A stretch of 64,000 nucleotides of DNA from Agreia sp. VKM Ac-1783 (GTDB taxonomy: Bacteria > Actinomycetota > Actinomycetes > Actinomycetales > Microbacteriaceae), in NCBI RefSeq assembly GCF_900177765.1, contig NZ_FXWI01000002.1:806001-870000 (forward strand), written 5' to 3'. Each line of letters starts with the position of its first letter. Positions within the stretch are counted from its first letter, which is position 1. Below the pieces are notes generated by a model. That model worked only from the letters and a program-made list of their open reading frames with translations, had not been told where the DNA came from and searched no databases. Below are positions 1-64,000 of the stretch, piece after piece. Position numbers and translations under genes: made by a program.

Positions 1-445
1 GGTCGACGACGATCGAGCCGGAGAAGATATCCGCATCGGCGTCTTGGGGAATCGCCAGCGGCTGCTCCGACCAGTGCACCAGATCGGTGCTCGTGGCGTG
101 GCCCCAGCTCATGTTTCCCCAGGTCGTGCCGAAGGGGTTGTACTGATAGAAGAGGTGATAGACGCCCTCGTAGTAGACGAGACCGTTCGGGTCGTTCATC
201 CAGTTCTTCGCGGGACTGTACCCGAGGTACGGCCGGTAGGGCTCGGCCGGAGGGGCCGCGTCAGACACCGCTGCGGCTCCGACCGATTGAACCGCCGATA
301 CGGCCATCGGATGCGCGGCCGCTGTCGATGCGGCACCAGAGACCCCGGCCGCCAGAAGGAGAAAAGCACTGGTCGCGGCCGTGATCCTCGTGGCCGAGCC
401 GGGCCGATTTCTTGAATGCTGTTGCTGTTTATCGTGATGTTTCAC
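1..445 (-). CDS. Secreted GH32 beta-fructosidase/levanase, N-terminal part
   Basis: Runs off the left edge; only about 148 N-terminal residues are in the window. Family GH32 enzymes release fructose from levan, inulin or sucrose. The GTG start at 445-443 follows a GAAGGG ribosome site. A signal peptide is visible (Arg-rich start, then a hydrophobic stretch ending near TAAAHP), so the enzyme should be exported. The GH32 nucleophile motif WMNDPNG lies near residue 87, followed by FYQYNPFG and the FSGS motif close to the edge. The acid/base and RDP motifs would lie outside the window. It is co-directional with the LacI gene upstream and has its own promoter and palindrome. Substrate (levan versus inulin or sucrose) cannot be decided here. 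Confidence 0.9.
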   Translation of the reverse strand, partial: MKHHDKQQQHSRNRPGSATRITAATSAFLLLAAGVSGAASTAAAHPMAVSAVQSVGAAAVSDAAPPAEPYRPYLGYSPAKNWMNDPNGLVYYEGVYHLFYQYNPFGTTWGNMSWGHATSTDLVHWSEQPLAIPQDADADIFSGSIVVD

Positions 446-472
446 AGGACGCCCTTCACTGCGCGTTGTCGA

Positions 473-490
473 GATGACATCGATGTCATC
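473..490. promoter_or_regulatory. LacI-type operator 1 (GH32 promoter)
   Basis: A perfect 18-bp palindrome, GATGACATCGATGTCATC, with the central CG typical of LacI-family operators. It lies 11 nt downstream of the proposed GH32 -10 box, where bound repressor would block transcription. Similar sites occur at 1596-1609 and 1672-1689. Confidence 0.7.
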
Positions 491-501
491 AATCGCGAGT
501 G

Positions 502-531
502 ATGTTACGGAATGTCCACCGAACAATTCAA
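502..531 (-). promoter_or_regulatory. Probable promoter of the GH32 gene
   Basis: Read on the minus strand: TTGAAT (531-526), an 18-nt spacer, then TAACAT (507-502). The operator palindrome and the GTG start lie downstream. Assignment is by eye. Confidence 0.45.
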
Positions 532-560
532 GAAGTGATTCGGATTACGTGCCGAGCGAC

Positions 561-1610
561 TCAGGACGGCCGGATCTCCCCCGAGCCCCTCGCGATGAGC
601 CGGGTCGGAACGACGAAGTCCCGCGGCGGCTCATCGAGACCATCGAGTCGATCGAACACGCGGCGTGCGGCGATCTCCCCGATAGACGTCGGATCTTGCG
701 CGACGACGGTGATCGCCGGCTCGAGCAGCGCCGCCATGGGCACATCGTCGAATCCGACGAGGGCGACCCGAGTCGATGCCCCAGCCGACCTCAGCGACGT
801 GATCGCCCCGACGGTGATGAGGTTCTGAGCACTGAAGATGGCGGTGGGAGGATCGTCGAGCGCGAGAAGTCGGGCGACCGCATCAGAGGCCTTCTCTTCG
901 TCATCGAGATTGTCGACGATGAGCCGGCCCTCCGGAGCGAGCCCATTGCGTCGAAGCGTGTCGAGATAGCCGCGCTTGCGCTCTCGAGCGGTAAAGATCT
1001 TCTCATCGTCGCCCAGATAGGCGATGCGTCGGTGGCCCGTTGCGAGAAGATGCTCGACCGCACCCGTCGCGCCTTCGGCGTTCTCGGTGATCACGACGTC
1101 GGCGTCGATGCCGTTGGGCCGACGGTCGACGAACACGATCGGAATACCCTGATCGACTTGAGCGCCGAGATAGGCCTGACTCGGCTGAATCGTCGTCAAG
1201 ATCAAGCCATCGACCCGCCTTCGGAGGAAAGCGTTCACAGACGAGAGCTCACGCTCTGGATCTTCGTCGAGACTCGACGCGAAGACTGCTACGTGCCGCT
1301 CGAGGGCGATGTCTTCGACAGCGCGATGCACGGCTGCAGAGAAAGGGTTCGCCACACTTCCGACGAGCAGCCCCAGCGTGTCCGTCCTGCGATCCGCGCG
1401 CCTCAGATTCCCGGCCTGGATGTCGGGCTGATACTGCAGTTGCTCAGCGGCCCGACGAACCCGAGCAATGGTCTCCTCCGACACATGAGGCTCGCGGTTG
1501 ATCACACGCGACACGGTCTTGACCCCCACCCCCGCCAGATCGGCCACGTTCTTCATGGTGGGACGGCGACGAAGCGCTTCGCTTCGCTTGGGATCTGATA
1601 ACGATGTCAT
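561..1610 (-). CDS. LacI-family transcriptional regulator
   Basis: A 349-residue protein of normal LacI length. The DNA-binding helix-turn-helix and hinge are at about residues 18-65 (TMKNVADLAGVGVKTVSRV, then VSEETIARVRRAAEQL). The rest is a periplasmic-binding-protein-like sensor domain (LGLLVGSVANPF; IPIVFVDRRP; VALVGFDDVP). It sits between the GH32 gene, on the same strand, and the divergent sugar ABC operon. Three matching palindromes at these genes make it the likely local repressor, released by fructose or a fructan breakdown product (inference). The ATG at 1610 is used here. A TTG or internal start nearer TMKNVAD is possible, in which case the palindrome at 1596-1609 would lie in the 5' leader. 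Confidence 0.93.
   Translation of the reverse strand: MTSLSDPKRSEALRRRPTMKNVADLAGVGVKTVSRVINREPHVSEETIARVRRAAEQLQYQPDIQAGNLRRADRRTDTLGLLVGSVANPFSAAVHRAVEDIALERHVAVFASSLDEDPERELSSVNAFLRRRVDGLILTTIQPSQAYLGAQVDQGIPIVFVDRRPNGIDADVVITENAEGATGAVEHLLATGHRRIAYLGDDEKIFTARERKRGYLDTLRRNGLAPEGRLIVDNLDDEEKASDAVARLLALDDPPTAIFSAQNLITVGAITSLRSAGASTRVALVGFDDVPMAALLEPAITVVAQDPTSIGEIAARRVFDRLDGLDEPPRDFVVPTRLIARGSGEIRPS
1596..1609. promoter_or_regulatory. LacI-type operator 2 (repressor start region)
   Basis: TGATAACGATGTCA, a near-palindrome sharing the TGA-N3-CG-ATGTCA core with the sites at 473 and 1672. It overlaps the annotated start of the LacI gene, which would allow autorepression. The overlap with coding sequence lowers confidence. 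Confidence 0.4.
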
Positions 1611-1637
1611 AACTGCACTTCTTCTTCGAGGTTTAAC

Positions 1638-1667
1638 TTGACTCTACCGATCAAACACGCCTATACC
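1638..1667 (+). promoter_or_regulatory. Probable promoter of the fructose ABC operon
   Basis: TTGACT (1638-1643), 18 nt, then TATACC (1662-1667), upstream of the binding-protein gene. The palindrome at 1672-1689 begins 4 nt after the -10 box, so repressor bound there would cover the transcription start. Confidence 0.55.
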
Positions 1668-1671
1668 TATA

Positions 1672-1689
1672 CCTGACATCGTTGTCGGG
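1672..1689. promoter_or_regulatory. LacI-type operator 3 (ABC operon promoter)
   Basis: CCTGACATCGTTGTCGGG, an imperfect 18-bp palindrome with central CG. Seven of nine base pairs of the dyad are symmetric. It matches the TGACATCG core of operators 1 and 2. Confidence 0.65.
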
Positions 1690-1719
1690 CAGATCGCCCC
1701 CTGAGCCAATGAGGACTCC

Positions 1720-2820
1720 ATGAACACACGCAAATCGCCCATCGCCCGGCTCGCCGGCTTTGGCACCATCGCGCTCGTCGCATCCGTGGGGCTCGCCGCC
1801 TGCTCGAGCGGCGGCGCATCCACCAGCACCGACTCTGCCGGCAGCGGCGGCGACGCTGGTGTCACGCTCATCGTGAAGACCACGACCAACCCCTTCTTCG
1901 TCGCCATGGAAGACGGCGCGAAGGCCGCGGCCGACAAGGCGGGCGTCAAGCTGACGCTGGCGGCCGGCAAGGAAGACGGTGACGAGGACACTCAGATCCA
2001 GGCGATCGAGAACGCGATCTCGAAGGGCGACAAGGGCATCCTCATCACGCCCAACGGCCCTTCGGTCGTCGACGCCATCCAGAAGGCGCGCGACGCGGGC
2101 CTCTACGTCATCGCGCTCGACACGGCCCCCGACCCCGCCGATGCCGTCGACATCACCTTCGCCACCGACAACTTCAAGGCGGGCGAGTCGATCGGAAAGT
2201 GGACCGCGGCTCAGCTCGGCGGCAAGAAGGCGACGATCGCCATGCTCGACCTCTTCAACGACAAGGTCGTCTCGGTCGACTACAACCGCGACCAGGGGTT
2301 CCTGACGGGAATGGGCATCGACACCGCCGACGACCAGAAGAACGGCGACGAGGCCAAGACCGGCAAGTACAGCGGCGGCGACTACGAGATCGTCGGTAAC
2401 GAAGCCACCGACGGAGCCGAAGACGGCGGACGCACGGCGATGGAGACCCTGCTGTCGAAGAACTCCGACATCAACGTGGTCTACACGATCAACGAGCCGG
2501 CCGCCTACGGTGCGTACCAGGCCCTTCAGGCCGCGGGCAAGGAAAAGGACGTGCTGCTCGTCTCGATCGACGGCGGTTGCGCCGGCGTGAAGAACGTAGC
2601 CGACGGCGTCATCGGAGCGACGGCGCAGCAGTACCCGGTCAAGATGGCCGAGCTCGGCGTCGAAGCCATCGCCAAGCTGGCCGCCGATGGCACGAAGCCG
2701 TCGACCAGCGCGGGACTCGACTTCTTCGACACCGGCTCGGCGCTCGTCACCGAGAAGCCCGTCGATGGGCTCGACAGCATCACGGCTGCCGCCGCGACCG
2801 ACATCTGCTGGGGCAAGTAG
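1720..2820 (+). CDS. Sugar ABC transporter substrate-binding lipoprotein (FrcB-like)
   Basis: A 366-residue extracellular binding protein of the ribose/fructose (PBP type 1) family. It captures the sugar for the permease and ATPase encoded next. Residues 1-27 form a lipoprotein signal peptide with lipobox LAAC; Cys28 would be lipidated. The mature part starts with VTLIVKTTTNPFFVAM, and ILITPNG and VSIDGGC are typical of the fold. The ATG at 1720 follows a GAGGA site. First gene of a tight operon behind a LacI-type operator. Fructose as substrate is inferred from the GH32 and PfkB kinase neighbours and from resemblance to FrcB. Ribose or another monosaccharide is not excluded. Confidence 0.9.
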   Translation: MNTRKSPIARLAGFGTIALVASVGLAACSSGGASTSTDSAGSGGDAGVTLIVKTTTNPFFVAMEDGAKAAADKAGVKLTLAAGKEDGDEDTQIQAIENAISKGDKGILITPNGPSVVDAIQKARDAGLYVIALDTAPDPADAVDITFATDNFKAGESIGKWTAAQLGGKKATIAMLDLFNDKVVSVDYNRDQGFLTGMGIDTADDQKNGDEAKTGKYSGGDYEIVGNEATDGAEDGGRTAMETLLSKNSDINVVYTINEPAAYGAYQALQAAGKEKDVLLVSIDGGCAGVKNVADGVIGATAQQYPVKMAELGVEAIAKLAADGTKPSTSAGLDFFDTGSALVTEKPVDGLDSITAAAATDICWGK

Positions 2821-2888
2821 CCCGACGGCCGGGGGTGGAACTCTCCACCCCCGGCACCCCTTTGCTTCACCTCCCCAGAAAGGCCCTC

Positions 2889-3935
2889 GTGACTTCTCCC
2901 AATCCGGTGACCAACCCACCGACGTCTTCGCTCGCTCTCGCTTCCGAGTTCCTCGACCGCCGCACGCCCATCGATCGTGTGCGAGGCGTTCTGCACCGCT
3001 ACCCGGCCGTCAGTCCGGCCGTGGTTCTCGTCATCGCCGTCATCGTCTTCGGCATCCTCAATGACAGATTCCTCGCCCCCGCCAACCTCTCGCTGATCAC
3101 CCAGCAGGTCGCGGTCGTCGGAACCCTCGCCGTGGCCCAGACGCTGATCATCCTCACCGCGGGAATCGACCTCTCGGTCGGCGCCGTGATGGTGCTCGCG
3201 TCTATGGTGATGGCGCAGACCGCAACGCAGAACGGGGTTCCCGCCTTCCTGGCGCTCCTGATCGGCATCCTGGTCGCCGTCGCCGCAGGACTGTTCAACG
3301 GACTGCTCGTCACCAAGCTGCGACTGCCCCCGTTCATCGTGACCCTCGGCACCCTGAACATCTTCGTCGCTCTCACCCTGCTGTACTCGGCCGGTTCCAC
3401 CGTTCGCGGCTCCGACATGCCGGCGCTGCTACCGTCGACGGGCCAGACCTTCGATCTCTTCGGTGTCCGGGTCAGCTTCGGCGTCATCATCATGCTCGCG
3501 CTGTACATCGTGGTCGCCTTCATCCTGGGCAAGACCGCCTGGGGTCGCCACGTCTATGCAGTCGGCGACGACAAAGAGGCCGCGCGTCTCGCCGGTATCA
3601 GCGTCAACCGCGTGCTCGTCAGCGTGTACATCGCCGCCGGCGCCATCCTGGCCATCGGCGCCTGGATTCAGATCGGCCGAAGCAACGCGGCCAGCCCGAA
3701 CGCCGGAGCCGACCTCAACCTCGACTCGATCACGGCCGTCGTGATCGGCGGAACGAGCCTGTTCGGTGGTCGAGGCACGATCTGGGGCACGCTGCTCGGC
3801 GCCCTCATCGTGGGAGTCTTCCGCAACGGGCTCTCGCTCGCCGGACTCGACGTGCTCTACCAGACGCTCGCCGTGGGCATTCTCATCATCGTCGCGGTCG
3901 GCGTCGACCAGTGGATTCGAAAGGTACGCAAGTGA
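2889..3935 (+). CDS. Sugar ABC transporter permease (FrcC/RbsC-like)
   Basis: A 348-residue polytopic membrane protein of the RbsC/FrcC family, the pore of the importer. The first hydrophobic segment (PAVSPAVVLVIAVIVFGIL) follows a cytoplasmic N-terminus. The family motif ILTAGIDLSVGAVM is near residue 90 and the cytoplasmic loop with DKEAARLAGI near residue 230 should contact the ATPase. I choose GTG at 2889 because AGAAAGG lies just upstream and the length then fits the family; the frame is open much further upstream. The stop overlaps the ATPase start by 4 bases (GTGA), so translation is coupled. Confidence 0.92.
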   Translation: MTSPNPVTNPPTSSLALASEFLDRRTPIDRVRGVLHRYPAVSPAVVLVIAVIVFGILNDRFLAPANLSLITQQVAVVGTLAVAQTLIILTAGIDLSVGAVMVLASMVMAQTATQNGVPAFLALLIGILVAVAAGLFNGLLVTKLRLPPFIVTLGTLNIFVALTLLYSAGSTVRGSDMPALLPSTGQTFDLFGVRVSFGVIIMLALYIVVAFILGKTAWGRHVYAVGDDKEAARLAGISVNRVLVSVYIAAGAILAIGAWIQIGRSNAASPNAGADLNLDSITAVVIGGTSLFGGRGTIWGTLLGALIVGVFRNGLSLAGLDVLYQTLAVGILIIVAVGVDQWIRKVRK

Positions 3936-4726
3936 CCATCACAGACAACGTCGTTCCCGAAGCCGAGACGCGCACGCCCGTTCTGCAGGCCCGTCGGCTC
4001 GTCAAGACCTTCGGCCGAGTCGTCGGCCTCGACGGCGTCAGCCTCGAGCTCTACCCGGGCGAGGTGCTCGCGATCATCGGCGACAACGGAGCCGGAAAGT
4101 CGACGCTCATCAAGTGCCTCACCGGCGCCGAGGTTCCCGACGAGGGCGAGATCTTCCTCGACGGCAAGCGGGTCTCGTTCAAGCGCCCGCAGGATGCCCG
4201 CGTGGCCGGCATCGAGACCGTCTACCAGAACCTCGCCGTCTCTCCGGCGCTCGATGTGGCCTCGAACCTGTACCTCGGTCGAGAGAAGCGCAAGAAGGGA
4301 ATCCTGGGTTCTGTCTTCCGCATGCTCGACACCGCCGGAATGCGGCGTGAGGCGAAAGAGGAGCTGACGAAGCTCGGCATCTCCACGCTCCAAGACGTCA
4401 CCGTGCCCGTCGAGAATCTCTCCGGAGGACAGCGTCAGGCTGTGGCCGTCGCGCGATCGGCAGCATTCGGCTCGAAGGTCGTGGTCTTGGACGAGCCGAC
4501 AGCCGCCCTCGGTGTTCGCGAGTCGAACCAGGTGCTCGAGCTGATCCGCAATCTGCGCGACCGCGGTGTGCCCGTCATCCTGATCAGTCACAACATGCCG
4601 CACGTGTTCGACGTGGCCGATCGCATCCATATTCAGCGTCTCGGAAAGCGAGCGGCGACCATCACGCCGCAGTCGCACTCGATGACCGACGCCGTCGCCA
4701 TCATGACGGGTGCGGCCACCGCGTGA
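3932..4726 (+). CDS. Sugar ABC transporter ATP-binding protein (FrcA-like)
   Basis: A 264-residue single-domain ABC ATPase that powers sugar uptake. Walker A is GDNGAGKST (about 50-58), the Q-loop region is ETVYQN (about 95-100), the signature is LSGGQRQ (about 163-169) and Walker B is VVVLDEPT (about 183-190). One ABC domain, rather than the double-domain RbsA/XylG layout, is what FrcA-type transporters have. GTG 3932 overlaps the permease stop (GTGA) and its own stop overlaps the next start by 4 bases. Expected to act at the inner membrane face as a homodimer. Confidence 0.93.
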   Translation: MTITDNVVPEAETRTPVLQARRLVKTFGRVVGLDGVSLELYPGEVLAIIGDNGAGKSTLIKCLTGAEVPDEGEIFLDGKRVSFKRPQDARVAGIETVYQNLAVSPALDVASNLYLGREKRKKGILGSVFRMLDTAGMRREAKEELTKLGISTLQDVTVPVENLSGGQRQAVAVARSAAFGSKVVVLDEPTAALGVRESNQVLELIRNLRDRGVPVILISHNMPHVFDVADRIHIQRLGKRAATITPQSHSMTDAVAIMTGAATA

Positions 4727-5037
4727 GCGCCGTCGCCCCCGCTCCGAAGGTGCTGTACGCGGAGTTCACGGCGCTGCCCGGATGCGAGGAGATCGTGGAC
4801 GAGCTCCTCGCAGGGCTGGCAGACGACGTGAGACGTGAGCCCGGATGCATCGAGTTCGCTCCGTACCGAGTGAGCACGGAGCCTTCGCGGTTCTTCGTCT
4901 ACGAGGTGTACCGCGACGATGACGCGTTCACAGCGCACATCGACGCTCCCTACGGTCGTGTCTTCAATGACAAGCTCGCTCCTTTGATCGTCGAAGACGG
5001 TTCGCAGCTAACCTGGCTGCAGCCGCTTTCGAGCTGA
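4723..5037 (+). CDS. Small ABM-domain protein (putative monooxygenase/ligand-binding)
   Basis: A 104-residue protein of the antibiotic-biosynthesis-monooxygenase (ABM, dimeric ferredoxin-like barrel) type. Visible family features are a first beta strand (VLYAEFTALPGCEE), DVRREPGCIEF, a YEVYRDDDAFTAH segment and the final strand before the C-terminus. GTG 4723 overlaps the ATPase stop (GTGA). Members range from quinol oxygenases to sugar-cluster proteins of unknown role. Its place in a sugar operon suggests a part in sugar handling, but the reaction cannot be read from sequence. Confidence 0.8.
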   Translation: MSAVAPAPKVLYAEFTALPGCEEIVDELLAGLADDVRREPGCIEFAPYRVSTEPSRFFVYEVYRDDDAFTAHIDAPYGRVFNDKLAPLIVEDGSQLTWLQPLSS

Positions 5038-5050
5038 TCATTTTCTCGGC

Positions 5051-5085
5051 TGGCTCTGCCCGCTCTTCTTGGGCGGGCAGAGCCA
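5051..5085 (+). terminator. Strong hairpin between ABM gene and kinase
   Basis: A perfect 13-bp stem, TGGCTCTGCCCGC (5051-5063) with its complement (5073-5085), a 9-nt loop, then a short TTTCC tail. The T tract is weak. It could terminate most importer transcripts, or act as an attenuator or mRNA-stability element lowering kinase output. The kinase start is only 25 nt downstream and no separate promoter is obvious. Confidence 0.6.
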
Positions 5086-5109
5086 TTTCCCTGTTTCGAA
5101 AGGCCTTCC

Positions 5110-6090
5110 GTGTCGCACCCGCTCACCGCAGTCACCGCGATCGGTGAATCCCTCGTCGACGTGATCGTGGGCTCCGACGGAGTACCCAGCACGGAGCATC
5201 CCGGAGGCTCGCCGATGAACATCGCGCTCGGCTTGGCACGTCTGGACAGGCCCGTCGCTCTCGTGACGCACATCGGCAACGATGCCCGAGGCATGTCGAT
5301 CGCCACGCATCTGCGCGACGCGGGCGTCACCCTCGCCGTCGGCTCGATCCGCGACGAGCCGAGCTCGACGGCCACGGCCTACCTCGCAGCCGACGGCTCC
5401 GCACGGTATGTCTTCGACCTCCGGTGGTCGCTTCCACTCGGACTCTGCGTCGACGACCCTGTACTCGCGGGATCGGAACTCCTCCACGTCGGATCGATCG
5501 GAGCGTTCCTCGAGCCCGGCGGAAGTACGGTCGTTTCTCTGCTGAAACAGCTCGCCGATTCCGATCGACCGCCTCTCATCTGCTTCGATCCGAACATGCG
5601 ACCGAGCATCGTGACCGATCATGATGCCGCTCTTGCCCGCTTCGAGCAGATCGCAGCGCTCGCTGCCGTGGTGAAGCTCAGCGACGAAGACGCCGAATGG
5701 CTTTACCCCGAGCTCGGTCTCGAGGCGGCGATCGAGCACATCCTGAGATTAGGCGTCGGGCTTGTGACGCTGACCCTGGGCAGCGCCGGGGCTCTGCTGG
5801 CGACGCGCTCGCTGCGGGTGACCGTGCCCGGTGTCGCTGTCGTGGTCGCAGACACCATCGGCGCGGGCGATTCCTTCATGAGTGCGTTGATCGACTTCGT
5901 CGCTCGCCTGCTCGACGAGGGCGTCCCCTCCGACGCACTCCGAAACGGCCTGGCATTCGACGCTCAGCTGCTCACATCCATCGGCGAGTACGCCGTGCGC
6001 TGCGCCGCCATCACCGTCTCGCGTCCCGGCGCCAATCCGCCCAATCGCGCCGAGGTCGGCTCCATCAGCGGGGATCCGCTCGTCTCTTAG
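5110..6090 (+). CDS. PfkB-family carbohydrate kinase (probable fructokinase)
   Basis: A 326-residue ribokinase/PfkB-family kinase, expected to phosphorylate the imported sugar with ATP in the cytoplasm. The N-terminal family motif GGSPMNIALGLARL (about 36-49) and the C-terminal signature DTIGAGDSFMSALID (about 251-265) with the catalytic Asp are both intact. The GTG start at 5110 follows GAAAGG at good spacing. Last gene of the locus, after a strong hairpin. Fructose as substrate follows from the GH32/Frc context. Several PfkB kinases with other sugars look alike, so the exact specificity is inferred. Confidence 0.88.
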   Translation: MSHPLTAVTAIGESLVDVIVGSDGVPSTEHPGGSPMNIALGLARLDRPVALVTHIGNDARGMSIATHLRDAGVTLAVGSIRDEPSSTATAYLAADGSARYVFDLRWSLPLGLCVDDPVLAGSELLHVGSIGAFLEPGGSTVVSLLKQLADSDRPPLICFDPNMRPSIVTDHDAALARFEQIAALAAVVKLSDEDAEWLYPELGLEAAIEHILRLGVGLVTLTLGSAGALLATRSLRVTVPGVAVVVADTIGAGDSFMSALIDFVARLLDEGVPSDALRNGLAFDAQLLTSIGEYAVRCAAITVSRPGANPPNRAEVGSISGDPLVS

Positions 6091-6263
6091 TGAGTGAAGA
6101 CGTCGTTGAGGGTCACGGCGGGAACCATTGCGCCGCGAAGTCCGAGTCGAGTCATTCGGTGACATTGGGGCAGGTGTCGATCCCTCGCGTCGCGCGCGCA
6201 CGCCGAGATTAGCGTCGAGCTGCACCGGATGCACCGGCACCGATCACGTCAGAAGGGTTTCCC

Positions 6264-8098
6264 ATGTCGACAAGCGTCATCGACTTCATCATCAGCCGAA
6301 TCCGATCATGGGGAGTCACCCGGGTGTTCGGCTATCCGGGCGACGGTGCGGGCGCCTTCGACGGCGCACTCGGACGAGCGGAGCGCGCCGAGAACGGCGT
6401 GGAGTACATCCGACCGACTCATGAGGAGATCTGCAGTCTCATGGCGACCGCTCACGCGAAGTTCACCGGCGACGTCGGCGTGTGCATCGCAACCTCCAGT
6501 CCCGGCGCCTTCCACTTTCTCAACGGTCTGTACGACGCTCAGATGGACAACCAGCCGGTGGTCGCGATCGTCGGCCAACAGGGGCTGAACGCGCTCGGCA
6601 CGTTCTCCATGCAGGAGAGCAATCTCGAGCGGTGTTCTCCGATGTCGCGGTGTACGTGCAGACCGTCGTCTCCCCGCAGCAGGCGCAGGCGGTTGTCGAC
6701 ACCGCCTTCCGTACCGCCCTCGTTCGACGAGGCCCTGCGGTCATCGTGATCCCCCACGACGTTCAGGCCATGAAGATGGTGGAGCCCCAGGCAGAGAATT
6801 GGATGTCACGGTCGAGCGCCGTCGCGCCCTCCACCGCCGTCGTTCCGCCTGAGGCCGATATCGCCGCTGCCGCCGCGCTGATCAACGCGGGGAAGAAAGT
6901 GACCTTCCTCGTGGGCCACGGAGTGAACGGCGCCACCGATGAAGTGCTCGAAGCGGCACGGCTCGCCGGCGCGGGAATCATCACCGTGCTGAGGGGCAAG
7001 CAGGTCGTGCCGTCAGACGTGCCGCACCACACCCAACAGCTCGGGCTGCTCGGGTCGTTGCCGAGCCTGCACCAGGTGGAGAAATGCGACACCCTCGTGC
7101 TCCTCGGAACCAACTACCCCTACGGCCAGTTCCTGCCGAAGACCGGGTCCGTCCGCGCCGTTCAGATCGACCTCAAGCCGGAACAGTTGGGGCTGCGGTA
7201 CCCCACCGAGCTGAATCTCTGGGGCGACGTACGGGCCACGCTGGCGGCGATCATCCCCCACCTCGAGGCGAAGACGGATCTGAGCTGGCAGCAGAAGGTC
7301 GCTGACGAGATGGTGGATTGGGAGAATGAGATGCAGGCGCAAGCCGAGGTCTCCTACCCGGATGGCGTCAATCCGCGTCGAGTGGTGCACGAGGTCAACA
7401 AGCATCTGCCCCCGCGGGCGATCGTGACGGCGGATGCCGGTACCACGGCCGATTGGTACGGTCACCACATCCGCCTTCGAGAGGGCATGATGGGCGATCT
7501 CTCCGGCCGGCTGGCGAGCATGATGGCCGCTATGCCGTATGCCGTCGCGGCCAAATTCGCGTTTCCCGAACGCACAGTCGTGTGCACCATTGGTGATGGC
7601 GCCTTCCAGATGCTCGGCATGAACGAGCTGATCACGGTCAAGAAGTATCTGAGCCGGTGGAGCAACCCTCAGCTGATTGTGGTGGTGATCCACAACGACG
7701 ATCTCAGCCAGGTCTCGTGGGAGATGCGCACGGAGGACGCCAATCCGGTGTGGCGCACCGCGCAGGATGTGGAGTCGGTCGACTACGCGGGATGGGCCGA
7801 ATTGCTCGGGTTCACGGGTATCCAGGTGAGGAGCGACGACGAGATCGAGGAGGCGGTCGCCGCTGCCTTCGCCCATCGCGGCGTAACGGTCATCGACGCG
7901 TACTGCAGCCGCAACATCCCGCCGCTCCCCGCCCACATCTCCGCCGAGTTTGCGAAGAACACGGGCTTCGCCTTGCTCAAGGGCGACCCGTTCGCACCGG
8001 CAGTCGTACGCGACTCGGCCGAGGCGCTGGTGACCGAAGGCGTCGAACGCGTCAAGAACACGCTAGGCATCGGCTCCGACGACAAGCGGCGCGGCTGA
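6264..8098 (+). pseudogene. ThDP-dependent enzyme (pyruvate oxidase/acetolactate synthase-like), frameshifted
   Basis: Two overlapping frames make one ThDP enzyme of about 611 residues. The first (6264 to about 6632) has the N-terminal domain with the cofactor-activating Glu (PTHEE). The second (about 6632-8098) has the middle domain and the ThDP site (GDGAFQMLGMNEL, then VIHNDD). The break is at 6629-6634: restoring one G in CGGTGTTC gives NLE-RVFSDVAVYVQ, the expected continuation. So one base appears lost. This is either a recent inactivating mutation or a sequencing/assembly error; the rest is intact. The family includes PoxB-type pyruvate oxidases, which make acetate and CO2. The start at 6264 follows an AGAAGGG site. 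Confidence 0.8.
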
Positions 8099-8099
8099 G

Positions 8100-9203
8100 C
8101 TACCGAAGCAGCACGGGCCCAGCCCCTACCGCCACTCGGAACAACGAGTAAGGATATTCGCGCAGGTCGGTGCCGTTCTGGTACTTCTCCTGCCGGTGCA
8201 GCTGGTTCGCCGTGAAGTAGAGGTAGCCGTCGGTCGCGACGCTCATCGTGTCGGGCCAGAGTATGCGTGGATCGCGCGCCACCGTCTCGATCCGACCGCC
8301 CGGCAGGCGGCGCGTGATCGCGTTCTGTTCCCAATTGGTGGCGTAAATGCGACCGGCGTCGTCCGTCTCGAGTCCGTCTGCTCCCCCACCTTTGTCGCCC
8401 TCGTCGACCACCGTGCGGGCGACCGCATCGTCGTCGATCGTGCGGTCGAGGAGGGCGTCGGTGGACACGCTGTACCAGCGGCGCGAGGCGAGCGGGCAGT
8501 ACCAGAGGCGGTCGCCATCGGTGGAGATCGCTATGCCGTCCGAGCCCATCGTGACAGGACTCGTCTCCCCCTCCGGGCCACGCTCGAGAAGCTGGCGCCC
8601 CTCGACCATCGCCACGTAGTCGGGCGGGGTGACGGCTACAGTCGAGGGATGGTCGTGCAGCCGCCGCCAGGCATCCCCACTGTCGAGGTCGACCACGATG
8701 ATTCCGTTCGGGCCGCTGTCGGCGGAATCCGTGATGAACGCGACGTTGCGGCGCAGATCGAACCTGACGTCGTTCAGATAGGTCGTCGGCAAGGCGACCG
8801 AGGGCGAGAAGGTGATCGTCTGCACGATGGTGTCGGTCTCCAGGTCGACTCGCACCAGTTTCGGCCCACCGGGCCTCGTCTTCTGGAAGAGAGGTGAGCC
8901 TGTGTCCAGGATCCACAATCGATCCGCGGGATCGACGACGATGCTCTGTACCGAGACGAGAGCATTCGAGTCGTCGTCGCTGCTCGGCGAGTTCGCCTCC
9001 AGGCTGGGATACGGAACGGCCTCTCCGTCGATGATCTCGGCGACGGTGAACTCGACGTCGTCTCCCCATTTGGGGAAATTGACGAAGATCCGCCCGGTAT
9101 GGGAGACGCTCACGCCCGTGGGCATCGGCCCCGAGGAGAAGCTGTGCACCACCTCGAGTGAACCGACGGAACGGTCTTCGGGCTGCGTTGTGTTCTGAGT
9201 CAT
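8100..9203 (-). CDS. Yellow/major royal jelly-family beta-propeller protein
   Basis: A 367-residue predicted six-bladed propeller of the MRJP/yellow (dopachrome-conversion-related) family, related in fold to SMP-30/gluconolactonase. Family features are RLWILDTGSP, LPTTYLNDVRFD, FITDSADSGPNGIIVVDL, the GLETDDAGRIYATNWEQNAI blade and the ending YPYSLFRV. No signal peptide is seen, so it may be cytoplasmic, unlike many secreted members. I chose ATG 9203; a TTG four codons upstream (9215) is also open. It converges on the broken ThDP gene with a 1-base gap. The substrate is unknown; bacterial members are annotated only by similarity. Confidence 0.8.
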   Translation of the reverse strand: MTQNTTQPEDRSVGSLEVVHSFSSGPMPTGVSVSHTGRIFVNFPKWGDDVEFTVAEIIDGEAVPYPSLEANSPSSDDDSNALVSVQSIVVDPADRLWILDTGSPLFQKTRPGGPKLVRVDLETDTIVQTITFSPSVALPTTYLNDVRFDLRRNVAFITDSADSGPNGIIVVDLDSGDAWRRLHDHPSTVAVTPPDYVAMVEGRQLLERGPEGETSPVTMGSDGIAISTDGDRLWYCPLASRRWYSVSTDALLDRTIDDDAVARTVVDEGDKGGGADGLETDDAGRIYATNWEQNAITRRLPGGRIETVARDPRILWPDTMSVATDGYLYFTANQLHRQEKYQNGTDLREYPYSLFRVAVGAGPVLLR

Positions 9204-9417
9204 GCCTCCACCCAATGCATCGAGCCGGGCGGCCGCAACCCCCTACAACTGGCCCCGTTCAGACATGGTAACCAGCTGCGTGCGTGACCCGCAGGTGGAC
9301 TATCCGGGCCTGAGATCCAGGTAACCGGGCTAGGTGACCCTGACAGGGCGTGGCTCGCAGCGAGAAACGTTCATACGCTGTCACCTCGTAGCATCCACTC
9401 ACCTCGGGAGGGCACGC

Positions 9418-10860
9418 ATGTCGAAGGGGTCGTCGGTCCGAGACAAGGTCGCCGCCTCCGATGCGCCGTCTCAGAGCCTCGCTCTGACGGTGGTGTGCGC
9501 CGCACAGTTCGTGTTGCAGCTCGACTTCAGCGTGGTGAATGTCGCGCTGCCGTCCATCAAGGGCGGGCTGGGATTCTCCGACAGCGACCTTCAGTGGATC
9601 GTTACCGGCTATGCGCTCACCTTCGGCGCTCTCCTCCTCTTCGGCGGGCGGGCAGGAGACCTCTTCGGTCAGCGGAAGACGCTGCTTTTCGGGCTGATCC
9701 TCTTCGGAGTCGGATCCATCTGCGGCGGGCTGGCTCCCACACCCGAAGCTCTCATCGGTGCGCGCTTCATTCAGGGGGCGGCCGGAGCCCTCGTCTCACC
9801 CGCCGCGCTTTCGTCGCTGACTCTCCTCTTCCCCGACGGTGCGAGTCGGATCCGAGCCCTCGGCATCTGGCAAGGCGCCACCGCTGCCGGAGGAACAGCA
9901 GGCATTGTGCTCGGAGGGTTGATGGTCGAACTCCTCGGATGGAGAAGCGTCTTCATCATCAATGTTCCGGTCGTCGTCGCGCTCGTCATCCTGGTGCCCC
10001 GCGTCATCCCCCGACCGGTATCCGGCCGGCACGTATCCCTGCGTCTCGGGCCGTCTTTGCTGATCACCGTGGCCATCGGTCTGCTCATCTACGCGTTGAG
10101 CAATCTGGAAGAGTCTGGTCCGTTGAGCGTGTCGACCATCGTTCCCTTCATCGCCGGTCTCATCGTCGCCGCCGGCTTCGTCGTGACCGAGGTGCGCTCC
10201 CGCGATCCACTGATCTCGCGGGATCTGCTTCACTCTCGCCAGCGGCGCGGCGCTCTCGGTGTGATGCTGATCACCGGTGCCGTTCTCGCCGCCTATGTCT
10301 ACTTCGTCTCGCTCTATCTGCAGACCGTGCTTCGAATGAGTCCTCTGCTCACCGGCATCAGCTTGCTTCCCGCAACTCTCACGATCGTTGTGCTCTCCTC
10401 GTTCATCGCCCGCCTGGTCATCACGAGGATCGGCTTGAAGGCGACAGCCCTCCTCGGAGCGCTGCTCGTTGCCAGCGGCCAAGCATGGTTCGTCTCCCTC
10501 TCCACCGCAGGCGAGTACCTCCTGAATGTCCTTCCGGCCCTCATCCTCACTGCGGCCGGCATCGGTCTGCTACTCCCCGCGGTGTCGATCGCCGCCACCT
10601 CAGACGTCGCGGCACATATTCAGGGCGCCGCGGCAAGCCTCCTGACGACCAGTCAGCAGGTCGGCGCGGCGCTCGGCGTGGCGACGCTCGCAACGATCGC
10701 CGCGACTCGCACTTCAGCTGGCGCCAGCGCGTCGGCGGGCTATTCGACCGCTTTCGTGGTCTCCGCGCTAGCGATGATTCTGGCGGTCGCCGTCGTAGCG
10801 GTGACCTTCCTAAAAAAGAACCAGGCGCAGTCGACGCCCTCGGACCAGACCGAACACTGA
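9418..10860 (+). CDS. MFS drug exporter, DHA2 (EmrB/QacA) family, 14 TM
   Basis: A 480-residue integral membrane protein with about 14 hydrophobic segments, the DHA2 layout. DHA2 pumps use the proton gradient to expel drugs, dyes or other toxic molecules. Visible motifs are LDFSVVNVALPSI in TM1 (family motif D1), GRAGDLFGQRKTL (motif A, loop 2-3) and GAAGALVSPAALS in TM4-5. I chose ATG 9418 over the longer open frame because GGGAGGGC lies just upstream and TM1 then starts near residue 25. Divergent from the MRJP-like gene. Substrate unknown. Confidence 0.9.
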   Translation: MSKGSSVRDKVAASDAPSQSLALTVVCAAQFVLQLDFSVVNVALPSIKGGLGFSDSDLQWIVTGYALTFGALLLFGGRAGDLFGQRKTLLFGLILFGVGSICGGLAPTPEALIGARFIQGAAGALVSPAALSSLTLLFPDGASRIRALGIWQGATAAGGTAGIVLGGLMVELLGWRSVFIINVPVVVALVILVPRVIPRPVSGRHVSLRLGPSLLITVAIGLLIYALSNLEESGPLSVSTIVPFIAGLIVAAGFVVTEVRSRDPLISRDLLHSRQRRGALGVMLITGAVLAAYVYFVSLYLQTVLRMSPLLTGISLLPATLTIVVLSSFIARLVITRIGLKATALLGALLVASGQAWFVSLSTAGEYLLNVLPALILTAAGIGLLLPAVSIAATSDVAAHIQGAAASLLTTSQQVGAALGVATLATIAATRTSAGASASAGYSTAFVVSALAMILAVAVVAVTFLKKNQAQSTPSDQTEH

Positions 10861-10872
10861 TTGGAGAACATC

Positions 10873-11118
10873 ATGACCGACTCGAACCAACAATCCGCCG
10901 CCCTGCACTTCTCGACAGACATCAAGCCGCTCTTTCGCGAATTCGACCGCAACAGCATGATCAAGGCATTCGACCTGTGGAATCACGCCGACGTCGTCGC
11001 CCACCAGGACGCCATTCTTCACGCCGTCGAAAGCGGCGCCATGCCCTGCAACGGGGCCTGGTCAGCATCCCAGGTATCCACCCTCAAGCGGTGGATCGCC
11101 GAGGGATCGACACCCTGA
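10873..11118 (+). CDS. Small conserved protein (81 aa)
   Basis: An 81-residue soluble protein starting at ATG 10873 after a GGAG site and 12 nt after the exporter stop, so probably co-transcribed with it. It contains HFSTDIKPLFREFDRNSM, a Trp-rich middle (FDLWNHADVVAHQDAIL) and SGAMPCNGAWSASQVSTLKRWI. This pattern, recalling the cap of c-type cytochrome-like modules but without a CxxCH haem site, occurs in many short unnamed bacterial proteins. Function unknown. Its stop is 5 bp from the element 1 attachment core, so it is the last chromosomal gene before the island. Confidence 0.75.
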   Translation: MTDSNQQSAALHFSTDIKPLFREFDRNSMIKAFDLWNHADVVAHQDAILHAVESGAMPCNGAWSASQVSTLKRWIAEGSTP

Positions 11119-11123
11119 CTGAC

Positions 11124-11145
11124 GTACCCCCACAGGGACTCGAAC
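11124..11145. repeat. Attachment core 1 (left end of element 1)
   Basis: A 22-bp sequence identical to 28095-28116 and 45712-45733. It equals the T-arm and 3' acceptor strand of the tRNA read on the minus strand. To the left lies chromosomal sequence without the CCA complement (TGG) found at cores 2 and 3, so this copy is the displaced original tRNA 3' end. Confidence 0.8.
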
Positions 11146-11270
11146 TCGAAACATTGCCCCGCCTTCGCCCCGTTTCTGCGGAAATTCGGCGATATTCCGC
11201 GGATTTTGATCACGCTAGATAACGCTCAACTACGTCGGTTCTCGCGGAAGTGTGGGCAGAATGTGGGCAG
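11146..11270. repeat. Left-end arm of element 1
   Basis: About 125 bp closely similar, at matching spacing, to 28117-28241 (left end of element 2), including TTGATCACGC, ACTACGTCGGTTCTCGCG and two direct copies of TGTGGGCA (11251-11258, 11262-11269). The paired short repeats look like integrase arm-binding sites. Confidence 0.7.
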
Positions 11271-11529
11271 GTCTCCACACCTTACTTAGCCCGGCCACAA
11301 CGGAGGCATGGGTTGCCGCATGTGTCGTTTGATGGACGAGAGGCGCGCGCCAATAGAGTTCACCCCGCTTCGCGGTCGCGGAGTTCCTCGATATGAGAGG
11401 TACGGAACGACAGGCGGACAGGAATTCGTCTGCAGACGTTTTCTCCGAAGCAGAGCTGCCGACGCCCGGCCGCAGCCATTGCGGGTCTACGAGACTCAGA
11501 TCGCCGGTCGTCTCTCATAAGCTCTGCTC
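11271..11529. other. Non-coding segment inside the element 1 left end
   Basis: With the arm region this makes about 410 bp without a supportable gene. A 70-codon open frame at 11308-11520 has no ribosome site and no recognisable protein features. I see nothing else here. Confidence 0.4.
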
Positions 11530-12213
11530 ATGCAAACCCGAACCGAAGCGGAGATCCTCGCCGCTAAAGCATCAGCCGGAGACCGTTACTCGCAGGCCGA
11601 GACCAACTACCGGCAGCAGCGCCACCTTTCAGACGACGAGCTCCGCGCGTGGATGACCGAACAGGCGTCGCTCGAGAAGGCCGAGATCCGTCAGGCGGTC
11701 GACGAAAAACGCGTCTATGTAGTCGCCGGCAAAGATGCGCATCGGGTGCATCTCTATGACTGCTCGAGTCTTCGCGAGCAGATCGACCGGGATCACGCCT
11801 GGTCGTTTTGGCAAATCGGCAGTGCCGAGAGTTTCAGGCTGCAGCTCGCTCACGGCGACGGTGGCCCAAGGATGCCGGAGCTTGTAGACCGGGCTGCGAT
11901 CGAGGCACTCCGTTCCTATGTCACTTGCCAGATCTGTGCCCCGTCAGTAAGTCACACTTCCAAGTCCCGCGGGGTCCGAACGACGAAACTCACGAGCTTT
12001 TCTGCGCGTCATATTGGTAGAGAACTCTCCGCGCTGGACGGGACTTCACTCGGACTGCTTGAGCGCATCATCACCACTATCGACAGGTACAGTTCCTCGG
12101 TCGCGGTTCAGACCAGCACTGTGTCTTTCGACGAGACAGAACACCCCGCGGTGATCGTTGGGCCTGCTGTCTCGGGCACAGTTTCTTCGGGCTCAGCGCC
12201 CTCCACCGAGTGA
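11530..12213 (+). CDS. Hypothetical protein (227 aa), element 1
   Basis: A 227-residue soluble protein that I do not recognise. The first 60 residues are charged and helical (LSDDELRAWMTEQASLEKAEI), followed by a beta-rich stretch (VYVVAGKDAHRVHLYDC) and a CQIC pair near residue 138 that could bind metal with other Cys/His, including YDCSSL. The C-terminus is Ser/Thr-rich. The start ATG 11530 has no clear ribosome site. It ends 16 nt before the next gene on the same strand, suggesting a two-gene operon. Its position in a defence island hints at an antiphage role, but this rests on context alone. Confidence 0.55.
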   Translation: MQTRTEAEILAAKASAGDRYSQAETNYRQQRHLSDDELRAWMTEQASLEKAEIRQAVDEKRVYVVAGKDAHRVHLYDCSSLREQIDRDHAWSFWQIGSAESFRLQLAHGDGGPRMPELVDRAAIEALRSYVTCQICAPSVSHTSKSRGVRTTKLTSFSARHIGRELSALDGTSLGLLERIITTIDRYSSSVAVQTSTVSFDETEHPAVIVGPAVSGTVSSGSAPSTE

Positions 12214-12229
12214 ACAAGTCAGCGCACTC

Positions 12230-13393
12230 ATGACATCGCCCTCGCTCTCGTGGCTCCCGGACCGGCATCTCGGCGTCGCCGCGACATTGGCACACGCGGA
12301 TGAGTTAATCGAGCAGGTAGGCGAGCTGTCGCAGCAGTATCTGTCCCAACCAGAACTCATCAGCTTTACCAACGTGCCCGTCGGGCCGAACATCCGCACA
12401 ACCGTAAAAGGTGTAGCTCCTGTCCCCCGCCGTCTCGCACTCGTAGTTGCTGATGCCCTCGTCACACTGCGCGCCGCGGTTGAGCACACACTGTACACCG
12501 AGGTCGAGTTCTTGAACGGCGAGGCGCTGACAGCCCGGGCAGCGCGGCTCATCGAGATGCCAGCCAGCACTTCTTACGGCGACTTCGCGGACTGGCTTAA
12601 GAAGCGAGTCAAGAACGGACCCGACACCCTGAAGTCCGGCTCCGAGCTAGTTCGCCGCATCGAGAGCCTGCAGCCGTTCCAGCGCACTGTCCGCCCGGAG
12701 TTGCACCCGATGGCGACGCTCGCAGCCCACACGAACAACGCCAAGCACCGAACTCCAGCAGTGACAGCTGCACGACTCATGGGGATGATCCGCGAGGGCG
12801 CGATCCCCCGGTCGATCTCGAATTTGCCAGGCAGGTCCGATGGGCCGATTCGGGTGGGGGAGGTCATTACTGAGCTGCCCCTCGGCGTGGTCGTTCCGGC
12901 CACGCTCTACCCGACCGTGTCGATCAACCGACCGGGAACCGATGAATGGCCGATCCTCATGAACGAGCTCAGCGAGATAGCGTCCTGGGTCAGGAACTAC
13001 GCCGTTCCACGGCTCATCACAGGCGACGACAAAGTTCAGAACCAGCTTCCCGCCTGGTACGACATAGGGGGCGGACATGATGACGAGCGAGCAGCGATCT
13101 CCACGGGGCGTCACGATACAGCCAGCGAACGCAACAAGGTGCGCCTGGGCGCTATCACTGCTCGGGACAGCCTGGTCGAGATAGTGTTGCCGCTGGATGG
13201 CGCGCCGACGTTAAGTCACCTGACGGCGTGGCTCGAGCAGATGAGCGACGATGAAGTCATTCAGCGGGTGTCGACGTTCAAAGTCGGAGATTCGGCTGAC
13301 ATGAATCTGCTCCAGGCCAACTGGCACGCGGTAATGGAGATGCTACGGGAGGCGCGAGTATTTGCGGCCTCTCGTGGGAGTGACGGTCAATAG
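12230..13393 (+). CDS. Hypothetical protein (387 aa), element 1
   Basis: A 387-residue soluble protein. I start it at ATG 12230, after the upstream gene's stop; the open frame extends further upstream. The segment ALVVADALVTLRAAVEHTLY and, about 100 residues later, HTNNAKHR resemble a widespread uncharacterised actinobacterial family marked by an alpha-helical AD-LxxLRxAxEH motif and an N-x-KHR motif. The function of that family is not known to me. The second half has two beta-rich segments. Paired with the gene at 11530. It converges on the SIR2 gene with a 51-bp gap. Confidence 0.6.
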   Translation: MTSPSLSWLPDRHLGVAATLAHADELIEQVGELSQQYLSQPELISFTNVPVGPNIRTTVKGVAPVPRRLALVVADALVTLRAAVEHTLYTEVEFLNGEALTARAARLIEMPASTSYGDFADWLKKRVKNGPDTLKSGSELVRRIESLQPFQRTVRPELHPMATLAAHTNNAKHRTPAVTAARLMGMIREGAIPRSISNLPGRSDGPIRVGEVITELPLGVVVPATLYPTVSINRPGTDEWPILMNELSEIASWVRNYAVPRLITGDDKVQNQLPAWYDIGGGHDDERAAISTGRHDTASERNKVRLGAITARDSLVEIVLPLDGAPTLSHLTAWLEQMSDDEVIQRVSTFKVGDSADMNLLQANWHAVMEMLREARVFAASRGSDGQ

Positions 13394-13444
13394 GCCTTGC
13401 CGTTCGTTCGTTGGGCACGCTCGTCTGCCAGAACTTCGCGGACA

Positions 13445-15439
13445 CTAGCGCGCATCTCGCTGGGACAATTCGATCTCTTCCGGTGTCAGGGCCGAATCAA
13501 GCCAGATTTCTGACGGTATTACCCCTGAATGCTGTCCGGGCCGCTTCCAAGTTAGGTCGTTGCCGGTCCTGCCTAGAGCCACGCTTGCCCCCTGCAAAGC
13601 CAGGGTGAACGAGGACGGGATAGCTACGAATCCACATTGCACTAACTCGTGCGCTTTGCCTTGTGCTTCGAGATCTGCCGCTAGGCGCTCCGCAACTGGG
13701 CTTCGGAAACCAGCATCCCCGTGTAAGTCGGAGACAAGAACGTGTGGATGGCCACCCCTGTATAGATTCGCGATTTGCCCGACTGTCCTGTCCATTTCCA
13801 GCCGTGCCTCTGCCCGCGCCTGCGTCGCTGAACTCGGTTCGTCCCCGTCAGATACGGACATCCCGAAGCTTACGATCGCGTCTCGGTAGCGTTCACTCTC
13901 GCCGAGGTAAGCGTCACGTTGTTCGTTGAACCTCGAGTCCGTCTCGATGAGAAACGCATTTCGAATCACCTCAAAGGTTTGCCAGGCATCATCGAGCGCA
14001 TCCGTCCCGATGCCGAGTGACTCTTGAAGGATGGGCGTCACGAAGTGGTAGAGATCCTCTGCACCTTCGACCGGGTGGGCGTCAACACTGCGGAAGACAT
14101 TCAAAACAGTTTCGTCGCGACTTTGGTATGGATTTGGGCGTTGCAGAGCGAACAGCTGCTTGAGGAGCCCGTACCGCCTTGATGCCACGGCCGCGACACC
14201 CGCGGCAAGAAAAAGCACGGAGCCTGCAACGTGACGTAGCTCCAGCAAACTGGTTGCCCCGCCTCCCCGGGCAGTTATAGCGAGACGGCCCACATCATCC
14301 AGCCACCACCGATCGGTCACGTCTGTACCCCAATAGGCAAGGGTTGCAACCAAAGCAGTCGGCACCCTGCTGGCCTCTCGGACCCGGGCAAACATTGCCG
14401 GATAGCCGCCGTGCACTGCAGCGCTCCGGTGGTTCGGCAGATGGAAGTCGTCGAGGTTGTGGAGGCGTGTCATCTCTTGTCCGAGTCGGTCGTGGAGGCC
14501 GATTGCCACCTTGCCCCCCGCCAGTTCTCGCTTCGCGGTCTCGACGGCTACCGAGAGCGCGAGAGGGTGGCGCGTCTCTCGCATCGCCAGAGCCTCAACA
14601 GCATCCGCCAGTTCGCCGAAAGCTTGGTCAGCGGAAGAATGCAGAAAGGAACCTTTCTTCAGGGTCGCCAGCTGAGTCGCCTCGGCTTTCGGCTCTGACA
14701 GCTCGACCCAAGCCAATGACAAGCGTGACGGGTAATGCCGCGCGATTGCATCCCGGAGAGCCGGGTCGTAGACCGAGGACCATCCCGCCACAATTAGTCC
14801 GTAGTCCCCCAGGATTCGCTGGAGCAGATCCGTCATTTCCGGCGGATACGCCTTCAGCTCATCGACTGTGTTGAGCATGGAGGAGGGACTCAAATAGTCG
14901 CCGTGCAAGTGCACAATGCAGCAGTCGAGCATGTGCAAGGGCCCAAGGCCTGCGGCATCCGCGGGAGAAGCTACTACCGTCGGTTCAATTCCCTCGGCCT
15001 GGACTGCCTGTTCCATCAACCGGTCGAAGTTCAACGTGACGATAATCCTGATCGTCCCCGCCCGAACGAGCCGGGCAATAGCTTTGTGCGCTGGCGTTGG
15101 GCCTTTTCGCCCGTTGTCGCGGTCGTCGTCCGAGGGCTCGAAATAGGAACGGAGGAGCCGCTGTCGCTCGATCGGAGTCGGCGCGAGACGCTCGAGCAGT
15201 GTCTCGTACTGCGCCGGCTGCTCGTACTTCGACTCATACCATGTCACTGAATCCTCCGGACTCTCACCCACGAGCTGCGCCACCCGAGATGTGAGGTTCT
15301 CGATCACTCCCCACGCTGTGGGGATGCCGCTGGGTGCCGAAACGCCGGCCCCCAGCAGCAGACCGTACGCGCCGGGGCTCGAGTACAGAGAGAAAGCGAG
15401 CGGCAGCAGGGCGTCATCATCAATCACACTCGTCACCAT
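13445..15439 (-). CDS. SIR2-domain protein, probable antiphage NADase
   Basis: A 664-residue protein with an N-terminal SIR2 domain and a large unassigned C-terminal part. SIR2 marks are GAGVSAPSG (about 30-38), IIVTLNFDRLMEQ near 135-148 and CIVHLHGD near 172-179 with the catalytic-type His. In defence systems such domains usually cleave NAD+ when a phage is sensed and stop cell growth. The C-terminal 400 residues are largely helical, could be the sensor, and show no named domain to my eye. ATG 15439 lies in a TGCCA dyad. Divergent from the Schlafen/AlbA gene with an 81-bp shared promoter region. NADase activity is inferred from the family, not shown. Confidence 0.82.
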   Translation of the reverse strand: MVTSVIDDDALLPLAFSLYSSPGAYGLLLGAGVSAPSGIPTAWGVIENLTSRVAQLVGESPEDSVTWYESKYEQPAQYETLLERLAPTPIERQRLLRSYFEPSDDDRDNGRKGPTPAHKAIARLVRAGTIRIIVTLNFDRLMEQAVQAEGIEPTVVASPADAAGLGPLHMLDCCIVHLHGDYLSPSSMLNTVDELKAYPPEMTDLLQRILGDYGLIVAGWSSVYDPALRDAIARHYPSRLSLAWVELSEPKAEATQLATLKKGSFLHSSADQAFGELADAVEALAMRETRHPLALSVAVETAKRELAGGKVAIGLHDRLGQEMTRLHNLDDFHLPNHRSAAVHGGYPAMFARVREASRVPTALVATLAYWGTDVTDRWWLDDVGRLAITARGGGATSLLELRHVAGSVLFLAAGVAAVASRRYGLLKQLFALQRPNPYQSRDETVLNVFRSVDAHPVEGAEDLYHFVTPILQESLGIGTDALDDAWQTFEVIRNAFLIETDSRFNEQRDAYLGESERYRDAIVSFGMSVSDGDEPSSATQARAEARLEMDRTVGQIANLYRGGHPHVLVSDLHGDAGFRSPVAERLAADLEAQGKAHELVQCGFVAIPSSFTLALQGASVALGRTGNDLTWKRPGQHSGVIPSEIWLDSALTPEEIELSQRDAR

Positions 15440-15453
15440 GCCAGAAAATGGCA
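15439..15453. promoter_or_regulatory. Dyad at the SIR2 start
   Basis: TGCCA-GAAAA-TGGCA, a 5-bp inverted repeat overlapping the SIR2 start codon in the SIR2/AlbA divergent region. Could be an operator or a translational hairpin; short enough to be chance. Confidence 0.3.
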
Positions 15454-15520
15454 GGCCGAGACGTGTCCCGGCCGGCCCGCTTTCTTAATTTTCAGCTCCG
15501 TCAGTGGAAGACTCGTCAGC

Positions 15521-16837
15521 ATGCTCACCGACGACGAACTACGCGTGATTCTGGAGATCGGTGGGGAGCGGCGTCACGTCGAGTTCAAAAGAGGCGGCAG
15601 TCTGAACGATAAGGGCTACGTCGCCAAGGTTGTCAAGGCATGTCTCTCCATAGCGAACAACCGAGGCGGCGGCCACGTTGTGCTTGGAATCGACGACACA
15701 GACCCCGTCGGTGGTCTGAACGGACTGACTCCTTCGCAACTGTCGGAGTGGACCGTCTTCGACAATGTCACCGCGAAGGTGAATGCCTACGCCGACCCGG
15801 CGCTGGAAATGACGATCGGCACGTTGTCGCATCCATCCGGTGGGCAGGTCATCGCGTTGCGCATTGAGGAGTTCGGCGCGTACCCGGTGGTGTGCAAAAA
15901 GGAGTTTGACGGTGTACTTGCCGTCGGGCAGCTCTACACGCGCTCGTCGGCTAAGCCGGAAAGCTCGGCTCGACAAACTCACGCCGAAATGCGGGAGTTG
16001 ATCGAACTCGCTGTCGACAAGAATTTGGCGCAGTTCTTGCGACGCGCCCAGGGAGGCGGTTTGGAGTTCCGGGAGAACGGCAACACACTCGTCCCGAAGG
16101 GCTACACCGCGCAGGTTGACAAGGTGTTTCTCCGGCAGCGCGACCGAGTCCCTGAACCATACTTCCGCGTCATCATCAGCGGCGGGTCCTTCAGAGAGGA
16201 TCGGTTCGACATCCCCACTTTGCGCGCCCGGGTCGATCGCAGCGAGGTGCGCCATGCGGGACGCGCCTTCCCTCATATGGCCTTTACTGGACAAGGCCAG
16301 GACTGGGTCTCCGGGTCGACGAATGAGGGCGCCTACCTGCCGGAAACCTGGACCACATTCCAGTCGGGCCTATTCGTCGGGTCTATGGGCATCATCCGCG
16401 CAGTGAAGGACCGCCGACTGATCCTGGCCGATGGACAGGCTGATCCGAATTTCATATCGGTCGAGGAGGTCGTGGCGGACTTTACTATGTGGCTTGAGTT
16501 TGCGGCGCGATATATGGAGGCGGAGAAGGACGCCCGTTCACCCGAGACCCTGAACTCCCCCGGCCCCGAGTATGTTGTGTCAATTGAGGCGCACGGCATC
16601 AAGGACTGGGCGTTGGCAGCCGGTCAGTCGCAGGGGCACGCAGGCGGCTTCTGGGTCCCTTACACCTACAGCGACAACGTACTCAGGCTGCCGGACATAG
16701 TCATGTGGCCGGGTACCTCAATCGAGGAGAGCCGTGCTGCTGCCTTGTCGGCCGCTTCGAAGTTCTTCCAGTATTTCGGTTGGCGCGGGGCCACTCCCGA
16801 GCTACTGGCGCCGACACAGAAAGCGATTCTCGAGTAA
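15521..16837 (+). CDS. Schlafen/AlbA_2-domain protein
   Basis: A 438-residue protein whose N-terminus is an AlbA_2 (Schlafen-type) domain: RHVEFKRGGS (about 18-27), VVKACLSIANNRGGGHVVLGIDD (about 40-62, quoted here in family-typical spacing) and ALRIEEF. Schlafen-type domains include nucleic-acid-binding proteins and tRNA/RNA nucleases, and occur with SIR2 and other effectors in defence islands. The remaining 300 residues are mixed alpha/beta, rich in Trp and aromatic residues, without a domain I can name. ATG 15521 has a GGAAGA site 12 nt upstream. Divergent from the SIR2 gene; joint action as a two-gene system is plausible but unproven. Confidence 0.78.
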   Translation: MLTDDELRVILEIGGERRHVEFKRGGSLNDKGYVAKVVKACLSIANNRGGGHVVLGIDDTDPVGGLNGLTPSQLSEWTVFDNVTAKVNAYADPALEMTIGTLSHPSGGQVIALRIEEFGAYPVVCKKEFDGVLAVGQLYTRSSAKPESSARQTHAEMRELIELAVDKNLAQFLRRAQGGGLEFRENGNTLVPKGYTAQVDKVFLRQRDRVPEPYFRVIISGGSFREDRFDIPTLRARVDRSEVRHAGRAFPHMAFTGQGQDWVSGSTNEGAYLPETWTTFQSGLFVGSMGIIRAVKDRRLILADGQADPNFISVEEVVADFTMWLEFAARYMEAEKDARSPETLNSPGPEYVVSIEAHGIKDWALAAGQSQGHAGGFWVPYTYSDNVLRLPDIVMWPGTSIEESRAAALSAASKFFQYFGWRGATPELLAPTQKAILE

Positions 16838-17025
16838 GAAAATGGCTCTCCATTCCATCGCGTCTGGGCTCAAGACCGCGGCGCCCGGCACGTCGGCCAT
16901 CTGAGCGAGCTCCGCCGAAACGACCCTCGAGTAGTCGAAGAACGCAGCGGGCGCGGGGGCATTTTTGCCTATCAGCGACACATCGAATGCAACGACCCTT
17001 CCGGTGAGGCCTCAGGCAATCATGG

Positions 17026-17907
17026 TCAATCCCAGCTGCTCTTGAATGGCCAGGGCACTTTGATCGAGTCGATCACTTCCCCGGTTGACAGTCGGACGCG
17101 GGACCGCAGATTGAGGACCTTAGACCCGTTCTCGGTCGCAGTTTCGACGACGTACCGCACCGTTTCCATCTTGGTGAGCCACCGGACTGCGGCTCCGTCT
17201 TGAAGGCGATATGGGAGCAACGGGTTAGACGATCCGAAATCATTTCGTCCTAATAAAGTGAATGATGCTTCACTTTCTGATCCGTCATTTGCCTGTAACC
17301 CGAAATACAGATCTACGGCCTCGATGCCGACAGGCTGAGAGCCGATATTGCGGATGTTACTCACCATCACATGGGTCATATTAGCCATATGAGGGTTGTG
17401 CCGGAGTACAACGTCGAATGAGTCAGGAGGGACCGTAGCAATGTCGGTGGAGCTGACGACGAAGCCGGCAAGGAGGTCGAGCTCCACTGTTCGCTTTAGG
17501 GTAAGCGAGCCAGCAATCCGCTCGAGTAGCGCCTCGAAGTTGGCCGCTGTCACATCTTGCCTGAGTGCTTCGATTCCCTCGGTCGCCTCGTTGAGCACCT
17601 TCCAGCTCCTCAAGACTTCGACCGGGTATTTTTCAGGGGAAATCCGGTCGACGAGTTTGTGATGAACGGTGCAAAGTAGGATGAGATTGGCGAATGCCGA
17701 ACGCTCGGCATCGTCCATGGACGGATCGAACCGAGCCGAGTTCTTGTTCGCGCCACGAATATGGGCTATCTCCACTTCGACCACAGGATGCCCCTCAATG
17801 GTGCGAATGATTGGAGTGGTGCAGTCGGGAAAATAGCAGGTTCCGGAAGACAGACGAAATAAGGCCTTCTCTGTCCCAGAGCTGTAGTCCCGAGGTCCGC
17901 CTGCCAT
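17026..17907 (-). CDS. HNH-endonuclease-domain protein
   Basis: A 293-residue protein. The N-terminal 95 residues form an HNH module: CYFPDC (Cys24, Cys29), the catalytic-type His49 in EIAHIRG, Asn74 in ANLILLC and Cys79/His82-His83 in LLCTVHHKLVD. The C-terminal 150 residues are beta-rich (VELDLLAGFVVSS; MVSNIRNIGSQPVGIEAVDLYF), resembling an immunoglobulin-like or carbohydrate-binding fold. HNH proteins cut DNA or RNA; in defence islands they are often effectors. ATG 17907 follows AGAGAGGG. It is 58 bp downstream of the gene at 17966-18937 on the same strand, so probably co-expressed. The target is unknown. Confidence 0.78.
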   Translation of the reverse strand: MAGGPRDYSSGTEKALFRLSSGTCYFPDCTTPIIRTIEGHPVVEVEIAHIRGANKNSARFDPSMDDAERSAFANLILLCTVHHKLVDRISPEKYPVEVLRSWKVLNEATEGIEALRQDVTAANFEALLERIAGSLTLKRTVELDLLAGFVVSSTDIATVPPDSFDVVLRHNPHMANMTHVMVSNIRNIGSQPVGIEAVDLYFGLQANDGSESEASFTLLGRNDFGSSNPLLPYRLQDGAAVRWLTKMETVRYVVETATENGSKVLNLRSRVRLSTGEVIDSIKVPWPFKSSWD

Positions 17908-17965
17908 ACATCACCCTCTCTTGGAGCATAGCCATAAGCTACGCAAATGAATTGCCTGCCCGACG

Positions 17966-18937
17966 CTATTGTCGTTGTTGCTTGCGGAGAATGCCTTCTA
18001 GGACAACGTCCTCAGGCACCTTCGTAAATTCAGTCGAACGTCGACCGTAGAGTTGTACCGCAGCGTTGACGACGTCGATCGCGATAACGATGCTGCCGAC
18101 CAAGGACCTGGCGCCCGTCGTAAAGTGAACGTTGACGACCCCCGTTTCTTCGTCGTACTCGAGCTCCTCTTTGTCCAGAATCGTCATCATTGCGTACTGT
18201 CTGGCGTGAGTGATGCCGCTGAAGAGCTGCCACATGCCAAGCACAGCTGAGGGCGGACGGTTATCTCGCACAGGTACGGACGCGCTGGCGAGCAAAATTT
18301 TTTGCGTGATGCTTGGATCCGGTCCGCTTCGAGCCCCGTTCTTGCCCGCAATCTCTTCCCACGATCCTGCGTCCGGGTACCCCGCCAGGGCGCGCCGGAT
18401 AAGATCTTTATCCGCTTCCGCATCCACATCTGGCTCACCCAAGTTCTTTTGCGAGTTCACTCGGTCTTTTATCTCTGCGAATTGACCTCGGAGAACGCGC
18501 AGGATTCGCTCACTGCGAGACTCGCTTTGCAGCACGTAGATGGCCACGGAAGATGTTTCGATGACTGATCGAAGCAACGTGAAGAGCGAGACCCACGGCA
18601 TGGTTCCCGCTCGTACGACGATGGCTACCGTATTGAGGTGGTCAATCGCCGACAAGATGGCTGCGCTTGAAGCAGCGGTGACACTGAGTGGATGGATTGC
18701 TGCATTGTCTAACGCAAGGGACGATCCCGCTTCGGTTTCGAAATATCCACGATCTGACAAGCTCGCGAGTTCGTCTATTCTTTTGCACAGTTCGACGAGG
18801 AGCCCCTCAGCTTCACGCTTTTCATCAGGGCTTTCCATTCTCGTTGCTGTATCGCCTACGGGATGGGGAACGCGTTGGCGTTCGGGAATCCGCGGTAAGG
18901 AGTTCCGAAGGGAAGAGTCGGGGGTGTCCGCGGGCAT
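17966..18937 (-). CDS. Hypothetical alpha-helical protein (323 aa)
   Basis: A 323-residue protein from ATG 18937; the open frame begins further upstream but the region before MPADTPDS looks non-coding. Much of it is helical: EAEGLLVELCKRIDELASL, LSAIDHLNTVAIVV, LLRSVIETSSVAIYVL. The pattern of His-containing helices with ISAIxH-like motifs recalls uncharacterised phage-resistance helical proteins, and the Arg/Tyr pair in THARQYAMM is distinctive. I cannot name a domain. Upstream of the HNH gene on the same strand, so possibly its partner or inhibitor. Confidence 0.6.
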   Translation of the reverse strand: MPADTPDSSLRNSLPRIPERQRVPHPVGDTATRMESPDEKREAEGLLVELCKRIDELASLSDRGYFETEAGSSLALDNAAIHPLSVTAASSAAILSAIDHLNTVAIVVRAGTMPWVSLFTLLRSVIETSSVAIYVLQSESRSERILRVLRGQFAEIKDRVNSQKNLGEPDVDAEADKDLIRRALAGYPDAGSWEEIAGKNGARSGPDPSITQKILLASASVPVRDNRPPSAVLGMWQLFSGITHARQYAMMTILDKEELEYDEETGVVNVHFTTGARSLVGSIVIAIDVVNAAVQLYGRRSTEFTKVPEDVVLEGILRKQQRQ

Positions 18938-19406
18938 GGGGACACAGTAGTAACAAAAAGGCCGACGCTGCGCACGCCGGACGAAACTTCCCGATGGCAT
19001 ACCCACCGAATCGACTATCTGGCTACCTTCAATGTTGCGCTCCCTTCAACATAACCGGGGGTCATATGACAACTCGACTCCCCTCCTGTCGCTCCCGCTC
19101 ACCGCGCCCGGGTCCAAGCACCCTTACGTCGCTAGAGAGCACCGGAGTCACCGCGGTGAACACGTGTCTTCTGCGAGAGCGAGCCCAGCGCACGGGTCTC
19201 CTTCAGCAGTCCCGATAGCGAGTGACACTCGACGTTAGTAACTCTCACCGGTACGGCACGGTCATCTCGGTTCGGCGACGACAGGCAGTTCCCGCATCCT
19301 CGTATGTGGACGGTTGCTTTGACTCCTGGCCCGATAGGACATGAACACGCTTCATCTGTCACACAATCTGGGTCCCCATGTCACACCTGCGGGCTACAGT
19401 GTCCAT
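18938..19406. other. Intergenic region before the AAA/subtilase pair
   Basis: About 470 bp without a supportable gene. It contains a perfect 12-bp palindrome TCACCGCGGTGA (19148-19159), a candidate operator between the two divergent units. Just before the ATPase, TACAGT (19395-19400) would fit a -10 box giving a leaderless transcript starting at the ATG; the -35 region is weak. Confidence 0.4.
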
Positions 19407-20585
19407 ATGGAGAACTTCGACGTCGTGCAGGCGTTAGCACGTACAGCCTTGACAGGAAGCGCCGAGGCTATCGCTAAGCAGATCTCACGTCTCGCGGAAC
19501 GCTTGGCTGAGTCGGGCGACAGCCGCGAGGCGAAGTCATTGCGCAGCCTCCTGTCCCGGAGCGAAAAGAGACAAGCCATCGAGCCGATCGACTTTATTCG
19601 TGCTTCGGTAGGCGAAGCGGCATCCATTCAAAAGTTGGGGACACGAACGCCCCTCCCGGTGGATCGGGATACCGGTGCGCCCCTGTGTGAAGTGGTATTC
19701 CCGGCGAATCAAATGCGCGGGCCTGTCCTCAGCGACACGGCGACGACCGCGTATGAATCGCTGCTGGACGAATGGCGCCATCAGGAACGGCTCTACGACG
19801 CGGGGCTTCCTATCAGCCGCTCACTTCTCATCTACGGACCGCCCGGGACCGGAAAAACGTCCCTAGCGATGAAGATCGCGGCCCAACTTGGTCGACCGGC
19901 CGTCATCGCTCGGCTCGACGGTCTTATATCGTCGCTCCTCGGCACCACGGCGCGTAACTTAGGTGCGCTTTTTGACTTCTGCAACTCCTACGACACCGTC
20001 CTGATCCTCGACGAGTTCGACGCCGTCGCGAAGATCCGAGACGATTCCAACGAGGTCGGAGAGATCAAACGCGTCGTCAATGCGCTGCTACAGAATCTCG
20101 ACAAGCGCACGCCGTTCGGTTTGACGATCGCGATCACAAACCACGAACAACTGCTCGACACAGCGATCTGGCGCCGTTTCGAACACCAGATCTTCCTCGG
20201 ACTTCCGTCTCTTCCGGACCGCACGCTCATTGCTGAAAGCCAGCTAGTTCACCTTCCGGACCCGAGGCCCCTTGCAAAGGCGATCGGATGGGCGACCGAA
20301 GGACACTCCGGCGCCGACGTGAAGACGCTGAGCCTGTCCAGCATCAAGACCTGGGTGCTGACAGATAGGTCCGACGTGAGCCAGATGGATGCGTTGCGCC
20401 GGGCGCTGAACGCGACTGGGCTGCGACTCGGAGACGGCCTGAAAGCGCAGTTACAGCTACCCGATGCTGTACTGGCGTCGGTGCTGAACGAAGGGCCGCT
20501 CCATCTGGGGCCGAACGAATTAGGAGTTATTTTCGACCGCGACCGGCGAACAGTTGCTCGCTGGCTTCAAAGCACGACGTCGTAG
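19407..20585 (+). CDS. ietA: AAA-family ATPase, IetA-like
   Basis: A 392-residue AAA+ ATPase. Walker A is GPPGTGKT (about 144-151), Walker B is LILDEFD, and a sensor-1 region (LTIAITNHEQLLDTAIWRRFE) with an Arg-finger-like pair follows. The N-terminal 130 residues are helical and may bind the partner. It lies 24 bp upstream of a subtilase gene. An AAA ATPase plus S8 protease in this order is the arrangement of IetAS, first described as a plasmid incompatibility pair and later as a predicted phage-defence system. Roles are probably ATP-driven substrate handling or control of the protease. ATG 19407 is preferred to ATG 19341, as the 22 extra residues look non-coding. Two-gene assignment is by motif and order, not by search. 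Confidence 0.8.
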   Translation: MENFDVVQALARTALTGSAEAIAKQISRLAERLAESGDSREAKSLRSLLSRSEKRQAIEPIDFIRASVGEAASIQKLGTRTPLPVDRDTGAPLCEVVFPANQMRGPVLSDTATTAYESLLDEWRHQERLYDAGLPISRSLLIYGPPGTGKTSLAMKIAAQLGRPAVIARLDGLISSLLGTTARNLGALFDFCNSYDTVLILDEFDAVAKIRDDSNEVGEIKRVVNALLQNLDKRTPFGLTIAITNHEQLLDTAIWRRFEHQIFLGLPSLPDRTLIAESQLVHLPDPRPLAKAIGWATEGHSGADVKTLSLSSIKTWVLTDRSDVSQMDALRRALNATGLRLGDGLKAQLQLPDAVLASVLNEGPLHLGPNELGVIFDRDRRTVARWLQSTTS

Positions 20586-20609
20586 CGCGACAGCTGGGGG
20601 AAACAGAAC

Positions 20610-23063
20610 ATGGCTGGTGGTCCACTTCAGATCGTTCTTGACCCAGAACGGTTCCGCGACACAAAGATGACACCTCAGGGTGGGGGCGCCGGCAAGGACT
20701 TTTTCAAAGGATTCGATGACGCCTTCGTCGAGCATCGAGACGACATTGCGTCCGCGTTGGAACGAATTCTCGAGCGACACCCTGACAGTGATCTCATCAA
20801 TATCGTTGTTCAGATGCGTCCCGACGCTCTCGCCAAATCGCACCGTCCATTCGCGAAGCTCTTTGCGTCAAGACGGGCGAGCCATGTCGGCACCATTCGT
20901 TATGGGGAGTTGGTGTTCGCGACGTCTTCCGCAAAGCTGGGCGCCATTATTGATCTCATCCGCTCTGCCGAAGAAGCCGTTGCCATCAAAACCGACGCAC
21001 GAGGAGTCGAGCGGTATTCACCTACTCTGCAGCGATCCGAGACCAGTGCCATCGACTCGGTGCGAGAGTGGCGCGCAAACACAGAACGCGGATTCACCCT
21101 GGACGAAGCAGAAGAATGGGTCGGAGTCCAAGCCGATACGAAGCTTGAAATCGACACATTTGATGTTCCAGAAAATGAACCAATGCGTCGAGAAGCCCTC
21201 GCGCAGTTCGGTGCCCTCGACGCGGTCGTGAGTAGTCACGAAGCAATCGATCGAACCAACCTCCCGAAAATGCTATTCACACCGCGATCCTCGACGACCT
21301 CCGTCGATGGCGTGGCAATACGACGGCTTATCCAGAACCGACGGGATGACCTTCCTGATGCTTTGCCGGTTGCGCCAGATGTTCGCCTTGCTATTGGCGA
21401 GGTGGAACAGTTGGCAGTCGTCCAGCGCGTACGACTGCAGGAGAAGATTCCTGATCCCGAAGTTTCGCCAGGCGTTGATCCTGATAATTTAGGCGCGCCG
21501 GTAGAGCTCAGGACCCCCGACATCGCCCAAGGAGTGGTTGGAGTAATCGACGGCGGCGTCTTCGGACCCATGGCATCCTCTGTCGTGGAAGCCACCGACT
21601 TGCTAGCGGAGGAACATCGCAGCATCAACGGCGCCAACCATGCCTCCCAAATCGCGTCCATCATCGCCATGGGTAGCTCCTTCAACAGCGGTCTGCTCCC
21701 GGCAGCGGAAGACTGCCGGATTTACGACCTGGGCATATTCCCTGCCGCGAACTTCACAGGTGTCTACTACCCCTCGCTGGAGGACTTCTTCGCTGAATTG
21801 CGGGAAGGCTGCCAGAGGGCTCGAGACGCATTCGGAGTCCGCATATTCAACCTTTCCTCCATCCTGCGACGGCCACCCGGAGCCACGTCCTACAGCATTG
21901 CAGCGCGTCGCCTTGATGAGATCGCCCTCGAGCTGGACATCATCTTCGTCGTTTCGGTCGGAAATCTCTCGCGGATCGACCAGCGACTGGAGTGGCCAGC
22001 GAACCCGACAGACGCCATCGCCATGCTGGCCCAGGGAGGAGCCCCAGATGGCGTCGGCTCGCCCAGCGAAAGCTTGGCCAATCTCGGGATCGGGGCCATC
22101 AATCCGCCGGGGCTTGCTTTCGAAATCGAAGGAGCTCCAACGCGCTACACTCGCCGCGGCGGACGGATTCCCTCGGCGCTGAAGCCGGATCTCGCGGCCT
22201 ACGGCGGCGCCGCACCTGATTCGATGCGTGCGGATACTGGTCTCCGCGCTATGGATGCGTTCGGGAACATGAACAACGTGAGAGGCACCAGCTACTCAGC
22301 GCCGATCGTGTCCCGGTACCTCGCTACGCTCGATCAGAGCACTGCCGGCTCGCTGTCCCGAGAGGCACTGATCGCACTGACCATCCATCACGCTGAGTCG
22401 CCGGCACTGCTCAACAGCAAACCGCTCAAGAACATCGGCCAGTCCTTCATCGGCCACGGCGTCCCGCAAACTGTGGAGGAAACCCTCGACGGCGATACAC
22501 ATCGAATGACGGTGCTTCTGAACGACCGGGTGCTACCCGGGCGCGGAATCGAGTTCCCGTTCACCTGGCCACGGTCTCTAGCAGACAGCGAAGGCAGCTG
22601 CCACGGCCTACTGCGGTTGACGATCGTCGCCCGGCCGACTCTGAACTATGTCCACGGTGACGAGATGGTCCGAATCAACCTCGACGCCGCAGTCAAACAG
22701 GCCGACGAAAACGGACGGTTCGCGCGCAAGACGCAGCCGACGCATCAGTTCTTCTCCGGCTTCACCTACGCCAATGAGAGAACCCTCGCCACGGAACTAG
22801 GAAAGTGGTACCCGATCAAATCCTATGAAGCAGCGATGCCCCGAGGCGTAGGACGTTCCACCGACTGGACCCTCGAAGTCGACTATCTCAGCCGAGCCGG
22901 AGAACGACCCCCTGAGGCCGGCGTCGAATTTGCCGTCATCATGACAATCGAAGACCCGGCCGGCGAAGCACCCGTTTTCGACGAAATGCGAGCATCACTG
23001 AGCACAATCGGGGTTCGCCTCAGCGACCTCCGGACTCGCGTCAACGTCAGCGCCGCCGTCTAG
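20610..23063 (+). CDS. ietS: Subtilisin-like S8 serine protease, IetS-like
   Basis: An 817-residue protein with a subtilase domain in the middle. Catalytic residues are Asp about 314 (GVIDGGVFG), His about 344 (ANHASQIASI) and Ser about 561 (GTSYSAP). About 300 residues precede the catalytic Asp, enough for a regulatory or propeptide-like domain; about 240 follow the Ser, beta-rich. No signal peptide is visible, so it should act in the cytoplasm, as expected for a toxic protease held in check by the AAA partner. ATG 20610 is 24 nt after the ATPase stop. Target proteins are unknown. Confidence 0.83.
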   Translation: MAGGPLQIVLDPERFRDTKMTPQGGGAGKDFFKGFDDAFVEHRDDIASALERILERHPDSDLINIVVQMRPDALAKSHRPFAKLFASRRASHVGTIRYGELVFATSSAKLGAIIDLIRSAEEAVAIKTDARGVERYSPTLQRSETSAIDSVREWRANTERGFTLDEAEEWVGVQADTKLEIDTFDVPENEPMRREALAQFGALDAVVSSHEAIDRTNLPKMLFTPRSSTTSVDGVAIRRLIQNRRDDLPDALPVAPDVRLAIGEVEQLAVVQRVRLQEKIPDPEVSPGVDPDNLGAPVELRTPDIAQGVVGVIDGGVFGPMASSVVEATDLLAEEHRSINGANHASQIASIIAMGSSFNSGLLPAAEDCRIYDLGIFPAANFTGVYYPSLEDFFAELREGCQRARDAFGVRIFNLSSILRRPPGATSYSIAARRLDEIALELDIIFVVSVGNLSRIDQRLEWPANPTDAIAMLAQGGAPDGVGSPSESLANLGIGAINPPGLAFEIEGAPTRYTRRGGRIPSALKPDLAAYGGAAPDSMRADTGLRAMDAFGNMNNVRGTSYSAPIVSRYLATLDQSTAGSLSREALIALTIHHAESPALLNSKPLKNIGQSFIGHGVPQTVEETLDGDTHRMTVLLNDRVLPGRGIEFPFTWPRSLADSEGSCHGLLRLTIVARPTLNYVHGDEMVRINLDAAVKQADENGRFARKTQPTHQFFSGFTYANERTLATELGKWYPIKSYEAAMPRGVGRSTDWTLEVDYLSRAGERPPEAGVEFAVIMTIEDPAGEAPVFDEMRASLSTIGVRLSDLRTRVNVSAAV

Positions 23064-23845
23064 GGATCTTGGCGGACAGGAATCGACGTGGGTCTTGTGC
23101 GGACCTACTCCCCCACAATATTGCGCTCGGCTACTGTTCTTGCAATATTCGGCCGGTCTATGCGCAGAAAGATTGGTTCCGGGAGCCTCATGCTACTCCG
23201 CAGTTACAAGACCGATGTTCTGCCCTGTGGGCGCCGTGAGATTATGTCCGTCCTGAAGTCACATGACGATCTGCCACAGGTCCAACAGTGCTCCGCCGCT
23301 CGCCCGTCGGGCTTCCACGTGCCAACCGGCCTTATTCCATGCGTCGGAAAGGATTGTCGGTAGAAGGTTTCCGCCGGCGATGGCCGCGTTCGACCGCGCT
23401 CGAGCCGCGGAAGCTCCGCACCCAGAGGTTCAAGCTCAGCTGCAATTTTGTTGAGCCGAGCAATGCATTTGCCGAGGACGGGACCGGGTGCCGCTTGTTG
23501 CGCTGCAGCTGTTTCCAATATCAGGAAGGCTGCGAGTCGTCCGGTGGCAGAACCTTGCCATCGTGTTGGAGAACGCCCGATCGTTCGTCGACCGACGTCC
23601 CAATAGGGGTGCGATCACCACTGGAGTTACCTTGCATTTCCGCACCTTGGGGCACCCCTGATCTCGGAGTTCCCGCCCAAACATAAGGGACATCATCGGA
23701 GACCTTGCATTGCTTCTGGGGGTGAGGTTACGCCCGACCTCTCCTCGTGTTCTAGGGGAACACCCTCGAGCGATCCCTAATTGAGGTGTCCGCTTGTCTA
23801 GTGACTCGCGCCACGGCTCGCGATCGAGAACCCCCAGATTTATCA
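23064..23845. other. 780-bp region without a supportable gene
   Basis: Open frames on both strands here (the longest about 130 codons on each) have rare-residue-rich, shadow-like translations and no ribosome sites. An inverted repeat AATATTGC-N17-GCAATATT (23117-23149) follows the subtilase stop and could be a regulatory dyad or weak terminator. The rest may be a decayed gene. Confidence 0.45.
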
Positions 23846-25546
23846 CTAGCCGGGCGCCTCGGCGGGCTTCTCCAGACTGTATCCGCCACCGGAGAGTCGG
23901 TTGACGAGAGTGACTAGGTCGAAGACAAGATCGAGGACCGGTGGATGGGTATGATCCGAACTGTCTTCGTGTTCGAGCTTGGCGAGCAGGACAGGCATGA
24001 GTGCCTCGGCGAGTTCGACTTTGCTGACTTGCTGCTGAATGCGGTCGAAGACCACCTTGATATCGAGCTCACGTTCCCGGGCGTACTCAATGTCGGTGCG
24101 CAGTCGAGCCACCCAGTTCGTCTCGGAACGTTCGGTCTTGGAGTTCGCTCGAAGCACCTGCGTGATCGCTGTCTCTAGTTCTTCGTCGGTGAAGTTCGCA
24201 AGCTCGTACTTTTGGTCACCCCAGGTATGCAGCTGTACGAGGATTTCGAGTTCATGATCGGTGACGGCACCGCCTTGCGCAGCGACTTCCTGACGGACGA
24301 TCTCGCGTAACTCGTGGAGGTGTCGGTCTCGTGCTGCTGGGGTGCCCCAGATCGGTCCTTCTGCATCCATTGCCACCACCAGTGCCGTGGGGCCAGCCTC
24401 AATCAGTTGCCTGTTGCCCCGTATCCGCCCCAACCTCGGCGCGACGTAGCGGGCCAGCTGATTGGGCCTGTCGCTCGATGTGCGCTGGTTGATGACGCGC
24501 ACTTGCTGCGGTTTGCTAATCCCTAGGGCATCGAGCAGCGCCGGTATGTGAACCATCTCGGTCTGTCCTTCGAGCACGAGCACGACCGATGGTTCAGGTG
24601 ACAGTCCCACCCGGGCCAGGCTCCGGTGGATGCCGTCACTGTCATGATGCAGGCCGATCCGTTCCTGTAAGGGATGCCACATGTGCGGGTCACCCGTCTC
24701 AGGGAGCGAGTCAAGGGTGCCCAGCGAGGCGAGTTCATCGTGTGCGCGTAGGAACACTTCCGCGGCGATTCGTTGCCAGACCGCTTCGAGCGCGCCGCCG
24801 CGTAGACGAAACCAGCCGCTCGCATCGGAATGCCTTGCGAGATCCCACCACTCTCGCATGGGGTCATGCGCGTGGGCGCGGGAGAGCAGGAACTCCGCTG
24901 TCGGCCGAAGGCGGTCAGCTGGAAAAGAAGCTGCGCTGAGTCGTGCCGTGGCGTCGACATCGTGGCGGGCTGTGAGGAGCGTCTCGCGTTCGGCACCATC
25001 CCGGTACGTAACCCGACCAATGATGGATGGGAAGAACCTCGCCGACAACGCAGCTAAGGCCAGGTACTCATGCCGCTGCCGCGCTGCGAACGCACGAGAC
25101 CCCTTGTCCTCATTAGGAACTCTGCGTAGGTTCTCGCGCTGCTGGAGAGCATCGCGGAGCCCCAGGAGCTGCCAATGACTGTAAAAGAACCCGTCCCACC
25201 AGTTGTCCCCCACACCATTCGGGCGACAGTGCGGCCAGGGCGAGGCGTCTTCGCCTTGTGGATCGCGAATCAGACCCTCACGCGCGTATCGAGCGATCTT
25301 GCTGTGGTCGTCTTCATGGGGCGCCGGCAGGGCCTCGGGTTTCTGATCATCATCTGCTCGATAGAGCGGGACGAGTAGCCCGAGCTGGTGAAGCGTCTCC
25401 AGGTCATCGATGGAGACGCGCTGATCCCACTTGCTCCTTGCCTCATCTCGAAACTGTTGAGAAGACAAGAGTTGAACTTGAGAAAAGACGAAGGGGACAT
25501 CGAGTAAGGGCAGGGTGGATCGCGTCGCCTCAGCGTCAATCGACAT
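23846..25546 (-). CDS. TOPRIM-like domain protein, putative defence nuclease
   Basis: A 566-residue protein. The N-terminal 310 residues are helical and unfamiliar (Trp-rich WWDGFFYSHWQLL). A segment VVLVLEGQTEM with Glu about 325, then ALVVAMDAEGP about 70 residues on (Asp about 394 and Glu about 396), matches the spacing of a TOPRIM nucleotidyl-transfer fold: conserved Glu, then an acidic pair. TOPRIM domains drive OLD-family and topoisomerase-like nucleases. No ATPase motif is seen. ATG 25546 follows GAGGCGAC. It is 47 nt downstream of the small gene at 25594 on the same strand. Reading it as a defence nuclease is inference from fold-like motifs and context. Confidence 0.65.
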   Translation of the reverse strand: MSIDAEATRSTLPLLDVPFVFSQVQLLSSQQFRDEARSKWDQRVSIDDLETLHQLGLLVPLYRADDDQKPEALPAPHEDDHSKIARYAREGLIRDPQGEDASPWPHCRPNGVGDNWWDGFFYSHWQLLGLRDALQQRENLRRVPNEDKGSRAFAARQRHEYLALAALSARFFPSIIGRVTYRDGAERETLLTARHDVDATARLSAASFPADRLRPTAEFLLSRAHAHDPMREWWDLARHSDASGWFRLRGGALEAVWQRIAAEVFLRAHDELASLGTLDSLPETGDPHMWHPLQERIGLHHDSDGIHRSLARVGLSPEPSVVLVLEGQTEMVHIPALLDALGISKPQQVRVINQRTSSDRPNQLARYVAPRLGRIRGNRQLIEAGPTALVVAMDAEGPIWGTPAARDRHLHELREIVRQEVAAQGGAVTDHELEILVQLHTWGDQKYELANFTDEELETAITQVLRANSKTERSETNWVARLRTDIEYARERELDIKVVFDRIQQQVSKVELAEALMPVLLAKLEHEDSSDHTHPPVLDLVFDLVTLVNRLSGGGYSLEKPAEAPG

Positions 25547-25593
25547 CTCGTCGCCTCACCTCTGTTTTCAGCTTTTTGTTCAACCGCATCGAT

Positions 25594-26370
25594 TTAGAAA
25601 TCCTGGCGAGGAACGCCGGTGCGCTGGCGCGCGAAGTCGATCATCTGGGTCACAGCGTCGAGCACCTCAGCGACCTCGGTGGCCGTCATGTTCAGTGGGC
25701 CATCTGCGTAGCGGGCTGCTGCCCGCTGGCCGTGCAGTTCCTGGAGTATGTAGTTGTGCATAGCTGGGACGTTCGCCATGTCGGCGGCGTTCTTCAGCCA
25801 CTTCGCGCGGACTCGATGGAAGGTGGTTGTCTGAGACTCGCCGAGCATCTGCGCCTGGACGGTGAGCTCGGCCGCGGAGTACAGGTTGTCGACAGCGGGA
25901 CGAAGGGCCCCCACGTAGGAAGCCCGGGCTGTCGTGAGGTAGTCGTCGGCGAGATCGAGTAGCTCACCGACGCGGCTCTTGTTGTAGCGGAAGTCGAAAG
26001 CCAGGTACGGAGCCCCTGCGAACACGACGTAGACGATCCAACCGCTGTCGGTCCCGACCCCGGTCGGTTGGAACGTTTCGAGGCTTTCAATGTTCTCCTC
26101 GGTCAGCGGTGTGCCTGGCGCGATCCCTGCAGAGGGGGTCGCCCTTGCGGCGATCTTGGCTTCATCATTGAGCGTCGTCTTGAAGCCACCACCAGGAAAG
26201 AGCTCCACTACGCCGGCCCACACGGAGCTCCGGTCGGGGGCCAGTCCACGTCGGGCGAGCTCTGGCTCGATCCACGTCACGAAAACGTTCTCAAGCACGT
26301 TGACACCGAACTCCCGCTCGGGGTCGGGCGCGTCTTGCTCAGCCACTCTGACGTGCTCCATTCTGAGCAT
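25594..26370 (-). CDS. Hypothetical protein with HEPN-like C-terminus (258 aa)
   Basis: A 258-residue protein upstream of the TOPRIM-like gene. The N-terminal half is alpha/beta (VFVTWIEPELARRGLAP; SGWIVYVVFAGAPYLAFDF). The C-terminal half is helical: AVDNLYSAAELTVQAQML, a polar loop, then LQELHGQRAAARYADG and a final long helix. This layout resembles HEPN domains, but the classic R-x4-6-H nuclease motif is not visible, so it may be non-catalytic, for example a regulator of the TOPRIM protein. Start at 26370 or 26361 is open; the site is weak. Low certainty about the domain, good certainty that it is a gene. Confidence 0.6.
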   Translation of the reverse strand: MLRMEHVRVAEQDAPDPEREFGVNVLENVFVTWIEPELARRGLAPDRSSVWAGVVELFPGGGFKTTLNDEAKIAARATPSAGIAPGTPLTEENIESLETFQPTGVGTDSGWIVYVVFAGAPYLAFDFRYNKSRVGELLDLADDYLTTARASYVGALRPAVDNLYSAAELTVQAQMLGESQTTTFHRVRAKWLKNAADMANVPAMHNYILQELHGQRAAARYADGPLNMTATEVAEVLDAVTQMIDFARQRTGVPRQDF

Positions 26371-26439
26371 CGCTGATTGCCCTATTCGTATGGGTTATTC
26401 GGTCTTCGTCTGTGGGCGCCGCTTCCGCCCGATACTGTT

Positions 26440-26619
26440 TCAGTAGGGCATGTAGACCAGCTGCAGCGCTTGCCCCCAGGCCTGCACCGCGTCCGAGAAG
26501 GCTAACTCGTCGTAGTCGAACAGACCGTAAGCTACTTGATTGCGCAGATTTGGTCTGACCTTCTCACAGTAGAGCGCCAGAATCTCGAACACGAGGTCCG
26601 GCCGAAGATCCCGGCCGCC
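26440..26619 (-). pseudogene. Remnant of a DUF4209-like C-terminus
   Basis: A 59-codon stretch between two in-frame stops on the minus strand. It reads as a coherent helical protein tail: PDLVFEILALYCEKVRP, then LRNQVAYGLFDYDEL and a Trp/Leu-rich final helix. The RN-x4-G pattern recalls the C-terminal RNxxxHG motif of DUF4209 proteins, with Tyr in place of His. No start codon or ribosome site and no N-terminal part are present, so it looks like the leftover end of a deleted gene. Confidence 0.4.
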
Positions 26620-26664
26620 TCAGGACGCACTCTAGCGATCAAATGCGTCTATTAAACCCAAAAG

Positions 26665-26682
26665 CGGCTGGAGAACCAGCCG
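26665..26682 (-). terminator. Probable terminator after the Ntn hydrolase gene
   Basis: A 7-bp perfect stem (CGGCTGG/CCAGCCG) with a 4-nt loop. On the minus strand it is followed by CTTTTGGGTTTAAT, a T-rich tail. It lies 144 bp after the stop of the gene at 26826. Confidence 0.5.
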
Positions 26683-26759
26683 CCGCCAACGTAGACCCTC
26701 CCCCGAGTTGTGGAAGGAATGGGAATTGCGTGCGCACACAGGAGTTCGAATCCGACATA

Positions 26760-26780
26760 CGCATCTGCATCGCAGATGCG
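26760..26780. repeat. Short hairpin in the same gap
   Basis: CGCATCTGC-ATC-GCAGATGCG, a 9-bp perfect stem with a 3-nt loop, 46 bp after the Ntn hydrolase stop. No T tract follows on either strand. It may help stop transcription or stabilise the mRNA end. Confidence 0.45.
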
Positions 26781-26825
26781 GATATCGTCCCACAGTCCTG
26801 GATTCAGGACAAGAGCACTGGAACG

Positions 26826-27632
26826 CTACGCCCTTTTGCTTCTTCGTGGCGCGTGGCGCTGGGCGTTAACTAATCGTCTTCCGTCGCCGCCGTCGACACG
26901 TTCGAATAGCTCGTTGAACCAATTAACCGCGGTGGCTCGTGCGGCCGATTCTTGTATTTGCGCGCCGGCAAGGTAGCGCTTCCCCTGGTAAACGGTGCCA
27001 AACCGCCGGCCAGGACCCGTCTGCTGAAGCGCAACTAGTTGCGGACCACCCCCTGAGCGGGGATCCTTTCCTTCGGCGAGTGCTTCCGCGAATGCGCTGT
27101 AGATAGCTCGACTCGTTCCACCTTGACTGCTGTCCTCCCACAAATGCCAGGCTTTCCGGACTTCTGTGGATCCACTTCCCGCGAGGTGGAGTTGAGATGA
27201 TGATTCGGGCATATCGGCTTCCCTTATGTCCCACGTCTCGGTACTCGCTTCGAACGTCATAATTCCCAGTTCAAAGACCGCTTCCATGCCACGTCCTCGT
27301 CGGGTCGCCATCACGATCCCGAAGTCTCTTTTCTCCGGTTTTGGGTAGTCAGTCCAGAGGCTTTGAATGGCGCCGCCGATCGCGCTGAAGCCCGAACTTG
27401 TGGGACTAATGGCGCTGGCCGCCAGCTGGTCCAAAACCGTCGGCAGCGCAATCGAGGGAAACAGAACGTCGCCCCAGTATCCAAAAATGTGAGGCGTCTC
27501 GGTTGCGGCGAAGGTTTTGCGTCCTTGGTCCCAAAGGTGAGAGCTACCCCAGGAGATGCGACTGTCGCTGGCAATGTAGATGGAGGAGACCCGGCGTTGA
27601 TCGACTGCAGCCCAAGCAATGAGAGTCGTCAC
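26826..27632 (-). CDS. Stand-alone proteasome-like Ntn hydrolase
   Basis: A 268-residue protein if started at GTG 27632, which has GAGGAG 10 nt upstream. The N-terminus is then fM-TTLIAW; removal of the start residue exposes Thr as in HslV (fM-TTIV) and proteasome beta subunits. Equivalents of the catalytic Asp17 and Lys33 are visible: Asp23 in ASDSR and Lys39 in GRKTF. The middle (FGYWGDVLFPS) resembles the family's core strand with Gly and aromatic residues. The C-terminal 120 residues are unfamiliar. No HslU-like ATPase or proteasome partner is nearby, so it would be a self-acting amide hydrolase or protease in a defence island. The longer frame to ATG 27749 would bury the nucleophile. Confidence 0.65.
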   Translation of the reverse strand: MTTLIAWAAVDQRRVSSIYIASDSRISWGSSHLWDQGRKTFAATETPHIFGYWGDVLFPSIALPTVLDQLAASAISPTSSGFSAIGGAIQSLWTDYPKPEKRDFGIVMATRRGRGMEAVFELGIMTFEASTETWDIREADMPESSSQLHLAGSGSTEVRKAWHLWEDSSQGGTSRAIYSAFAEALAEGKDPRSGGGPQLVALQQTGPGRRFGTVYQGKRYLAGAQIQESAARATAVNWFNELFERVDGGDGRRLVNAQRHAPRRSKRA

Positions 27633-28000
27633 GCAGAACACACTCCTCGGGCTAAGGCCCGCGTGCTCCAGAGACGCTGGCGGGGACATGTCGTATTGCT
27701 TCCATAGTGGTGCCCCTAAGAGAGGAGCGCCACCCGCGACCTTGGTCACGTCTCAAATAACTACAGCTTTTCGAGCCACCGCCCGCTCCCCCAGTGTCGA
27801 CTCGTATCGCCCGGAGATTCAGCATGAGGGCTGTCTCGAAAAGTCGTCTCATCGGAGGGAACTGTCTCACAGCGGTGAATTCACGGTTTGTGAGACACGA
27901 ACGATGCCATCGTGGTCGAGCCAGTTTCGGCGATGCTTATGCACCGTCTCCAGTTGGATACGACTGAGCTAAACACTGTCGATATCCGTTGCGAGCGCCG
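27633..28000. other. Intergenic region at the right part of element 1
   Basis: No supportable gene. Holds the promoter region of the Ntn hydrolase gene and the nested dyad at 27863-27897. Open frames here are short and shadow-like. Confidence 0.45.
27863..27897. promoter_or_regulatory. Nested palindromes (35 bp)
   Basis: An outer perfect 9-bp inverted repeat, TGTCTCACA (27863-27871) and TGTGAGACA (27889-27897), encloses a perfect 10-bp palindrome GTGAATTCAC (27875-27884) with nearly the same centre. A strong protein-binding-site candidate about 200 bp from the right attachment core. It has no counterpart at the right end of element 2. Confidence 0.5.
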
Positions 28001-28094
28001 TTGATAACGACAGATTGTGGGCAAAACCGCCCCGCGACCTTTCCAATGATTGGCAACTTCCGCGCCAATAAGGGGGTGCAGCGAGGTCGAAGTG
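28001..28094. repeat. Right-end arm of element 1
   Basis: Collinear with 45618-45711, with shared blocks GATAACG, CAGATTGTGGGCA, CAACTTCCGCGC, TGCAG and GGTCGA, and ending in TGG. It includes one copy of TGTGGGCA (28016-28023). The matching order and spacing mark it as the right end of a related element. Confidence 0.7.
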
Positions 28095-28116
28095 GTACCC
28101 CCACAGGGACTCGAAC
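28095..28116. repeat. Attachment core 2 (junction of elements 1 and 2)
   Basis: Second copy of the 22-bp tRNA-derived core. To its left is the element 1 right arm; to its right is the element 2 left arm. Not a tRNA gene, since sequence beyond the core does not continue the tRNA. Confidence 0.8.
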
Positions 28117-28241
28117 TCGATACATCGCCGCGCCTCTGCCTGACTTTTGCGGAAGTTCAGCCAATGTCTACGGATATTGATCACGCGAGATAACGGCCGA
28201 CTACGTCGGTTCTCGCGAAAGTGTGGGCAAAATGTGGGCAG
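28117..28241. repeat. Left-end arm of element 2
   Basis: Matches 11146-11270 along its length (shared TTGATCACGC, ACTACGTCGGTTCTCGCG, and TGTGGGCA at 28222-28229 and 28233-28240). Probable integrase arm sites. Confidence 0.7.
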
Positions 28242-28341
28242 GAAAGTTTGCAATACTCGAGCAACGGCGATGCGTATCTTCACGGTTGTTCGCATCCTGT
28301 ACAGCAACTGCCGCATCAAATTCGAACCGGATCACGTCTTG

Positions 28342-28385
28342 AATTTTCGCCTGCGCATGTGCAATATCTCGTGAAGGCGAAAATT
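28342..28385. repeat. 10-bp inverted repeat upstream of the CmpB-like gene
   Basis: AATTTTCGCC (28342-28351) and GGCGAAAATT (28376-28385), perfect, with a 24-nt loop, about 113 bp before the start of the next gene. Candidate operator or RNA hairpin. The rest of 28242-28497 shows nothing else. Confidence 0.45.
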
Positions 28386-28497
28386 TGGTATTCCAGTGCG
28401 GCCGGACGACATCGCCTGGACAAAGGTGGTCCCAAATGACACATAGCGAGCAACTCGCAGTCTTCAGGACCCCCCCGAGCCGGAGAAGCCCGACCTG

Positions 28498-29232
28498 ATG
28501 TACGCACTCAGCATGATCTTCCTGTTCGTGGCCTGCTACGCGTTCATCGGATGGATCGCCGAAGTACTCTACGTGCTCGTGCGCGAGCGTTCTCTCCAGA
28601 ATCGGGGATTCCTGACAGGTCCGTTCGTGCCGATCTACGGCTTCGGAGCAATCGCGATGATCCTGTTGGTCGTGCCGAACTTCCACAACATCTTCGTCAT
28701 CTTCATTGCGTGCGTGATTATCACCAGCACCCTCGAGTTCACGACACATCTGGTGCTCGACAAGGCCTTCCACATCACGCTCTGGGACTACAGCGATCGA
28801 CGGCTCAACCTGCAGGGACGAATCTGTCTCGAGAATTCCCTCCTGTTCGGGATACTCGGCCTGCTTCTCATCTACGTGCTGCATCCCGCTTTCGTTGCCC
28901 TCCTCGTTGCGATTCCGCACGACGTGTCGATCGCATTCGCATGGACGCTCGTCGGCATTCTCATCGTCGACATGGCGAACTCGGTCCGGTCGCTGGCCAA
29001 GCTGCGTCCGGTGCTCAAAGAATTCTCCGGAACCCTCGCTCAGACCCACGACCGCATCGAGCACGGCGTGATTCAGTTGGAAGACTCGATCGGCCGCAGC
29101 CGCTCCGTCGGGAGCCATGCCGACCTCGCCACCCACGCTGACCTCGCCACCCTCGGACGACTCGCAAAGGCATTTCCACGCGCTCGTTCCAGCAAGGCTG
29201 GTGCCGAGCAGAATCCCACACCGGCGGCCTGA
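28498..29232 (+). CDS. CmpB-like membrane protein (putative ABC-transporter type IV family)
   Basis: A 244-residue integral membrane protein with about five hydrophobic segments. The N-terminus (LFVACYAFIGWIAEVLYV), then LQNRGFLTGPFVPIYGFGAI and the segment FHITLWDYSDRRLNLQGRICL match the family often labelled putative ABC-transporter type IV (ABC_trans_CmpB), common in Firmicutes and Actinobacteria. Its true role is unknown; a transporter function is only a label. The C-terminal 60 residues are cytoplasmic and charged. ATG 28498 has a GGAGAAG site about 10 nt upstream. First gene of element 2; converges on the sortase gene. Confidence 0.8.
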   Translation: MYALSMIFLFVACYAFIGWIAEVLYVLVRERSLQNRGFLTGPFVPIYGFGAIAMILLVVPNFHNIFVIFIACVIITSTLEFTTHLVLDKAFHITLWDYSDRRLNLQGRICLENSLLFGILGLLLIYVLHPAFVALLVAIPHDVSIAFAWTLVGILIVDMANSVRSLAKLRPVLKEFSGTLAQTHDRIEHGVIQLEDSIGRSRSVGSHADLATHADLATLGRLAKAFPRARSSKAGAEQNPTPAA

Positions 29233-29233
29233 G

Positions 29234-30190
29234 TCAAGGCACGCTTATCTTCTCGGCCTGCGGGTTCTCGGGCAATGCGGTGCTTCGTTTTCGAGCCGAG
29301 TTCGTCACCCAGAGGAGGCCCGCAGCCAGGGCAGGTGGGAGCGCGACGACGACCACCCACCACGGCATACCTGGACCTGCTGCCGAGTCAGGCTCGAGGT
29401 CGCCTCCAGCTTGTGATTCCCAGCCCGTTCCTACCCGAGTACCCCTCACAAGCAGCCGGTCGGAGTTGATGAACCGCGGGGTGCATGTGACCAGGGTCAC
29501 GTAATCACTGCCCGGAACCTGCAGGAGATGATCGAGCTCGTCGGGTGTGACGACCTCTATCTGGTCGACCCGGTACGTGAGGACCTTTCCCGCGACCGTG
29601 ATCGTGAAGGTGTCACCGAGTTGCGCAGCGTCGAGGTCGTCGAACATCTCGGCGCCGGTGTATCCGTTGTGCGCTGTGATGACGGAATGCGTGCCCCGAC
29701 CGCCTACGGGAAGCGATGAGCCGTACAAGTGTCCGGCACCCCTCGCCAACGTGCCGTTGGCCGTGCCATGGAAGATGGGCAGGTCGACATCGATAGCGGG
29801 GAACATCAATCTGGCCATCGGGCCGTCCGACTCGCCTGCACGCAGCTGCTTCTCGTAGTCTTTCCGGCCCGCATCAGATCCCATCACCGGCCCGTCGGGG
29901 CTCGGCAGGAACGGATCGCTGAGGGGGCTGTCCGTCAGCTCACCGTTATACCGAGCCGCAGCCTCGAGGAGGGCGGCGCGTTGCTCCGGCGTGAGCCTGG
30001 TTGTCGTCTCCCCGTAGTGCGAGATCGTCTGCGACCTACCGACAGCACCTATCCACTCCGCGGCGGACGGGTAAGCAAGCGATGCGCCCCCAAGAAAAGC
30101 TATGAGGAGAAACGTCGCCGTGCGTATCGCCGGCACCTGCCACCACCGATCGGGCCGGAGGATGGCGCGCATCGGCGCTCGCTTGGTCAC
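29234..30190 (-). CDS. Class C (pilus-assembly) sortase
   Basis: A 318-residue sortase anchored by an N-terminal TM (AIRTATFLLIAFLGGASLAY) and a C-terminal TM (WVVVVALPPALAAGLLWV), the usual class C layout. Catalytic residues: His in SVITAHNGY, Cys in YVTLVTCTP, Arg in RLLVRGTRV. Class C sortases join pilin subunits through an isopeptide bond between the LPxTG Thr and a pilin Lys. GTG 30190 overlaps the pilin stop by 4 bases (GTGA), so the two are translated together. The pilin next door is the evident substrate. Confidence 0.92.
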   Translation of the reverse strand: MTKRAPMRAILRPDRWWQVPAIRTATFLLIAFLGGASLAYPSAAEWIGAVGRSQTISHYGETTTRLTPEQRAALLEAAARYNGELTDSPLSDPFLPSPDGPVMGSDAGRKDYEKQLRAGESDGPMARLMFPAIDVDLPIFHGTANGTLARGAGHLYGSSLPVGGRGTHSVITAHNGYTGAEMFDDLDAAQLGDTFTITVAGKVLTYRVDQIEVVTPDELDHLLQVPGSDYVTLVTCTPRFINSDRLLVRGTRVGTGWESQAGGDLEPDSAAGPGMPWWVVVVALPPALAAGLLWVTNSARKRSTALPENPQAEKISVP

Positions 30191-31659
30191 CCGTGCACGC
30201 GCCTCGTCCGCAGGATCAGCAGGACTGCCCCGACGGCGAGCAAGCCTCCGATGAGGTAGAACACCACGGTCGCGAACGTTCCACCAGTCAGCGGCAAGGT
30301 GAAGCCGCCGTTGGTCGGGACGTTCTCGACCGACACACCGACGGTGAAGTCGGTGCTGTTGCCTTCGGTGAGCTGGAAGGGAACTGCGTCAGGAAGCAAT
30401 TCGTGGCCCGCGGGCGCCACTGTCTCGACGAGCCAGTAGTACTCGTATGCCGTCGAGGATGTGCTGATGCCGTCTCCGAGAGCGTGGTCGGAGTAGCGGA
30501 TGCTGCCAATGGTCGTCGTGCCATCGGCCGCGGTCGTGCCGGTGAGACCGGTGGTCGCTGCGGTGGCGAAGTCGTTGCTGTTGGATGCGTACACCTCGAA
30601 GGTCGCACCTTGAAGGAGCTGCCCGGTAGTGGACTGCTTCGTGACTGTGACCTTGCCCCATTTGGTTTCGGTGCCGGGGATCTCGGTCACGAATCCATTG
30701 TTCTGGATAACGGTGGCGGTGTTAGCGATAAGTCCGGATGCGCCGCCGTCAGGTTCACCGGAAATGGTCGTGTCGATTTCGACGACCACCTGGGTGGTGG
30801 CTTCATCGATGCTCTGGAGCTGCAAAAGGCCGTTGGGCCGGAAATCGATTGTCACCACGGTTTCACCGGTTCCACCGCCCGCATCTGTGGAAACCGTGTA
30901 GTCCGCATCCAATCCTTCGGTGAGGGGGATGGTCGTTTGAGGAGAACCGGTCGTGAGATACACACGGGCCGAGGTGAATACGAGCCGGGGGTCGAGATTG
31001 TCGATCACCTCGTATTGATCCTGAATGTTGTCGACGACGTTGCCGCGCACCGTCCATGTGAACACGCTTCCTGAACCAGGATCCCCGGGCAGGTCACCAT
31101 GCGATGCAGTGCCGTCTGCAACGGTCTTGTCGGTGGTCGAACGGTTCTTCGGCGACACCTGCACGTCGTAGATCCAGCTGGCCCCGTCCGCCTGATCGGT
31201 CGTCGGGACGGTAACCAAAAATGGCAGGACGGGGTCGAAACCGGCGGCCGGTACCGTTTCTTCGACGTAGTAGAGACCGAAGGGCAGATTCGGGAAGACG
31301 AGCTGCAACGGATCGACCCGCGGGTTGGCCGGGGCCACGGCAACAATATCGAGACCGCGATCGACGAGTTCTTGCTCCGTCGGGTTGCTGCCGAGATCGT
31401 CTAACAGGCCGTTGACTGTCTGCCATCCATCATTCGTCGTTAAGTCGATCGGTGCGCCAGGGACATCGACTCGGTAAACCTCGAAGGTGGAACTGCCCTG
31501 CACAGTGACGGTCAGCGACGCGGTCCCGTTCCGGGCCGGGTCAGGGGCTGACGGACCCGCAGCAAAGGCCGAGGCCGCTAATCCCGTCGCCGCCAGGATC
31601 CCACACGCCACACCCGCGGCGATCCGCCATCCTCGATAAGAAAAAATAGATCCAGACAC
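30187..31659 (-). CDS. LPxTG-anchored major pilin (SpaA/SpaH type)
   Basis: A 490-residue secreted pilin. Signal peptide at residues 1-35, ending AASAFAAGP; cell-wall sorting signal LPLTG followed by a hydrophobic helix and an RTRRVHG tail. A YDVQVSPKN segment near residue 165 is the likely pilin motif with the Lys used for cross-linking. WLVETVAPAGHELLP is an E-box-like motif, and two Ig-like (CnaB/D2) domains with internal isopeptide bonds are expected. GTG 31659 is chosen for its GGAGG site; an ATG lies six codons upstream. No minor pilin or tip protein is in the cluster, so the fibre may be a simple homopolymer. Confidence 0.88.
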   Translation of the reverse strand: MSGSIFSYRGWRIAAGVACGILAATGLAASAFAAGPSAPDPARNGTASLTVTVQGSSTFEVYRVDVPGAPIDLTTNDGWQTVNGLLDDLGSNPTEQELVDRGLDIVAVAPANPRVDPLQLVFPNLPFGLYYVEETVPAAGFDPVLPFLVTVPTTDQADGASWIYDVQVSPKNRSTTDKTVADGTASHGDLPGDPGSGSVFTWTVRGNVVDNIQDQYEVIDNLDPRLVFTSARVYLTTGSPQTTIPLTEGLDADYTVSTDAGGGTGETVVTIDFRPNGLLQLQSIDEATTQVVVEIDTTISGEPDGGASGLIANTATVIQNNGFVTEIPGTETKWGKVTVTKQSTTGQLLQGATFEVYASNSNDFATAATTGLTGTTAADGTTTIGSIRYSDHALGDGISTSSTAYEYYWLVETVAPAGHELLPDAVPFQLTEGNSTDFTVGVSVENVPTNGGFTLPLTGGTFATVVFYLIGGLLAVGAVLLILRTRRVHG

Positions 31660-31895
31660 AACGGCCCCCTCCGTCATCCAACGGCGGCATCGGTGCCGCC
31701 GGACACCCCCGCTCGAGGGGCGTTGAAGAAAGGATATGTTCAGAACTGTCTTGAATCTAGACCGAATTCGAGATCGCCCGACGCCTTCGCATCACCGCGC
31801 GAGGAAGATGCACGTCGGACGCTGAGATAAACTTAAGAAACAGTTAGCCCCGGACCTCGGCCGGCTTCACGGTATCGATCGCTGAAAGGGCTGCC

Positions 31896-31982
31896 ATGAC
31901 CAACGTAACTGAAGTAGATCTCGACCCCCGCGTCGGGGCTGAACGAACAACGTGTAGTGACGTTGCTTCTCGAGCACAATGA
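31896..31982 (+). CDS. Leader ORF coupled to the tandem-MarR gene (28 aa)
   Basis: ATG 31896 with GAAAGG upstream opens a 28-codon frame whose TGA stop overlaps the next start (ATGA at 31979-31982). Within it, CCCCG-CGT-CGGGG can form a short hairpin. This arrangement suggests translational coupling or a leader-peptide control of the regulator. The peptide is polar and has no recognisable function. Confidence 0.5.
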   Translation: MTNVTEVDLDPRVGAERTTCSDVASRAQ

Positions 31983-32848
31983 CGGACACAACAGGGCAAG
32001 ACCGCGCCATGGAGTTACTGGGGCGTTTCAACGACCAGATAACCCGCATCGTCGATGACACATTCGGTACCCAATGGGCCGAAATCGAGGAGATCCTCGC
32101 GATCATTGCACTCGTGAAAGATCACGCCGTGTCGACTCGACAGGTTGCCGATGTCAGCGGGATGAACCGTCGTGCCCTATCGCGAATGCTGTCCCGCCTG
32201 CGCGAGAACGGCCTCGTCGTCACACGGCCCTCGGACGGCGATGGCCGCGTTGTTGAGGTCGTCCTCACCAACCGCGGTGAGGAGCAGTCCGAAATGTTCC
32301 GCACGTCGATCTCTGACCTGTTCCACCTGAGTAAAGACCTTGCTCAGGAAATCAGCGCGGGAACGACTCCGCCACAATCATCGCGAATAGACGAACTATC
32401 GACGGATCCGATCGATCTTCTTCGACGGGTCTGTGAGGCGGGCGCTTCGCTGGTCGGTTTTATGCCTGATGCGGCTATGCAAGGACAGTTGGCTGCTCGT
32501 CAGCGAGCGGCCCTGGTGCAGATAGCGACCCAAGTGGGGGTCCGTCCGAATGACCTGTCGTCCTCGTTGGGGGTCTCTCCCGCGGGGGCCGCGTACATCG
32601 TCGATCAGCTCTGCGCGAAGGGTTACGTGCGTCGCCTCATCGACGCGGTTCCCGCAGACCGACGGGCCGTCGTCCTCGAGGCGACTCCAGAGGGTGTGAA
32701 TGCGGTAGGTGCGGTGCTCGACGGGATTCAGCAGCTACGCGAGACGTTCTCCGCGCTGTTCGCCGAGGTCGCGGCCTGGGCCCAGCCGATGGCCGATGTC
32801 GTCTCGCCCCCGATCGCCGGAGGCGACGGCGTCCCGAATCCGCACTGA
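31979..32848 (+). CDS. Regulator with two MarR-type winged-helix domains
   Basis: A 289-residue protein with two MarR-like domains in one chain. The first is at about 5-125 (AVSTRQVADVSGMNRRALSRMLSRL, wing with PSDGDGRVVEVVLT), the second at about 160-270 (RPNDLSSSLGVSPAGAAYIVDQL, wing with PADRRAVVLEATPEG). Most MarR proteins are one-domain dimers, so this is effectively a single-chain dimer. Probably represses or activates neighbouring genes such as the pilus operon upstream or the membrane proteins downstream. ATG 31979 overlaps the leader ORF stop. Confidence 0.8.
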   Translation: MTDTTGQDRAMELLGRFNDQITRIVDDTFGTQWAEIEEILAIIALVKDHAVSTRQVADVSGMNRRALSRMLSRLRENGLVVTRPSDGDGRVVEVVLTNRGEEQSEMFRTSISDLFHLSKDLAQEISAGTTPPQSSRIDELSTDPIDLLRRVCEAGASLVGFMPDAAMQGQLAARQRAALVQIATQVGVRPNDLSSSLGVSPAGAAYIVDQLCAKGYVRRLIDAVPADRRAVVLEATPEGVNAVGAVLDGIQQLRETFSALFAEVAAWAQPMADVVSPPIAGGDGVPNPH

Positions 32849-32863
32849 GGATCTCAGCCAGGA

Positions 32864-33640
32864 TCACGAAACGAGGGCGGCGCTGGTGACGAGCACGAAG
32901 GTGAAGCCAATCCAGTCGTTCAGGATGTGAGCTCCGGTCGAGACGAGGATATTCTTGGTGCGAATGAACGCGAGGGTGAGCAGGAGCCGGGCGACACCGA
33001 TCCCGACGAGCGCCTGAATCACGTTCCAGTCGTAGGTGGGCAGATGGGCCGCCCCGAAGTAGACACCGATCACGAGCCAGGCGATGATGATCGACGTCTT
33101 CCGGCTGAGTTTTGCCTTGGTGTAGAAGAAATACATCAGGGCGAGGAAGGGCAGGATGCTGAACAGCTCCTCGCCGAGCAGCTGAATCGCGGTGCCGACG
33201 TAGAAGGTGATGATCTCCGGTGCTCCACCGGAGGCCAGCCCGTCGGCTGCCGTGTTGGCGGTCGCGCCGAAGATCGCCCGCACGAGTGCGCCGAGAATGA
33301 ACGAGACGACGAAGGTTACGAGGCCGTACACCAGCATCGCAACCCAGTCGCCGCCGGTGGGTTTCCGGAAGATCGCCGTCCAGTGTCTTCCGGCCAGAAG
33401 GATGAACGCGATGAGCATGATTGCGGTGAACAGGGATCGCGGCAGAAGCAACTCGACATTGTTTGCCGCGGGGATGGTTGTCAGGGCGACGAACCCGACA
33501 ACGCAGGCCAGGATGATCAGCACCCATTTCCAGGTGGGGATCTCGACGGGCTGGCCGTTGTAATACGGGAAGTCGCGGTCGTCCCGGCGTTCGAGAAACC
33601 GTCCGAATCGATCGTTGCGGTTGTGTGTCGTTGTCGTCAT
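32864..33640 (-). CDS. CPBP/Abi-family membrane protein 1
   Basis: A 258-residue protein with a charged N-terminus (RFGRFLERRDDRDF) and about seven TM helices, of the CPBP (CAAX protease and bacteriocin-processing) family. Expected motifs: EE in LLGEELFSI (the usual EExxxR lacks its Arg here), FGAAHLP and AHILNDW with the metal-type His residues. The missing Arg may mean altered or absent protease activity. ATG 33640 is open with weak site. Converges on the regulator gene. Function in the cell is unknown; family members include bacteriocin-immunity proteins. Confidence 0.8.
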   Translation of the reverse strand: MTTTTHNRNDRFGRFLERRDDRDFPYYNGQPVEIPTWKWVLIILACVVGFVALTTIPAANNVELLLPRSLFTAIMLIAFILLAGRHWTAIFRKPTGGDWVAMLVYGLVTFVVSFILGALVRAIFGATANTAADGLASGGAPEIITFYVGTAIQLLGEELFSILPFLALMYFFYTKAKLSRKTSIIIAWLVIGVYFGAAHLPTYDWNVIQALVGIGVARLLLTLAFIRTKNILVSTGAHILNDWIGFTFVLVTSAALVS

Positions 33641-33679
33641 TTCATCCCCCGATGTCGGTGCTGGTCGGCTGCTGGAGCG

Positions 33680-34153
33680 TTATTCGCCGAGTTCGGCGAG
33701 GAGGTCTTTGAGGCCGAGGCCGCCGATGTTCTGCGCCTCGAACTCGAGCTTCGTTCCCGTGGTGGTGTCGGTCAGTTCGATGACCCGCACAGTTCCACTC
33801 TGTCGACGGCCGATCTCGAGGTTGCTGCGGTCGATGTGCGCCACCGGGTGCAGGTGCTTCCACCCGCCCACCAGCCCCGTTGAGGTGCGGCCGAGGACGT
33901 AGAGCTTCGTTGCTGACACGGCCAGCACGATCGACGGGTAGCTTCCATGCGAGGCGCTGTTGGCGCGCTGCGCGAGCATCCCGCCGGCGACGCCCCACGC
34001 AGTCTGGTTGTTGCCGCCCAGGCCGACGCCTGCCGCAGCACCGAGCACCCCGGAGATGGTCGATCCGCGGGGCATCACCACGGCGACATCGAGGATTTCG
34101 TCGTCCGGGATGACTGCCTGTGCACCTTCGCGTGCGTGCTCTTCTCTCGACAT
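33680..34153 (-). CDS. Hypothetical protein (157 aa)
   Basis: A 157-residue protein with an acidic N-terminus, a Gly-rich hydrophobic segment (ISGVLGAAAGVGLGG, possibly a membrane-inserting helix or hairpin) and a beta-rich C-terminal half (VRVIELTDTTTGTKLEFE) that looks like a PH-like barrel. I do not recognise the family. Upstream of the CPBP gene on the same strand with a 39-bp gap, so perhaps co-transcribed with it. Confidence 0.65.
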   Translation of the reverse strand: MSREEHAREGAQAVIPDDEILDVAVVMPRGSTISGVLGAAAGVGLGGNNQTAWGVAGGMLAQRANSASHGSYPSIVLAVSATKLYVLGRTSTGLVGGWKHLHPVAHIDRSNLEIGRRQSGTVRVIELTDTTTGTKLEFEAQNIGGLGLKDLLAELGE

Positions 34154-34391
34154 TCTTCGATCCTTCCGGTTCGCGATCCACCCCGATTACGAGACGGATT
34201 CATGGGCGTGGGACAACCCTAACTCGATCCGAGACACATCCGAATAGATTTTTTGCAGCGACCGAAACGAGGAATTTATCATTCGAATATGTCCCAAATC
34301 CGTCTACTATGAACCCACCGGCTCCGTCGCTCAGAGAAGTAGTAGACAGGGCAGGTCGAGAAGAGATCAGGAATTGCTAGGGGGAGCAGTC

Positions 34392-34763
34392 ATGGTTGGT
34401 CAGCGTCCGGGCGGCGTCGTTCTCATCGCAATACTCGCGTGGATCGGCGCAGTGCTTCAGATCGTTTCCGGAATTCTGGTCCTCACCGGAGTACTGAACC
34501 CGGAAGGAATTTCGAACGAGACCGCCTGGATCGCAATAGTCGTCGGCGTCGCCTCCTTCGTGGTCGCCTTCGCGCTATTCGGCGGCAGCAACATCGCTCG
34601 GATCCTGGTCGCTATCTCCTTCGTGTTCTCCTTCATCTCCGCGATTGTTCAGTTCATTGCTCACCCCGCGAACTTCATCGCCACGATCCTCGCGGCGATC
34701 GTCGCCCTGATCGGGCTTGTGTTGCTCTATACATCGAAGTCGAATGCCTACTTCAGCCGATAG
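34392..34763 (+). CDS. Small four-TM membrane protein (123 aa)
   Basis: A 123-residue protein with four hydrophobic segments (GGVVLIAILAWIGAVLQIV; WIAIVVGVASFVVAFALF; ILVAISFVFSFISAIV; ILAAIVALIGLVLLY) separated by short loops. ATG 34392 follows GGGGAG; a TTG six codons upstream has none. Such proteins are common in actinobacteria and have no assigned function. It precedes a second CPBP gene by 77 bp on the same strand. The 238 bp before it hold no gene. Confidence 0.7.
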   Translation: MVGQRPGGVVLIAILAWIGAVLQIVSGILVLTGVLNPEGISNETAWIAIVVGVASFVVAFALFGGSNIARILVAISFVFSFISAIVQFIAHPANFIATILAAIVALIGLVLLYTSKSNAYFSR

Positions 34764-34840
34764 ATACCCAGGGCCACGAAGAAGTGGCCGCACAACTCGG
34801 CGAGGAAACACAACGAATAGCAAGGAAGAGGGGAAGTCCG

Positions 34841-35602
34841 ATGAGTGAGACTTTGAGGGTTCGACCGAAGGTGTGGATCGGTCTGGTGATCTACGTCGGC
34901 TACGCCGTCGTCGTTTACAGCATCCAAGCCCTCTCCGGGGTGCGCTACGACGAACTCGGCGAGAGTGGCAGCAACCTCTTCTTCGGCGGAGGCCTCTCCC
35001 TCATCATCGCCGCGGTCCTGCTTGCGATCACCACCAGTCTCCTCGGCTGGTGGAAGCCCGCCCTCTTCGACCGTCACCGGAGCGTGCGCTGGCCGATCAT
35101 CGCACCGATTCTGATGGCCATCGCCTTGATCTTCAACCTCATCTCCACCGATTGGGCGGCCTACGACGGGGCATTCTTCGCGGCCTCGCTCGTCATCCTG
35201 CTCGTCGGTTTCACAGAAGAGCTCACGACCCGCGGTCTTCTCCTCACGGCCCTTCGCAGCCGTCTCAGCGAAGTCTGGGTCTGGCTACTGACCTCCGCCC
35301 TCTTCGCAGTCATGCACCTGCTCAACGCCACCAACGGCCAAGCGCTCGGCCCAACCATCCAGCAAGTCGTCTTCGCCTTCATAGCCGGAACGGTCTTCTA
35401 TATCGTCCGCCGCGTCACAGGCACCCTCATTTGGGCCATGGTGCTCCACGGACTCTGGGACTTCTCCACCTTCGCAATCACCCACGGCACCCCAGGACCA
35501 CTCGCTGGCATCGGGGCCACCATCGAGCTGATTGCCGGCGCCCTCGCCCTCATCAGCGTCGCCTTCGTCATCCGAGGCACGAACGAGCGCACCAACGCAT
35601 GA
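34841..35602 (+). CDS. CPBP-family intramembrane metalloprotease 2
   Basis: A 253-residue membrane protein with about eight TM helices and complete CPBP motifs: EExxxR in FTEELTTRGLLL, the FxxxH motif in FAVMHLLN and the HxxxD motif in MVLHGLWDF. These place two Glu and two His at the zinc-type site of Rce1-like proteases. ATG 34841 has GGGGAAG upstream; the open frame extends further but is not gene-like. Followed by the AlaRS paralogue after 21 bp. Substrates are unknown. Confidence 0.88.
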   Translation: MSETLRVRPKVWIGLVIYVGYAVVVYSIQALSGVRYDELGESGSNLFFGGGLSLIIAAVLLAITTSLLGWWKPALFDRHRSVRWPIIAPILMAIALIFNLISTDWAAYDGAFFAASLVILLVGFTEELTTRGLLLTALRSRLSEVWVWLLTSALFAVMHLLNATNGQALGPTIQQVVFAFIAGTVFYIVRRVTGTLIWAMVLHGLWDFSTFAITHGTPGPLAGIGATIELIAGALALISVAFVIRGTNERTNA

Positions 35603-35623
35603 CCGATGTGAAAGCCTAAAAGT

Positions 35624-37057
35624 ATGGACGCTCGGCAAATCCGCAACTCGTATCTGACGTACCTCGAGGAGAGGGGGCATACCGTCATCGAGCGGGCGCC
35701 CCTGGTTCCGAAGGGTGACACCTCTACCCTGTTCAACGGGAGCGGCATGCAATCGCTGCTGCCCTACCTGCTGGGGCAGGAGCATCCGGCTGGCGTGCGT
35801 CTCACCGACAGCCAGCCGTGCGTGCGTGCGCAGGACATCGACGAGGTCGGCGACAACCGGCACACGACGTTCTTCGAGATGCTCGGCAACTGGTCACTCG
35901 GCGACTACTTCAAAGAGACGCAGATCCGCCAGTTCTACAGCTTCCTGGTCGACGTGGTCGGCCTGGACCCCTCGAGGATCTACGTCACGTGCTTCATCGG
36001 CGATCCGGCCAACGGAATCCCACGCGACGACGAGGCGGCATCCATCTGGGCCGCAGTCTTCGCTGAGCGCGGCGTCTCGAACGGTGTGGCCGAGATCGGC
36101 TCGCAGGCAGACGGCGACGCTCGGGGCGTCAAGCCGGGCGAACGAATCTTCTTCTACGACGGCGGCGAGAACTGGTGGTCGCGAGGCGGATCGCTCGAGG
36201 GCACGCCGATCGGCGACCCCTGCGGGCCCGACAGCGAGGTGTTCTACGACTTCGGCGCAGAGCATCAGGATGCGTCGTACGGCCTGGCACATCCGGCCAG
36301 CGACGGCGGGCAGTTCATGGAGATCGGCAACCAGGTCTTTATGCAGTACCGCCGCCGCGAGGACGGCTCATTCGAGGAACTCACCAAGCGCAACGTCGAC
36401 TTCGGCGGCGGCCTGGAGCGGATCGCAGCAGCATCGATCGGCTCCGACGACGTGTTCCGCATCTCGTTGCTCTGGCCCATCATCGAGTCACTGCAAGCGC
36501 TGACGGGACGCCGCTACGAAGACGAGACGGCGGCGATGCGAATCATCGCCGATCATCTCCGCGGGGCAACGTTCCTCGCGGTCGACGGCGTGCGCCCGTC
36601 GAACAAGGAGCAGGGCTACGTGATGCGACGCCTGCTGCGCCGCGCCATCCGATTCGCGCTCTCGCTGGGTCTGTCCGAGAACTTCTTCTCCACGGTCGTT
36701 CCCGTGATCGCCGACCTGTACGCCGCGGACTACCCCGAGGTAGCCGCCTCGCGCGACGAAGTCATCGCCGTGCTCGTAAAAGAGGAGACCGCGTTCCGGC
36801 GCACTCTCACGAGCGGGCTCCGCGCCCTCGCCGAGTACCAGGGGTCGACATTGACCGGGCTCGACGTGTTCCGCCTCTCCGACACCCACGGATTCCCGAA
36901 GGAGCTCTCGATAGAAGAGGCTCGGCGCCTCGGCATCGACGTGGTCGAGGACTGGGAGTCGGGTTTCGCCGCCGCGTTGGAGGAGCAGCGCGCCCGCTCG
37001 CGCGGTGCCACACGGCTCGGCGCAGCCGGCCTGCCAGGCGGCAGCGCACCCGCCTGA
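35624..37057 (+). CDS. Alanyl-tRNA synthetase paralogue lacking editing and C-terminal domains
   Basis: A 477-residue protein matching the first half of AlaRS, which is usually near 880 residues. It retains the class II catalytic core: FNGSGMQSLLPYLLG, the motif 2 region RHTTFFEMLGNWSLGDYF and VDFGGGLERIAAAS, plus the tRNA-recognition helical region (ADHLRGATFLAVDGVRPSN, GYVMRRLLRRAI). The editing domain (HxxxH) and the C-Ala oligomerization domain are absent. So it could charge tRNA-Ala but not proof-read. The housekeeping alaS is not in this window. Convergent with the lipid aminoacyltransferase gene, which suggests dedicated Ala-tRNA supply for lipid alanylation; other roles (free alanyl-adenylate transfer) are possible. 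ATG 35624 is 21 bp after the CPBP stop. Confidence 0.87.
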   Translation: MDARQIRNSYLTYLEERGHTVIERAPLVPKGDTSTLFNGSGMQSLLPYLLGQEHPAGVRLTDSQPCVRAQDIDEVGDNRHTTFFEMLGNWSLGDYFKETQIRQFYSFLVDVVGLDPSRIYVTCFIGDPANGIPRDDEAASIWAAVFAERGVSNGVAEIGSQADGDARGVKPGERIFFYDGGENWWSRGGSLEGTPIGDPCGPDSEVFYDFGAEHQDASYGLAHPASDGGQFMEIGNQVFMQYRRREDGSFEELTKRNVDFGGGLERIAAASIGSDDVFRISLLWPIIESLQALTGRRYEDETAAMRIIADHLRGATFLAVDGVRPSNKEQGYVMRRLLRRAIRFALSLGLSENFFSTVVPVIADLYAADYPEVAASRDEVIAVLVKEETAFRRTLTSGLRALAEYQGSTLTGLDVFRLSDTHGFPKELSIEEARRLGIDVVEDWESGFAAALEEQRARSRGATRLGAAGLPGGSAPA

Positions 37058-37103
37058 CACCCGGCCGTGGGCCGGGCCGACCGCGCGGCCCTGCCGCATC
37101 CGG

Positions 37104-39164
37104 TCACTCGCGGCGAAGCATGTCGATGCCGGCACCCGCGAACTGACGCAGGGTGGCATTGGGCAGGAACGCGCGGGTCAGCGCCGCACTGATGCGGGTG
37201 AGGTCGCCCTCGTCGCGGTAAAGGAGATAGATCGGCTCCGTGCGCGGATTGAACTTCTGCTTGAACCGATGCAACGACGAGAACCCGTAGACCGGTTCGA
37301 GGATGCCGCTGAGCTGGCCGAGCAGGTGCGCGATCGTGCCCTCGTCGTCGGTCGCCTGATGAGCCAGCGGTGCACCAGACAGCGAGACGATCAACGCGCC
37401 CTCCTCGGCAAAGGTGCGCGCCGAGGACCCGATCAAGAACTCCATGACCGCACCGAAACCGCCCTCGCGCCGCCGCATCAGATCGAGAGTCCAGCCCGTG
37501 TGCGTTCCCTCCGGCCCGTAGATCGGCAGCCAGCTCAGGAAGCCGTCGATGTCTCCGTTGGGCGACACGGCGAGGGCGAGCCGCACCTCGGGGTCCTCCG
37601 CCTCCTGCAGGGTGCCCAACGTGAACCTCATCTCCGGCAAATCCTTGTCACCGACCCACGACTCGGAAATGGCGCGCAGCTGCTGGCGAATCCCCCACGA
37701 CTCCTCCGCCAAGGTGGTCATGCGGAACGTGATGCCCTCACGGTCGGCCTTGTTGATCGCCGTCCTGACGTGCTGCCAACTCTTGCCCGTGAAGGCCAGG
37801 CCGGGGAGATCGACGATAGTGTCGTCGGCGATGATCAGGTCACGCCACCCGTCGGGAAGACTGTCGCGGGTGTGCTGGCTCGAGCTGAAAAAGCACGGGA
37901 TGAGGGAATCGCGCTCGGCCGCGCCGACGAATTCGGCGATGCTCGCTGCCGCCGCGGACTCAGGCCCGAGCGGGTCGGCGAGCACCAGTGCCACGCCGAC
38001 GTGCTTCTGATACGGGATGATTCCCTGTTCGGTCCGGAAGTACTCCATGCCCTCCCACGTCGCCATCCACGACAGACTGCCACCGCCGTACTGCGTGATG
38101 ATCTGCCGCGCGTCGTCGGCGGTGGGAGCCGTGTCGCCGCGAGGATCAGTACCGGCACCGAGCGGCCGCCGCCGGTGGGAGTGGAAAGCATGTCGGGTCG
38201 CGATGAGGTACAGCAGGAATGCGGCCCAGAGCACCGCCGTCGCGAAGAACACATCGACATCGCCCAGGCCCAGCGGTAGCTCCACGGGGTCCACAAATGA
38301 CAACCCGAGATACAACGCGGCGATGACGACGTTCACAACGGCCCAGATGACGGAGAGCACCCATGCCCAGTGGCGGCCGAGCCGCAGGCCGTTGGTCACG
38401 ACGAGGATCACCACGGCATCGATGGTGGCTTCCAGCCACGGGCCGTTTCCGGGCACCGTCGGGCCGAACGGTCCATTTGTCGGCAACAGCAGCGTCAATA
38501 CCTGTATGACCCCGAGGGCGAGACTCGTGGCGAAGGCCAGGAGCCTCCGTTCACGGATACTTGCCCGTTCGATATGGAACGACCTGTCGACGGCGAGCAC
38601 GAAGATGACGGCAACCACGTGCTCCATATCGGCGAGCGTGCCGAAGAACAACACACCGATAGCGGCGTAGCCGACGACGATGAGCCATCCCCGCTGACGC
38701 CACGGAGACGGGAACAGGCTGACGCAGGCCGCGAAGCACGCCATGGTTCCGCCGGACGGGCCGACGTCGAGCATGCCCGCGAGTTCGATGACCCACGGCC
38801 ACGGAAGCAGGCTCGCGCCCCACAGGAACGCGGCTGTGGCCAGGATGGCGATGAGTTGGCCGGCCCCGAAGTAGACCAGCGCGACCCGGCTCCCCCGTCG
38901 CCATTCCAGCAGCCCGACCCAAACGAAGCCCACCATCGCAATGAGATACGCCCACGGATGGATGACCAGAAACGTACCCGTGATCGGCGTCCACCAACGG
39001 CCTTCCTGAAATGCCGGCAGCCCATAGGCGACGGACTCCCACCACGGCTGCTGCGGCGTCGGCACCCAGAGACCCTGGCCGACTACCCCGGCCACGAGGA
39101 CGACGGCGACCAGACTGAGCGTCGCAGGTATGCGGGTGATGACGGATCGGACAGACAAGGTCAC
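37104..39164 (-). CDS. Rhomboid-like membrane domain fused to MprF-type aminoacyl-lipid synthase (DUF2156)
   Basis: A 686-residue bifunctional membrane protein. Residues about 10-200 form a rhomboid-like six-TM domain with GPSGG (Ser137) and a His182 in DMEHVV, the sort of Ser/His pair rhomboid proteases use. Residues about 200-330 add further TM helices. From about 340 to the end is the DUF2156/LPG-synthetase domain (FFSSSQHTRDSLPDGWRDLIIADDTIVDL in part; MRRREGGFGAVMEFLI; YGFSSLHRFKQKFNPR), which transfers an aminoacyl group from tRNA to phosphatidylglycerol. GTG 39164 has a perfect AGGAGG; a GTG overlapping the aspD stop is also open. Last gene of a four-gene operon with aspartate/alanine enzymes, suggesting alanine as the transferred residue (inference). 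Confidence 0.85.
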   Translation of the reverse strand: MTLSVRSVITRIPATLSLVAVVLVAGVVGQGLWVPTPQQPWWESVAYGLPAFQEGRWWTPITGTFLVIHPWAYLIAMVGFVWVGLLEWRRGSRVALVYFGAGQLIAILATAAFLWGASLLPWPWVIELAGMLDVGPSGGTMACFAACVSLFPSPWRQRGWLIVVGYAAIGVLFFGTLADMEHVVAVIFVLAVDRSFHIERASIRERRLLAFATSLALGVIQVLTLLLPTNGPFGPTVPGNGPWLEATIDAVVILVVTNGLRLGRHWAWVLSVIWAVVNVVIAALYLGLSFVDPVELPLGLGDVDVFFATAVLWAAFLLYLIATRHAFHSHRRRPLGAGTDPRGDTAPTADDARQIITQYGGGSLSWMATWEGMEYFRTEQGIIPYQKHVGVALVLADPLGPESAAAASIAEFVGAAERDSLIPCFFSSSQHTRDSLPDGWRDLIIADDTIVDLPGLAFTGKSWQHVRTAINKADREGITFRMTTLAEESWGIRQQLRAISESWVGDKDLPEMRFTLGTLQEAEDPEVRLALAVSPNGDIDGFLSWLPIYGPEGTHTGWTLDLMRRREGGFGAVMEFLIGSSARTFAEEGALIVSLSGAPLAHQATDDEGTIAHLLGQLSGILEPVYGFSSLHRFKQKFNPRTEPIYLLYRDEGDLTRISAALTRAFLPNATLRQFAGAGIDMLRRE

Positions 39165-39199
39165 GTCGCGCCTCCTGAGTCTCGAGAGAGTGTTCGCGT

Positions 39200-40843
39200 T
39201 CACGTCATTCTTCCCGACAGGGCGCTCTGCCACTCGTCGACATACTGCATCGCCACCGCACGAACACTCTTGCCGATCTGCGCGTACTGCACGTCGCGCA
39301 GGTTGGCGAGCGAGATCCGGATGGACCACTCCGGTCCTTCGAACCCGCCGCCGTTGAGCAGGATGATGCCGGTCTGCTCTGCGAGTCGGAACAGGATGTC
39401 GGTCGGCTCGTAGTTGGCCACGAGGAAGTCAGCGAACTCGGGGGCCCAGTGCCTGCGCGCGTAACCGAGCAGGTCGAGCTCGACGTAGTAGCCCACCCGA
39501 TTCGGGTCGTCCGGGAACGTCACGGTCATACCGTCGGTGAGCATGGTCAGCCGCCGCTCTATCAAGCCTTGAACGGCCTTGCGGTAGTGGTTCTCGGTGT
39601 CGAGGACGCAGTAGGACGAGAAGAGCAGCATCATGCACTGCTGCGGCAGCGACAGGCCGGCCGTGTGGTTGAGGGCGACGGATCGGCTGTCTGCCACGAG
39701 TCGGTCGATGAGGCGGATGCCGCGGGGCTCGAGCGAGAGCGACCCGTACCGGCGGTCCAGTTCCTCGGCCTCGTCTTCACCGAGCGCCGCGATCTTCTCG
39801 TCGAAGATGTTGTCCTGGTTCACGGCGACGACGCCGAGGCGCCACCCTGTCGCGCCGAAGTACTTCGAATAGGAGTACACACCGATGGTGTTGCGAGGAA
39901 GCTCACTCAACAGCGAGCGGAACCCGTCGATGAAGGTGCAGTAGACGTCGTCGGTGATGATCGTCAACGCGGGATTGTGCTCGCGCACCACGGTGGAGAG
40001 CTGCTCCATCGTGTCGTCTGAGATGCGCACCGACGGCGGGTTCGAGGGATTGACGACGAAGAGCGCCTTGATCGACGGATCGCGCAGACGATCGATCTCC
40101 TTCCGGGGATACTGCCAGAGGTTCACGCCCCGGGAGTCGACGTCGCTCGCGGCGAGGTGCACGACGTCGAAGTCGTAGTCAGAGAGATGAGGGATCTCGA
40201 GGTAGGGCGTGAAGATCGGCGTCATGATCGCGATCCGGTCGCCCTTGGAGAGGATCTTATTTTTGATCAGCGAGTCGAAGATGTAGCACATCGCCGCTGT
40301 TCCGCCCTCGACGGCGAAGAGGTCGAACGGTGTCGCGGGTTCGATACCGGCACACAATTCCTGCACGAGGTACCGGTGAGTGATCGCCTCGGCGTGCCGG
40401 AGCATCCGATCGGGCTCGGGATAGTGGTCCCCGATCACGGAGTCCGCCAGCTCCCAGACGAACGAGTCGGGTGAGAACCCGAGTCTGTCGATGCCGTAGT
40501 CGAGGGTGCGGCGCAGGAGATCGGTTCCGGGCAGCGACTCGTTCTCCGTGAGCCATCGCGAGAACCGGTCGGCGATGCCGTCTTTCTCGGGGACTCCGAT
40601 CAGCTCGCGATCCCATTCCCTGTTCTCGCGACTGACGGTCAAGGCGAACTGCCCGAGCGAGAAGAAGGCCTCGCGCGGGGTCGACGCGATGAAATTGGGA
40701 TTTCCGCGACCGGCATTGAGCATCTGGAATGCGGTGCGGGATTCGTGCTCTCCGGCGATGCGCTGCAGCTCGGCCTTCAGCTCGAACGGCGACAACGTCT
40801 GCAGCCGGGCTATCTGCTCGCGGGAGATGCTGGACATCGGCAT
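39200..40843 (-). CDS. aspD: Aspartate 4-decarboxylase (AspD)
   Basis: A 547-residue PLP enzyme of the aspartate 4-decarboxylase group, which converts L-aspartate to L-alanine and CO2 (and has transaminase side activity). It is longer than ordinary aminotransferases, as AspD proteins are. The PLP Lys is about 327 in YSYSKYFGATGWRLGV; NPSNPPSVRI and DDVYCTF are substrate/PLP-binding motifs. ATG 40843 follows GAAGGAG. 16 bp after aspT, forming with it the AspD-AspT couple known from lactic-acid bacteria, where aspartate/alanine exchange plus decarboxylation removes protons and yields proton-motive force. Confidence 0.92.
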   Translation of the reverse strand: MPMSSISREQIARLQTLSPFELKAELQRIAGEHESRTAFQMLNAGRGNPNFIASTPREAFFSLGQFALTVSRENREWDRELIGVPEKDGIADRFSRWLTENESLPGTDLLRRTLDYGIDRLGFSPDSFVWELADSVIGDHYPEPDRMLRHAEAITHRYLVQELCAGIEPATPFDLFAVEGGTAAMCYIFDSLIKNKILSKGDRIAIMTPIFTPYLEIPHLSDYDFDVVHLAASDVDSRGVNLWQYPRKEIDRLRDPSIKALFVVNPSNPPSVRISDDTMEQLSTVVREHNPALTIITDDVYCTFIDGFRSLLSELPRNTIGVYSYSKYFGATGWRLGVVAVNQDNIFDEKIAALGEDEAEELDRRYGSLSLEPRGIRLIDRLVADSRSVALNHTAGLSLPQQCMMLLFSSYCVLDTENHYRKAVQGLIERRLTMLTDGMTVTFPDDPNRVGYYVELDLLGYARRHWAPEFADFLVANYEPTDILFRLAEQTGIILLNGGGFEGPEWSIRISLANLRDVQYAQIGKSVRAVAMQYVDEWQSALSGRMT

Positions 40844-40859
40844 GAGTGGCTCCTTCGTG

Positions 40860-42575
40860 TCAGGCGGCGATGACGGCGACGACGACGGCGCCGCCGATGG
40901 TCAGAACGATGTTCCCCACGGCGTAGGGAATGGTGAACCCGAGAAGGGGGATGCTGCTGCGGGCTTTCTCGCGCAGGGCACCTACGGCCGCCGTCGTCGT
41001 CAGGGCACCCGCGAGCATGCCGAGAATGATCACCGGTTCCGTCTTGCGGAACATGTACCGCCCGAGCACGGTCATGACGATCAGCGGGACCAGGGTGACC
41101 ACCACGCCGGCCAGCAGCAGGCCGGCGCCGTAGTCACGGATGCCCTCGATGAATCCGGGTCCGGCATCGATGCCGACGATCGCGACGAACATGGCAAGTC
41201 CCACGGTTTCGAAGAACCATTGGGCGCCTGGCGGGATCTGCCCGAACGTGGGGCGCTTCGACCGCCGCCATCCGAGCAGCAGCCCCACCAGAAGCGCCCC
41301 GACGCTCGACGTGAGCGAGAGGGGGATGTCTCCGACGACAAGGGTCGGTATCCCGATCAGGGCGCCGACCGCGATACCGAGGCCGATCGTGACGATATCG
41401 GTCTTGGGATCGGTTCGTTCCGGCTGGCCGATAAGCGGGATCACCCGTTCGAGAAGCTCGAAAGGACCTTGAACGCGAAGCTCGTCGCCGGAGCGGAGAA
41501 CCGTATCCGGCCTGACGGGGATCGGCTGGCCGCCGCGGGTGATCCGGGTGAGGAAGATCCGACGGGACCTCGGATGCTTCCTCATATCGGCGACGGTCAT
41601 CCCGATGACGTTCTTCTTGGTGACGACGATGCTGAGCTCCTCGAGAGGGAAATCGAGGAGCTCCTCATCGGCCCTCTCGACAGCCGTCGTCACGAGCTGG
41701 CGCTCGATCAGAACGGCCGGAGGACCGGCCACCACGATGACATCGCCAGCCGACAGCACATCGTCGGGGCCGGGATCGATGATGCCGCCGCCCCGCCGCA
41801 TCCGTGCGACGTACAGTCCGGATACGGCGCTCGCCGCGACCCCGGCCTCGAACTCGCGCACCGACGTGGATGCGAATGACCGACTCAGCTCATATGCGCG
41901 GCGGACGACCTTCGGATAGGCGCTCGTGACATCGGCCAGCTCCTCCGTGAAGCCGAGCCGCGACTCGAGATCCCGTGAGGCTGCCGCCACGTCCCGGATC
42001 CCGAGGAGGCGAGGGGCGAGCAAGGAGATGTAGAGGGCGGCGCCGAGCGTTCCGAAGATGTAGGTGACGGCGTAGGCGACCGGAACGAGATCGCTCCAGG
42101 CCTGCACCGTCGCGCCATCGGCCGGGAGGCCCGAGATGGCATCCTGGGCGACGCCGATGATTGCGGACTGCGTCAACGCGCCACTGGCCAGCCCGGCTGC
42201 AACCCCGGGGTTGAAACCGAGCACGAGGCTGATGCCGATCGCCGTGGCGAATCCGACGGCAGCCATCAGCAGGGCGAAGACGGCCTGCGGCAGGCCTGTT
42301 CGACGCAGCCCCGACACGAACTGCGGGCCGAGCTTGTAGCCGAGCGAGAACAGGAACAACAGGAAGAAGGTCTGCCGCATGACGGGCGCCACCTGAAGGT
42401 CGCCCCCGACGACGGCCCCGAAGATCACGCCGACCAGCAGTGTCGAGGTCACCGTTCCCAGGCCGATACCGCGTACGGTCACCCTGCCGAGCAGAAAGCC
42501 CAGGCCGAGCGTCGCGAACACGACGATCTCCGGATGTGCCACAAGCGTGTCGTGCGCCCCCTGCATCACGTTCAC
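40860..42575 (-). CDS. aspT: Aspartate:alanine antiporter-type transporter (AspT/AAEx family)
   Basis: A 571-residue membrane transporter of the AspT/YidE/YbjL family. The TM halves (about 15-170 and 390-571) flank a cytoplasmic region with two TrkA-C-like domains (about 205-370; e.g. GDVIVVAGPPAVLIERQ and TVLRSGDELRVQGPFELLE). Family-typical GVAAGLASGALTQSAIIG and GMLAGALTTTAAVGAL are the repeated substrate-path motifs. Placed 1 bp after the esterase stop and 16 bp before aspD, so the AspD-AspT pair is strongly supported. It should import aspartate in exchange for alanine, if orthologous. Confidence 0.9.
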   Translation of the reverse strand: MNVMQGAHDTLVAHPEIVVFATLGLGFLLGRVTVRGIGLGTVTSTLLVGVIFGAVVGGDLQVAPVMRQTFFLLFLFSLGYKLGPQFVSGLRRTGLPQAVFALLMAAVGFATAIGISLVLGFNPGVAAGLASGALTQSAIIGVAQDAISGLPADGATVQAWSDLVPVAYAVTYIFGTLGAALYISLLAPRLLGIRDVAAASRDLESRLGFTEELADVTSAYPKVVRRAYELSRSFASTSVREFEAGVAASAVSGLYVARMRRGGGIIDPGPDDVLSAGDVIVVAGPPAVLIERQLVTTAVERADEELLDFPLEELSIVVTKKNVIGMTVADMRKHPRSRRIFLTRITRGGQPIPVRPDTVLRSGDELRVQGPFELLERVIPLIGQPERTDPKTDIVTIGLGIAVGALIGIPTLVVGDIPLSLTSSVGALLVGLLLGWRRSKRPTFGQIPPGAQWFFETVGLAMFVAIVGIDAGPGFIEGIRDYGAGLLLAGVVVTLVPLIVMTVLGRYMFRKTEPVIILGMLAGALTTTAAVGALREKARSSIPLLGFTIPYAVGNIVLTIGGAVVVAVIAA

Positions 42576-42576
42576 C

Positions 42577-43887
42577 CTAACCCCCTAGTTTCCAATGATC
42601 CGCGATCAGCCCGAGCCCCTTTTCGAAGACGTATGACCAGGTGGTCGCGTCATGACCGCTGCCCTGCGCTTCGATGTAGGTGGCGGTCATCCCGGCGGCC
42701 TTCGCGTCGGCGTACAGCTTCTGCACGCCCGGCAGGAAGCCGCTGTCGTTGCTGCCCACGCCGAACACGGCGAACGTGTCGGTGTACGGGGCGTGCGCGG
42801 CCATGATCGCCGCCGGATACGCGTCCGCGTAGGCAGCTGGGTCTCCGCCGAACCCCTGATCGATCGTGGTCTGCTTGTCACCCAAGGTCGGGAACTCCTC
42901 CCCCGAGGCATCGAGAATCACGCTGAAGAGTTCCGGGTGGGCGGCACCCAACTGAATGGAGCAGGTTCCCCCCTGCGACAGTCCGCCGATCCCCCAGCCG
43001 CCAGGGTCATCGAGCACCGGAAGGGTCGAGCGGATCCATTCCGGCACGTCGACCGTGAGGTAGCTCGCCGAATTGCCCAAGGGAGAATCAACGCACATCG
43101 GATTGCTCGAGGGGTCGCCGAGATGATCGGGCGACACCACGATCGGAGCAAGTCCCTGGTGCGCGGCTGCGTACGCGTCGAGACTCTGCTGCAGCTTGGC
43201 CGTCTCGAGCGGCGCCGGCGGGCTGCCCGGTTGGCCTGAGAGCATGATGAGCACGGGCAGTTTCGGCGGGTTCGAGGTGAGGGCTGCCGGAGGCAGATAC
43301 ACGACAGCGGGGCGCGCGGGAAAGCCAGACACCGTGGCCGGGATGGTCGCCTCGCCGACCACCCCGACCTTGGGCAGATCCGCGGGTGCGGTCCAGCCCG
43401 CGATTGTTGGCTGCGTGTCGGGATCGGGCCGTGCGATCTCGGGAAGACGCGAGCCCGTGTAGGTGCTGAGACCCAAGGCACTGCGAACCGTCTGGTACTG
43501 CCCGAAGTCGATATTGATACCCATCGCCGAAGTCGCGACGAAGAGGACGACCGAGAGGATCACCGCGATCACCCGGCGCCACGTCGAACGCCAGAGCGAT
43601 GCCAGGGCGACCCCGATACCTGCGAAGCCGCCAGCGATCCAGGTGCGGGAGACCGGGGTGAGGTCGACACCGAAGAGGTCGAGGTCGTCGGACAGCGACC
43701 AGGTCAGTCCCACGCCAAGGGCAGCGCCCGCCACTGCACCGATGACGGCGACCAGAATCCAGCGCGGCCGCCGCCACCGTCGACTCGGCCGGATGGTGAT
43801 GAGCAGAAGAAACGCCACTGCGGCGATCGCGAAGACCGCGACGACCAGAGGACCATCGAGGAGGCTGAGGCTGAGGAGGTCGTTCAT
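42577..43887 (-). CDS. Membrane-anchored alpha/beta-hydrolase esterase
   Basis: A 436-residue protein with four N-terminal TM helices (about residues 9-130) and an extracytoplasmic esterase-D/mycolyltransferase-like domain. Nucleophile Ser lies in GLSQGGTCS, an oxyanion-type region in VLIMLSGQPGSP and the catalytic-type His in GSGHDATTW. ATG 43887 is chosen; the long upstream extension in that frame lacks TM or gene character. First gene of the operon with aspT, aspD and the MprF-type gene. In other bacteria an alanyl-PG hydrolase is encoded beside the alanyl-PG synthase, so removal of alanine from lipid is a reasonable guess. A generic esterase remains possible. Confidence 0.82.
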   Translation of the reverse strand: MNDLLSLSLLDGPLVVAVFAIAAVAFLLLITIRPSRRWRRPRWILVAVIGAVAGAALGVGLTWSLSDDLDLFGVDLTPVSRTWIAGGFAGIGVALASLWRSTWRRVIAVILSVVLFVATSAMGINIDFGQYQTVRSALGLSTYTGSRLPEIARPDPDTQPTIAGWTAPADLPKVGVVGEATIPATVSGFPARPAVVYLPPAALTSNPPKLPVLIMLSGQPGSPPAPLETAKLQQSLDAYAAAHQGLAPIVVSPDHLGDPSSNPMCVDSPLGNSASYLTVDVPEWIRSTLPVLDDPGGWGIGGLSQGGTCSIQLGAAHPELFSVILDASGEEFPTLGDKQTTIDQGFGGDPAAYADAYPAAIMAAHAPYTDTFAVFGVGSNDSGFLPGVQKLYADAKAAGMTATYIEAQGSGHDATTWSYVFEKGLGLIADHWKLGG

Positions 43888-44044
43888 GCCCTGCCACCGG
43901 GCCGCGCGCCCAAGTTGAGCGAGCTGCTGCGCTGGGCGGTCGTCGGGTCCATCTCGTGCCCCTCTCGAGTGTGTCCCGTGCTTCTGCCCGACAGTAACAA
44001 ATGCGGGATAGTTTGGAAATGTCTTGATTCCGCATTGACATTCA

Positions 44045-44073
44045 TTGTCTCCGCACGGCAGGTCGGTTAAAAT
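44045..44073 (+). promoter_or_regulatory. Probable promoter of the DUF1023-type gene
   Basis: TTGTCT (44045-44050), 17-nt spacer, TAAAAT (44068-44073) in an A/T-rich segment of the divergent intergenic region (43888-44126). A consensus TTGACA at 44035 is spaced too far from TAAAAT. Confidence 0.5.
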
Positions 44074-44126
44074 TGTTCTACGACGATCCGGGGGGCTCAC
44101 GACCTACCGGGGCGGAGGGTGTGGTG

Positions 44127-45533
44127 ATGGGGATGCGACGAGCATCGCGTCGTGCGGTAGGGCTTGTGGTGAGCGCCGTCGTCGTCGCCGCGGCCGTCGG
44201 CATGGGTCCGGGATACGATCCCGTGGCACCGGACTCCGACCTCGTCGAATTGATGAGCCTGCCCGAGAAAGCTGCCGACGCCTATCTGGCGGATCACCCT
44301 GACCTCGTCATCAAGGTGCTTGATCTACGACCCGATGTGGTCGCCGAATGGTGGGATGGCTACCCACGTGAGAAGCAAGCGCAGATGATCGATTCGGCGC
44401 CCCAAGTGGTCGGCAACCTCCAGGGTGTCGATTACACCTCACGCGACACCGCGAATCGACAGTATCTGGCGGAGCGGATCGGTGCAGCAAGTCGCTTAGT
44501 CGCGGAGAACCCCGGTGACACGGACGCCGGCCTTGAACTCGCCGCGCTCACGGCAATTCGAGGAGCCTTGCGCGGCCATCCCACCCCTTCCCGATACCTG
44601 ATCTCACTGACCGACGACGAACCACCCTTGGCGTCGATAGCAGTCGGAGACCTCGACGCGGCCGAACAGGCGACCTTTGTCGTGCCCGGCATGGGCACCT
44701 ATACGTCGGACATGCAGCTCTGGACCAACGCAGCCGAGAACGTGTACAAGGCGCAAGGTCGCGCCGGCGCCCCCGGCCACCGATCGGTCATAGCCTGGAT
44801 CGGCTACCAAACCCCTCCTCCCGGCATCGAGGCGACCCTCGGCGGATTCGCCGCACGGGGAGCACCCCGATTCGCGTCCGACGTCAAGGCCCTCACGGCG
44901 ACCCGGCAGGGGACGGGTCTCGACACGATCGATGTCATTGCGCACTCCTACGGCTCGACGATGGTTGCAGACGCGCTATTTGGTGACGATCTTGGAGTGT
45001 CTGTTTTCGTGATGCTCGGCTCCGCCGGCGTCGAGAAGCGGATCGGTACGAGCGCGAACCTCAAAGTCGATCGCGTCTACGCCGGGGAAGCCGTACAGGA
45101 TGAGGAAGCCGGCCTCGGACGCATCGAAAGGGTCGACCCCCGGTCGCCGATCTTCGGTGCGACAGTCATCGATGTCGATGGCAATTCCCTAGCCGGGCTC
45201 CTCGGGGTGACCGAACACGCCCCTATCCTGCACTCGGCATACAACGATGATCCGACCTCAGCAGCGTGGACGAAGTATCCCGACCCGGCCGAGCGAATCA
45301 GGCTCTATTCCGAGCACATGACCGACTTCGGATACCTCGACAACGGCACGCAGTCGCTGTGGAACACGGCCCAGGCGACAACGCAGCCATCGGAATCACG
45401 GGTCGAACCGTCCGATGGCGGCGTTCGAGTGCAGTGCGACTTCACGACGGGCCCTGAGTTGGGCGCCATACTGCTCGAGTCCTCGCCTGCCACATCAATT
45501 CGGACCGATCCGTGCCCACCTTCCAGGACCTGA
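44127..45533 (+). CDS. Secreted DUF1023-type alpha/beta hydrolase
   Basis: A 468-residue protein with an N-terminal signal or anchor (RRASRRAVGLVVSAVVVAAAV) and a DUF1023 alpha/beta-hydrolase domain. The nucleophile elbow is HSYGSTMVADAL near residue 286, preceded by FVVPGMGTYTSD and IAWIGYQTPP, all typical of the family. A helical region (PEKAADAYLADHPDLVIKV) precedes it. ATG 44127 has GGAGGG 8 nt upstream. Divergent from the esterase operon. DUF1023 proteins are common in actinobacteria with unknown substrates. Last gene of element 2; its stop is about 85 bp before the right arm. Confidence 0.85.
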   Translation: MGMRRASRRAVGLVVSAVVVAAAVGMGPGYDPVAPDSDLVELMSLPEKAADAYLADHPDLVIKVLDLRPDVVAEWWDGYPREKQAQMIDSAPQVVGNLQGVDYTSRDTANRQYLAERIGAASRLVAENPGDTDAGLELAALTAIRGALRGHPTPSRYLISLTDDEPPLASIAVGDLDAAEQATFVVPGMGTYTSDMQLWTNAAENVYKAQGRAGAPGHRSVIAWIGYQTPPPGIEATLGGFAARGAPRFASDVKALTATRQGTGLDTIDVIAHSYGSTMVADALFGDDLGVSVFVMLGSAGVEKRIGTSANLKVDRVYAGEAVQDEEAGLGRIERVDPRSPIFGATVIDVDGNSLAGLLGVTEHAPILHSAYNDDPTSAAWTKYPDPAERIRLYSEHMTDFGYLDNGTQSLWNTAQATTQPSESRVEPSDGGVRVQCDFTTGPELGAILLESSPATSIRTDPCPPSRT

Positions 45534-45617
45534 ACGGCGTCATCCAGTTCGCTCGGCGGTAGTGTCGCGCGACCGACGAGTCCCAGAAATCCAGTCTTCC
45601 GTCCGGTGTCAGCAACG

Positions 45618-45711
45618 TCGATAACGTCAGATTGTGGGCATAACCGTCTCTCGACCTGGCCGAAAATCGTCAACTTCCGCGCTGTTACTGGGATGCAGAG
45701 GGGTCGATCTG
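45618..45711. repeat. Right-end arm of element 2
   Basis: Collinear with 28001-28094, including TGTGGGCA at 45633-45640. The arm ends with TGG, which encodes the CCA of the adjoining tRNA. Confidence 0.7.
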
Positions 45712-45733
45712 GTACCCCCACAGGGACTCGAAC
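45712..45733. repeat. Attachment core 3 (in the tRNA)
   Basis: Third copy of the 22-bp core, here within the intact tRNA (T arm and 3' acceptor strand). It defines the right end of element 2. Confidence 0.8.
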
Positions 45734-45786
45734 CCTGACTGAAACGATTTTAAGTCGTCTGCCTCTGCCGATTGGGCTATGGGGGC
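45713..45786 (-). tRNA. tRNA with anticodon TAA (Leu-like), short variable arm
   Basis: A 74-nt cloverleaf on the minus strand: acceptor GCCCCCA with TGGGGGT (first pair G-U), discriminator A, D arm with GCC/GGC stem, anticodon stem GACGA/TCGTT with loop CTTAAAA (anticodon TAA), variable region of only five bases (TCAGT), and T arm CAGGG-TTCGAGT-CCCTG. Encoded CCA follows at 45712-45710. The anticodon reads UUA (Leu), but bacterial tRNA-Leu normally has a long variable arm, so amino-acid identity is uncertain. It is the insertion target of elements 1 and 2. Confidence 0.85.
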
Positions 45787-45824
45787 TTAGGTCACCATCG
45801 AGACTACCGATTCTCGAGGTGGGT

Positions 45825-45863
45825 CTGGTCTCGATACGGTCGCTGCGCGACCTACTCGACCAG
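45825..45863. repeat. REP-like palindromic repeat
   Basis: A 39-bp imperfect hairpin: outer CTGGTC/GACCAG and inner GGTCGC/GCGACC stems with a TGC loop. It resembles the short palindromic intergenic repeats common in actinobacterial genomes. Only one copy was noticed in this window. It lies 11 bp after the amylosucrase stop and could also stop transcription. Confidence 0.5.
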
Positions 45864-45872
45864 CGCAGAGCG

Positions 45873-47708
45873 TCAGATGCGCAGCCAGAGGAACTGGTGC
45901 GGCTCCAGCACGAGATCGGTCCACAGGTCGACGGTGCTCGCCGTGACGAGGTCGTCGGCCGTCGGCGGCAGCCCCGCCAGGGTCTCCTGCGTCACGGTCT
46001 GCGACGTGTCGGCGAAGTTGGCGAGTACAACGACCGTCGACGGCACTCCGTAGTGGCGACCAGTGCGCTGATAGCCCAGCACGTGCGGGTTGTTCGTGCC
46101 GAAGGGCACGAGGTCTCCCCCGGCGAACTCCGGCGTGGCCTGCCGCACCGCGATCAGGTGACGCAGCCTGAGGTAGATGGCGCCGGCATCCGTCGTCGCA
46201 TCCTGTCTCGAGGCGTAGCGCGAGGCCGGGTAGCGCGGTCGACCGACCCAGCGGCTGTCATCGCCGTGACCGGCAACCTCGAGCTGACCGTAGTCGTTCG
46301 TCTGCCCCACCTCGTCTCCGAGGTAGAGCAGCGGAATTCCTCCCGTGCTCAGAATGATCGAGTGCGCCAGCACGATGCGATAGACGGCCTCGGGGTCGCC
46401 GGCCTCCAGCCCGGCGAGGGATGCCGTCGTGCCGGACACGCGCGCATCCCCGGTTTTCGGGTTCTCCTGAAAGGCGACCCCGCGCGCGAAGCTGCCAGGA
46501 AAGCGATTGACGTAGAACGAGTTCAGAAAGTGTCGATGGTCGAAGCCGTCGATGCCCAGCTCGCGAGCGTCTTCGTCGGCGAAAGTCCAACCGATGTCGT
46601 CGTGGCTGCGCACGTAGTTCACCCACGCGGTGCCCGGGGCGATCGCGTGGCGACGCTCGAGCGCCTGTGAGAGGAGGCCGACCTCGCGGGTGGCGAGCGA
46701 GTTCCAGATCAACGCCATCTGCAGAGGGTTGTAGCTGAGCTGGCACTCGTCTGGCGAGATGTACTGAGCCACCTCGTCGGGGTGCACGATCGCCTCCGAC
46801 TTGAACAGCAGCGAGGGAGCGGCGATGCGACACACGGCGTTGAACGCCTGCAGTAGCAGATGGGCTTCAGGCAGGTTCTCGCTGGTCGTGCCGAGCCGCT
46901 TCCAGATGAAGGCCACCGCGTCCATGCGCACCACATCGACGCCGGAGTTCGCCAGAAAGAGCAACTCCCCCGCCATCGCCCGGAAGACAGCTGGATTCGA
47001 GTAGTTCAGATCCCACTGGAACGAGTGGAACGTCGCCCACACCCAGCGGCCGTCGTCGAGCTGCACGAAGGAGCCGGGGTGATCGTCGGGGAAGATCTCG
47101 CGCACGGTCTCTTCGTAGGCATCGGGCATCTCGCGATCGGGGAAGATCCAGTAGAAGTTTTCGAACTCAGGGTCACGGGCCAGCGCCTTCTGTGCCCACT
47201 CGTGCTCGTTCGAGGTGTGATTGAAGATGAAGTCGATCACCAGCGAGATGCCGTGCGAACGCAGCTCGGCCGCGAGTTCGGTGAGCTGCTGCATCGTGCC
47301 GAGCGACGGATTCACCTGCCGATAGCTCGACACCGCGTAACCGCCGTCGGAGTTCTCGCTCGGCGCGAGGAACAGCGGCATCAGGTGCAGGTACGTGAGC
47401 CCGAGCTCCACGAAGTACGGGATGCGATCGCGGATTCCCGAGAGATCGCCCGCGTAGAGATCGACGTAGCAGACGCCTCCCAGCATGCGATTCGACAGGA
47501 ACCAGTCCGGCTCCGCCTCGCGCTTCTCGTCGAGCCGACGCAGATCGGCAGGCCGCGACTGCCACGACTCGGTCAGCTCACGAACGAGGGATGCGAGATG
47601 GTCGGCGACCGCAGGCGAGTCGCCGTAGATGCGGGTGAACAGAGACTCGAGCCGGGGGTACTCGGCGTCCAGCCGCTGCCGGAACTCCCGCTCCTGCCCT
47701 GTCGTCAT
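45873..47708 (-). CDS. GH13 glucan enzyme, amylosucrase-like
   Basis: A 611-residue GH13 enzyme. The four conserved regions are visible: [28 protein letters not shown] (nucleophile Asp), [11 protein letters not shown] (acid/base Glu) and [12 protein letters not shown] (transition-state Asp). The helical N-terminal domain (about 1-90), the SNEHEWA loop and the overall length match amylosucrase (GH13_4), which makes alpha-1,4-glucan and fructose from sucrose, or the closely related sucrose hydrolases. No signal peptide, so cytoplasmic. ATG 47708 follows GAGGGAGAG. It is divergent from the gene at 47769. Sucrose use would fit the fructose locus at the left of the window. The exact reaction needs a subfamily check. 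Confidence 0.85.
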
Positions 47709-47768
47709 CGTCTCTCCCTCGAATACACTTCCAGCACTCTATCGATCACTCCTTAGTAGCCTCTAAAA

Positions 47769-48761
47769 ATGAATGCGTCGCGCCGATCCGAACCCCAGAC
47801 GAATTCCTCCACCGAGGTCACTGTCGATCGGGTCTACGACGGTGATCTGTATGTGCGCGTGAGCACGATCGGCAAGACCGGAGACCGGCCGTTCGTCCTC
47901 GTTCCCGGAATCGGCGTCTCGAGCAACTATTTCGAGCGCCTCGCACCGAATCTCAACCGCTTCGGCCCCGTGCACGCTCTCGACCTGCCGGGATTCGCGG
48001 GCGTGCCGCATCCGCGCTCGGCCCTGAGCATCCGGGGCTACGCCGACCTCGTGAGCCGGGTCATCGATGAGTTCGGGCTCGTCGATCCGATCGTCGTCGG
48101 CCACTCCATGGGCACGCAGATCGTCAGCGATCTCGCGTCGCGTCGTCCTGAGATCACGACCCTGGTATTGATCGGCCCTGTGGTCAATGCGGCTGAGCGG
48201 CGGATCCCCACTCAGGCGATTCGCTTTCTGCAATCGGCGTGGCACGAACCCGGCCGGGTCAAGCTCCTGGCCGTCAGCTCCTACCTGCTCTGCGGCTTCA
48301 AGTGGTTCTTCCGCGTGTTGCCGCGCATGATGACCTTTCCCCTCGAAGACCGGCTCCCTCTGATTCAGGCGAACACCCTGGTGATCCGCGGAGAGCACGA
48401 CGCTGTAGCGCCACGAGGATGGGTCACACGCGTCGGCCGCCTCCTCCCCCACTCGCGCAGCTGGGAGATGCCGGACTCCGCGCACTCGGTGATGCACGCG
48501 CACGCCGAGGAGGTCGCGAGGCTCTGCGTGGCGTTCGCGGAGCATCCGGGAACGGACGACGACACGCTGCGCACCTACGACCTGTCGGCAGACGACATCC
48601 CCGATGCCGAAGACGAGAAACCCCCGGCAGATGCCGTGAAGGGCATCGCGGGCCGGGTCACTGAGACGGTCGGAATCCTCACCGACGACGACGAGACCAT
48701 CGCGCGCGGCAAGACCATGCACGCCGAGTCGATGAACGACACCGACACGACGTCGGCCTAA
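47769..48761 (+). CDS. Alpha/beta hydrolase
   Basis: A 330-residue cytoplasmic alpha/beta hydrolase. The nucleophile elbow GHSMGTQ is near residue 115, the oxyanion region is VPGIGVSSNYFERL, the acid is in IRGEHDAVAP near residue 210 and the His in PDSAHSVMHAHAE. A final 60-residue acidic tail follows the catalytic fold. The ATG at 47769 has no ribosome site; TAGCCTCTAAAA just upstream could serve a leaderless transcript. Divergent from the amylosucrase-like gene. Substrate unknown. Confidence 0.85.
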   Translation: MNASRRSEPQTNSSTEVTVDRVYDGDLYVRVSTIGKTGDRPFVLVPGIGVSSNYFERLAPNLNRFGPVHALDLPGFAGVPHPRSALSIRGYADLVSRVIDEFGLVDPIVVGHSMGTQIVSDLASRRPEITTLVLIGPVVNAAERRIPTQAIRFLQSAWHEPGRVKLLAVSSYLLCGFKWFFRVLPRMMTFPLEDRLPLIQANTLVIRGEHDAVAPRGWVTRVGRLLPHSRSWEMPDSAHSVMHAHAEEVARLCVAFAEHPGTDDDTLRTYDLSADDIPDAEDEKPPADAVKGIAGRVTETVGILTDDDETIARGKTMHAESMNDTDTTSA

Positions 48762-48765
48762 CGCA

Positions 48766-48802
48766 CGAAGCGCCCGCTTCCCGCGAGGGAACGGGCGCTT
48801 CG
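48766..48802. terminator. Bidirectional hairpin terminator
   Basis: An 11-bp outer stem (CGAAGCGCCCG/CGGGCGCTTCG) and a 5-bp inner stem (TTCCC-GCGA-GGGAA) between convergent genes: the hydrolase stop at 48761 and the ndh stop at 48814. No clear T tract, so it may rely on the strong stem. Confidence 0.7.
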
Positions 48803-48813
48803 AGGCGATGCGA

Positions 48814-50343
48814 CTACTTGGTGTCGACGGGGTCTCCGCCACCGGCGATGATGGGAGCGCCTTCGGGCGACGGCAGGTCTTTCTCGGCCGACTTCTTGGC
48901 GGGCGCGCGCTTGGCGGCCGCCTTCTTGACGGTCGGTGCCGCTTCGGTCGGCGCGGAGGTGATCGACGACGTAGCGGGTGCCGTTGCAGCAGCCGCGGCG
49001 GGTGCCGGAGCGGGCGCGTCGGCAGCCGGACGGGGGCGCGACGCGAACGTCTCGAACGCGGCGCGCGGGGTGACCCGAGCCTCGAGCGAGGCGATGTCGC
49101 GTCCCAGAACGAAGTTGAAGACCCAGTTGCCGATGACGCGGATCTTGCGCTCCCACGTGGGCATCGCGAGGCCGTGGTAGCCGCGGTGCATGAACCACGC
49201 GGGCAGGCCCTTGACGGCGATCTTGCCCGACTGGAAGGCACCGACTCCGATACCGAGGCCGGCGACGGCTCCGAGGTTCTTGTGGTTGTACTCGACGAGC
49301 GCCTCGCCGCGCAGATCGGCGACGATGTTCTTGGCCATCAGGCGGCCCTGGCGAACGGCGTGCTGGGCGTTCGGCACGCAGAAGCCGCCGACGCCACCAC
49401 CCGACAGGTCAGGAACAGCCGACACGTCACCGGCGCCCCATGCGCCTGCAACGATCTCGTCGGCGGTGCCGACGCGGAGGTCGGGGCGCACCTTGAGTCG
49501 GCCGCGCTCCTCGATGGGCAGGTCGGTACCCTTCAGCATCGGGCTCGCCATGACACCGGCGGTCCAGATGATGGTGTCGGACTCGAAGCTCTCGCCCGTC
49601 GAGAGCTCGATGACTCCGCCGACGGCCGACTTGAGCTGAGTATCGAGGTGGATCTGGGCACCGCGCTCGGCCAGGTTCTTGATGACCCAGAGGCTCGTGG
49701 GCAGCGAGACCTCGGGCATGATTCGACCCATGGCCTCGATGAGGTGGAAGTGCGTGTCTTCGAATGCGATCTCGGGGTACTGCTTCAGCAGGCCGCTCAC
49801 GAACGAGCGCAGCTCGGCGAAGATCTCGATGCCAGCGAACCCGCCACCGACGACGACGACGGTCAGAAGCCGGTCGCGCTCGGGGCCCGCCGGAAGGCTG
49901 GCCGCCTTGTCCATGTTGGTGAGAATTCGGTCGCGGATGGCGACGGCCTCTTCGATGGTCTTGAGTCCGATGGCCTCGTCGGCGACGCCCGGGATCGGGA
50001 ACGTGCGCGAAACCGAACCGGCGGTGACGACGATCTGGTCATAGGCGAACTCGTACGGCTCACCGATGTTGGGCGTGATGGTCGCGGTCTTCGACGCGTG
50101 GTCGATGCCGGTGACCTTCGCGGCGACGATGGCGGTCTTCTTGAGGTGACGGCGCAGCGGCACGATCGCGTGACGGGGCTCGATGGACGCTGCGGCGACC
50201 TCGGGAAGGAAGGGCTGGTAGGTCATGTAGGGAAGCGGGTCGACGACGGTGACCTCTGCCTCGCCTGGCCGGAGCCACTTTTCGAGTTTCCATGCGGTGT
50301 AGAAACCGGCGTAGCCGCCGCCGACGATCAAGATTCTGGGCAC
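48814..50343 (-). CDS. ndh: Type II NADH dehydrogenase (NDH-2)
   Basis: A 509-residue flavoprotein of the NDH-2 family, which passes electrons from NADH to quinone without pumping protons. Residues 1-35 hold the FAD motif (ILIVGGGYAGFYTAWKLEK), and VVVGGGFAGIEIFAEL near 167 is the NADH motif. AWGAGDVSAVPD and a C-terminal region with TWERKIRVIGNWV (membrane attachment) are typical. After about residue 435 comes an Ala/Pro/Lys-rich tail with KKAAAKRAPAKKSAEK-like repeats, not a usual NDH-2 part. GTG 50343 follows AGGAGAGC. End gene of the eno run. Confidence 0.92.
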   Translation of the reverse strand: MPRILIVGGGYAGFYTAWKLEKWLRPGEAEVTVVDPLPYMTYQPFLPEVAAASIEPRHAIVPLRRHLKKTAIVAAKVTGIDHASKTATITPNIGEPYEFAYDQIVVTAGSVSRTFPIPGVADEAIGLKTIEEAVAIRDRILTNMDKAASLPAGPERDRLLTVVVVGGGFAGIEIFAELRSFVSGLLKQYPEIAFEDTHFHLIEAMGRIMPEVSLPTSLWVIKNLAERGAQIHLDTQLKSAVGGVIELSTGESFESDTIIWTAGVMASPMLKGTDLPIEERGRLKVRPDLRVGTADEIVAGAWGAGDVSAVPDLSGGGVGGFCVPNAQHAVRQGRLMAKNIVADLRGEALVEYNHKNLGAVAGLGIGVGAFQSGKIAVKGLPAWFMHRGYHGLAMPTWERKIRVIGNWVFNFVLGRDIASLEARVTPRAAFETFASRPRPAADAPAPAPAAAAATAPATSSITSAPTEAAPTVKKAAAKRAPAKKSAEKDLPSPEGAPIIAGGGDPVDTK

Positions 50344-50381
50344 AGTGAAAGCTCTCCTAGGGGGAAGGTGTTGTAGTTAAT

Positions 50382-51647
50382 CTACTCCCTGCGCCGCACG
50401 CGCCGAACATGCACCACTGCTGCTGTGACGATCATCGCGAAGAGCATCAGGAACACGGAGATCACTGCGATGGGAATTCCGTTCATGGTCAGTTTAGCAA
50501 CGCTCGGCCACCAGGATGCTTTCGGTTGAGCCGTCTTCGCCGGGTCGCCGGTCTCCAAGGCCGCGATCGGCTTCGGGCCCGCACCCGAGGCATCCGGCGA
50601 TGGCCTGTAGGTGGCGACCCAGTCTTTGAGCGATCCCATGGGATTAGCGGTCACCGACGGCACGTCTGCCGTGACCGCAGCCTCGGCGTTGATGAGCCCG
50701 TGGCCATAGATGGGCCCGGGTACCGGCTCTCCCTTCGGAGTGGCCGTGCTCACGATGCGATTGATGACGCCGGCCACATCGAGGTCGGGATGCGCCGCGC
50801 GGACGAGCGCGACGAGTCCAGACACGATCGGCGTGGCCCCACTCGTTCCCGCCCACCTCACGTAGCCGCCACCGGGAACGACTCCCACGAGCTGTTCGCT
50901 AGGCGCCGCGACGGCGATCGTGATGCCCTGACTCGACGCGTCGAAGCTGGCGTCGCCGTTGCGGTCGACGCCGGCGACGGTCAGCACGCCAGGAATGGTG
51001 GCCGGCGCTCCGACCTCCGTGGTGCCGCTGCCGCGGTTGCCCGCAGCGGCCACGACCACCACATCGTGATCGGCCGCGTAGAGAAACGCGTCATCCCAGC
51101 TCGTAGGCCAGTCGAGGCTGTTGCGGGTGAGCGACATGTTGATGACATCGGCGCCGTTGTCGACTGCCCAGCGCACGGCGTTGGCGATCTGGTCGTCGGT
51201 TCCGACGACTCCGGCACCCAGGGCCACGCTGATAGAGAGGAGCGACGCCTCCGGGGCAACTCCGATGACGCCGTCGTTCGGGCCTGTGCCCCTGCCCGCG
51301 ATGAGCGAGCCCACCATCGTTCCGTGCTCATTCTCGTCGCCGACCGGTGTCTGGCCGTTGGGCGAGCCGACACCGGAGACGTCTGTTCCCCCGGTCACGA
51401 CCCCCGAGAGGTCGGCCACGGATCCGTCGACCCCCGTATCGATCACGGCGACGGTCACACCGGCACCGCGCGTGGTGTTCCACGCCGCCTGAACGCCATA
51501 GTCGGCCAGCCAGTACTCGGCATTGCGCACCGTGTCAGCGTGCGCCGTCTGCACCGGCCCGACAGGTGCGGCCACCAGGATGCCTGTGGCGAGCGCCGCC
51601 GAGACCGCCACGACCCGAAGGCGTGAAGTGCGACGGCGCCCGGTCAT
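50382..51647 (-). CDS. Membrane-anchored subtilase (mycosin-like S8)
   Basis: A 421-residue secreted serine protease. Signal peptide about 1-36 (TSRLRVVAVSAALATGILVAAP), S8 domain with Asp in VAVIDTGVDG, His in NEHGTMVGSLIAG and Ser in WAGTSGATPIVSG, then a linker rich in Pro/Ala and a C-terminal TM (AVISVFLMLFAMIVTAAVV) with an Arg-rich tail. This is the mycosin (MycP) layout, but no ESX genes are nearby. ATG 51647 overlaps the DUF501 stop (ATGA). The gene is in the eno-ftsB-DUF501 run, as in many actinobacteria. Confidence 0.9.
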   Translation of the reverse strand: MTGRRRTSRLRVVAVSAALATGILVAAPVGPVQTAHADTVRNAEYWLADYGVQAAWNTTRGAGVTVAVIDTGVDGSVADLSGVVTGGTDVSGVGSPNGQTPVGDENEHGTMVGSLIAGRGTGPNDGVIGVAPEASLLSISVALGAGVVGTDDQIANAVRWAVDNGADVINMSLTRNSLDWPTSWDDAFLYAADHDVVVVAAAGNRGSGTTEVGAPATIPGVLTVAGVDRNGDASFDASSQGITIAVAAPSEQLVGVVPGGGYVRWAGTSGATPIVSGLVALVRAAHPDLDVAGVINRIVSTATPKGEPVPGPIYGHGLINAEAAVTADVPSVTANPMGSLKDWVATYRPSPDASGAGPKPIAALETGDPAKTAQPKASWWPSVAKLTMNGIPIAVISVFLMLFAMIVTAAVVHVRRVRRRE

Positions 51648-52162
51648 GCCGTGGCCTCGTAGTCGATGCACTCGCACACGAGGGGCGACCAGCGCCCGCG
51701 CTCGAGTGCGAGATCGCCGATCGGGTTCACCCCAGGGCCGGCCGCCAGCGCGTGACCCGCGAGGGCATGCAGACACTTCACTCGCACGGGCATACCGCCG
51801 GCTGAGACGCCCGCGAGCTCGGGGACGACCTCGATGCCCTCGCGATCAGAAATGTACGTCGTGTGGGCCGACTCGTACTGCTGGCGAAGCTCGTCGTCGT
51901 TCGGCAGCAGATCCTGGAATTCGGCCATGACCTGGGTCGCCTCGAGGGCCGACATGGCCGCTGTGGCGGCGGGGTGGCTCAGGTAGTACAGAGTGGGAAA
52001 CGGGGTTCCGTCTTCGAGCCGCGGCTTGGTCGCCACGACGGTCGGCGCGCCGCAGACGCAGCGCGCGGCGATGCCGATCACGTTGCGCGCCGGGCGTCCG
52101 AGCTGTGCCGAGACGGTCGCGACGTCTTTCTCGGAGGGCGGGTCGAACGGGGGTGTCGTCAC
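51644..52162 (-). CDS. DUF501 protein
   Basis: A 172-residue cytoplasmic protein of the DUF501 family, usually found after enolase and FtsB in actinobacteria. Family marks: AARCVCGAPTVVATKPRLEDGTPFPTLYYL (in part), HALAGHALAAGPGVNPIGD, and the C-terminal VCECIDY with conserved Cys residues. Function unknown. The GTG start at 52162 overlaps the ftsB stop (GTGA) and its own stop overlaps the subtilase start. The longer open frame to 52405 is a shadow of ftsB. Confidence 0.88.
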   Translation of the reverse strand: MTTPPFDPPSEKDVATVSAQLGRPARNVIGIAARCVCGAPTVVATKPRLEDGTPFPTLYYLSHPAATAAMSALEATQVMAEFQDLLPNDDELRQQYESAHTTYISDREGIEVVPELAGVSAGGMPVRVKCLHALAGHALAAGPGVNPIGDLALERGRWSPLVCECIDYEATA

Positions 52163-52710
52163 TGGATGGTTCCGGATTTCTGGAGTTCTTCGGGCGTCTG
52201 CGTGCTGAGACCGGCATTGACGCCGGAGGAGAAGATGGCGCCGAGCCAGTCGACCTTGGTGTTCTGGATGCCGGTGGTCACCGGGGCGTTGTCGGCCGGC
52301 GCGGTCGGCGCCTGGTCGTCGATCACCAGGAAGCTCGTCTCCCCCGGCATCACGAAGTACAGCCTGTCTCTGGCCTGCGCCTTGATGTAGGCCGGGTCGC
52401 TCCATCGGGCGACCTGCGAGTCGAGCTGGGTGTTCTCTGTCTGCTTGTCGATCACGGCCTGCTGCAGCGACGCGAGCTGCTGCCGTTGTTCGATGTAGAG
52501 CCTCAGTCCGGGCGCGAGAACGATCACGAAGACCACGAGCACGCCCAGGATCACGAACGTGAGGCCGGAGACTCTGAAGCTGTACCGCTGGGACGAGGCG
52601 CCGCGCGAACGCGGAATGCGCGCACCCCGGGGGGCACGCGCATTCCGAGGCTTCGGCGCGTCGTCCGACGAAGCGGCCCCGAGGGGCGCGCCCAGTGTCG
52701 GCTTGCGCAT
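52159..52710 (-). CDS. ftsB: FtsB/DivIC-type septum formation initiator
   Basis: A 183-residue single-pass membrane protein of the FtsB/DivIC family. It has a long basic cytoplasmic N-terminus (about 1-48, Arg/Pro-rich), one TM helix (FVILGVLVVFVIVLAPGLRLY, about 50-70 in part), a coiled coil (IEQRQQLASLQQAVIDKQTENTQL, in part) and ARDRLYFVMPGE typical of the family. It joins FtsL and FtsQ in the divisome. ATG 52710 follows GAAAGG. 26 bp after eno, as in other actinobacteria. Confidence 0.9.
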   Translation of the reverse strand: MRKPTLGAPLGAASSDDAPKPRNARAPRGARIPRSRGASSQRYSFRVSGLTFVILGVLVVFVIVLAPGLRLYIEQRQQLASLQQAVIDKQTENTQLDSQVARWSDPAYIKAQARDRLYFVMPGETSFLVIDDQAPTAPADNAPVTTGIQNTKVDWLGAIFSSGVNAGLSTQTPEELQKSGTIQ

Positions 52711-52736
52711 CGAGCGCCTTTCGTTCGGTGGTGGTC

Positions 52737-54576
<1,840 letters not shown>

Positions 54577-54580
54577 TAGA

Positions 54581-56242
54581 TTAGCGGGCCTTCACAGCAG
54601 GCATCGAGTCGGTGCGCGGCGTCGCGGCGACCTCGTCGGCACTCACGGCGACGATCGTGTCGGCGGGCGCATCCGACATCTGCTCGAGAGCCGTCTTGGT
54701 TCCGAGCGGCTTGGCCGGCAGGAATGCGATCGCGATCACGGTGACGATGGCGAGCGGGATGGCCAGCATGAAGACATCTCCGATCGCGTGGCCGTATGCC
54801 GACTCGACGATCACTCGCACGGGAGCCGGAAGGGAACTGACATCGGGAATCGCTCCGCCGCTGAGGCCCTGCGCCGCCTGCGCGCCGGCCGCACCGAGGC
54901 CCGTCAGGCCATCCTTCACGAACTGAGCGACCTGGGTGCCGAGAACCGCGCCCATGACAGAGACGCCGATCGTGCCTCCCAGGCTGCGGAAGAATGCGAC
55001 CGAGGCACTCGCCACGCCGAGCTGGCGCGGGTCTACGGAGTTCTGCACGACGAGCACGAGGTTTTGCATGACCATGCCCACACCGGAACCCATGATGAAC
55101 ATGAAGACTGCGACGAGAACGTAACTCGTGTCGTAGCGCAGGGTCGACATCAGCGAGACACCGATGGTGAGAAGGATCGAACCGACGACCATGTAGCGCT
55201 TCCAGGTACCGGTGCGGCTGATCAGCTGGCCGATGACGGTCGAGGAGACGAGCACGCCTCCGATCATGGGGATCGTCAGGAGGCCGGACTCGGTCGGGGT
55301 GGCGCCACGGGCCAACTGCATGTACTGACCGAGGAAGACGCTGGTGCCGAACATGGCGACGCCCACAGAGATGCTGGCGACGACAGCGAGAGTGAACGTG
55401 CGGTTCTTGAAGAGCGTCATCGGAATGATGGGCTCCTTCACGGTGAGCTCGACCCACACGGCGGCACCGAGCAGCGCGACGCTGCCGCCGACCATGAGGT
55501 AGGTCTGCCACGAGTTCCACTCGAAGTTGTTGCCCGCGAGGGTGACCCAGATGAGCAGCAGGGAGACACCGGCGGCGATCAGCACGGCGCCGAGGTAGTC
55601 GATGGTGACCTTCTTGCGCACCTTGGGAAGCTTCAGCGTCAGCTGCAGCACGATGATCGCGGCGACCGCGAAGGGAACGGCGATGTAGAAGTTCCAGCGC
55701 CATCCGATGGAGTCGGTGACGATGCCGCCGACCAGCGGTCCCCCGACAGTCGCGACAGCCATGACCGCACCGAGGAGCCCCATGTACTTTCCACGCTCCC
55801 GCGGGCTGATGATGTCGGCCATCACGACCTGAACGAGGGCGGTCAAACCGCCGGCGCCCAGCCCCTGGAGGACGCGGAAGAGAATCAGCGTTCCCGTTTC
55901 TTGCGAGAAGCCCGCAAGGATCGATCCGAGCGTGAAGATGACGAGGGAGATCTGGATGAGCAGCTTGCGGTTGGTGAGGTCGGCGAGCTTGCCCCAGATC
56001 GGCGTCGAGACGGTGGTAGCGAGCAGGGTCGCCGTCACCACCCACGTGAACGCGGCCTGATTGCCCTTGAGATCGCCGATGATCTTGGGCAATGAACTCG
56101 ACACGACCGTCGAGGCGAGAAGGGCGACGAACATACCGAGCAGGAGACCCGACAGGGCCTGCAGCGTCTGCCGTGGCGTCATGGATGGCCGCGCTGAAGC
56201 AGCGGCGCCGGGTTGGGACTCGGCCGTGGAGAGAGAAGACAA
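54581..56242 (-). CDS. MFS drug exporter, DHA2 family, 14 TM
   Basis: A 553-residue membrane protein with about 14 TM helices. Motifs: TLLATTVSTPIWGKLADLTNRKLL (motif A, in part), FRVLQGLGAGGLTALVQ, and the TM5 motif GAVMAVATVGGPLVGGIV. Long C-terminal cytoplasmic tail with acidic and Ala residues. Expected to export drugs or metabolites by proton antiport. GTG/ATG at 56242. Operator-like dyads lie upstream (56292-56326), between this gene and MarR 2. A second DHA2 exporter is at 9418. Confidence 0.9.
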   Translation of the reverse strand: MSSLSTAESQPGAAASARPSMTPRQTLQALSGLLLGMFVALLASTVVSSSLPKIIGDLKGNQAAFTWVVTATLLATTVSTPIWGKLADLTNRKLLIQISLVIFTLGSILAGFSQETGTLILFRVLQGLGAGGLTALVQVVMADIISPRERGKYMGLLGAVMAVATVGGPLVGGIVTDSIGWRWNFYIAVPFAVAAIIVLQLTLKLPKVRKKVTIDYLGAVLIAAGVSLLLIWVTLAGNNFEWNSWQTYLMVGGSVALLGAAVWVELTVKEPIIPMTLFKNRTFTLAVVASISVGVAMFGTSVFLGQYMQLARGATPTESGLLTIPMIGGVLVSSTVIGQLISRTGTWKRYMVVGSILLTIGVSLMSTLRYDTSYVLVAVFMFIMGSGVGMVMQNLVLVVQNSVDPRQLGVASASVAFFRSLGGTIGVSVMGAVLGTQVAQFVKDGLTGLGAAGAQAAQGLSGGAIPDVSSLPAPVRVIVESAYGHAIGDVFMLAIPLAIVTVIAIAFLPAKPLGTKTALEQMSDAPADTIVAVSADEVAATPRTDSMPAVKAR

Positions 56243-56291
56243 AGGGGCTCCTGAAAAAGAAAACTCCTCACCGCTCGTCGATGAGGAGAAA

Positions 56292-56326
56292 GTTGACTTG
56301 CGTCAACGATATCAAACTAGTTGATA
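56292..56326. promoter_or_regulatory. Two adjacent dyads, MarR-type operator candidates
   Basis: GTTGAC-TTGC-GTCAAC (56292-56307) and TATCAA-ACTAG-TTGATA (56310-56326), both perfect inverted repeats. They lie upstream of the exporter (start 56242) and downstream of MarR 2. The second dyad has the ATCAA/TTGAT half-sites common for MarR proteins. Either regulator could use them. Confidence 0.6.
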
Positions 56327-56335
56327 AAACACAAC

Positions 56336-56359
56336 GACCCCCGGATTTCTCCGAGGGTC
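56336..56359 (-). terminator. Terminator after MarR 2
   Basis: On the minus strand: a 10-bp stem (GACCCTCGGA with TCCGGGGGTC, one G-T pair), GAAA tetraloop, followed by GTTGTGTTTTATC. 24 bp after the stop of the MarR gene at 56384. Confidence 0.8.
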
Positions 56360-56383
56360 GGTGCACGTCGTCTGACTTTCAGA

Positions 56384-56836
56384 TCAGGCGGCGACGACCT
56401 CACTGCGCACCGCGATGCTGCATTCGAGGAGATCGACCGTGCGCTGGAGCACGGCGACGTCGTCGGGATCGAGCTCTTCGAAGAGGGGCTCCAGCGTGGA
56501 ACCGAGGCGATCGCGCCAGTCGGCCAGAGCGCGCTGACCCTTCGGAGCGACGGCGATCTGCCACGCGCGCGCATCCGTGGTGTCTGCGATGCGCTTGATC
56601 CACTCCAGCTCGTTGAGATTCGCAACGATCTTGGTCATGGTGGGCTGGCTGACCCGGCTGTGCTTGGCGAGTTCGCCGAGACGCATGGGGCCGAAAGAGG
56701 TGAGCACGCTGAGCGTGCGCCAGGTGGCAGGAGACGTAGAATCGCCGGTGGCCTGCGCAGCGAGGCGGGTAAGACGGTGGGTGACCGATACGAGGTCGCC
56801 GAGAATGGTGCTGAGTTCGCTGTTCACTTGATTCAT
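56384..56836 (-). CDS. MarR-family regulator 2
   Basis: A 150-residue MarR protein: MRLGELAKHSRVSQPTMTKIVANL helix-turn-helix (about 51-74), wing IADTTDARAWQIAVAPKG. Starts 19 bp after hisS on the same strand and ends in a terminator. Its relation to hisS is probably accidental; the dyads beyond its terminator suggest a link to the exporter at 54581. Confidence 0.87.
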   Translation of the reverse strand: MNQVNSELSTILGDLVSVTHRLTRLAAQATGDSTSPATWRTLSVLTSFGPMRLGELAKHSRVSQPTMTKIVANLNELEWIKRIADTTDARAWQIAVAPKGQRALADWRDRLGSTLEPLFEELDPDDVAVLQRTVDLLECSIAVRSEVVAA

Positions 56837-56855
56837 TGTATAGCCCAGCTATGCT

Positions 56856-58139
56856 CTAGTGCCCCAGCGACCGGAATGTCAGGTCTGCGGACCGTTCGAC
56901 TCCGGGCTGCACGGATGCGACACGCGCAAAACCGGCAGCGCTGAGTCGCTCGAGCTGGAGCTTGGCGTTCTTGGCCTTGCGCTCCAGCCGCACCCGAGAA
57001 CCGGATGCGATCAGCTCGGTCTTCAGGGACTGCAACAGCACCGCAGATGCCGCCGCATCGTGCAGCACCACGACCGAGTCGGTCGCCTGCTCGTCGGGCA
57101 GATCGACGAGATCGACGATGCGCTCGAAGCCGATCGAGAATCCGACCGCGGGAACATCAGTTCCGAGGAACCGTCCGATCATGCCGTCGTAGCGACCGCC
57201 CCCGCCCAGAGAGAACGAGAAGTCGGGGTGAGCGATCTCGAAGATGGTGCCCGTGTAGTAGCCCATGCCTCGAACCAGGAACGGGTCGAAGTGGATGCGA
57301 CCGGCATCCAGCGCGTCGCCGATGGACGAGAGCTGAGCGATCACGTCTGCGTCGATGCCCTCGGGCAACGACCGTGCGATGGCGTCGCGCCCGAAGGCCG
57401 GTGCCGTTCCGGCATCCGGGCGCAGGAAGAATGCCTCGAGCGCATCGGTCGCCTCGGCCAGCTGGGGAGCCTTGGTGCGCAGTTCGGCGACGACGCCCTC
57501 GGTGCCGATCTTGTCGATCTTGTCGATGACGATGAGAACGAAGTCGTGCTGATCTGCCGGGAAACCGAAGAGGTCGAGCATGCCGATGAGCAGACGCCGG
57601 TCGTTGATGCGCACCGTGCAGCCCTGGAGACCCAGAGCGTCGAGAGTCGAGAGCGTCGCCGAGATCAGTTCGACCTCCGCCAACGAGGAGGCATCGCCGA
57701 TGATGTCGATGTCGCACTGCATGAACTGGCGGTAGCGGCCCTTCTGCGGGCGCTCCGCTCGCCAGACCGGCGCGATCTGCACGCTGCGGAATACCGGCGG
57801 CAGCTCTGCGCGATGCGTGGCGTAGAACCGTGCGAGCGGAACGGTGAGGTCGAAGCGCAGCCCGAGATCGGCCAGAACCTGGGCGTCGTCGCTCTGTGCC
57901 GCCGCATCGAGGTCGCTCTGCTCGATGCCTCGCTTCAGCACGCTGAACGACAGCTTCTCGTTGTCGCCGCCGAGACCCGAGTGAAGGCGCTGGATGTCTT
58001 CCATGACAGGAGTTTCGATCTCGTCGAAACCGTGAGCCGAGTAGCTGCGTCGGATCACACCGAGCGCGTGCTCCCTCTTGGCCTTCTCGCCGGGGAGAAA
58101 ATCGCGCATGCCACGGGGAGGAGTTACTGCAGAAGCCAT
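56856..58139 (-). CDS. hisS: Histidyl-tRNA synthetase
   Basis: A 427-residue class II aminoacyl-tRNA synthetase attaching histidine to tRNA-His. Motif 1 region PPRGMRDFLP near the start, motif 2 FRSVQIAPVWRAERPQKGRYRQF (in part), the His-A loop around RYDGMIGRF and motif 3 VGFSIGFERI. C-terminal anticodon-binding domain about 330-427. 9 bp downstream of mazG in the mfd-mazG-hisS run. Confidence 0.95.
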   Translation of the reverse strand: MASAVTPPRGMRDFLPGEKAKREHALGVIRRSYSAHGFDEIETPVMEDIQRLHSGLGGDNEKLSFSVLKRGIEQSDLDAAAQSDDAQVLADLGLRFDLTVPLARFYATHRAELPPVFRSVQIAPVWRAERPQKGRYRQFMQCDIDIIGDASSLAEVELISATLSTLDALGLQGCTVRINDRRLLIGMLDLFGFPADQHDFVLIVIDKIDKIGTEGVVAELRTKAPQLAEATDALEAFFLRPDAGTAPAFGRDAIARSLPEGIDADVIAQLSSIGDALDAGRIHFDPFLVRGMGYYTGTIFEIAHPDFSFSLGGGGRYDGMIGRFLGTDVPAVGFSIGFERIVDLVDLPDEQATDSVVVLHDAAASAVLLQSLKTELIASGSRVRLERKAKNAKLQLERLSAAGFARVASVQPGVERSADLTFRSLGH

Positions 58140-58148
58140 TGTTCGATT

Positions 58149-58805
58149 CTATTGACCGCCGGCATGCGTCTCGGCATCGCGGATCTCACCCTGGAGGTCG
58201 CGGAGTGCGGATCGGAGAGCGCGCTCCGCGTCGAGGCCCTGAGCCTTGGCCGACGCGACGATGGCCAGGAGCAGCCCGCCGAGCTCGTCTTCGGTCTGCA
58301 TCGGGGTCGCCGCGATCGCCTCTTTGTCGAGGACGCCGACCTTCTGTGCCCGCCCGATGACCTTGTCAGCGAGCGCCAGTGCGGGCATGCCCTGCGGTAT
58401 TCCGTCGAGCACGCTGGTGCGCCCCGGCTTCTCGACGGCCTTCAGCTCGTCCCAGACGGCTACGACATCGTCGGCCGTATGAGCGACTGCGTCGCCGAAC
58501 ACGTGCGGATGCCGGCCGACCATCTTGGCGGTCATACGCTCGGCGACGACCTCGATATCGAAGTCCTCACCGGGAGTGTGGGCGGCGAGGTCGGCGTGGA
58601 ACAGCACCTGGTAGAGCACGTCTCCCAGCTCTTCGATGATGTCGTCGCGCGTGCCTGCTTCGAGCGCTTCGATCAGCTCGTAGCTCTCTTCGACGAGGTA
58701 CTGCACGAGCGACTCGTGCGTCTGATCCGCGTCCCACGCGCATCCGCCCGGTCCGCGCAACCGGGCGACGGTGCGCACGAGCTCGTCGAGCTTGGGGTAC
58801 GTCAT
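58149..58805 (-). CDS. mazG: MazG nucleoside triphosphate pyrophosphohydrolase
   Basis: A 218-residue all-alpha NTP pyrophosphatase, which hydrolyses NTPs to NMP and PPi, limiting (p)ppGpp effects and clearing abnormal nucleotides. Metal-binding motifs: EESYELIEAL (ExxE) and EELGDVLYQVLFHADL (ExxD), with RLRGPGGCAWDADQTHESL at the N-terminus. ATG 58805 overlaps the mfd stop (ATGA); the longer frame to 58871 runs into mfd. Shorter than E. coli MazG (263). Confidence 0.93.
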   Translation of the reverse strand: MTYPKLDELVRTVARLRGPGGCAWDADQTHESLVQYLVEESYELIEALEAGTRDDIIEELGDVLYQVLFHADLAAHTPGEDFDIEVVAERMTAKMVGRHPHVFGDAVAHTADDVVAVWDELKAVEKPGRTSVLDGIPQGMPALALADKVIGRAQKVGVLDKEAIAATPMQTEDELGGLLLAIVASAKAQGLDAERALRSALRDLQGEIRDAETHAGGQ

Positions 58806-61800
58806 GACTGCTTCTCGCTCTCTGCCAGCACCGGCGCGGGGAAGAGCGCGGTGAGCACGCTCTTCGTCCACTCGATGAGGGCGGCGTCTTCGAGAACCGC
58901 GCCGTCGATGACGGGCAGCGGGATGGAGACGGCGCCGGCCTGAGCGAAGTACTTGGCGTCGGGGTACATGCGGCGCATGCGCACCTGGATCGAGTCGGGA
59001 AGATCGGCCGGCGCGAGGCGCAGATTCGACCCCATGGTGACGACCTCGCCGAGCCCGGACTTCTGGGCCTGACGGCGTAGTCGTGACACGGCGACGAGGT
59101 TGGCCACCTGCTCGGGCGGCTGTCCGTAGCGGTCGGTGAGCTCCTCGATGACGAGGTCGATCTGCTCGTCGTTCGACGTGGGCGAACTCGCCGTCGACAG
59201 CTTCTGATAAGCCTCGAGGCGCAGCCGCTCACTGTCGACGTAGTCGTCGGGGATGTGCGCATCGACGGGAAGCTCGAGCCGCAGCTCGGTCTGGCCCTCG
59301 GCGACGTCTCCTCGGAAGGTCGATACGGCCTCGCCGATCATGCGCAGATAGAGGTCGAAGCCGACGCCGGCGATGTGCCCGGACTGCTCTCCGCCCAGGA
59401 GATTTCCGGCGCCTCTGATCTCGAGGTCTTTGAGAGCGACCTGGATGCCCGAGCCGAGCTCGTTGTTGGCCGCCAGGGTGGTGAGCCGGTCGTTCGCCAG
59501 GTCGGTGAGCGGCTTGTGCTCGTCATAGAGGAGGTAGGCGTAGGCGCGCTCGCGCCCGCGTCCTACGCGGCCTCGCAACTGGTGGAGCTGGCTCAGACCG
59601 TACTTGTCGGCGCGGTCGACGATCAGCGTATTGGCGTTGGCGATGTCGAGCCCGGTCTCGATGATCGTGGTCGACACGAGCACGTCGAACTTGCGCTCCC
59701 AGAAGTCGACGATCACCTGTTCGAGCTGGTGTTCGCCGAGCTGGCCGTGGGCGACACCGATGCGTGCTTCGGGAACGAGCTCGGCGAGCTGGGCCGCGAC
59801 CTTGTTGATGCTCGAGACCCGGTTGTGTACGAAGAAGACCTGGCCTTCGCGCAGCAGCTCGCGGCGGATCGCCGCTCCGACCTGCTTGTCGGAATAGGGG
59901 CCGACGAAGGTGAGGATCGGATGCCGGTCTTCGGGAGGGGTGGCGAGCGTCGACATCTCACGGATGCCGGTGACCGCCATCTCGAGCGTGCGCGGAATAG
60001 GCGTGGCGCTCATCGAGAGGATGTCGACGTTGGTCTTGAGCTTCTTCAGCGCGTCTTTGTGTTCGACTCCGAAGCGCTGCTCCTCGTCGATGATCATCAG
60101 GCCGAGGTCTTTGAAGCCGATGTTCTCCGACAGCAGTCGGTGCGTCGCGATCACCACGTCGACCGTGCCGTCTTTCATGCCGGCGATCGTCTCTTTCGAC
60201 TCCTTCTCTGTCTGGAATCTGCTCAGCGGCCGCAGATGCACAGGGAAGCCGGCGAAGCGCTCCTGGAAGGTCTCGAGGTGCTGACGAACGAGAAGCGTCG
60301 TCGGAACGAGCACAGCGACCTGCTTGCCGTCTTGTACCGCCTTGAATGCCGCCCGCACCGCGACCTCTGTCTTTCCGAAACCGACGTCGCCCGACAGGAG
60401 CCTGTCCATGGGAATGGGCCGCTCCATGTCGGCCTTCACCTCGTCGATGACAGTGAGCTGATCAGGGGTCTCGGCGAACGGGAACGCCTCTTCGAGCTCG
60501 CGTTGCCAGGGGGTGTCGGGGCCGAACGCATGCCCCTTCGACGCCATGCGGGCCGAGTACAGCTTGACGAGCTCGACCGCGATGTCGCGGACGGCCTTGC
60601 GCGCCTTGCCCTTTGCCGCGGACCAGTCGCTGCCGCCCATCTTCGACAGCCCGGGGGCCTCACCGCCGACGTAGCGGGAGAGCATGTCGAGCTGGTCGGT
60701 GGGCACGTAGAGCTTGTCGCCGGGATATCCGCGCTTCGACGGCGCGTACTCGATGACGAGGTACTCACGCGTGGTCTTGATGGGGTTTCGGCCACCCGAC
60801 TTGACCTCGCGCTGGGTCAGCTCGATGAACTTACCGATGCCGTGGGTGGTGTGAACGACGTAGTCGCCCTGCTTGAGCTGCAGCGGGTCGACCACGTTGC
60901 GCCGTCGAGAGGCCAGTTTCTTGACCTGGCGCGAGTCGTACCCGACCGTTCGACCGTAGAACTCGGACTCCGCGATGAGTGCCAGCTTGATCTCGGGCAA
61001 CTGAAAGCCATGGTCGACCGTGGCTTTCAGGAGATAGGCGATGCCGGGCTCGGCGTCTGCCGGGAACAGCTCGACGACACGGGCCGCGATCTCATTCTCG
61101 GCCAGGACATCGGCGGCGCGCTCGACGAGCCCGGCGCCCTGAGCCACGACCGCGACGGTCCACCCGTCGGCCACGAGCCCCCGCACGTGCTCGATCGCGC
61201 CGTCGACGTTGCCCTGGAAGCTCGGCACCGGGTCGGCCTCGATGCGCACCGTGAGATGCTCCTCGATGTCGCGGTGCTCCGGCAGAACCTCGATGAGACC
61301 GTCGGCTGCTCCCGGAGCGGACTGGAACGTCGAGAGCGTCCACCACGCACGGTCGGGGCCGGCCGCGGCCCGCAGCTCGTTGAGGGTGATGAACTCGCCG
61401 CTGGTCAGGTCGATCGGTGCTTCGGCCCCGGCTGTCGCGGCGGTCCACGCCGCCGCGAGGAACTCACGGTTCGTCTCGGCGAGGCTGACCGCGCGACTGG
61501 CGACCTTCTCGGGCGAGAGCACGGCGATGGCCGAGCCCTTCGGCAGGTAGTGCGCGACGGTGACCAGCCGATCGAGCAGTGCCGGAGCGAGAGACTCCAT
61601 GCCCTCGACCGGGATTCCTTCGGCGATTTTCGCGAGCAGTCCTGCGATGCTCGGGAACTCGTGCTGCATCTCTCTGGCACGCTGGCGCACAGCGTCGGAG
61701 AGCAGGAGTTCACGGCTGGGCGGAAGGTCGACCGACTCGACCGGTGTGTCGAGAGAGCGCTGGTCGGCGACGGAGAAGGCACGGATCGTCTCGACCTCGT

Positions 61801-62413
61801 CGCCGAAGAAGTCGACCCGGTAGGGGTGCTCGGCGATGGGAGGGAAGACATCGAGGATGCCGCCGCGCACCGCATACTCGCCGCGGCGCGTGACCATGTC
61901 GACACGCGAGTACGCGAGGTTCACCAGGTCGAGCGACAGCCGCGCAAGGTCGTGCCCACGCGCGCCCGCGACGAGATGGATGGGCTCGAGATCGGCGAGG
62001 TTGTCAGCGAGAGGCTGCAGGGCGGCACGCACTGACGCGACGACGACGAGCGGCTTCTTGCCGTTCCAGGTCGAAAGTCGACGCAGCGCGTCGATTCTCT
62101 TGCCGACGATCTCGGCGCTGGGGCTGAGTCGCTCGTGTGGCAGCGTCTCCCACGCGGGGAACTCGACGATCTCGGCCTCGGGAGTCATCGAGGCCAGAGT
62201 TCCCCTGAGCATCTCCGACTCTCGTCCGGTGGCCGTGACCACGAGCAGAGCCTGCGGCAGACCATTCGCCCCGCGCTGGCTGAGAAGGCCCGCGAGCAGC
62301 GGAGCACGAAGCCCCTCGGTCAGGGAGAAGTCGACGTCGCGCGCAGCATACGCAAGGGCGTTGTCGAACGTGGAGGCGCGCGAAAGCGCGTGAGTCAAGC
62401 CCTGAAGGATCAC
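58802..62413 (-). CDS. mfd: Transcription-repair coupling factor Mfd
   Basis: A 1203-residue DNA translocase that removes stalled RNA polymerase from damaged DNA and recruits UvrA. UvrB-like N-terminal region (about 1-350), RNA-polymerase-interacting domain (DYVVHTTHGIGKFIEL region, about 500-570), translocase with Walker A GDVGFGKTEVAVRAAF (near 660), DEEQRFG Walker B, and TRG and C-terminal domains (RGRVGRGRERAYAYLLY; DRYGQPPEQVANLV). Length fits the family. GTG 62413 start; the ribosome site is weak. First gene of the mfd-mazG-hisS run. Confidence 0.97.
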   Translation of the reverse strand: MILQGLTHALSRASTFDNALAYAARDVDFSLTEGLRAPLLAGLLSQRGANGLPQALLVVTATGRESEMLRGTLASMTPEAEIVEFPAWETLPHERLSPSAEIVGKRIDALRRLSTWNGKKPLVVVASVRAALQPLADNLADLEPIHLVAGARGHDLARLSLDLVNLAYSRVDMVTRRGEYAVRGGILDVFPPIAEHPYRVDFFGDEVETIRAFSVADQRSLDTPVESVDLPPSRELLLSDAVRQRAREMQHEFPSIAGLLAKIAEGIPVEGMESLAPALLDRLVTVAHYLPKGSAIAVLSPEKVASRAVSLAETNREFLAAAWTAATAGAEAPIDLTSGEFITLNELRAAAGPDRAWWTLSTFQSAPGAADGLIEVLPEHRDIEEHLTVRIEADPVPSFQGNVDGAIEHVRGLVADGWTVAVVAQGAGLVERAADVLAENEIAARVVELFPADAEPGIAYLLKATVDHGFQLPEIKLALIAESEFYGRTVGYDSRQVKKLASRRRNVVDPLQLKQGDYVVHTTHGIGKFIELTQREVKSGGRNPIKTTREYLVIEYAPSKRGYPGDKLYVPTDQLDMLSRYVGGEAPGLSKMGGSDWSAAKGKARKAVRDIAVELVKLYSARMASKGHAFGPDTPWQRELEEAFPFAETPDQLTVIDEVKADMERPIPMDRLLSGDVGFGKTEVAVRAAFKAVQDGKQVAVLVPTTLLVRQHLETFQERFAGFPVHLRPLSRFQTEKESKETIAGMKDGTVDVVIATHRLLSENIGFKDLGLMIIDEEQRFGVEHKDALKKLKTNVDILSMSATPIPRTLEMAVTGIREMSTLATPPEDRHPILTFVGPYSDKQVGAAIRRELLREGQVFFVHNRVSSINKVAAQLAELVPEARIGVAHGQLGEHQLEQVIVDFWERKFDVLVSTTIIETGLDIANANTLIVDRADKYGLSQLHQLRGRVGRGRERAYAYLLYDEHKPLTDLANDRLTTLAANNELGSGIQVALKDLEIRGAGNLLGGEQSGHIAGVGFDLYLRMIGEAVSTFRGDVAEGQTELRLELPVDAHIPDDYVDSERLRLEAYQKLSTASSPTSNDEQIDLVIEELTDRYGQPPEQVANLVAVSRLRRQAQKSGLGEVVTMGSNLRLAPADLPDSIQVRMRRMYPDAKYFAQAGAVSIPLPVIDGAVLEDAALIEWTKSVLTALFPAPVLAESEKQS

Positions 62414-62505
62414 CGTGCAAGCTTACGCGGGCCCACCGACAGGCGCCCCTGGCGCCGGTAGAGTTCCTAGGGACTCACTCTGCCCGAACCGTTCTGAGGA
62501 CTCCC

Positions 62506-63108
62506 GTGTCGCACGTTCCCCCCATCGAACCATCCGAGCCCGCTCGTGACGAGCGCCCGCGGCCACGCTATGGCGAGTACGCGCCCGCGTCGCAGAACCC
62601 TCCCGTCGAGGCTGTCGAGTCGGTCGCCGCACCCACGAGCACCGCCGCAGAGTCCCAGCCTTTCGCCGCCTCGACGTTCACGCCGTCGTCCGCCATCTTC
62701 CACAACGCTCCCCCGGCGAAGCCGAAGACGCTCGGAGTCGTGGCGTTCGTCGCCGGCCTCGTCGTGCTCCTGTTCGCTGTCGTGCTCTCGGTCGTCGGAG
62801 GTCTCGCCTTCGCGCCCATCGCGGGCAAGGCGATCACCGCCGGAGGCACGATCGACCAGACCGTCATCAACAGCAGCGATCCGGGCATCGCTGCTTTCGG
62901 TGTGCTCAGCACGGCGTTCTTCATCGGAGGAACAGTGCTCGGACTGTGGGCCCTCGTACAGGGCCTGATCGCCACGATCAAGAAACGCGGCAGGGCATTC
63001 GGGATCGTGGCCATGGCCCTCTCGGTCGCCACGCCCGTGATCTCGTTCGTCGTGTTCTACGCCGTGACGTTCGCCTCGGCTCCGGAGATCTTCAGCAACG
63101 TCGGCTGA
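62506..63108 (+). CDS. Small membrane protein, DUF4190-like
   Basis: A 200-residue protein: a polar Pro/Ser-rich N-terminus (about 1-75), then three to four hydrophobic segments (VVAFVAGLVVLLFAVVLSVV; ISAAFFIGGTVLGLWALVQG-like; FGIVAMALSVATPVISFVVFY). This layout resembles the DUF4190 type of small membrane proteins in actinobacteria. Function unknown. GTG 62506 start, divergent from mfd. Its stop is 26 bp from the convergent pth stop. Confidence 0.75.
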   Translation: MSHVPPIEPSEPARDERPRPRYGEYAPASQNPPVEAVESVAAPTSTAAESQPFAASTFTPSSAIFHNAPPAKPKTLGVVAFVAGLVVLLFAVVLSVVGGLAFAPIAGKAITAGGTIDQTVINSSDPGIAAFGVLSTAFFIGGTVLGLWALVQGLIATIKKRGRAFGIVAMALSVATPVISFVVFYAVTFASAPEIFSNVG

Positions 63109-63134
63109 TCTGCCGCATCAAGCCGGTAAATGCC

Positions 63135-63719
63135 TCAGACAGGCGAGTGAAACTGCTGCTGCGCGGCCGTCAGACCGTCGTCGGCGATCTTCTCGACCGC
63201 GTCCGCGGCATCCACGAGCAGATTGGGAAGCACCTGACGCTCGGCGGCAGAGAAGTCCCGCAGCACGAAGTCGGCCGCATCCATTCGACCGGGCGGCCGA
63301 CCCACACCGACCCGCACGCGGATGAAATCGGGCGTGCCTGCGGCGCTGATGATGTCTCTGATGCCGTTGTGACCACCCGGACCTCCCCCCGACTTCAGCC
63401 GGAGAGTGTCGAACGGAATGTCGAGTTCGTCGTGCACCACGATGAGCCTCGACGGCTCGAGACTGTAGAAGTTGAGAAGTTGGGAGACCGGGCCGCCCGA
63501 GTTATTCATGAACGAATTGGGTTTGGCGAGAATCAGCTTCGGCCCGCCGGGGCGCAGAAACCCCTCGGCGACCGTGGAGTTCGTCTTGTGTTTGCCGAAC
63601 TTCGCGCCGTTTCGGGCGGCCAGTTCGGCGAGGACCATCTGGCCCACATTGTGCCTATTGCCAGCGTAGCCGGGCCCGGGATTCCCGAGCCCGGCTACGA
63701 GCCAGACGTTGTCAGACAG
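63135..63719 (-). CDS. pth: Peptidyl-tRNA hydrolase, apparent CTG start
   Basis: A 194-residue enzyme, the same length as E. coli Pth, that frees tRNA from peptidyl-tRNA dropped by ribosomes. Key residues are all present: Asn in GLGNPG, His in GNRHNVGQM, Asp in VHDELDIP and Asn in KPNSFMNNSG. To include GLGNPG the frame must start upstream of the first ATG; an in-frame TGA lies 9 bases before CTG 63719, leaving CTG the best start, with GAGG at 7-nt spacing. ACG codons are the other candidates. 31 bp after the L25 stop. Confidence 0.9.
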   Translation of the reverse strand: MSDNVWLVAGLGNPGPGYAGNRHNVGQMVLAELAARNGAKFGKHKTNSTVAEGFLRPGGPKLILAKPNSFMNNSGGPVSQLLNFYSLEPSRLIVVHDELDIPFDTLRLKSGGGPGGHNGIRDIISAAGTPDFIRVRVGVGRPPGRMDAADFVLRDFSAAERQVLPNLLVDAADAVEKIADDGLTAAQQQFHSPV

Positions 63720-63750
63720 CGTCGTGCCTCACGTATTCCGTTGAACGGTG

Positions 63751-64000
63751 TTACTCGGCAGCCTCGGGCGAACCGGTGGCCTCGTCGCCCGCGCTCAGCG
63801 AGTCGCCGAGGTCGGCCTCTTCGGGCACGGTGACGTTGATGACGAGCAGCTCGGGGTCGCTGACCAGCGTGGCACCCTCGGGCAGCACGACGTCCTTCGC
63901 GAGGATCTGCGTGCCCTCGACGGCTCCTTCGATGTTCACGACGATGCGCTCCGGGATGCTGATGGCCAGCACCTCGACGAGCAGCGTGTTCTCGTCGAGC
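63751..64000 (-). CDS. rplY: Ribosomal protein L25/Ctc, C-terminal part
   Basis: Only the last 83 codons are in the window; the N-terminal part is beyond the right edge. The segment LAISIPERIVVNIEG and DVVLPEGATLVSDPELLVINV match the C-terminal domain of the long (Ctc/TL5) form of L25, which binds 5S rRNA. The acidic Ser/Ala-rich tail is typical in actinobacteria. The adjacency to pth is a common gene order. Confidence 0.9.
   Translation of the reverse strand, partial: LDENTLLVEVLAISIPERIVVNIEGAVEGTQILAKDVVLPEGATLVSDPELLVINVTVPEEADLGDSLSAGDEATGSPEAAE

Follow-up and report, generated by a model that had tools for sequence, protein, structure and literature searches.

A candidate route from aspartate to alanyl-lipids with its own truncated alanyl-tRNA synthetase in Agreia and other actinobacteria

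Background

Why does an actinobacterium that has a full-length alanyl-tRNA synthetase (AlaRS) carry a second, truncated one, facing an operon for a lipid aminoacyl transferase and an alanine-forming enzyme? This question is raised by a locus of Agreia sp. VKM Ac-1783 within the window, i.e. the whole stretch of 64,000 nucleotides that was analysed.

Results

An ORF check of the 64-kb window located all five genes of the locus with every frame intact. The esterase, AspT, AspD and MprF-type genes follow each other in this order on the minus strand with intergenic gaps of 1, 16 and 35 bp, and this operon converges on the plus-strand gene of the truncated synthetase (477 aa, here AlaRS-short), from which the MprF-type gene is separated by 46 bp. 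The layout described in the initial annotation, an operon converging on a truncated AlaRS, was thus borne out. A terminator/promoter scan between the two convergent genes returned none, a search for tRNA genes near the cluster revealed no tRNA-Ala, neither in the window nor at 8 related loci, 0 of 3 proteins matched a defence family (PADLOC), and a plasmid search gave 57 records, every one below 60% identity.

AlaRS-short (35624..37057, + strand) has PF01411 as its sole domain match (positions 1-432 of 552, 362 bits). According to the Pfam scan, it consists of the aminoacylation and tRNA-recognition domains only and lacks the editing (tRNA_SAD) and C-Ala domains; its score with the TIGR00344 equivalog model, 366.6 bits, is below the cut-off of 457.05. 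Among the forms scanned, all 4 long ones had tRNA_SAD and none of the 3 actinobacterial short ones did. A separate full-length AlaRS of 885 aa, 35% identical to AlaRS-short, is encoded elsewhere in the genome (tblastn). When 24 short forms were compared, using what we take to be the residue numbers of the E. coli enzyme, the equivalents of M46, R69, W170, V204, D235, the motif-3 Arg and D400 were kept in all of them, that of N303 in 23 and the motif-3 Glu in 22, the latter being missing in two. The AlaRS of G476, a genome from another class, has Ala at the position of the Asn that reads G3:U70; the residue position in the 3hxu chain was read from the alignment with this form. With its class II catalytic core, alanine and ATP residues and the Asn and Asp that read G3:U70, AlaRS-short is, judged by its sequence, an alanyl-tRNA synthetase, and the kept alanine and tRNA-Ala residues suggest that it is suited to charging tRNA-Ala, as had been proposed for the fragment.

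In the tree, AlaRS-short nests among the AlaRS of Saccharibacteria/CPR, so that the supposed paralogue did not arise by duplication. The two main AlaRS-short clades do not form one (AU p 0.007, for a clade defined after viewing the tree), and an AlaRS of the Saccharibacteria/CPR type was apparently captured at least twice and then shortened. Bacteria of this type are episymbionts of actinobacteria. Orthologues of AlaRS-short are 95-96% identical in three further genomes of the genus and 61-88% identical in other genera of the family. The possibility that AlaRS-short is the host's own AlaRS in decay was ruled out by the intact frame, the kept residues, the orthologues and the different clade. 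Excluded from the short forms were G377 and G585, where the contig ends directly behind the match, and G499, where the match runs to the contig end; a 431-aa AlaRS frame of G779, likewise running to the contig end, was not assigned either. A 432-aa AlaRS-like frame of G049 (L042) with 34% identity ends further on.

The longest ORF of the MprF-type gene opens at 39329, within aspD; its start was moved to the GTG at 39164, which has AGGAGG in front and agrees with the orthologues. The resulting AlaDAGS-like aminoacyl-lipid synthase (37104..39164, - strand, 686 aa; model pLDDT 83.5) contains a complete PF09924 (DUF2156/LPG_synthase_C) transferase domain (1-298 of 298, 212 bits). The model of this GNAT aminoacyl-tRNA:lipid transferase domain (residues 353-649; 37218..38108, - strand) matched A-PGS 4v35 with Z 28.5 and L-PGS 4v36 with Z 28.7; the L-PGS and A-PGS domains in the PDB gave Z 28-30, and by fold alone alanine and lysine transferases cannot be told apart here. 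Residues 9-197 (38574..39140, - strand) were modelled in a form that matches GlpG (6pj4_A, Z 15.7, 3.2 A over 164 residues), which points to a rhomboid fold of the membrane domain. PF20401 (Rhomboid_2) was detected at E <= 0.1 in 5 of 17 homologues; Pfam rhomboid models gave no match in the window's synthase and stayed below the cut-off in two homologues listed with scores.

With the model of bifunctional MprF (NF033480), the synthase reached 150.4 bits versus a cut-off of 600, and by sequence the transferase differs from the MprF flippase type. Its modelled architecture, a small membrane domain plus a GNAT domain, fits AlaDAGS as far as PMC10580965 describes it, and on this basis the transferase appears to resemble the actinobacterial AlaDAGS, whose product is given there as alanyl-diacylglycerol. 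Because the transferase is AlaDAGS-like and its membrane domain is modelled with a rhomboid fold, alanyl-diacylglycerol and alanyl-phosphatidylglycerol are equally likely products, both lipid and amino acid being predicted. Phosphatidylglycerol, initially named as the alanine acceptor, is therefore not the default. In the MprF tree, from which the fragments L057 and L240 were left out, the AlaRS-linked MprFs do not form one clade (AU p 8e-6).

AspD (39200..40843, - strand, 547 aa), the aspartate 4-decarboxylase that converts aspartate to alanine and CO2, scored 752.5 bits with the TIGR03801 equivalog (EC 4.1.1.12; cut-off 435.1) and matched PDB 2zy2 with E 1.7e-148. The same cut-off was exceeded by AspD of G203 (751.6), G476 (478.1) and Pseudonocardia (477.3). 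The AspT-like aspartate/alanine exchanger (40860..42575, - strand, 571 aa) carries PF06826 and TrkA_C in two stretches each; it scored 132.8 bits with the TIGR01625 duplication-domain model (cut-off 71.95) and 514.8 with the AspT equivalog TIGR03802, below the cut-off of 546.95. AspT adjoins AspD in 5 of 10 AspD loci and is the least conserved member of the set; the clusters of Pseudonocardia and G476 yielded no AspT. Acid resistance is therefore no conserved element of the module, and its proposed coupling to alanyl-lipid formation is weakly supported.

The fifth gene (42577..43887, - strand) encodes a membrane-anchored alpha/beta-hydrolase of 436 aa, a PesT candidate, for which domain scan and model gave a PF00756 esterase fold, four predicted N-terminal helices and a GxSxG motif (GLSQGG). 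The model matches feruloyl esterase, S-formylglutathione hydrolase and antigen 85. Esterase homologues were present in 37 of 50 genomes and are so common that their presence tells little; esterase-MprF pairs occur in Williamsia, Pseudonocardia and Rhodococcus as well as at the C3 locus of the window's genome. An anchored esterase removing alanine had been envisaged; the anchored PF00756 hydrolase is there, but it may transfer alanine instead of removing it.

Among 299 genomes of the family, AlaRS-short was present in 23, the MprF subfamily in 40 and both in 16 (Fisher p 6.6e-11), and by genus the co-occurrence was 6 of 8 versus 7 of 77 (p 9e-5), p-values that, like those below, ignore kinship. 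AlaRS-short adjoins this MprF in 8 of the 23 genomes. AspD was found in 4 of the 299, all with AlaRS-short (p 2.7e-5) and MprF (p 2.8e-4); two of these four, G230 and G274, belong to one genus, and the AlaRS match of G274 spans query positions 1-156 only. The AspT-AspD-MprF block also occurs in G203. The named collection provided 117 AlaRS loci; MprF lay in the examined stretch of three of them, all actinobacterial (Pseudonocardia sp. SCN 73-27, P. sulfidoxydans and Williamsia soli), the first of which has AspD, AlaRS, MprF and esterase in one block. G476 combines MprF-AspD with AlaRS-short 1.3 kb off; in 168 genomes of its order, 10 matches were obtained at E <= 1e-78, and only that of G476 was clearly short among the matches listed. 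Linkage of AlaRS-short and MprF, in some genomes together with AspD or the esterase, thus recurs in convergent (most linked cases), tandem (G116) and divergent (G476) layouts, and AspD adjoins MprF or AlaRS-short in four genomes with three arrangements (window and G203; G476; Pseudonocardia).

As to the five genes forming one system, the core of AlaRS-short, MprF and AspD recurs, but among the loci examined all five stand together only in the window; in G203, G230 and G274 (with the partial AlaRS match) all five gene kinds are present but scattered. AlaRS-short lies away from this MprF subfamily in 15 of the 23 family genomes, 7 of which lack the subfamily and carry other DUF2156 genes. It is located between cobN- and cobG-like genes in two Rhodococcus-group genomes and is present in Brachybacterium massiliense, where no DUF2156 match was obtained. 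MprF occurs without AlaRS-short in 24 of 40 genomes, and 7 of 10 AspD loci, some on short contigs, have no adjoining MprF.

Discussion

We consider it fairly probable that the locus is a dedicated, editing-free alanyl-tRNA supply route for placing alanine onto a membrane lipid. In the route that we infer, AspD would make L-alanine from aspartate, fed in the window's genome by the AspT-like exchanger. AlaRS-short, apparently captured from a Saccharibacteria/CPR-type donor and deprived of its editing domain, would charge tRNA-Ala, while the full-length AlaRS would serve translation. The GNAT domain would pass alanine from the tRNA to diacylglycerol or phosphatidylglycerol, the acceptor lipid being held by the membrane domain with its rhomboid fold; the anchored esterase might pass alanine on (e.g. 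from diacylglycerol to phosphatidylglycerol) or remove it. The individual reactions, the amino acid, the lipid, the part played by the esterase and any benefit are predicted. Since the core recurs in distant actinobacteria, the grouping is probably a real lipid-decorating system.

That many genomes, one of them lacking DUF2156, carry a solitary AlaRS-short, together with the foreign origin and the kept aminoacylation residues, would also suit a mobile spare or inhibitor-resistant AlaRS, used for translation or against alanyl-sulfamate-type inhibitors and only incidentally near lipid genes; AcmD, an extra AlaRS conferring self-resistance, is a precedent in the available part of PMC12945691. We regard this as rather unlikely, given the linkage to more than one MprF lineage in three gene layouts and the presence of AlaRS-short in all four AspD genomes of the 299, and a translation enzyme would hardly be expected to be shortened repeatedly and to lose editing. 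Far less probable still is that AlaRS-short itself acts as a transferase like AcmF, a truncated AlaRS-like protein with the same domain content (PMC12945691, in part). AcmF carries the changes N219Q and D232E and is without the Asp-plus-Asn pair reading G3:U70 (same source), whereas AlaRS-short keeps N236, D259, N327 and D420, taken as equivalents of these residues; this reading was rejected on the kept ATP and alanine residues and the Asp-plus-Asn pair. The lost tRNA_SAD domain of the short forms leaves room for mischarged tRNA-Ala and, should the transferase accept it, for a lipid with serine or glycine instead of, or besides, alanine, and AcmF is described as accepting Ser- and Gly-tRNA-Ala mischarged by AcmD (PMC12945691, in part); the adjoining AspD points to alanine, and we hold this variant to be improbable.

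Whether AspD and AspT belong to the lipid route at all is a separate issue. The AspT-AspD pair of Tetragenococcus combines aspartate/alanine exchange with decarboxylation and serves aspartate use, proton-motive force or acid tolerance. The pair in the window is predicted to be alike in these two activities and differs in that its operon also includes a lipid aminoacyl transferase. It could be a unit of its own with any of these purposes that merely shares the operon, which is compatible with the lipid route for the other genes. Pairs without MprF in the examined stretches of G230, G274 and G427 (contigs of 6.6 and 10.7 kb in the former two) and the clusters without AspT are in line with this. 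The four genomes with AspD beside MprF or AlaRS-short and the joint presence of AlaRS-short and MprF in all AspD genomes of the family speak against it, and we find independence of the pair doubtful, if a serious contender.

The preferred reading, a dedicated alanyl-tRNA supply for lipid aminoacylation, has partial counterparts. LysX of mycobacteria and corynebacteria, an MprF-type domain fused to LysRS, likewise joins a dedicated synthetase paralogue to an MprF-type GNAT transferase acting on lipids (PMC2922099, PMC10580965, as far as available); in the window, however, the synthetase is an AlaRS of CPR type encoded by a separate, unfused gene, mostly convergent to the transferase in such loci, some of which add an alanine-making gene. 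VlmL/VlmA also pairs a dedicated SerRS paralogue with an MprF-like transferase, but with serine and with isobutylhydroxylamine, not a lipid, as acceptor (PMC2922099, in part). LysX and VlmL are precedents for a dedicated synthetase (PMC2922099, in part). The Corynebacterium pair AlaDAGS and PesT (Smith et al. 2015, as cited in PMC10580965) shares with the window a DUF2156 synthase that has a short membrane domain, and a putative esterase; compared by architecture and by that partial description, which has neither AlaRS nor AspD, the window adds both. The ascamycin genes AcmD, AcmE and AcmF similarly cluster an extra AlaRS, a truncated AlaRS-like protein and an alpha/beta-hydrolase, but the acceptor is a nucleoside sulfamate, no DUF2156 or MprF protein is named in the available part of PMC12945691, and AcmF has lost the charging residues that AlaRS-short keeps. 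Among the matches listed from the open PMC literature, mostly at the level of titles and abstract beginnings, we found no AlaRS dedicated to lipid aminoacylation, no AspD or AspT with an MprF-type gene and no rhomboid fold in aminoacyl-lipid synthases; Smith et al. 2015 or Fields and Roy 2018 may mention any of these.

A wider scenario is attractive but more tentative. On at least two and perhaps three occasions, actinobacteria may have taken over the one housekeeping AlaRS that Saccharibacteria/CPR-type bacteria have, and removed its editing domain; it would now supply alanyl-tRNA exclusively to a rhomboid-fold lipid aminoacyltransferase, and AspD would be a private source of alanine, in an aspartate-to-aminoacyl-lipid pathway that is insulated from translation and may also make seryl- or glycyl-lipids. 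Charged tRNAs are common to lipid aminoacylation and translation, and a separate, editing-free synthetase would show how both are insulated and what amino acids may arrive at the membrane. If this holds true, alanine would join the few lipid systems that have a synthetase to themselves (LysX), AspD would extend such a system to substrate supply, and a gene would have moved from CPR-type bacteria to actinobacteria, gaining a new role. Through the defined gene set, the role of alanyl-diacylglycerol, which is poorly understood, can be tested.

Gene organization around the short AlaRS

All five genes claimed at 35624-43887 by the initial annotation are present as intact frames. On the reverse strand, a membrane-anchored esterase (42577-43887), an AspT-like aspartate/alanine exchanger (40860-42575), the aspartate 4-decarboxylase AspD (39200-40843) and an MprF-type aminoacyl-lipid synthase (37104-39164) form one operon in this order, with gaps of 1, 16 and 35 bp. 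A 477-aa alanyl-tRNA synthetase (short AlaRS; 35624-37057, forward strand) converges on it, with a gap of 46 bp to the synthase gene. The start of the synthase was re-set from 39329 to 39164, because an orthologue starts there and AGGAGG lies in front. GC content of the five frames is 0.63-0.67, against 0.634 for the window. The source genome (G000, 3.76 Mb) encodes a full-length AlaRS separately, as well as two further DUF2156 proteins. On its contig C3 (L044 8786-12323) a DUF2156 synthase is adjoined by an esterase 64% identical to that of the window; four other loci (L077, L078, L242, L243) likewise have an esterase beside or near a DUF2156 synthase, and this pair exists without adjacent AlaRS or AspD. 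Upstream of the short AlaRS lie two CPBP/CAAX (Rce1-like) membrane proteins (32864-33640, reverse; 34760-35602, forward), the second ending 21 bp ahead of it; no homologues were found beside the orthologous AlaRS of three related genomes (G002, G004, G007).

Domains, residues and origin of the short AlaRS

The short AlaRS consists of the aminoacylation and tRNA-recognition parts only: its PF01411 match spans 1-432 of 552, and the Pfam domain scan gave no match to tRNA_SAD. It could be aligned with AlaRS of A. aeolicus, and the related form of G476, a genome of another class by kinship label, with that of E. coli. We aligned 160 AlaRS sequences, 24 of them short forms, and inspected eight positions for alanine, ATP and G3:U70, named by what we take to be the E. 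coli residue numbers. Seven were kept in 24/24 short forms; the Asn of the Asn/Asp pair reading G3:U70 was kept in 23/24, with only G476 deviating. For the Glu of motif 3 the count was 22/24. The active-site motif is changed from DTGM to DFGG, and since most Saccharibacteria rows have the same changes, these are ancestral and do not reflect decay. G049 has a separate shortened AlaRS-like frame (L042 9283-10536; 34% identical), whose further match contains stops.

The short AlaRS is 35% identical to the AlaRS of its own genome. The closest non-actinobacterial match seen was the sole AlaRS found in a Saccharibacteria MAG, a 635-aa protein with tRNA_SAD (69% identity over query residues 1-465). 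In a tree of 57 rows picked from the 160 extracted, canonical actinobacterial AlaRS were distant from the short forms (100/100), which were spread over three parts of the tree. Clade A, made of 15 rows from the group of the window's family, Microbacteriaceae, with Subtercola boreus, plus Brachybacterium, grouped with a single row each from Saccharibacteria and Patescibacteria (100/99). Clade B, which holds Rhodococcus, Williamsia, Pseudonocardia and a single Microbacteriaceae genus, was joined (100/97) to a row titled only 'bacterium', itself among CPR rows, while G476 formed a long branch of unsure placement. Constraining clades A and B together was rejected (AU p 0.007; clades named after tree inspection). 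Because rows outside the short groups include editing-domain forms (4/4 scanned), the simplest reading is that the enzyme would have been captured and then shortened, at least twice, with the direction of transfer inferred from nesting in the tree.

Co-occurrence with the MprF-type gene and AspD

In an even sample of 299 Microbacteriaceae genomes, short AlaRS (E <= 1e-72) was found in 23, one of these matches (G274) being partial, and window-like MprF homologues (MprF subfamily, E <= 1e-90) in 40; 16 had both (Fisher p 6.6e-11 by genome; 6 of 8 against 7 of 77 by genus, p 9e-5; kinship not corrected in either). The two genes adjoin in 8/23, convergently in seven (G000, G002, G007, G080, G203, G251, G292) and in tandem in G116; outside this count, they are also neighbours in G004. 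AspD was found in four of the 299, two of them from one genus; each of the four carried MprF (p 2.8e-4) as well as short AlaRS (p 2.7e-5). The survey of five-gene co-occurrence recovered all five kinds in G203, G230 and G274 as well, but scattered there; G203 has AspT-AspD-MprF in the window's order at one site and an AlaRS-MprF pair at another. Even phylum samples gave AspD in 7/396 genomes and a clear short AlaRS in 3/392 (G000, G170, G476), and among ten AspD loci compared MprF was adjacent in 3 (window, G203, G476) and AspT in 5.

A short-AlaRS signature pattern matched 30/116 loci, all short forms of these clades, and gave 0 matches at loci with canonical AlaRS only. In a named collection it matched at least 117 loci, seven of them actinobacterial by title among the matches listed. 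An MprF-type gene lay near short AlaRS in 3/117 loci listed, all three among these seven; widening the seven to ~19-20 kb revealed no further MprF (3/7). Pseudonocardia sp. SCN 73-27 (MAG) has AspD, AlaRS, MprF and esterase together, P. sulfidoxydans AlaRS, MprF and esterase, and Williamsia soli esterase, MprF and AlaRS. In G476, MprF and AspD are in tandem and the short AlaRS is divergent, 1.3 kb from MprF. The one frame between MprF and AlaRS (L072 13056-13853, reverse) encodes a membrane-protein-like product of 265 aa, possibly a further part of the lipid system.

Transferase and esterase

The C-terminal part of the synthase is a complete DUF2156 GNAT domain, whose fold matches alanyl-PG synthase (Z 28.5) and lysyl-PG synthase (Z 28.7) nearly equally and is thus uninformative on the amino acid. 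The protein scores far under the flippase-type MprF model. In the AlphaFold2 model (17 sequences, pLDDT 83.5), residues 9-197 (window 38574-39140) adopt a rhomboid fold (GlpG, Z 15.7, 3.2 Å, 164 residues); Rhomboid_2 matched weakly in 5/17 synthase homologues. Rhomboid-protease-like Ser/His motifs (GPSG, EH; motif only) occur in the window synthase and are missing in some homologues, so we take the modelled domain as a putative lipid-handling scaffold. Across these actinobacterial DUF2156 synthases, GxSG and His motifs are partly kept (alignment A2). In a search of the open PMC literature, none of the papers listed names this fold in them.

The window esterase matches feruloyl esterases and antigen 85 in structure, and would be fit for either hydrolysis or transfer. 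In corynebacteria, the partner putative esterase PesT would carry out a DAG to PG transfer step. Corynebacterial AlaDAGS is described as a six-helix membrane domain plus a GNAT domain, with alanyl-diacylglycerol as product (PMC10580965). The same source proposes a DAG to PG transferase step, and works with a C. glutamicum strain lacking pesT and alaDAGS, which it terms deprived of the Ala-DAG and Ala-PG synthesis gene (PMC10580965).

Discussion

The main rival explanation is an inhibitor-resistant or spare AlaRS, comparable to AcmD, the extra AlaRS of the ascamycin cluster (PMC12945691). Short AlaRS lies away from the MprF subfamily in 15/23 Microbacteriaceae genomes, 7 of which lack the subfamily, with other DUF2156 genes present in all 7; conversely, 24/40 genomes with the subfamily lack short AlaRS. 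In Rhodococcoides fascians (L234) and Rhodococcus sp. G-MC3 (L236) it stands between genes that we take, from sequence, to be cobN-like and cobG-like, and Brachybacterium massiliense has it (L237 8367-9809) with no DUF2156 match in the genome. This copy shows low GC3 (0.62) and an adjoining transposase-like gene, and is perhaps a recent arrival. Among 168 genomes of its order, G476 is the single clear case of a short AlaRS. With so many copies away from this MprF, the enzyme is mobile and not tied to this partner. Esterase homologues are common (37/50 genomes), so their presence tells little. Chance neighbourhood accounts poorly for the AlaRS-MprF link: a single clade of AlaRS-linked MprFs was rejected (AU p 8e-6) and there are three layouts, so the two genes seem to have become linked repeatedly.

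Most likely, AspD would supply alanine, the short AlaRS would charge tRNA-Ala apart from the translation AlaRS, the MprF-type enzyme would place alanine on DAG or PG, and the esterase would redistribute or remove it. Without editing, Ser or Gly may also reach the lipid. The weakest part of the route as first proposed is its tie to acid resistance, because AspT accompanies few of these clusters. Synthetases dedicated to an MprF-type transferase are described for LysX, VlmL and fungal AspRS fusions (PMC2922099); an alanine version, a CPR-type origin or an AspD link was not found in the open PMC literature searched. We therefore rate the window set as a variant within that kind, set apart by an AlaRS of CPR type and by AspD.
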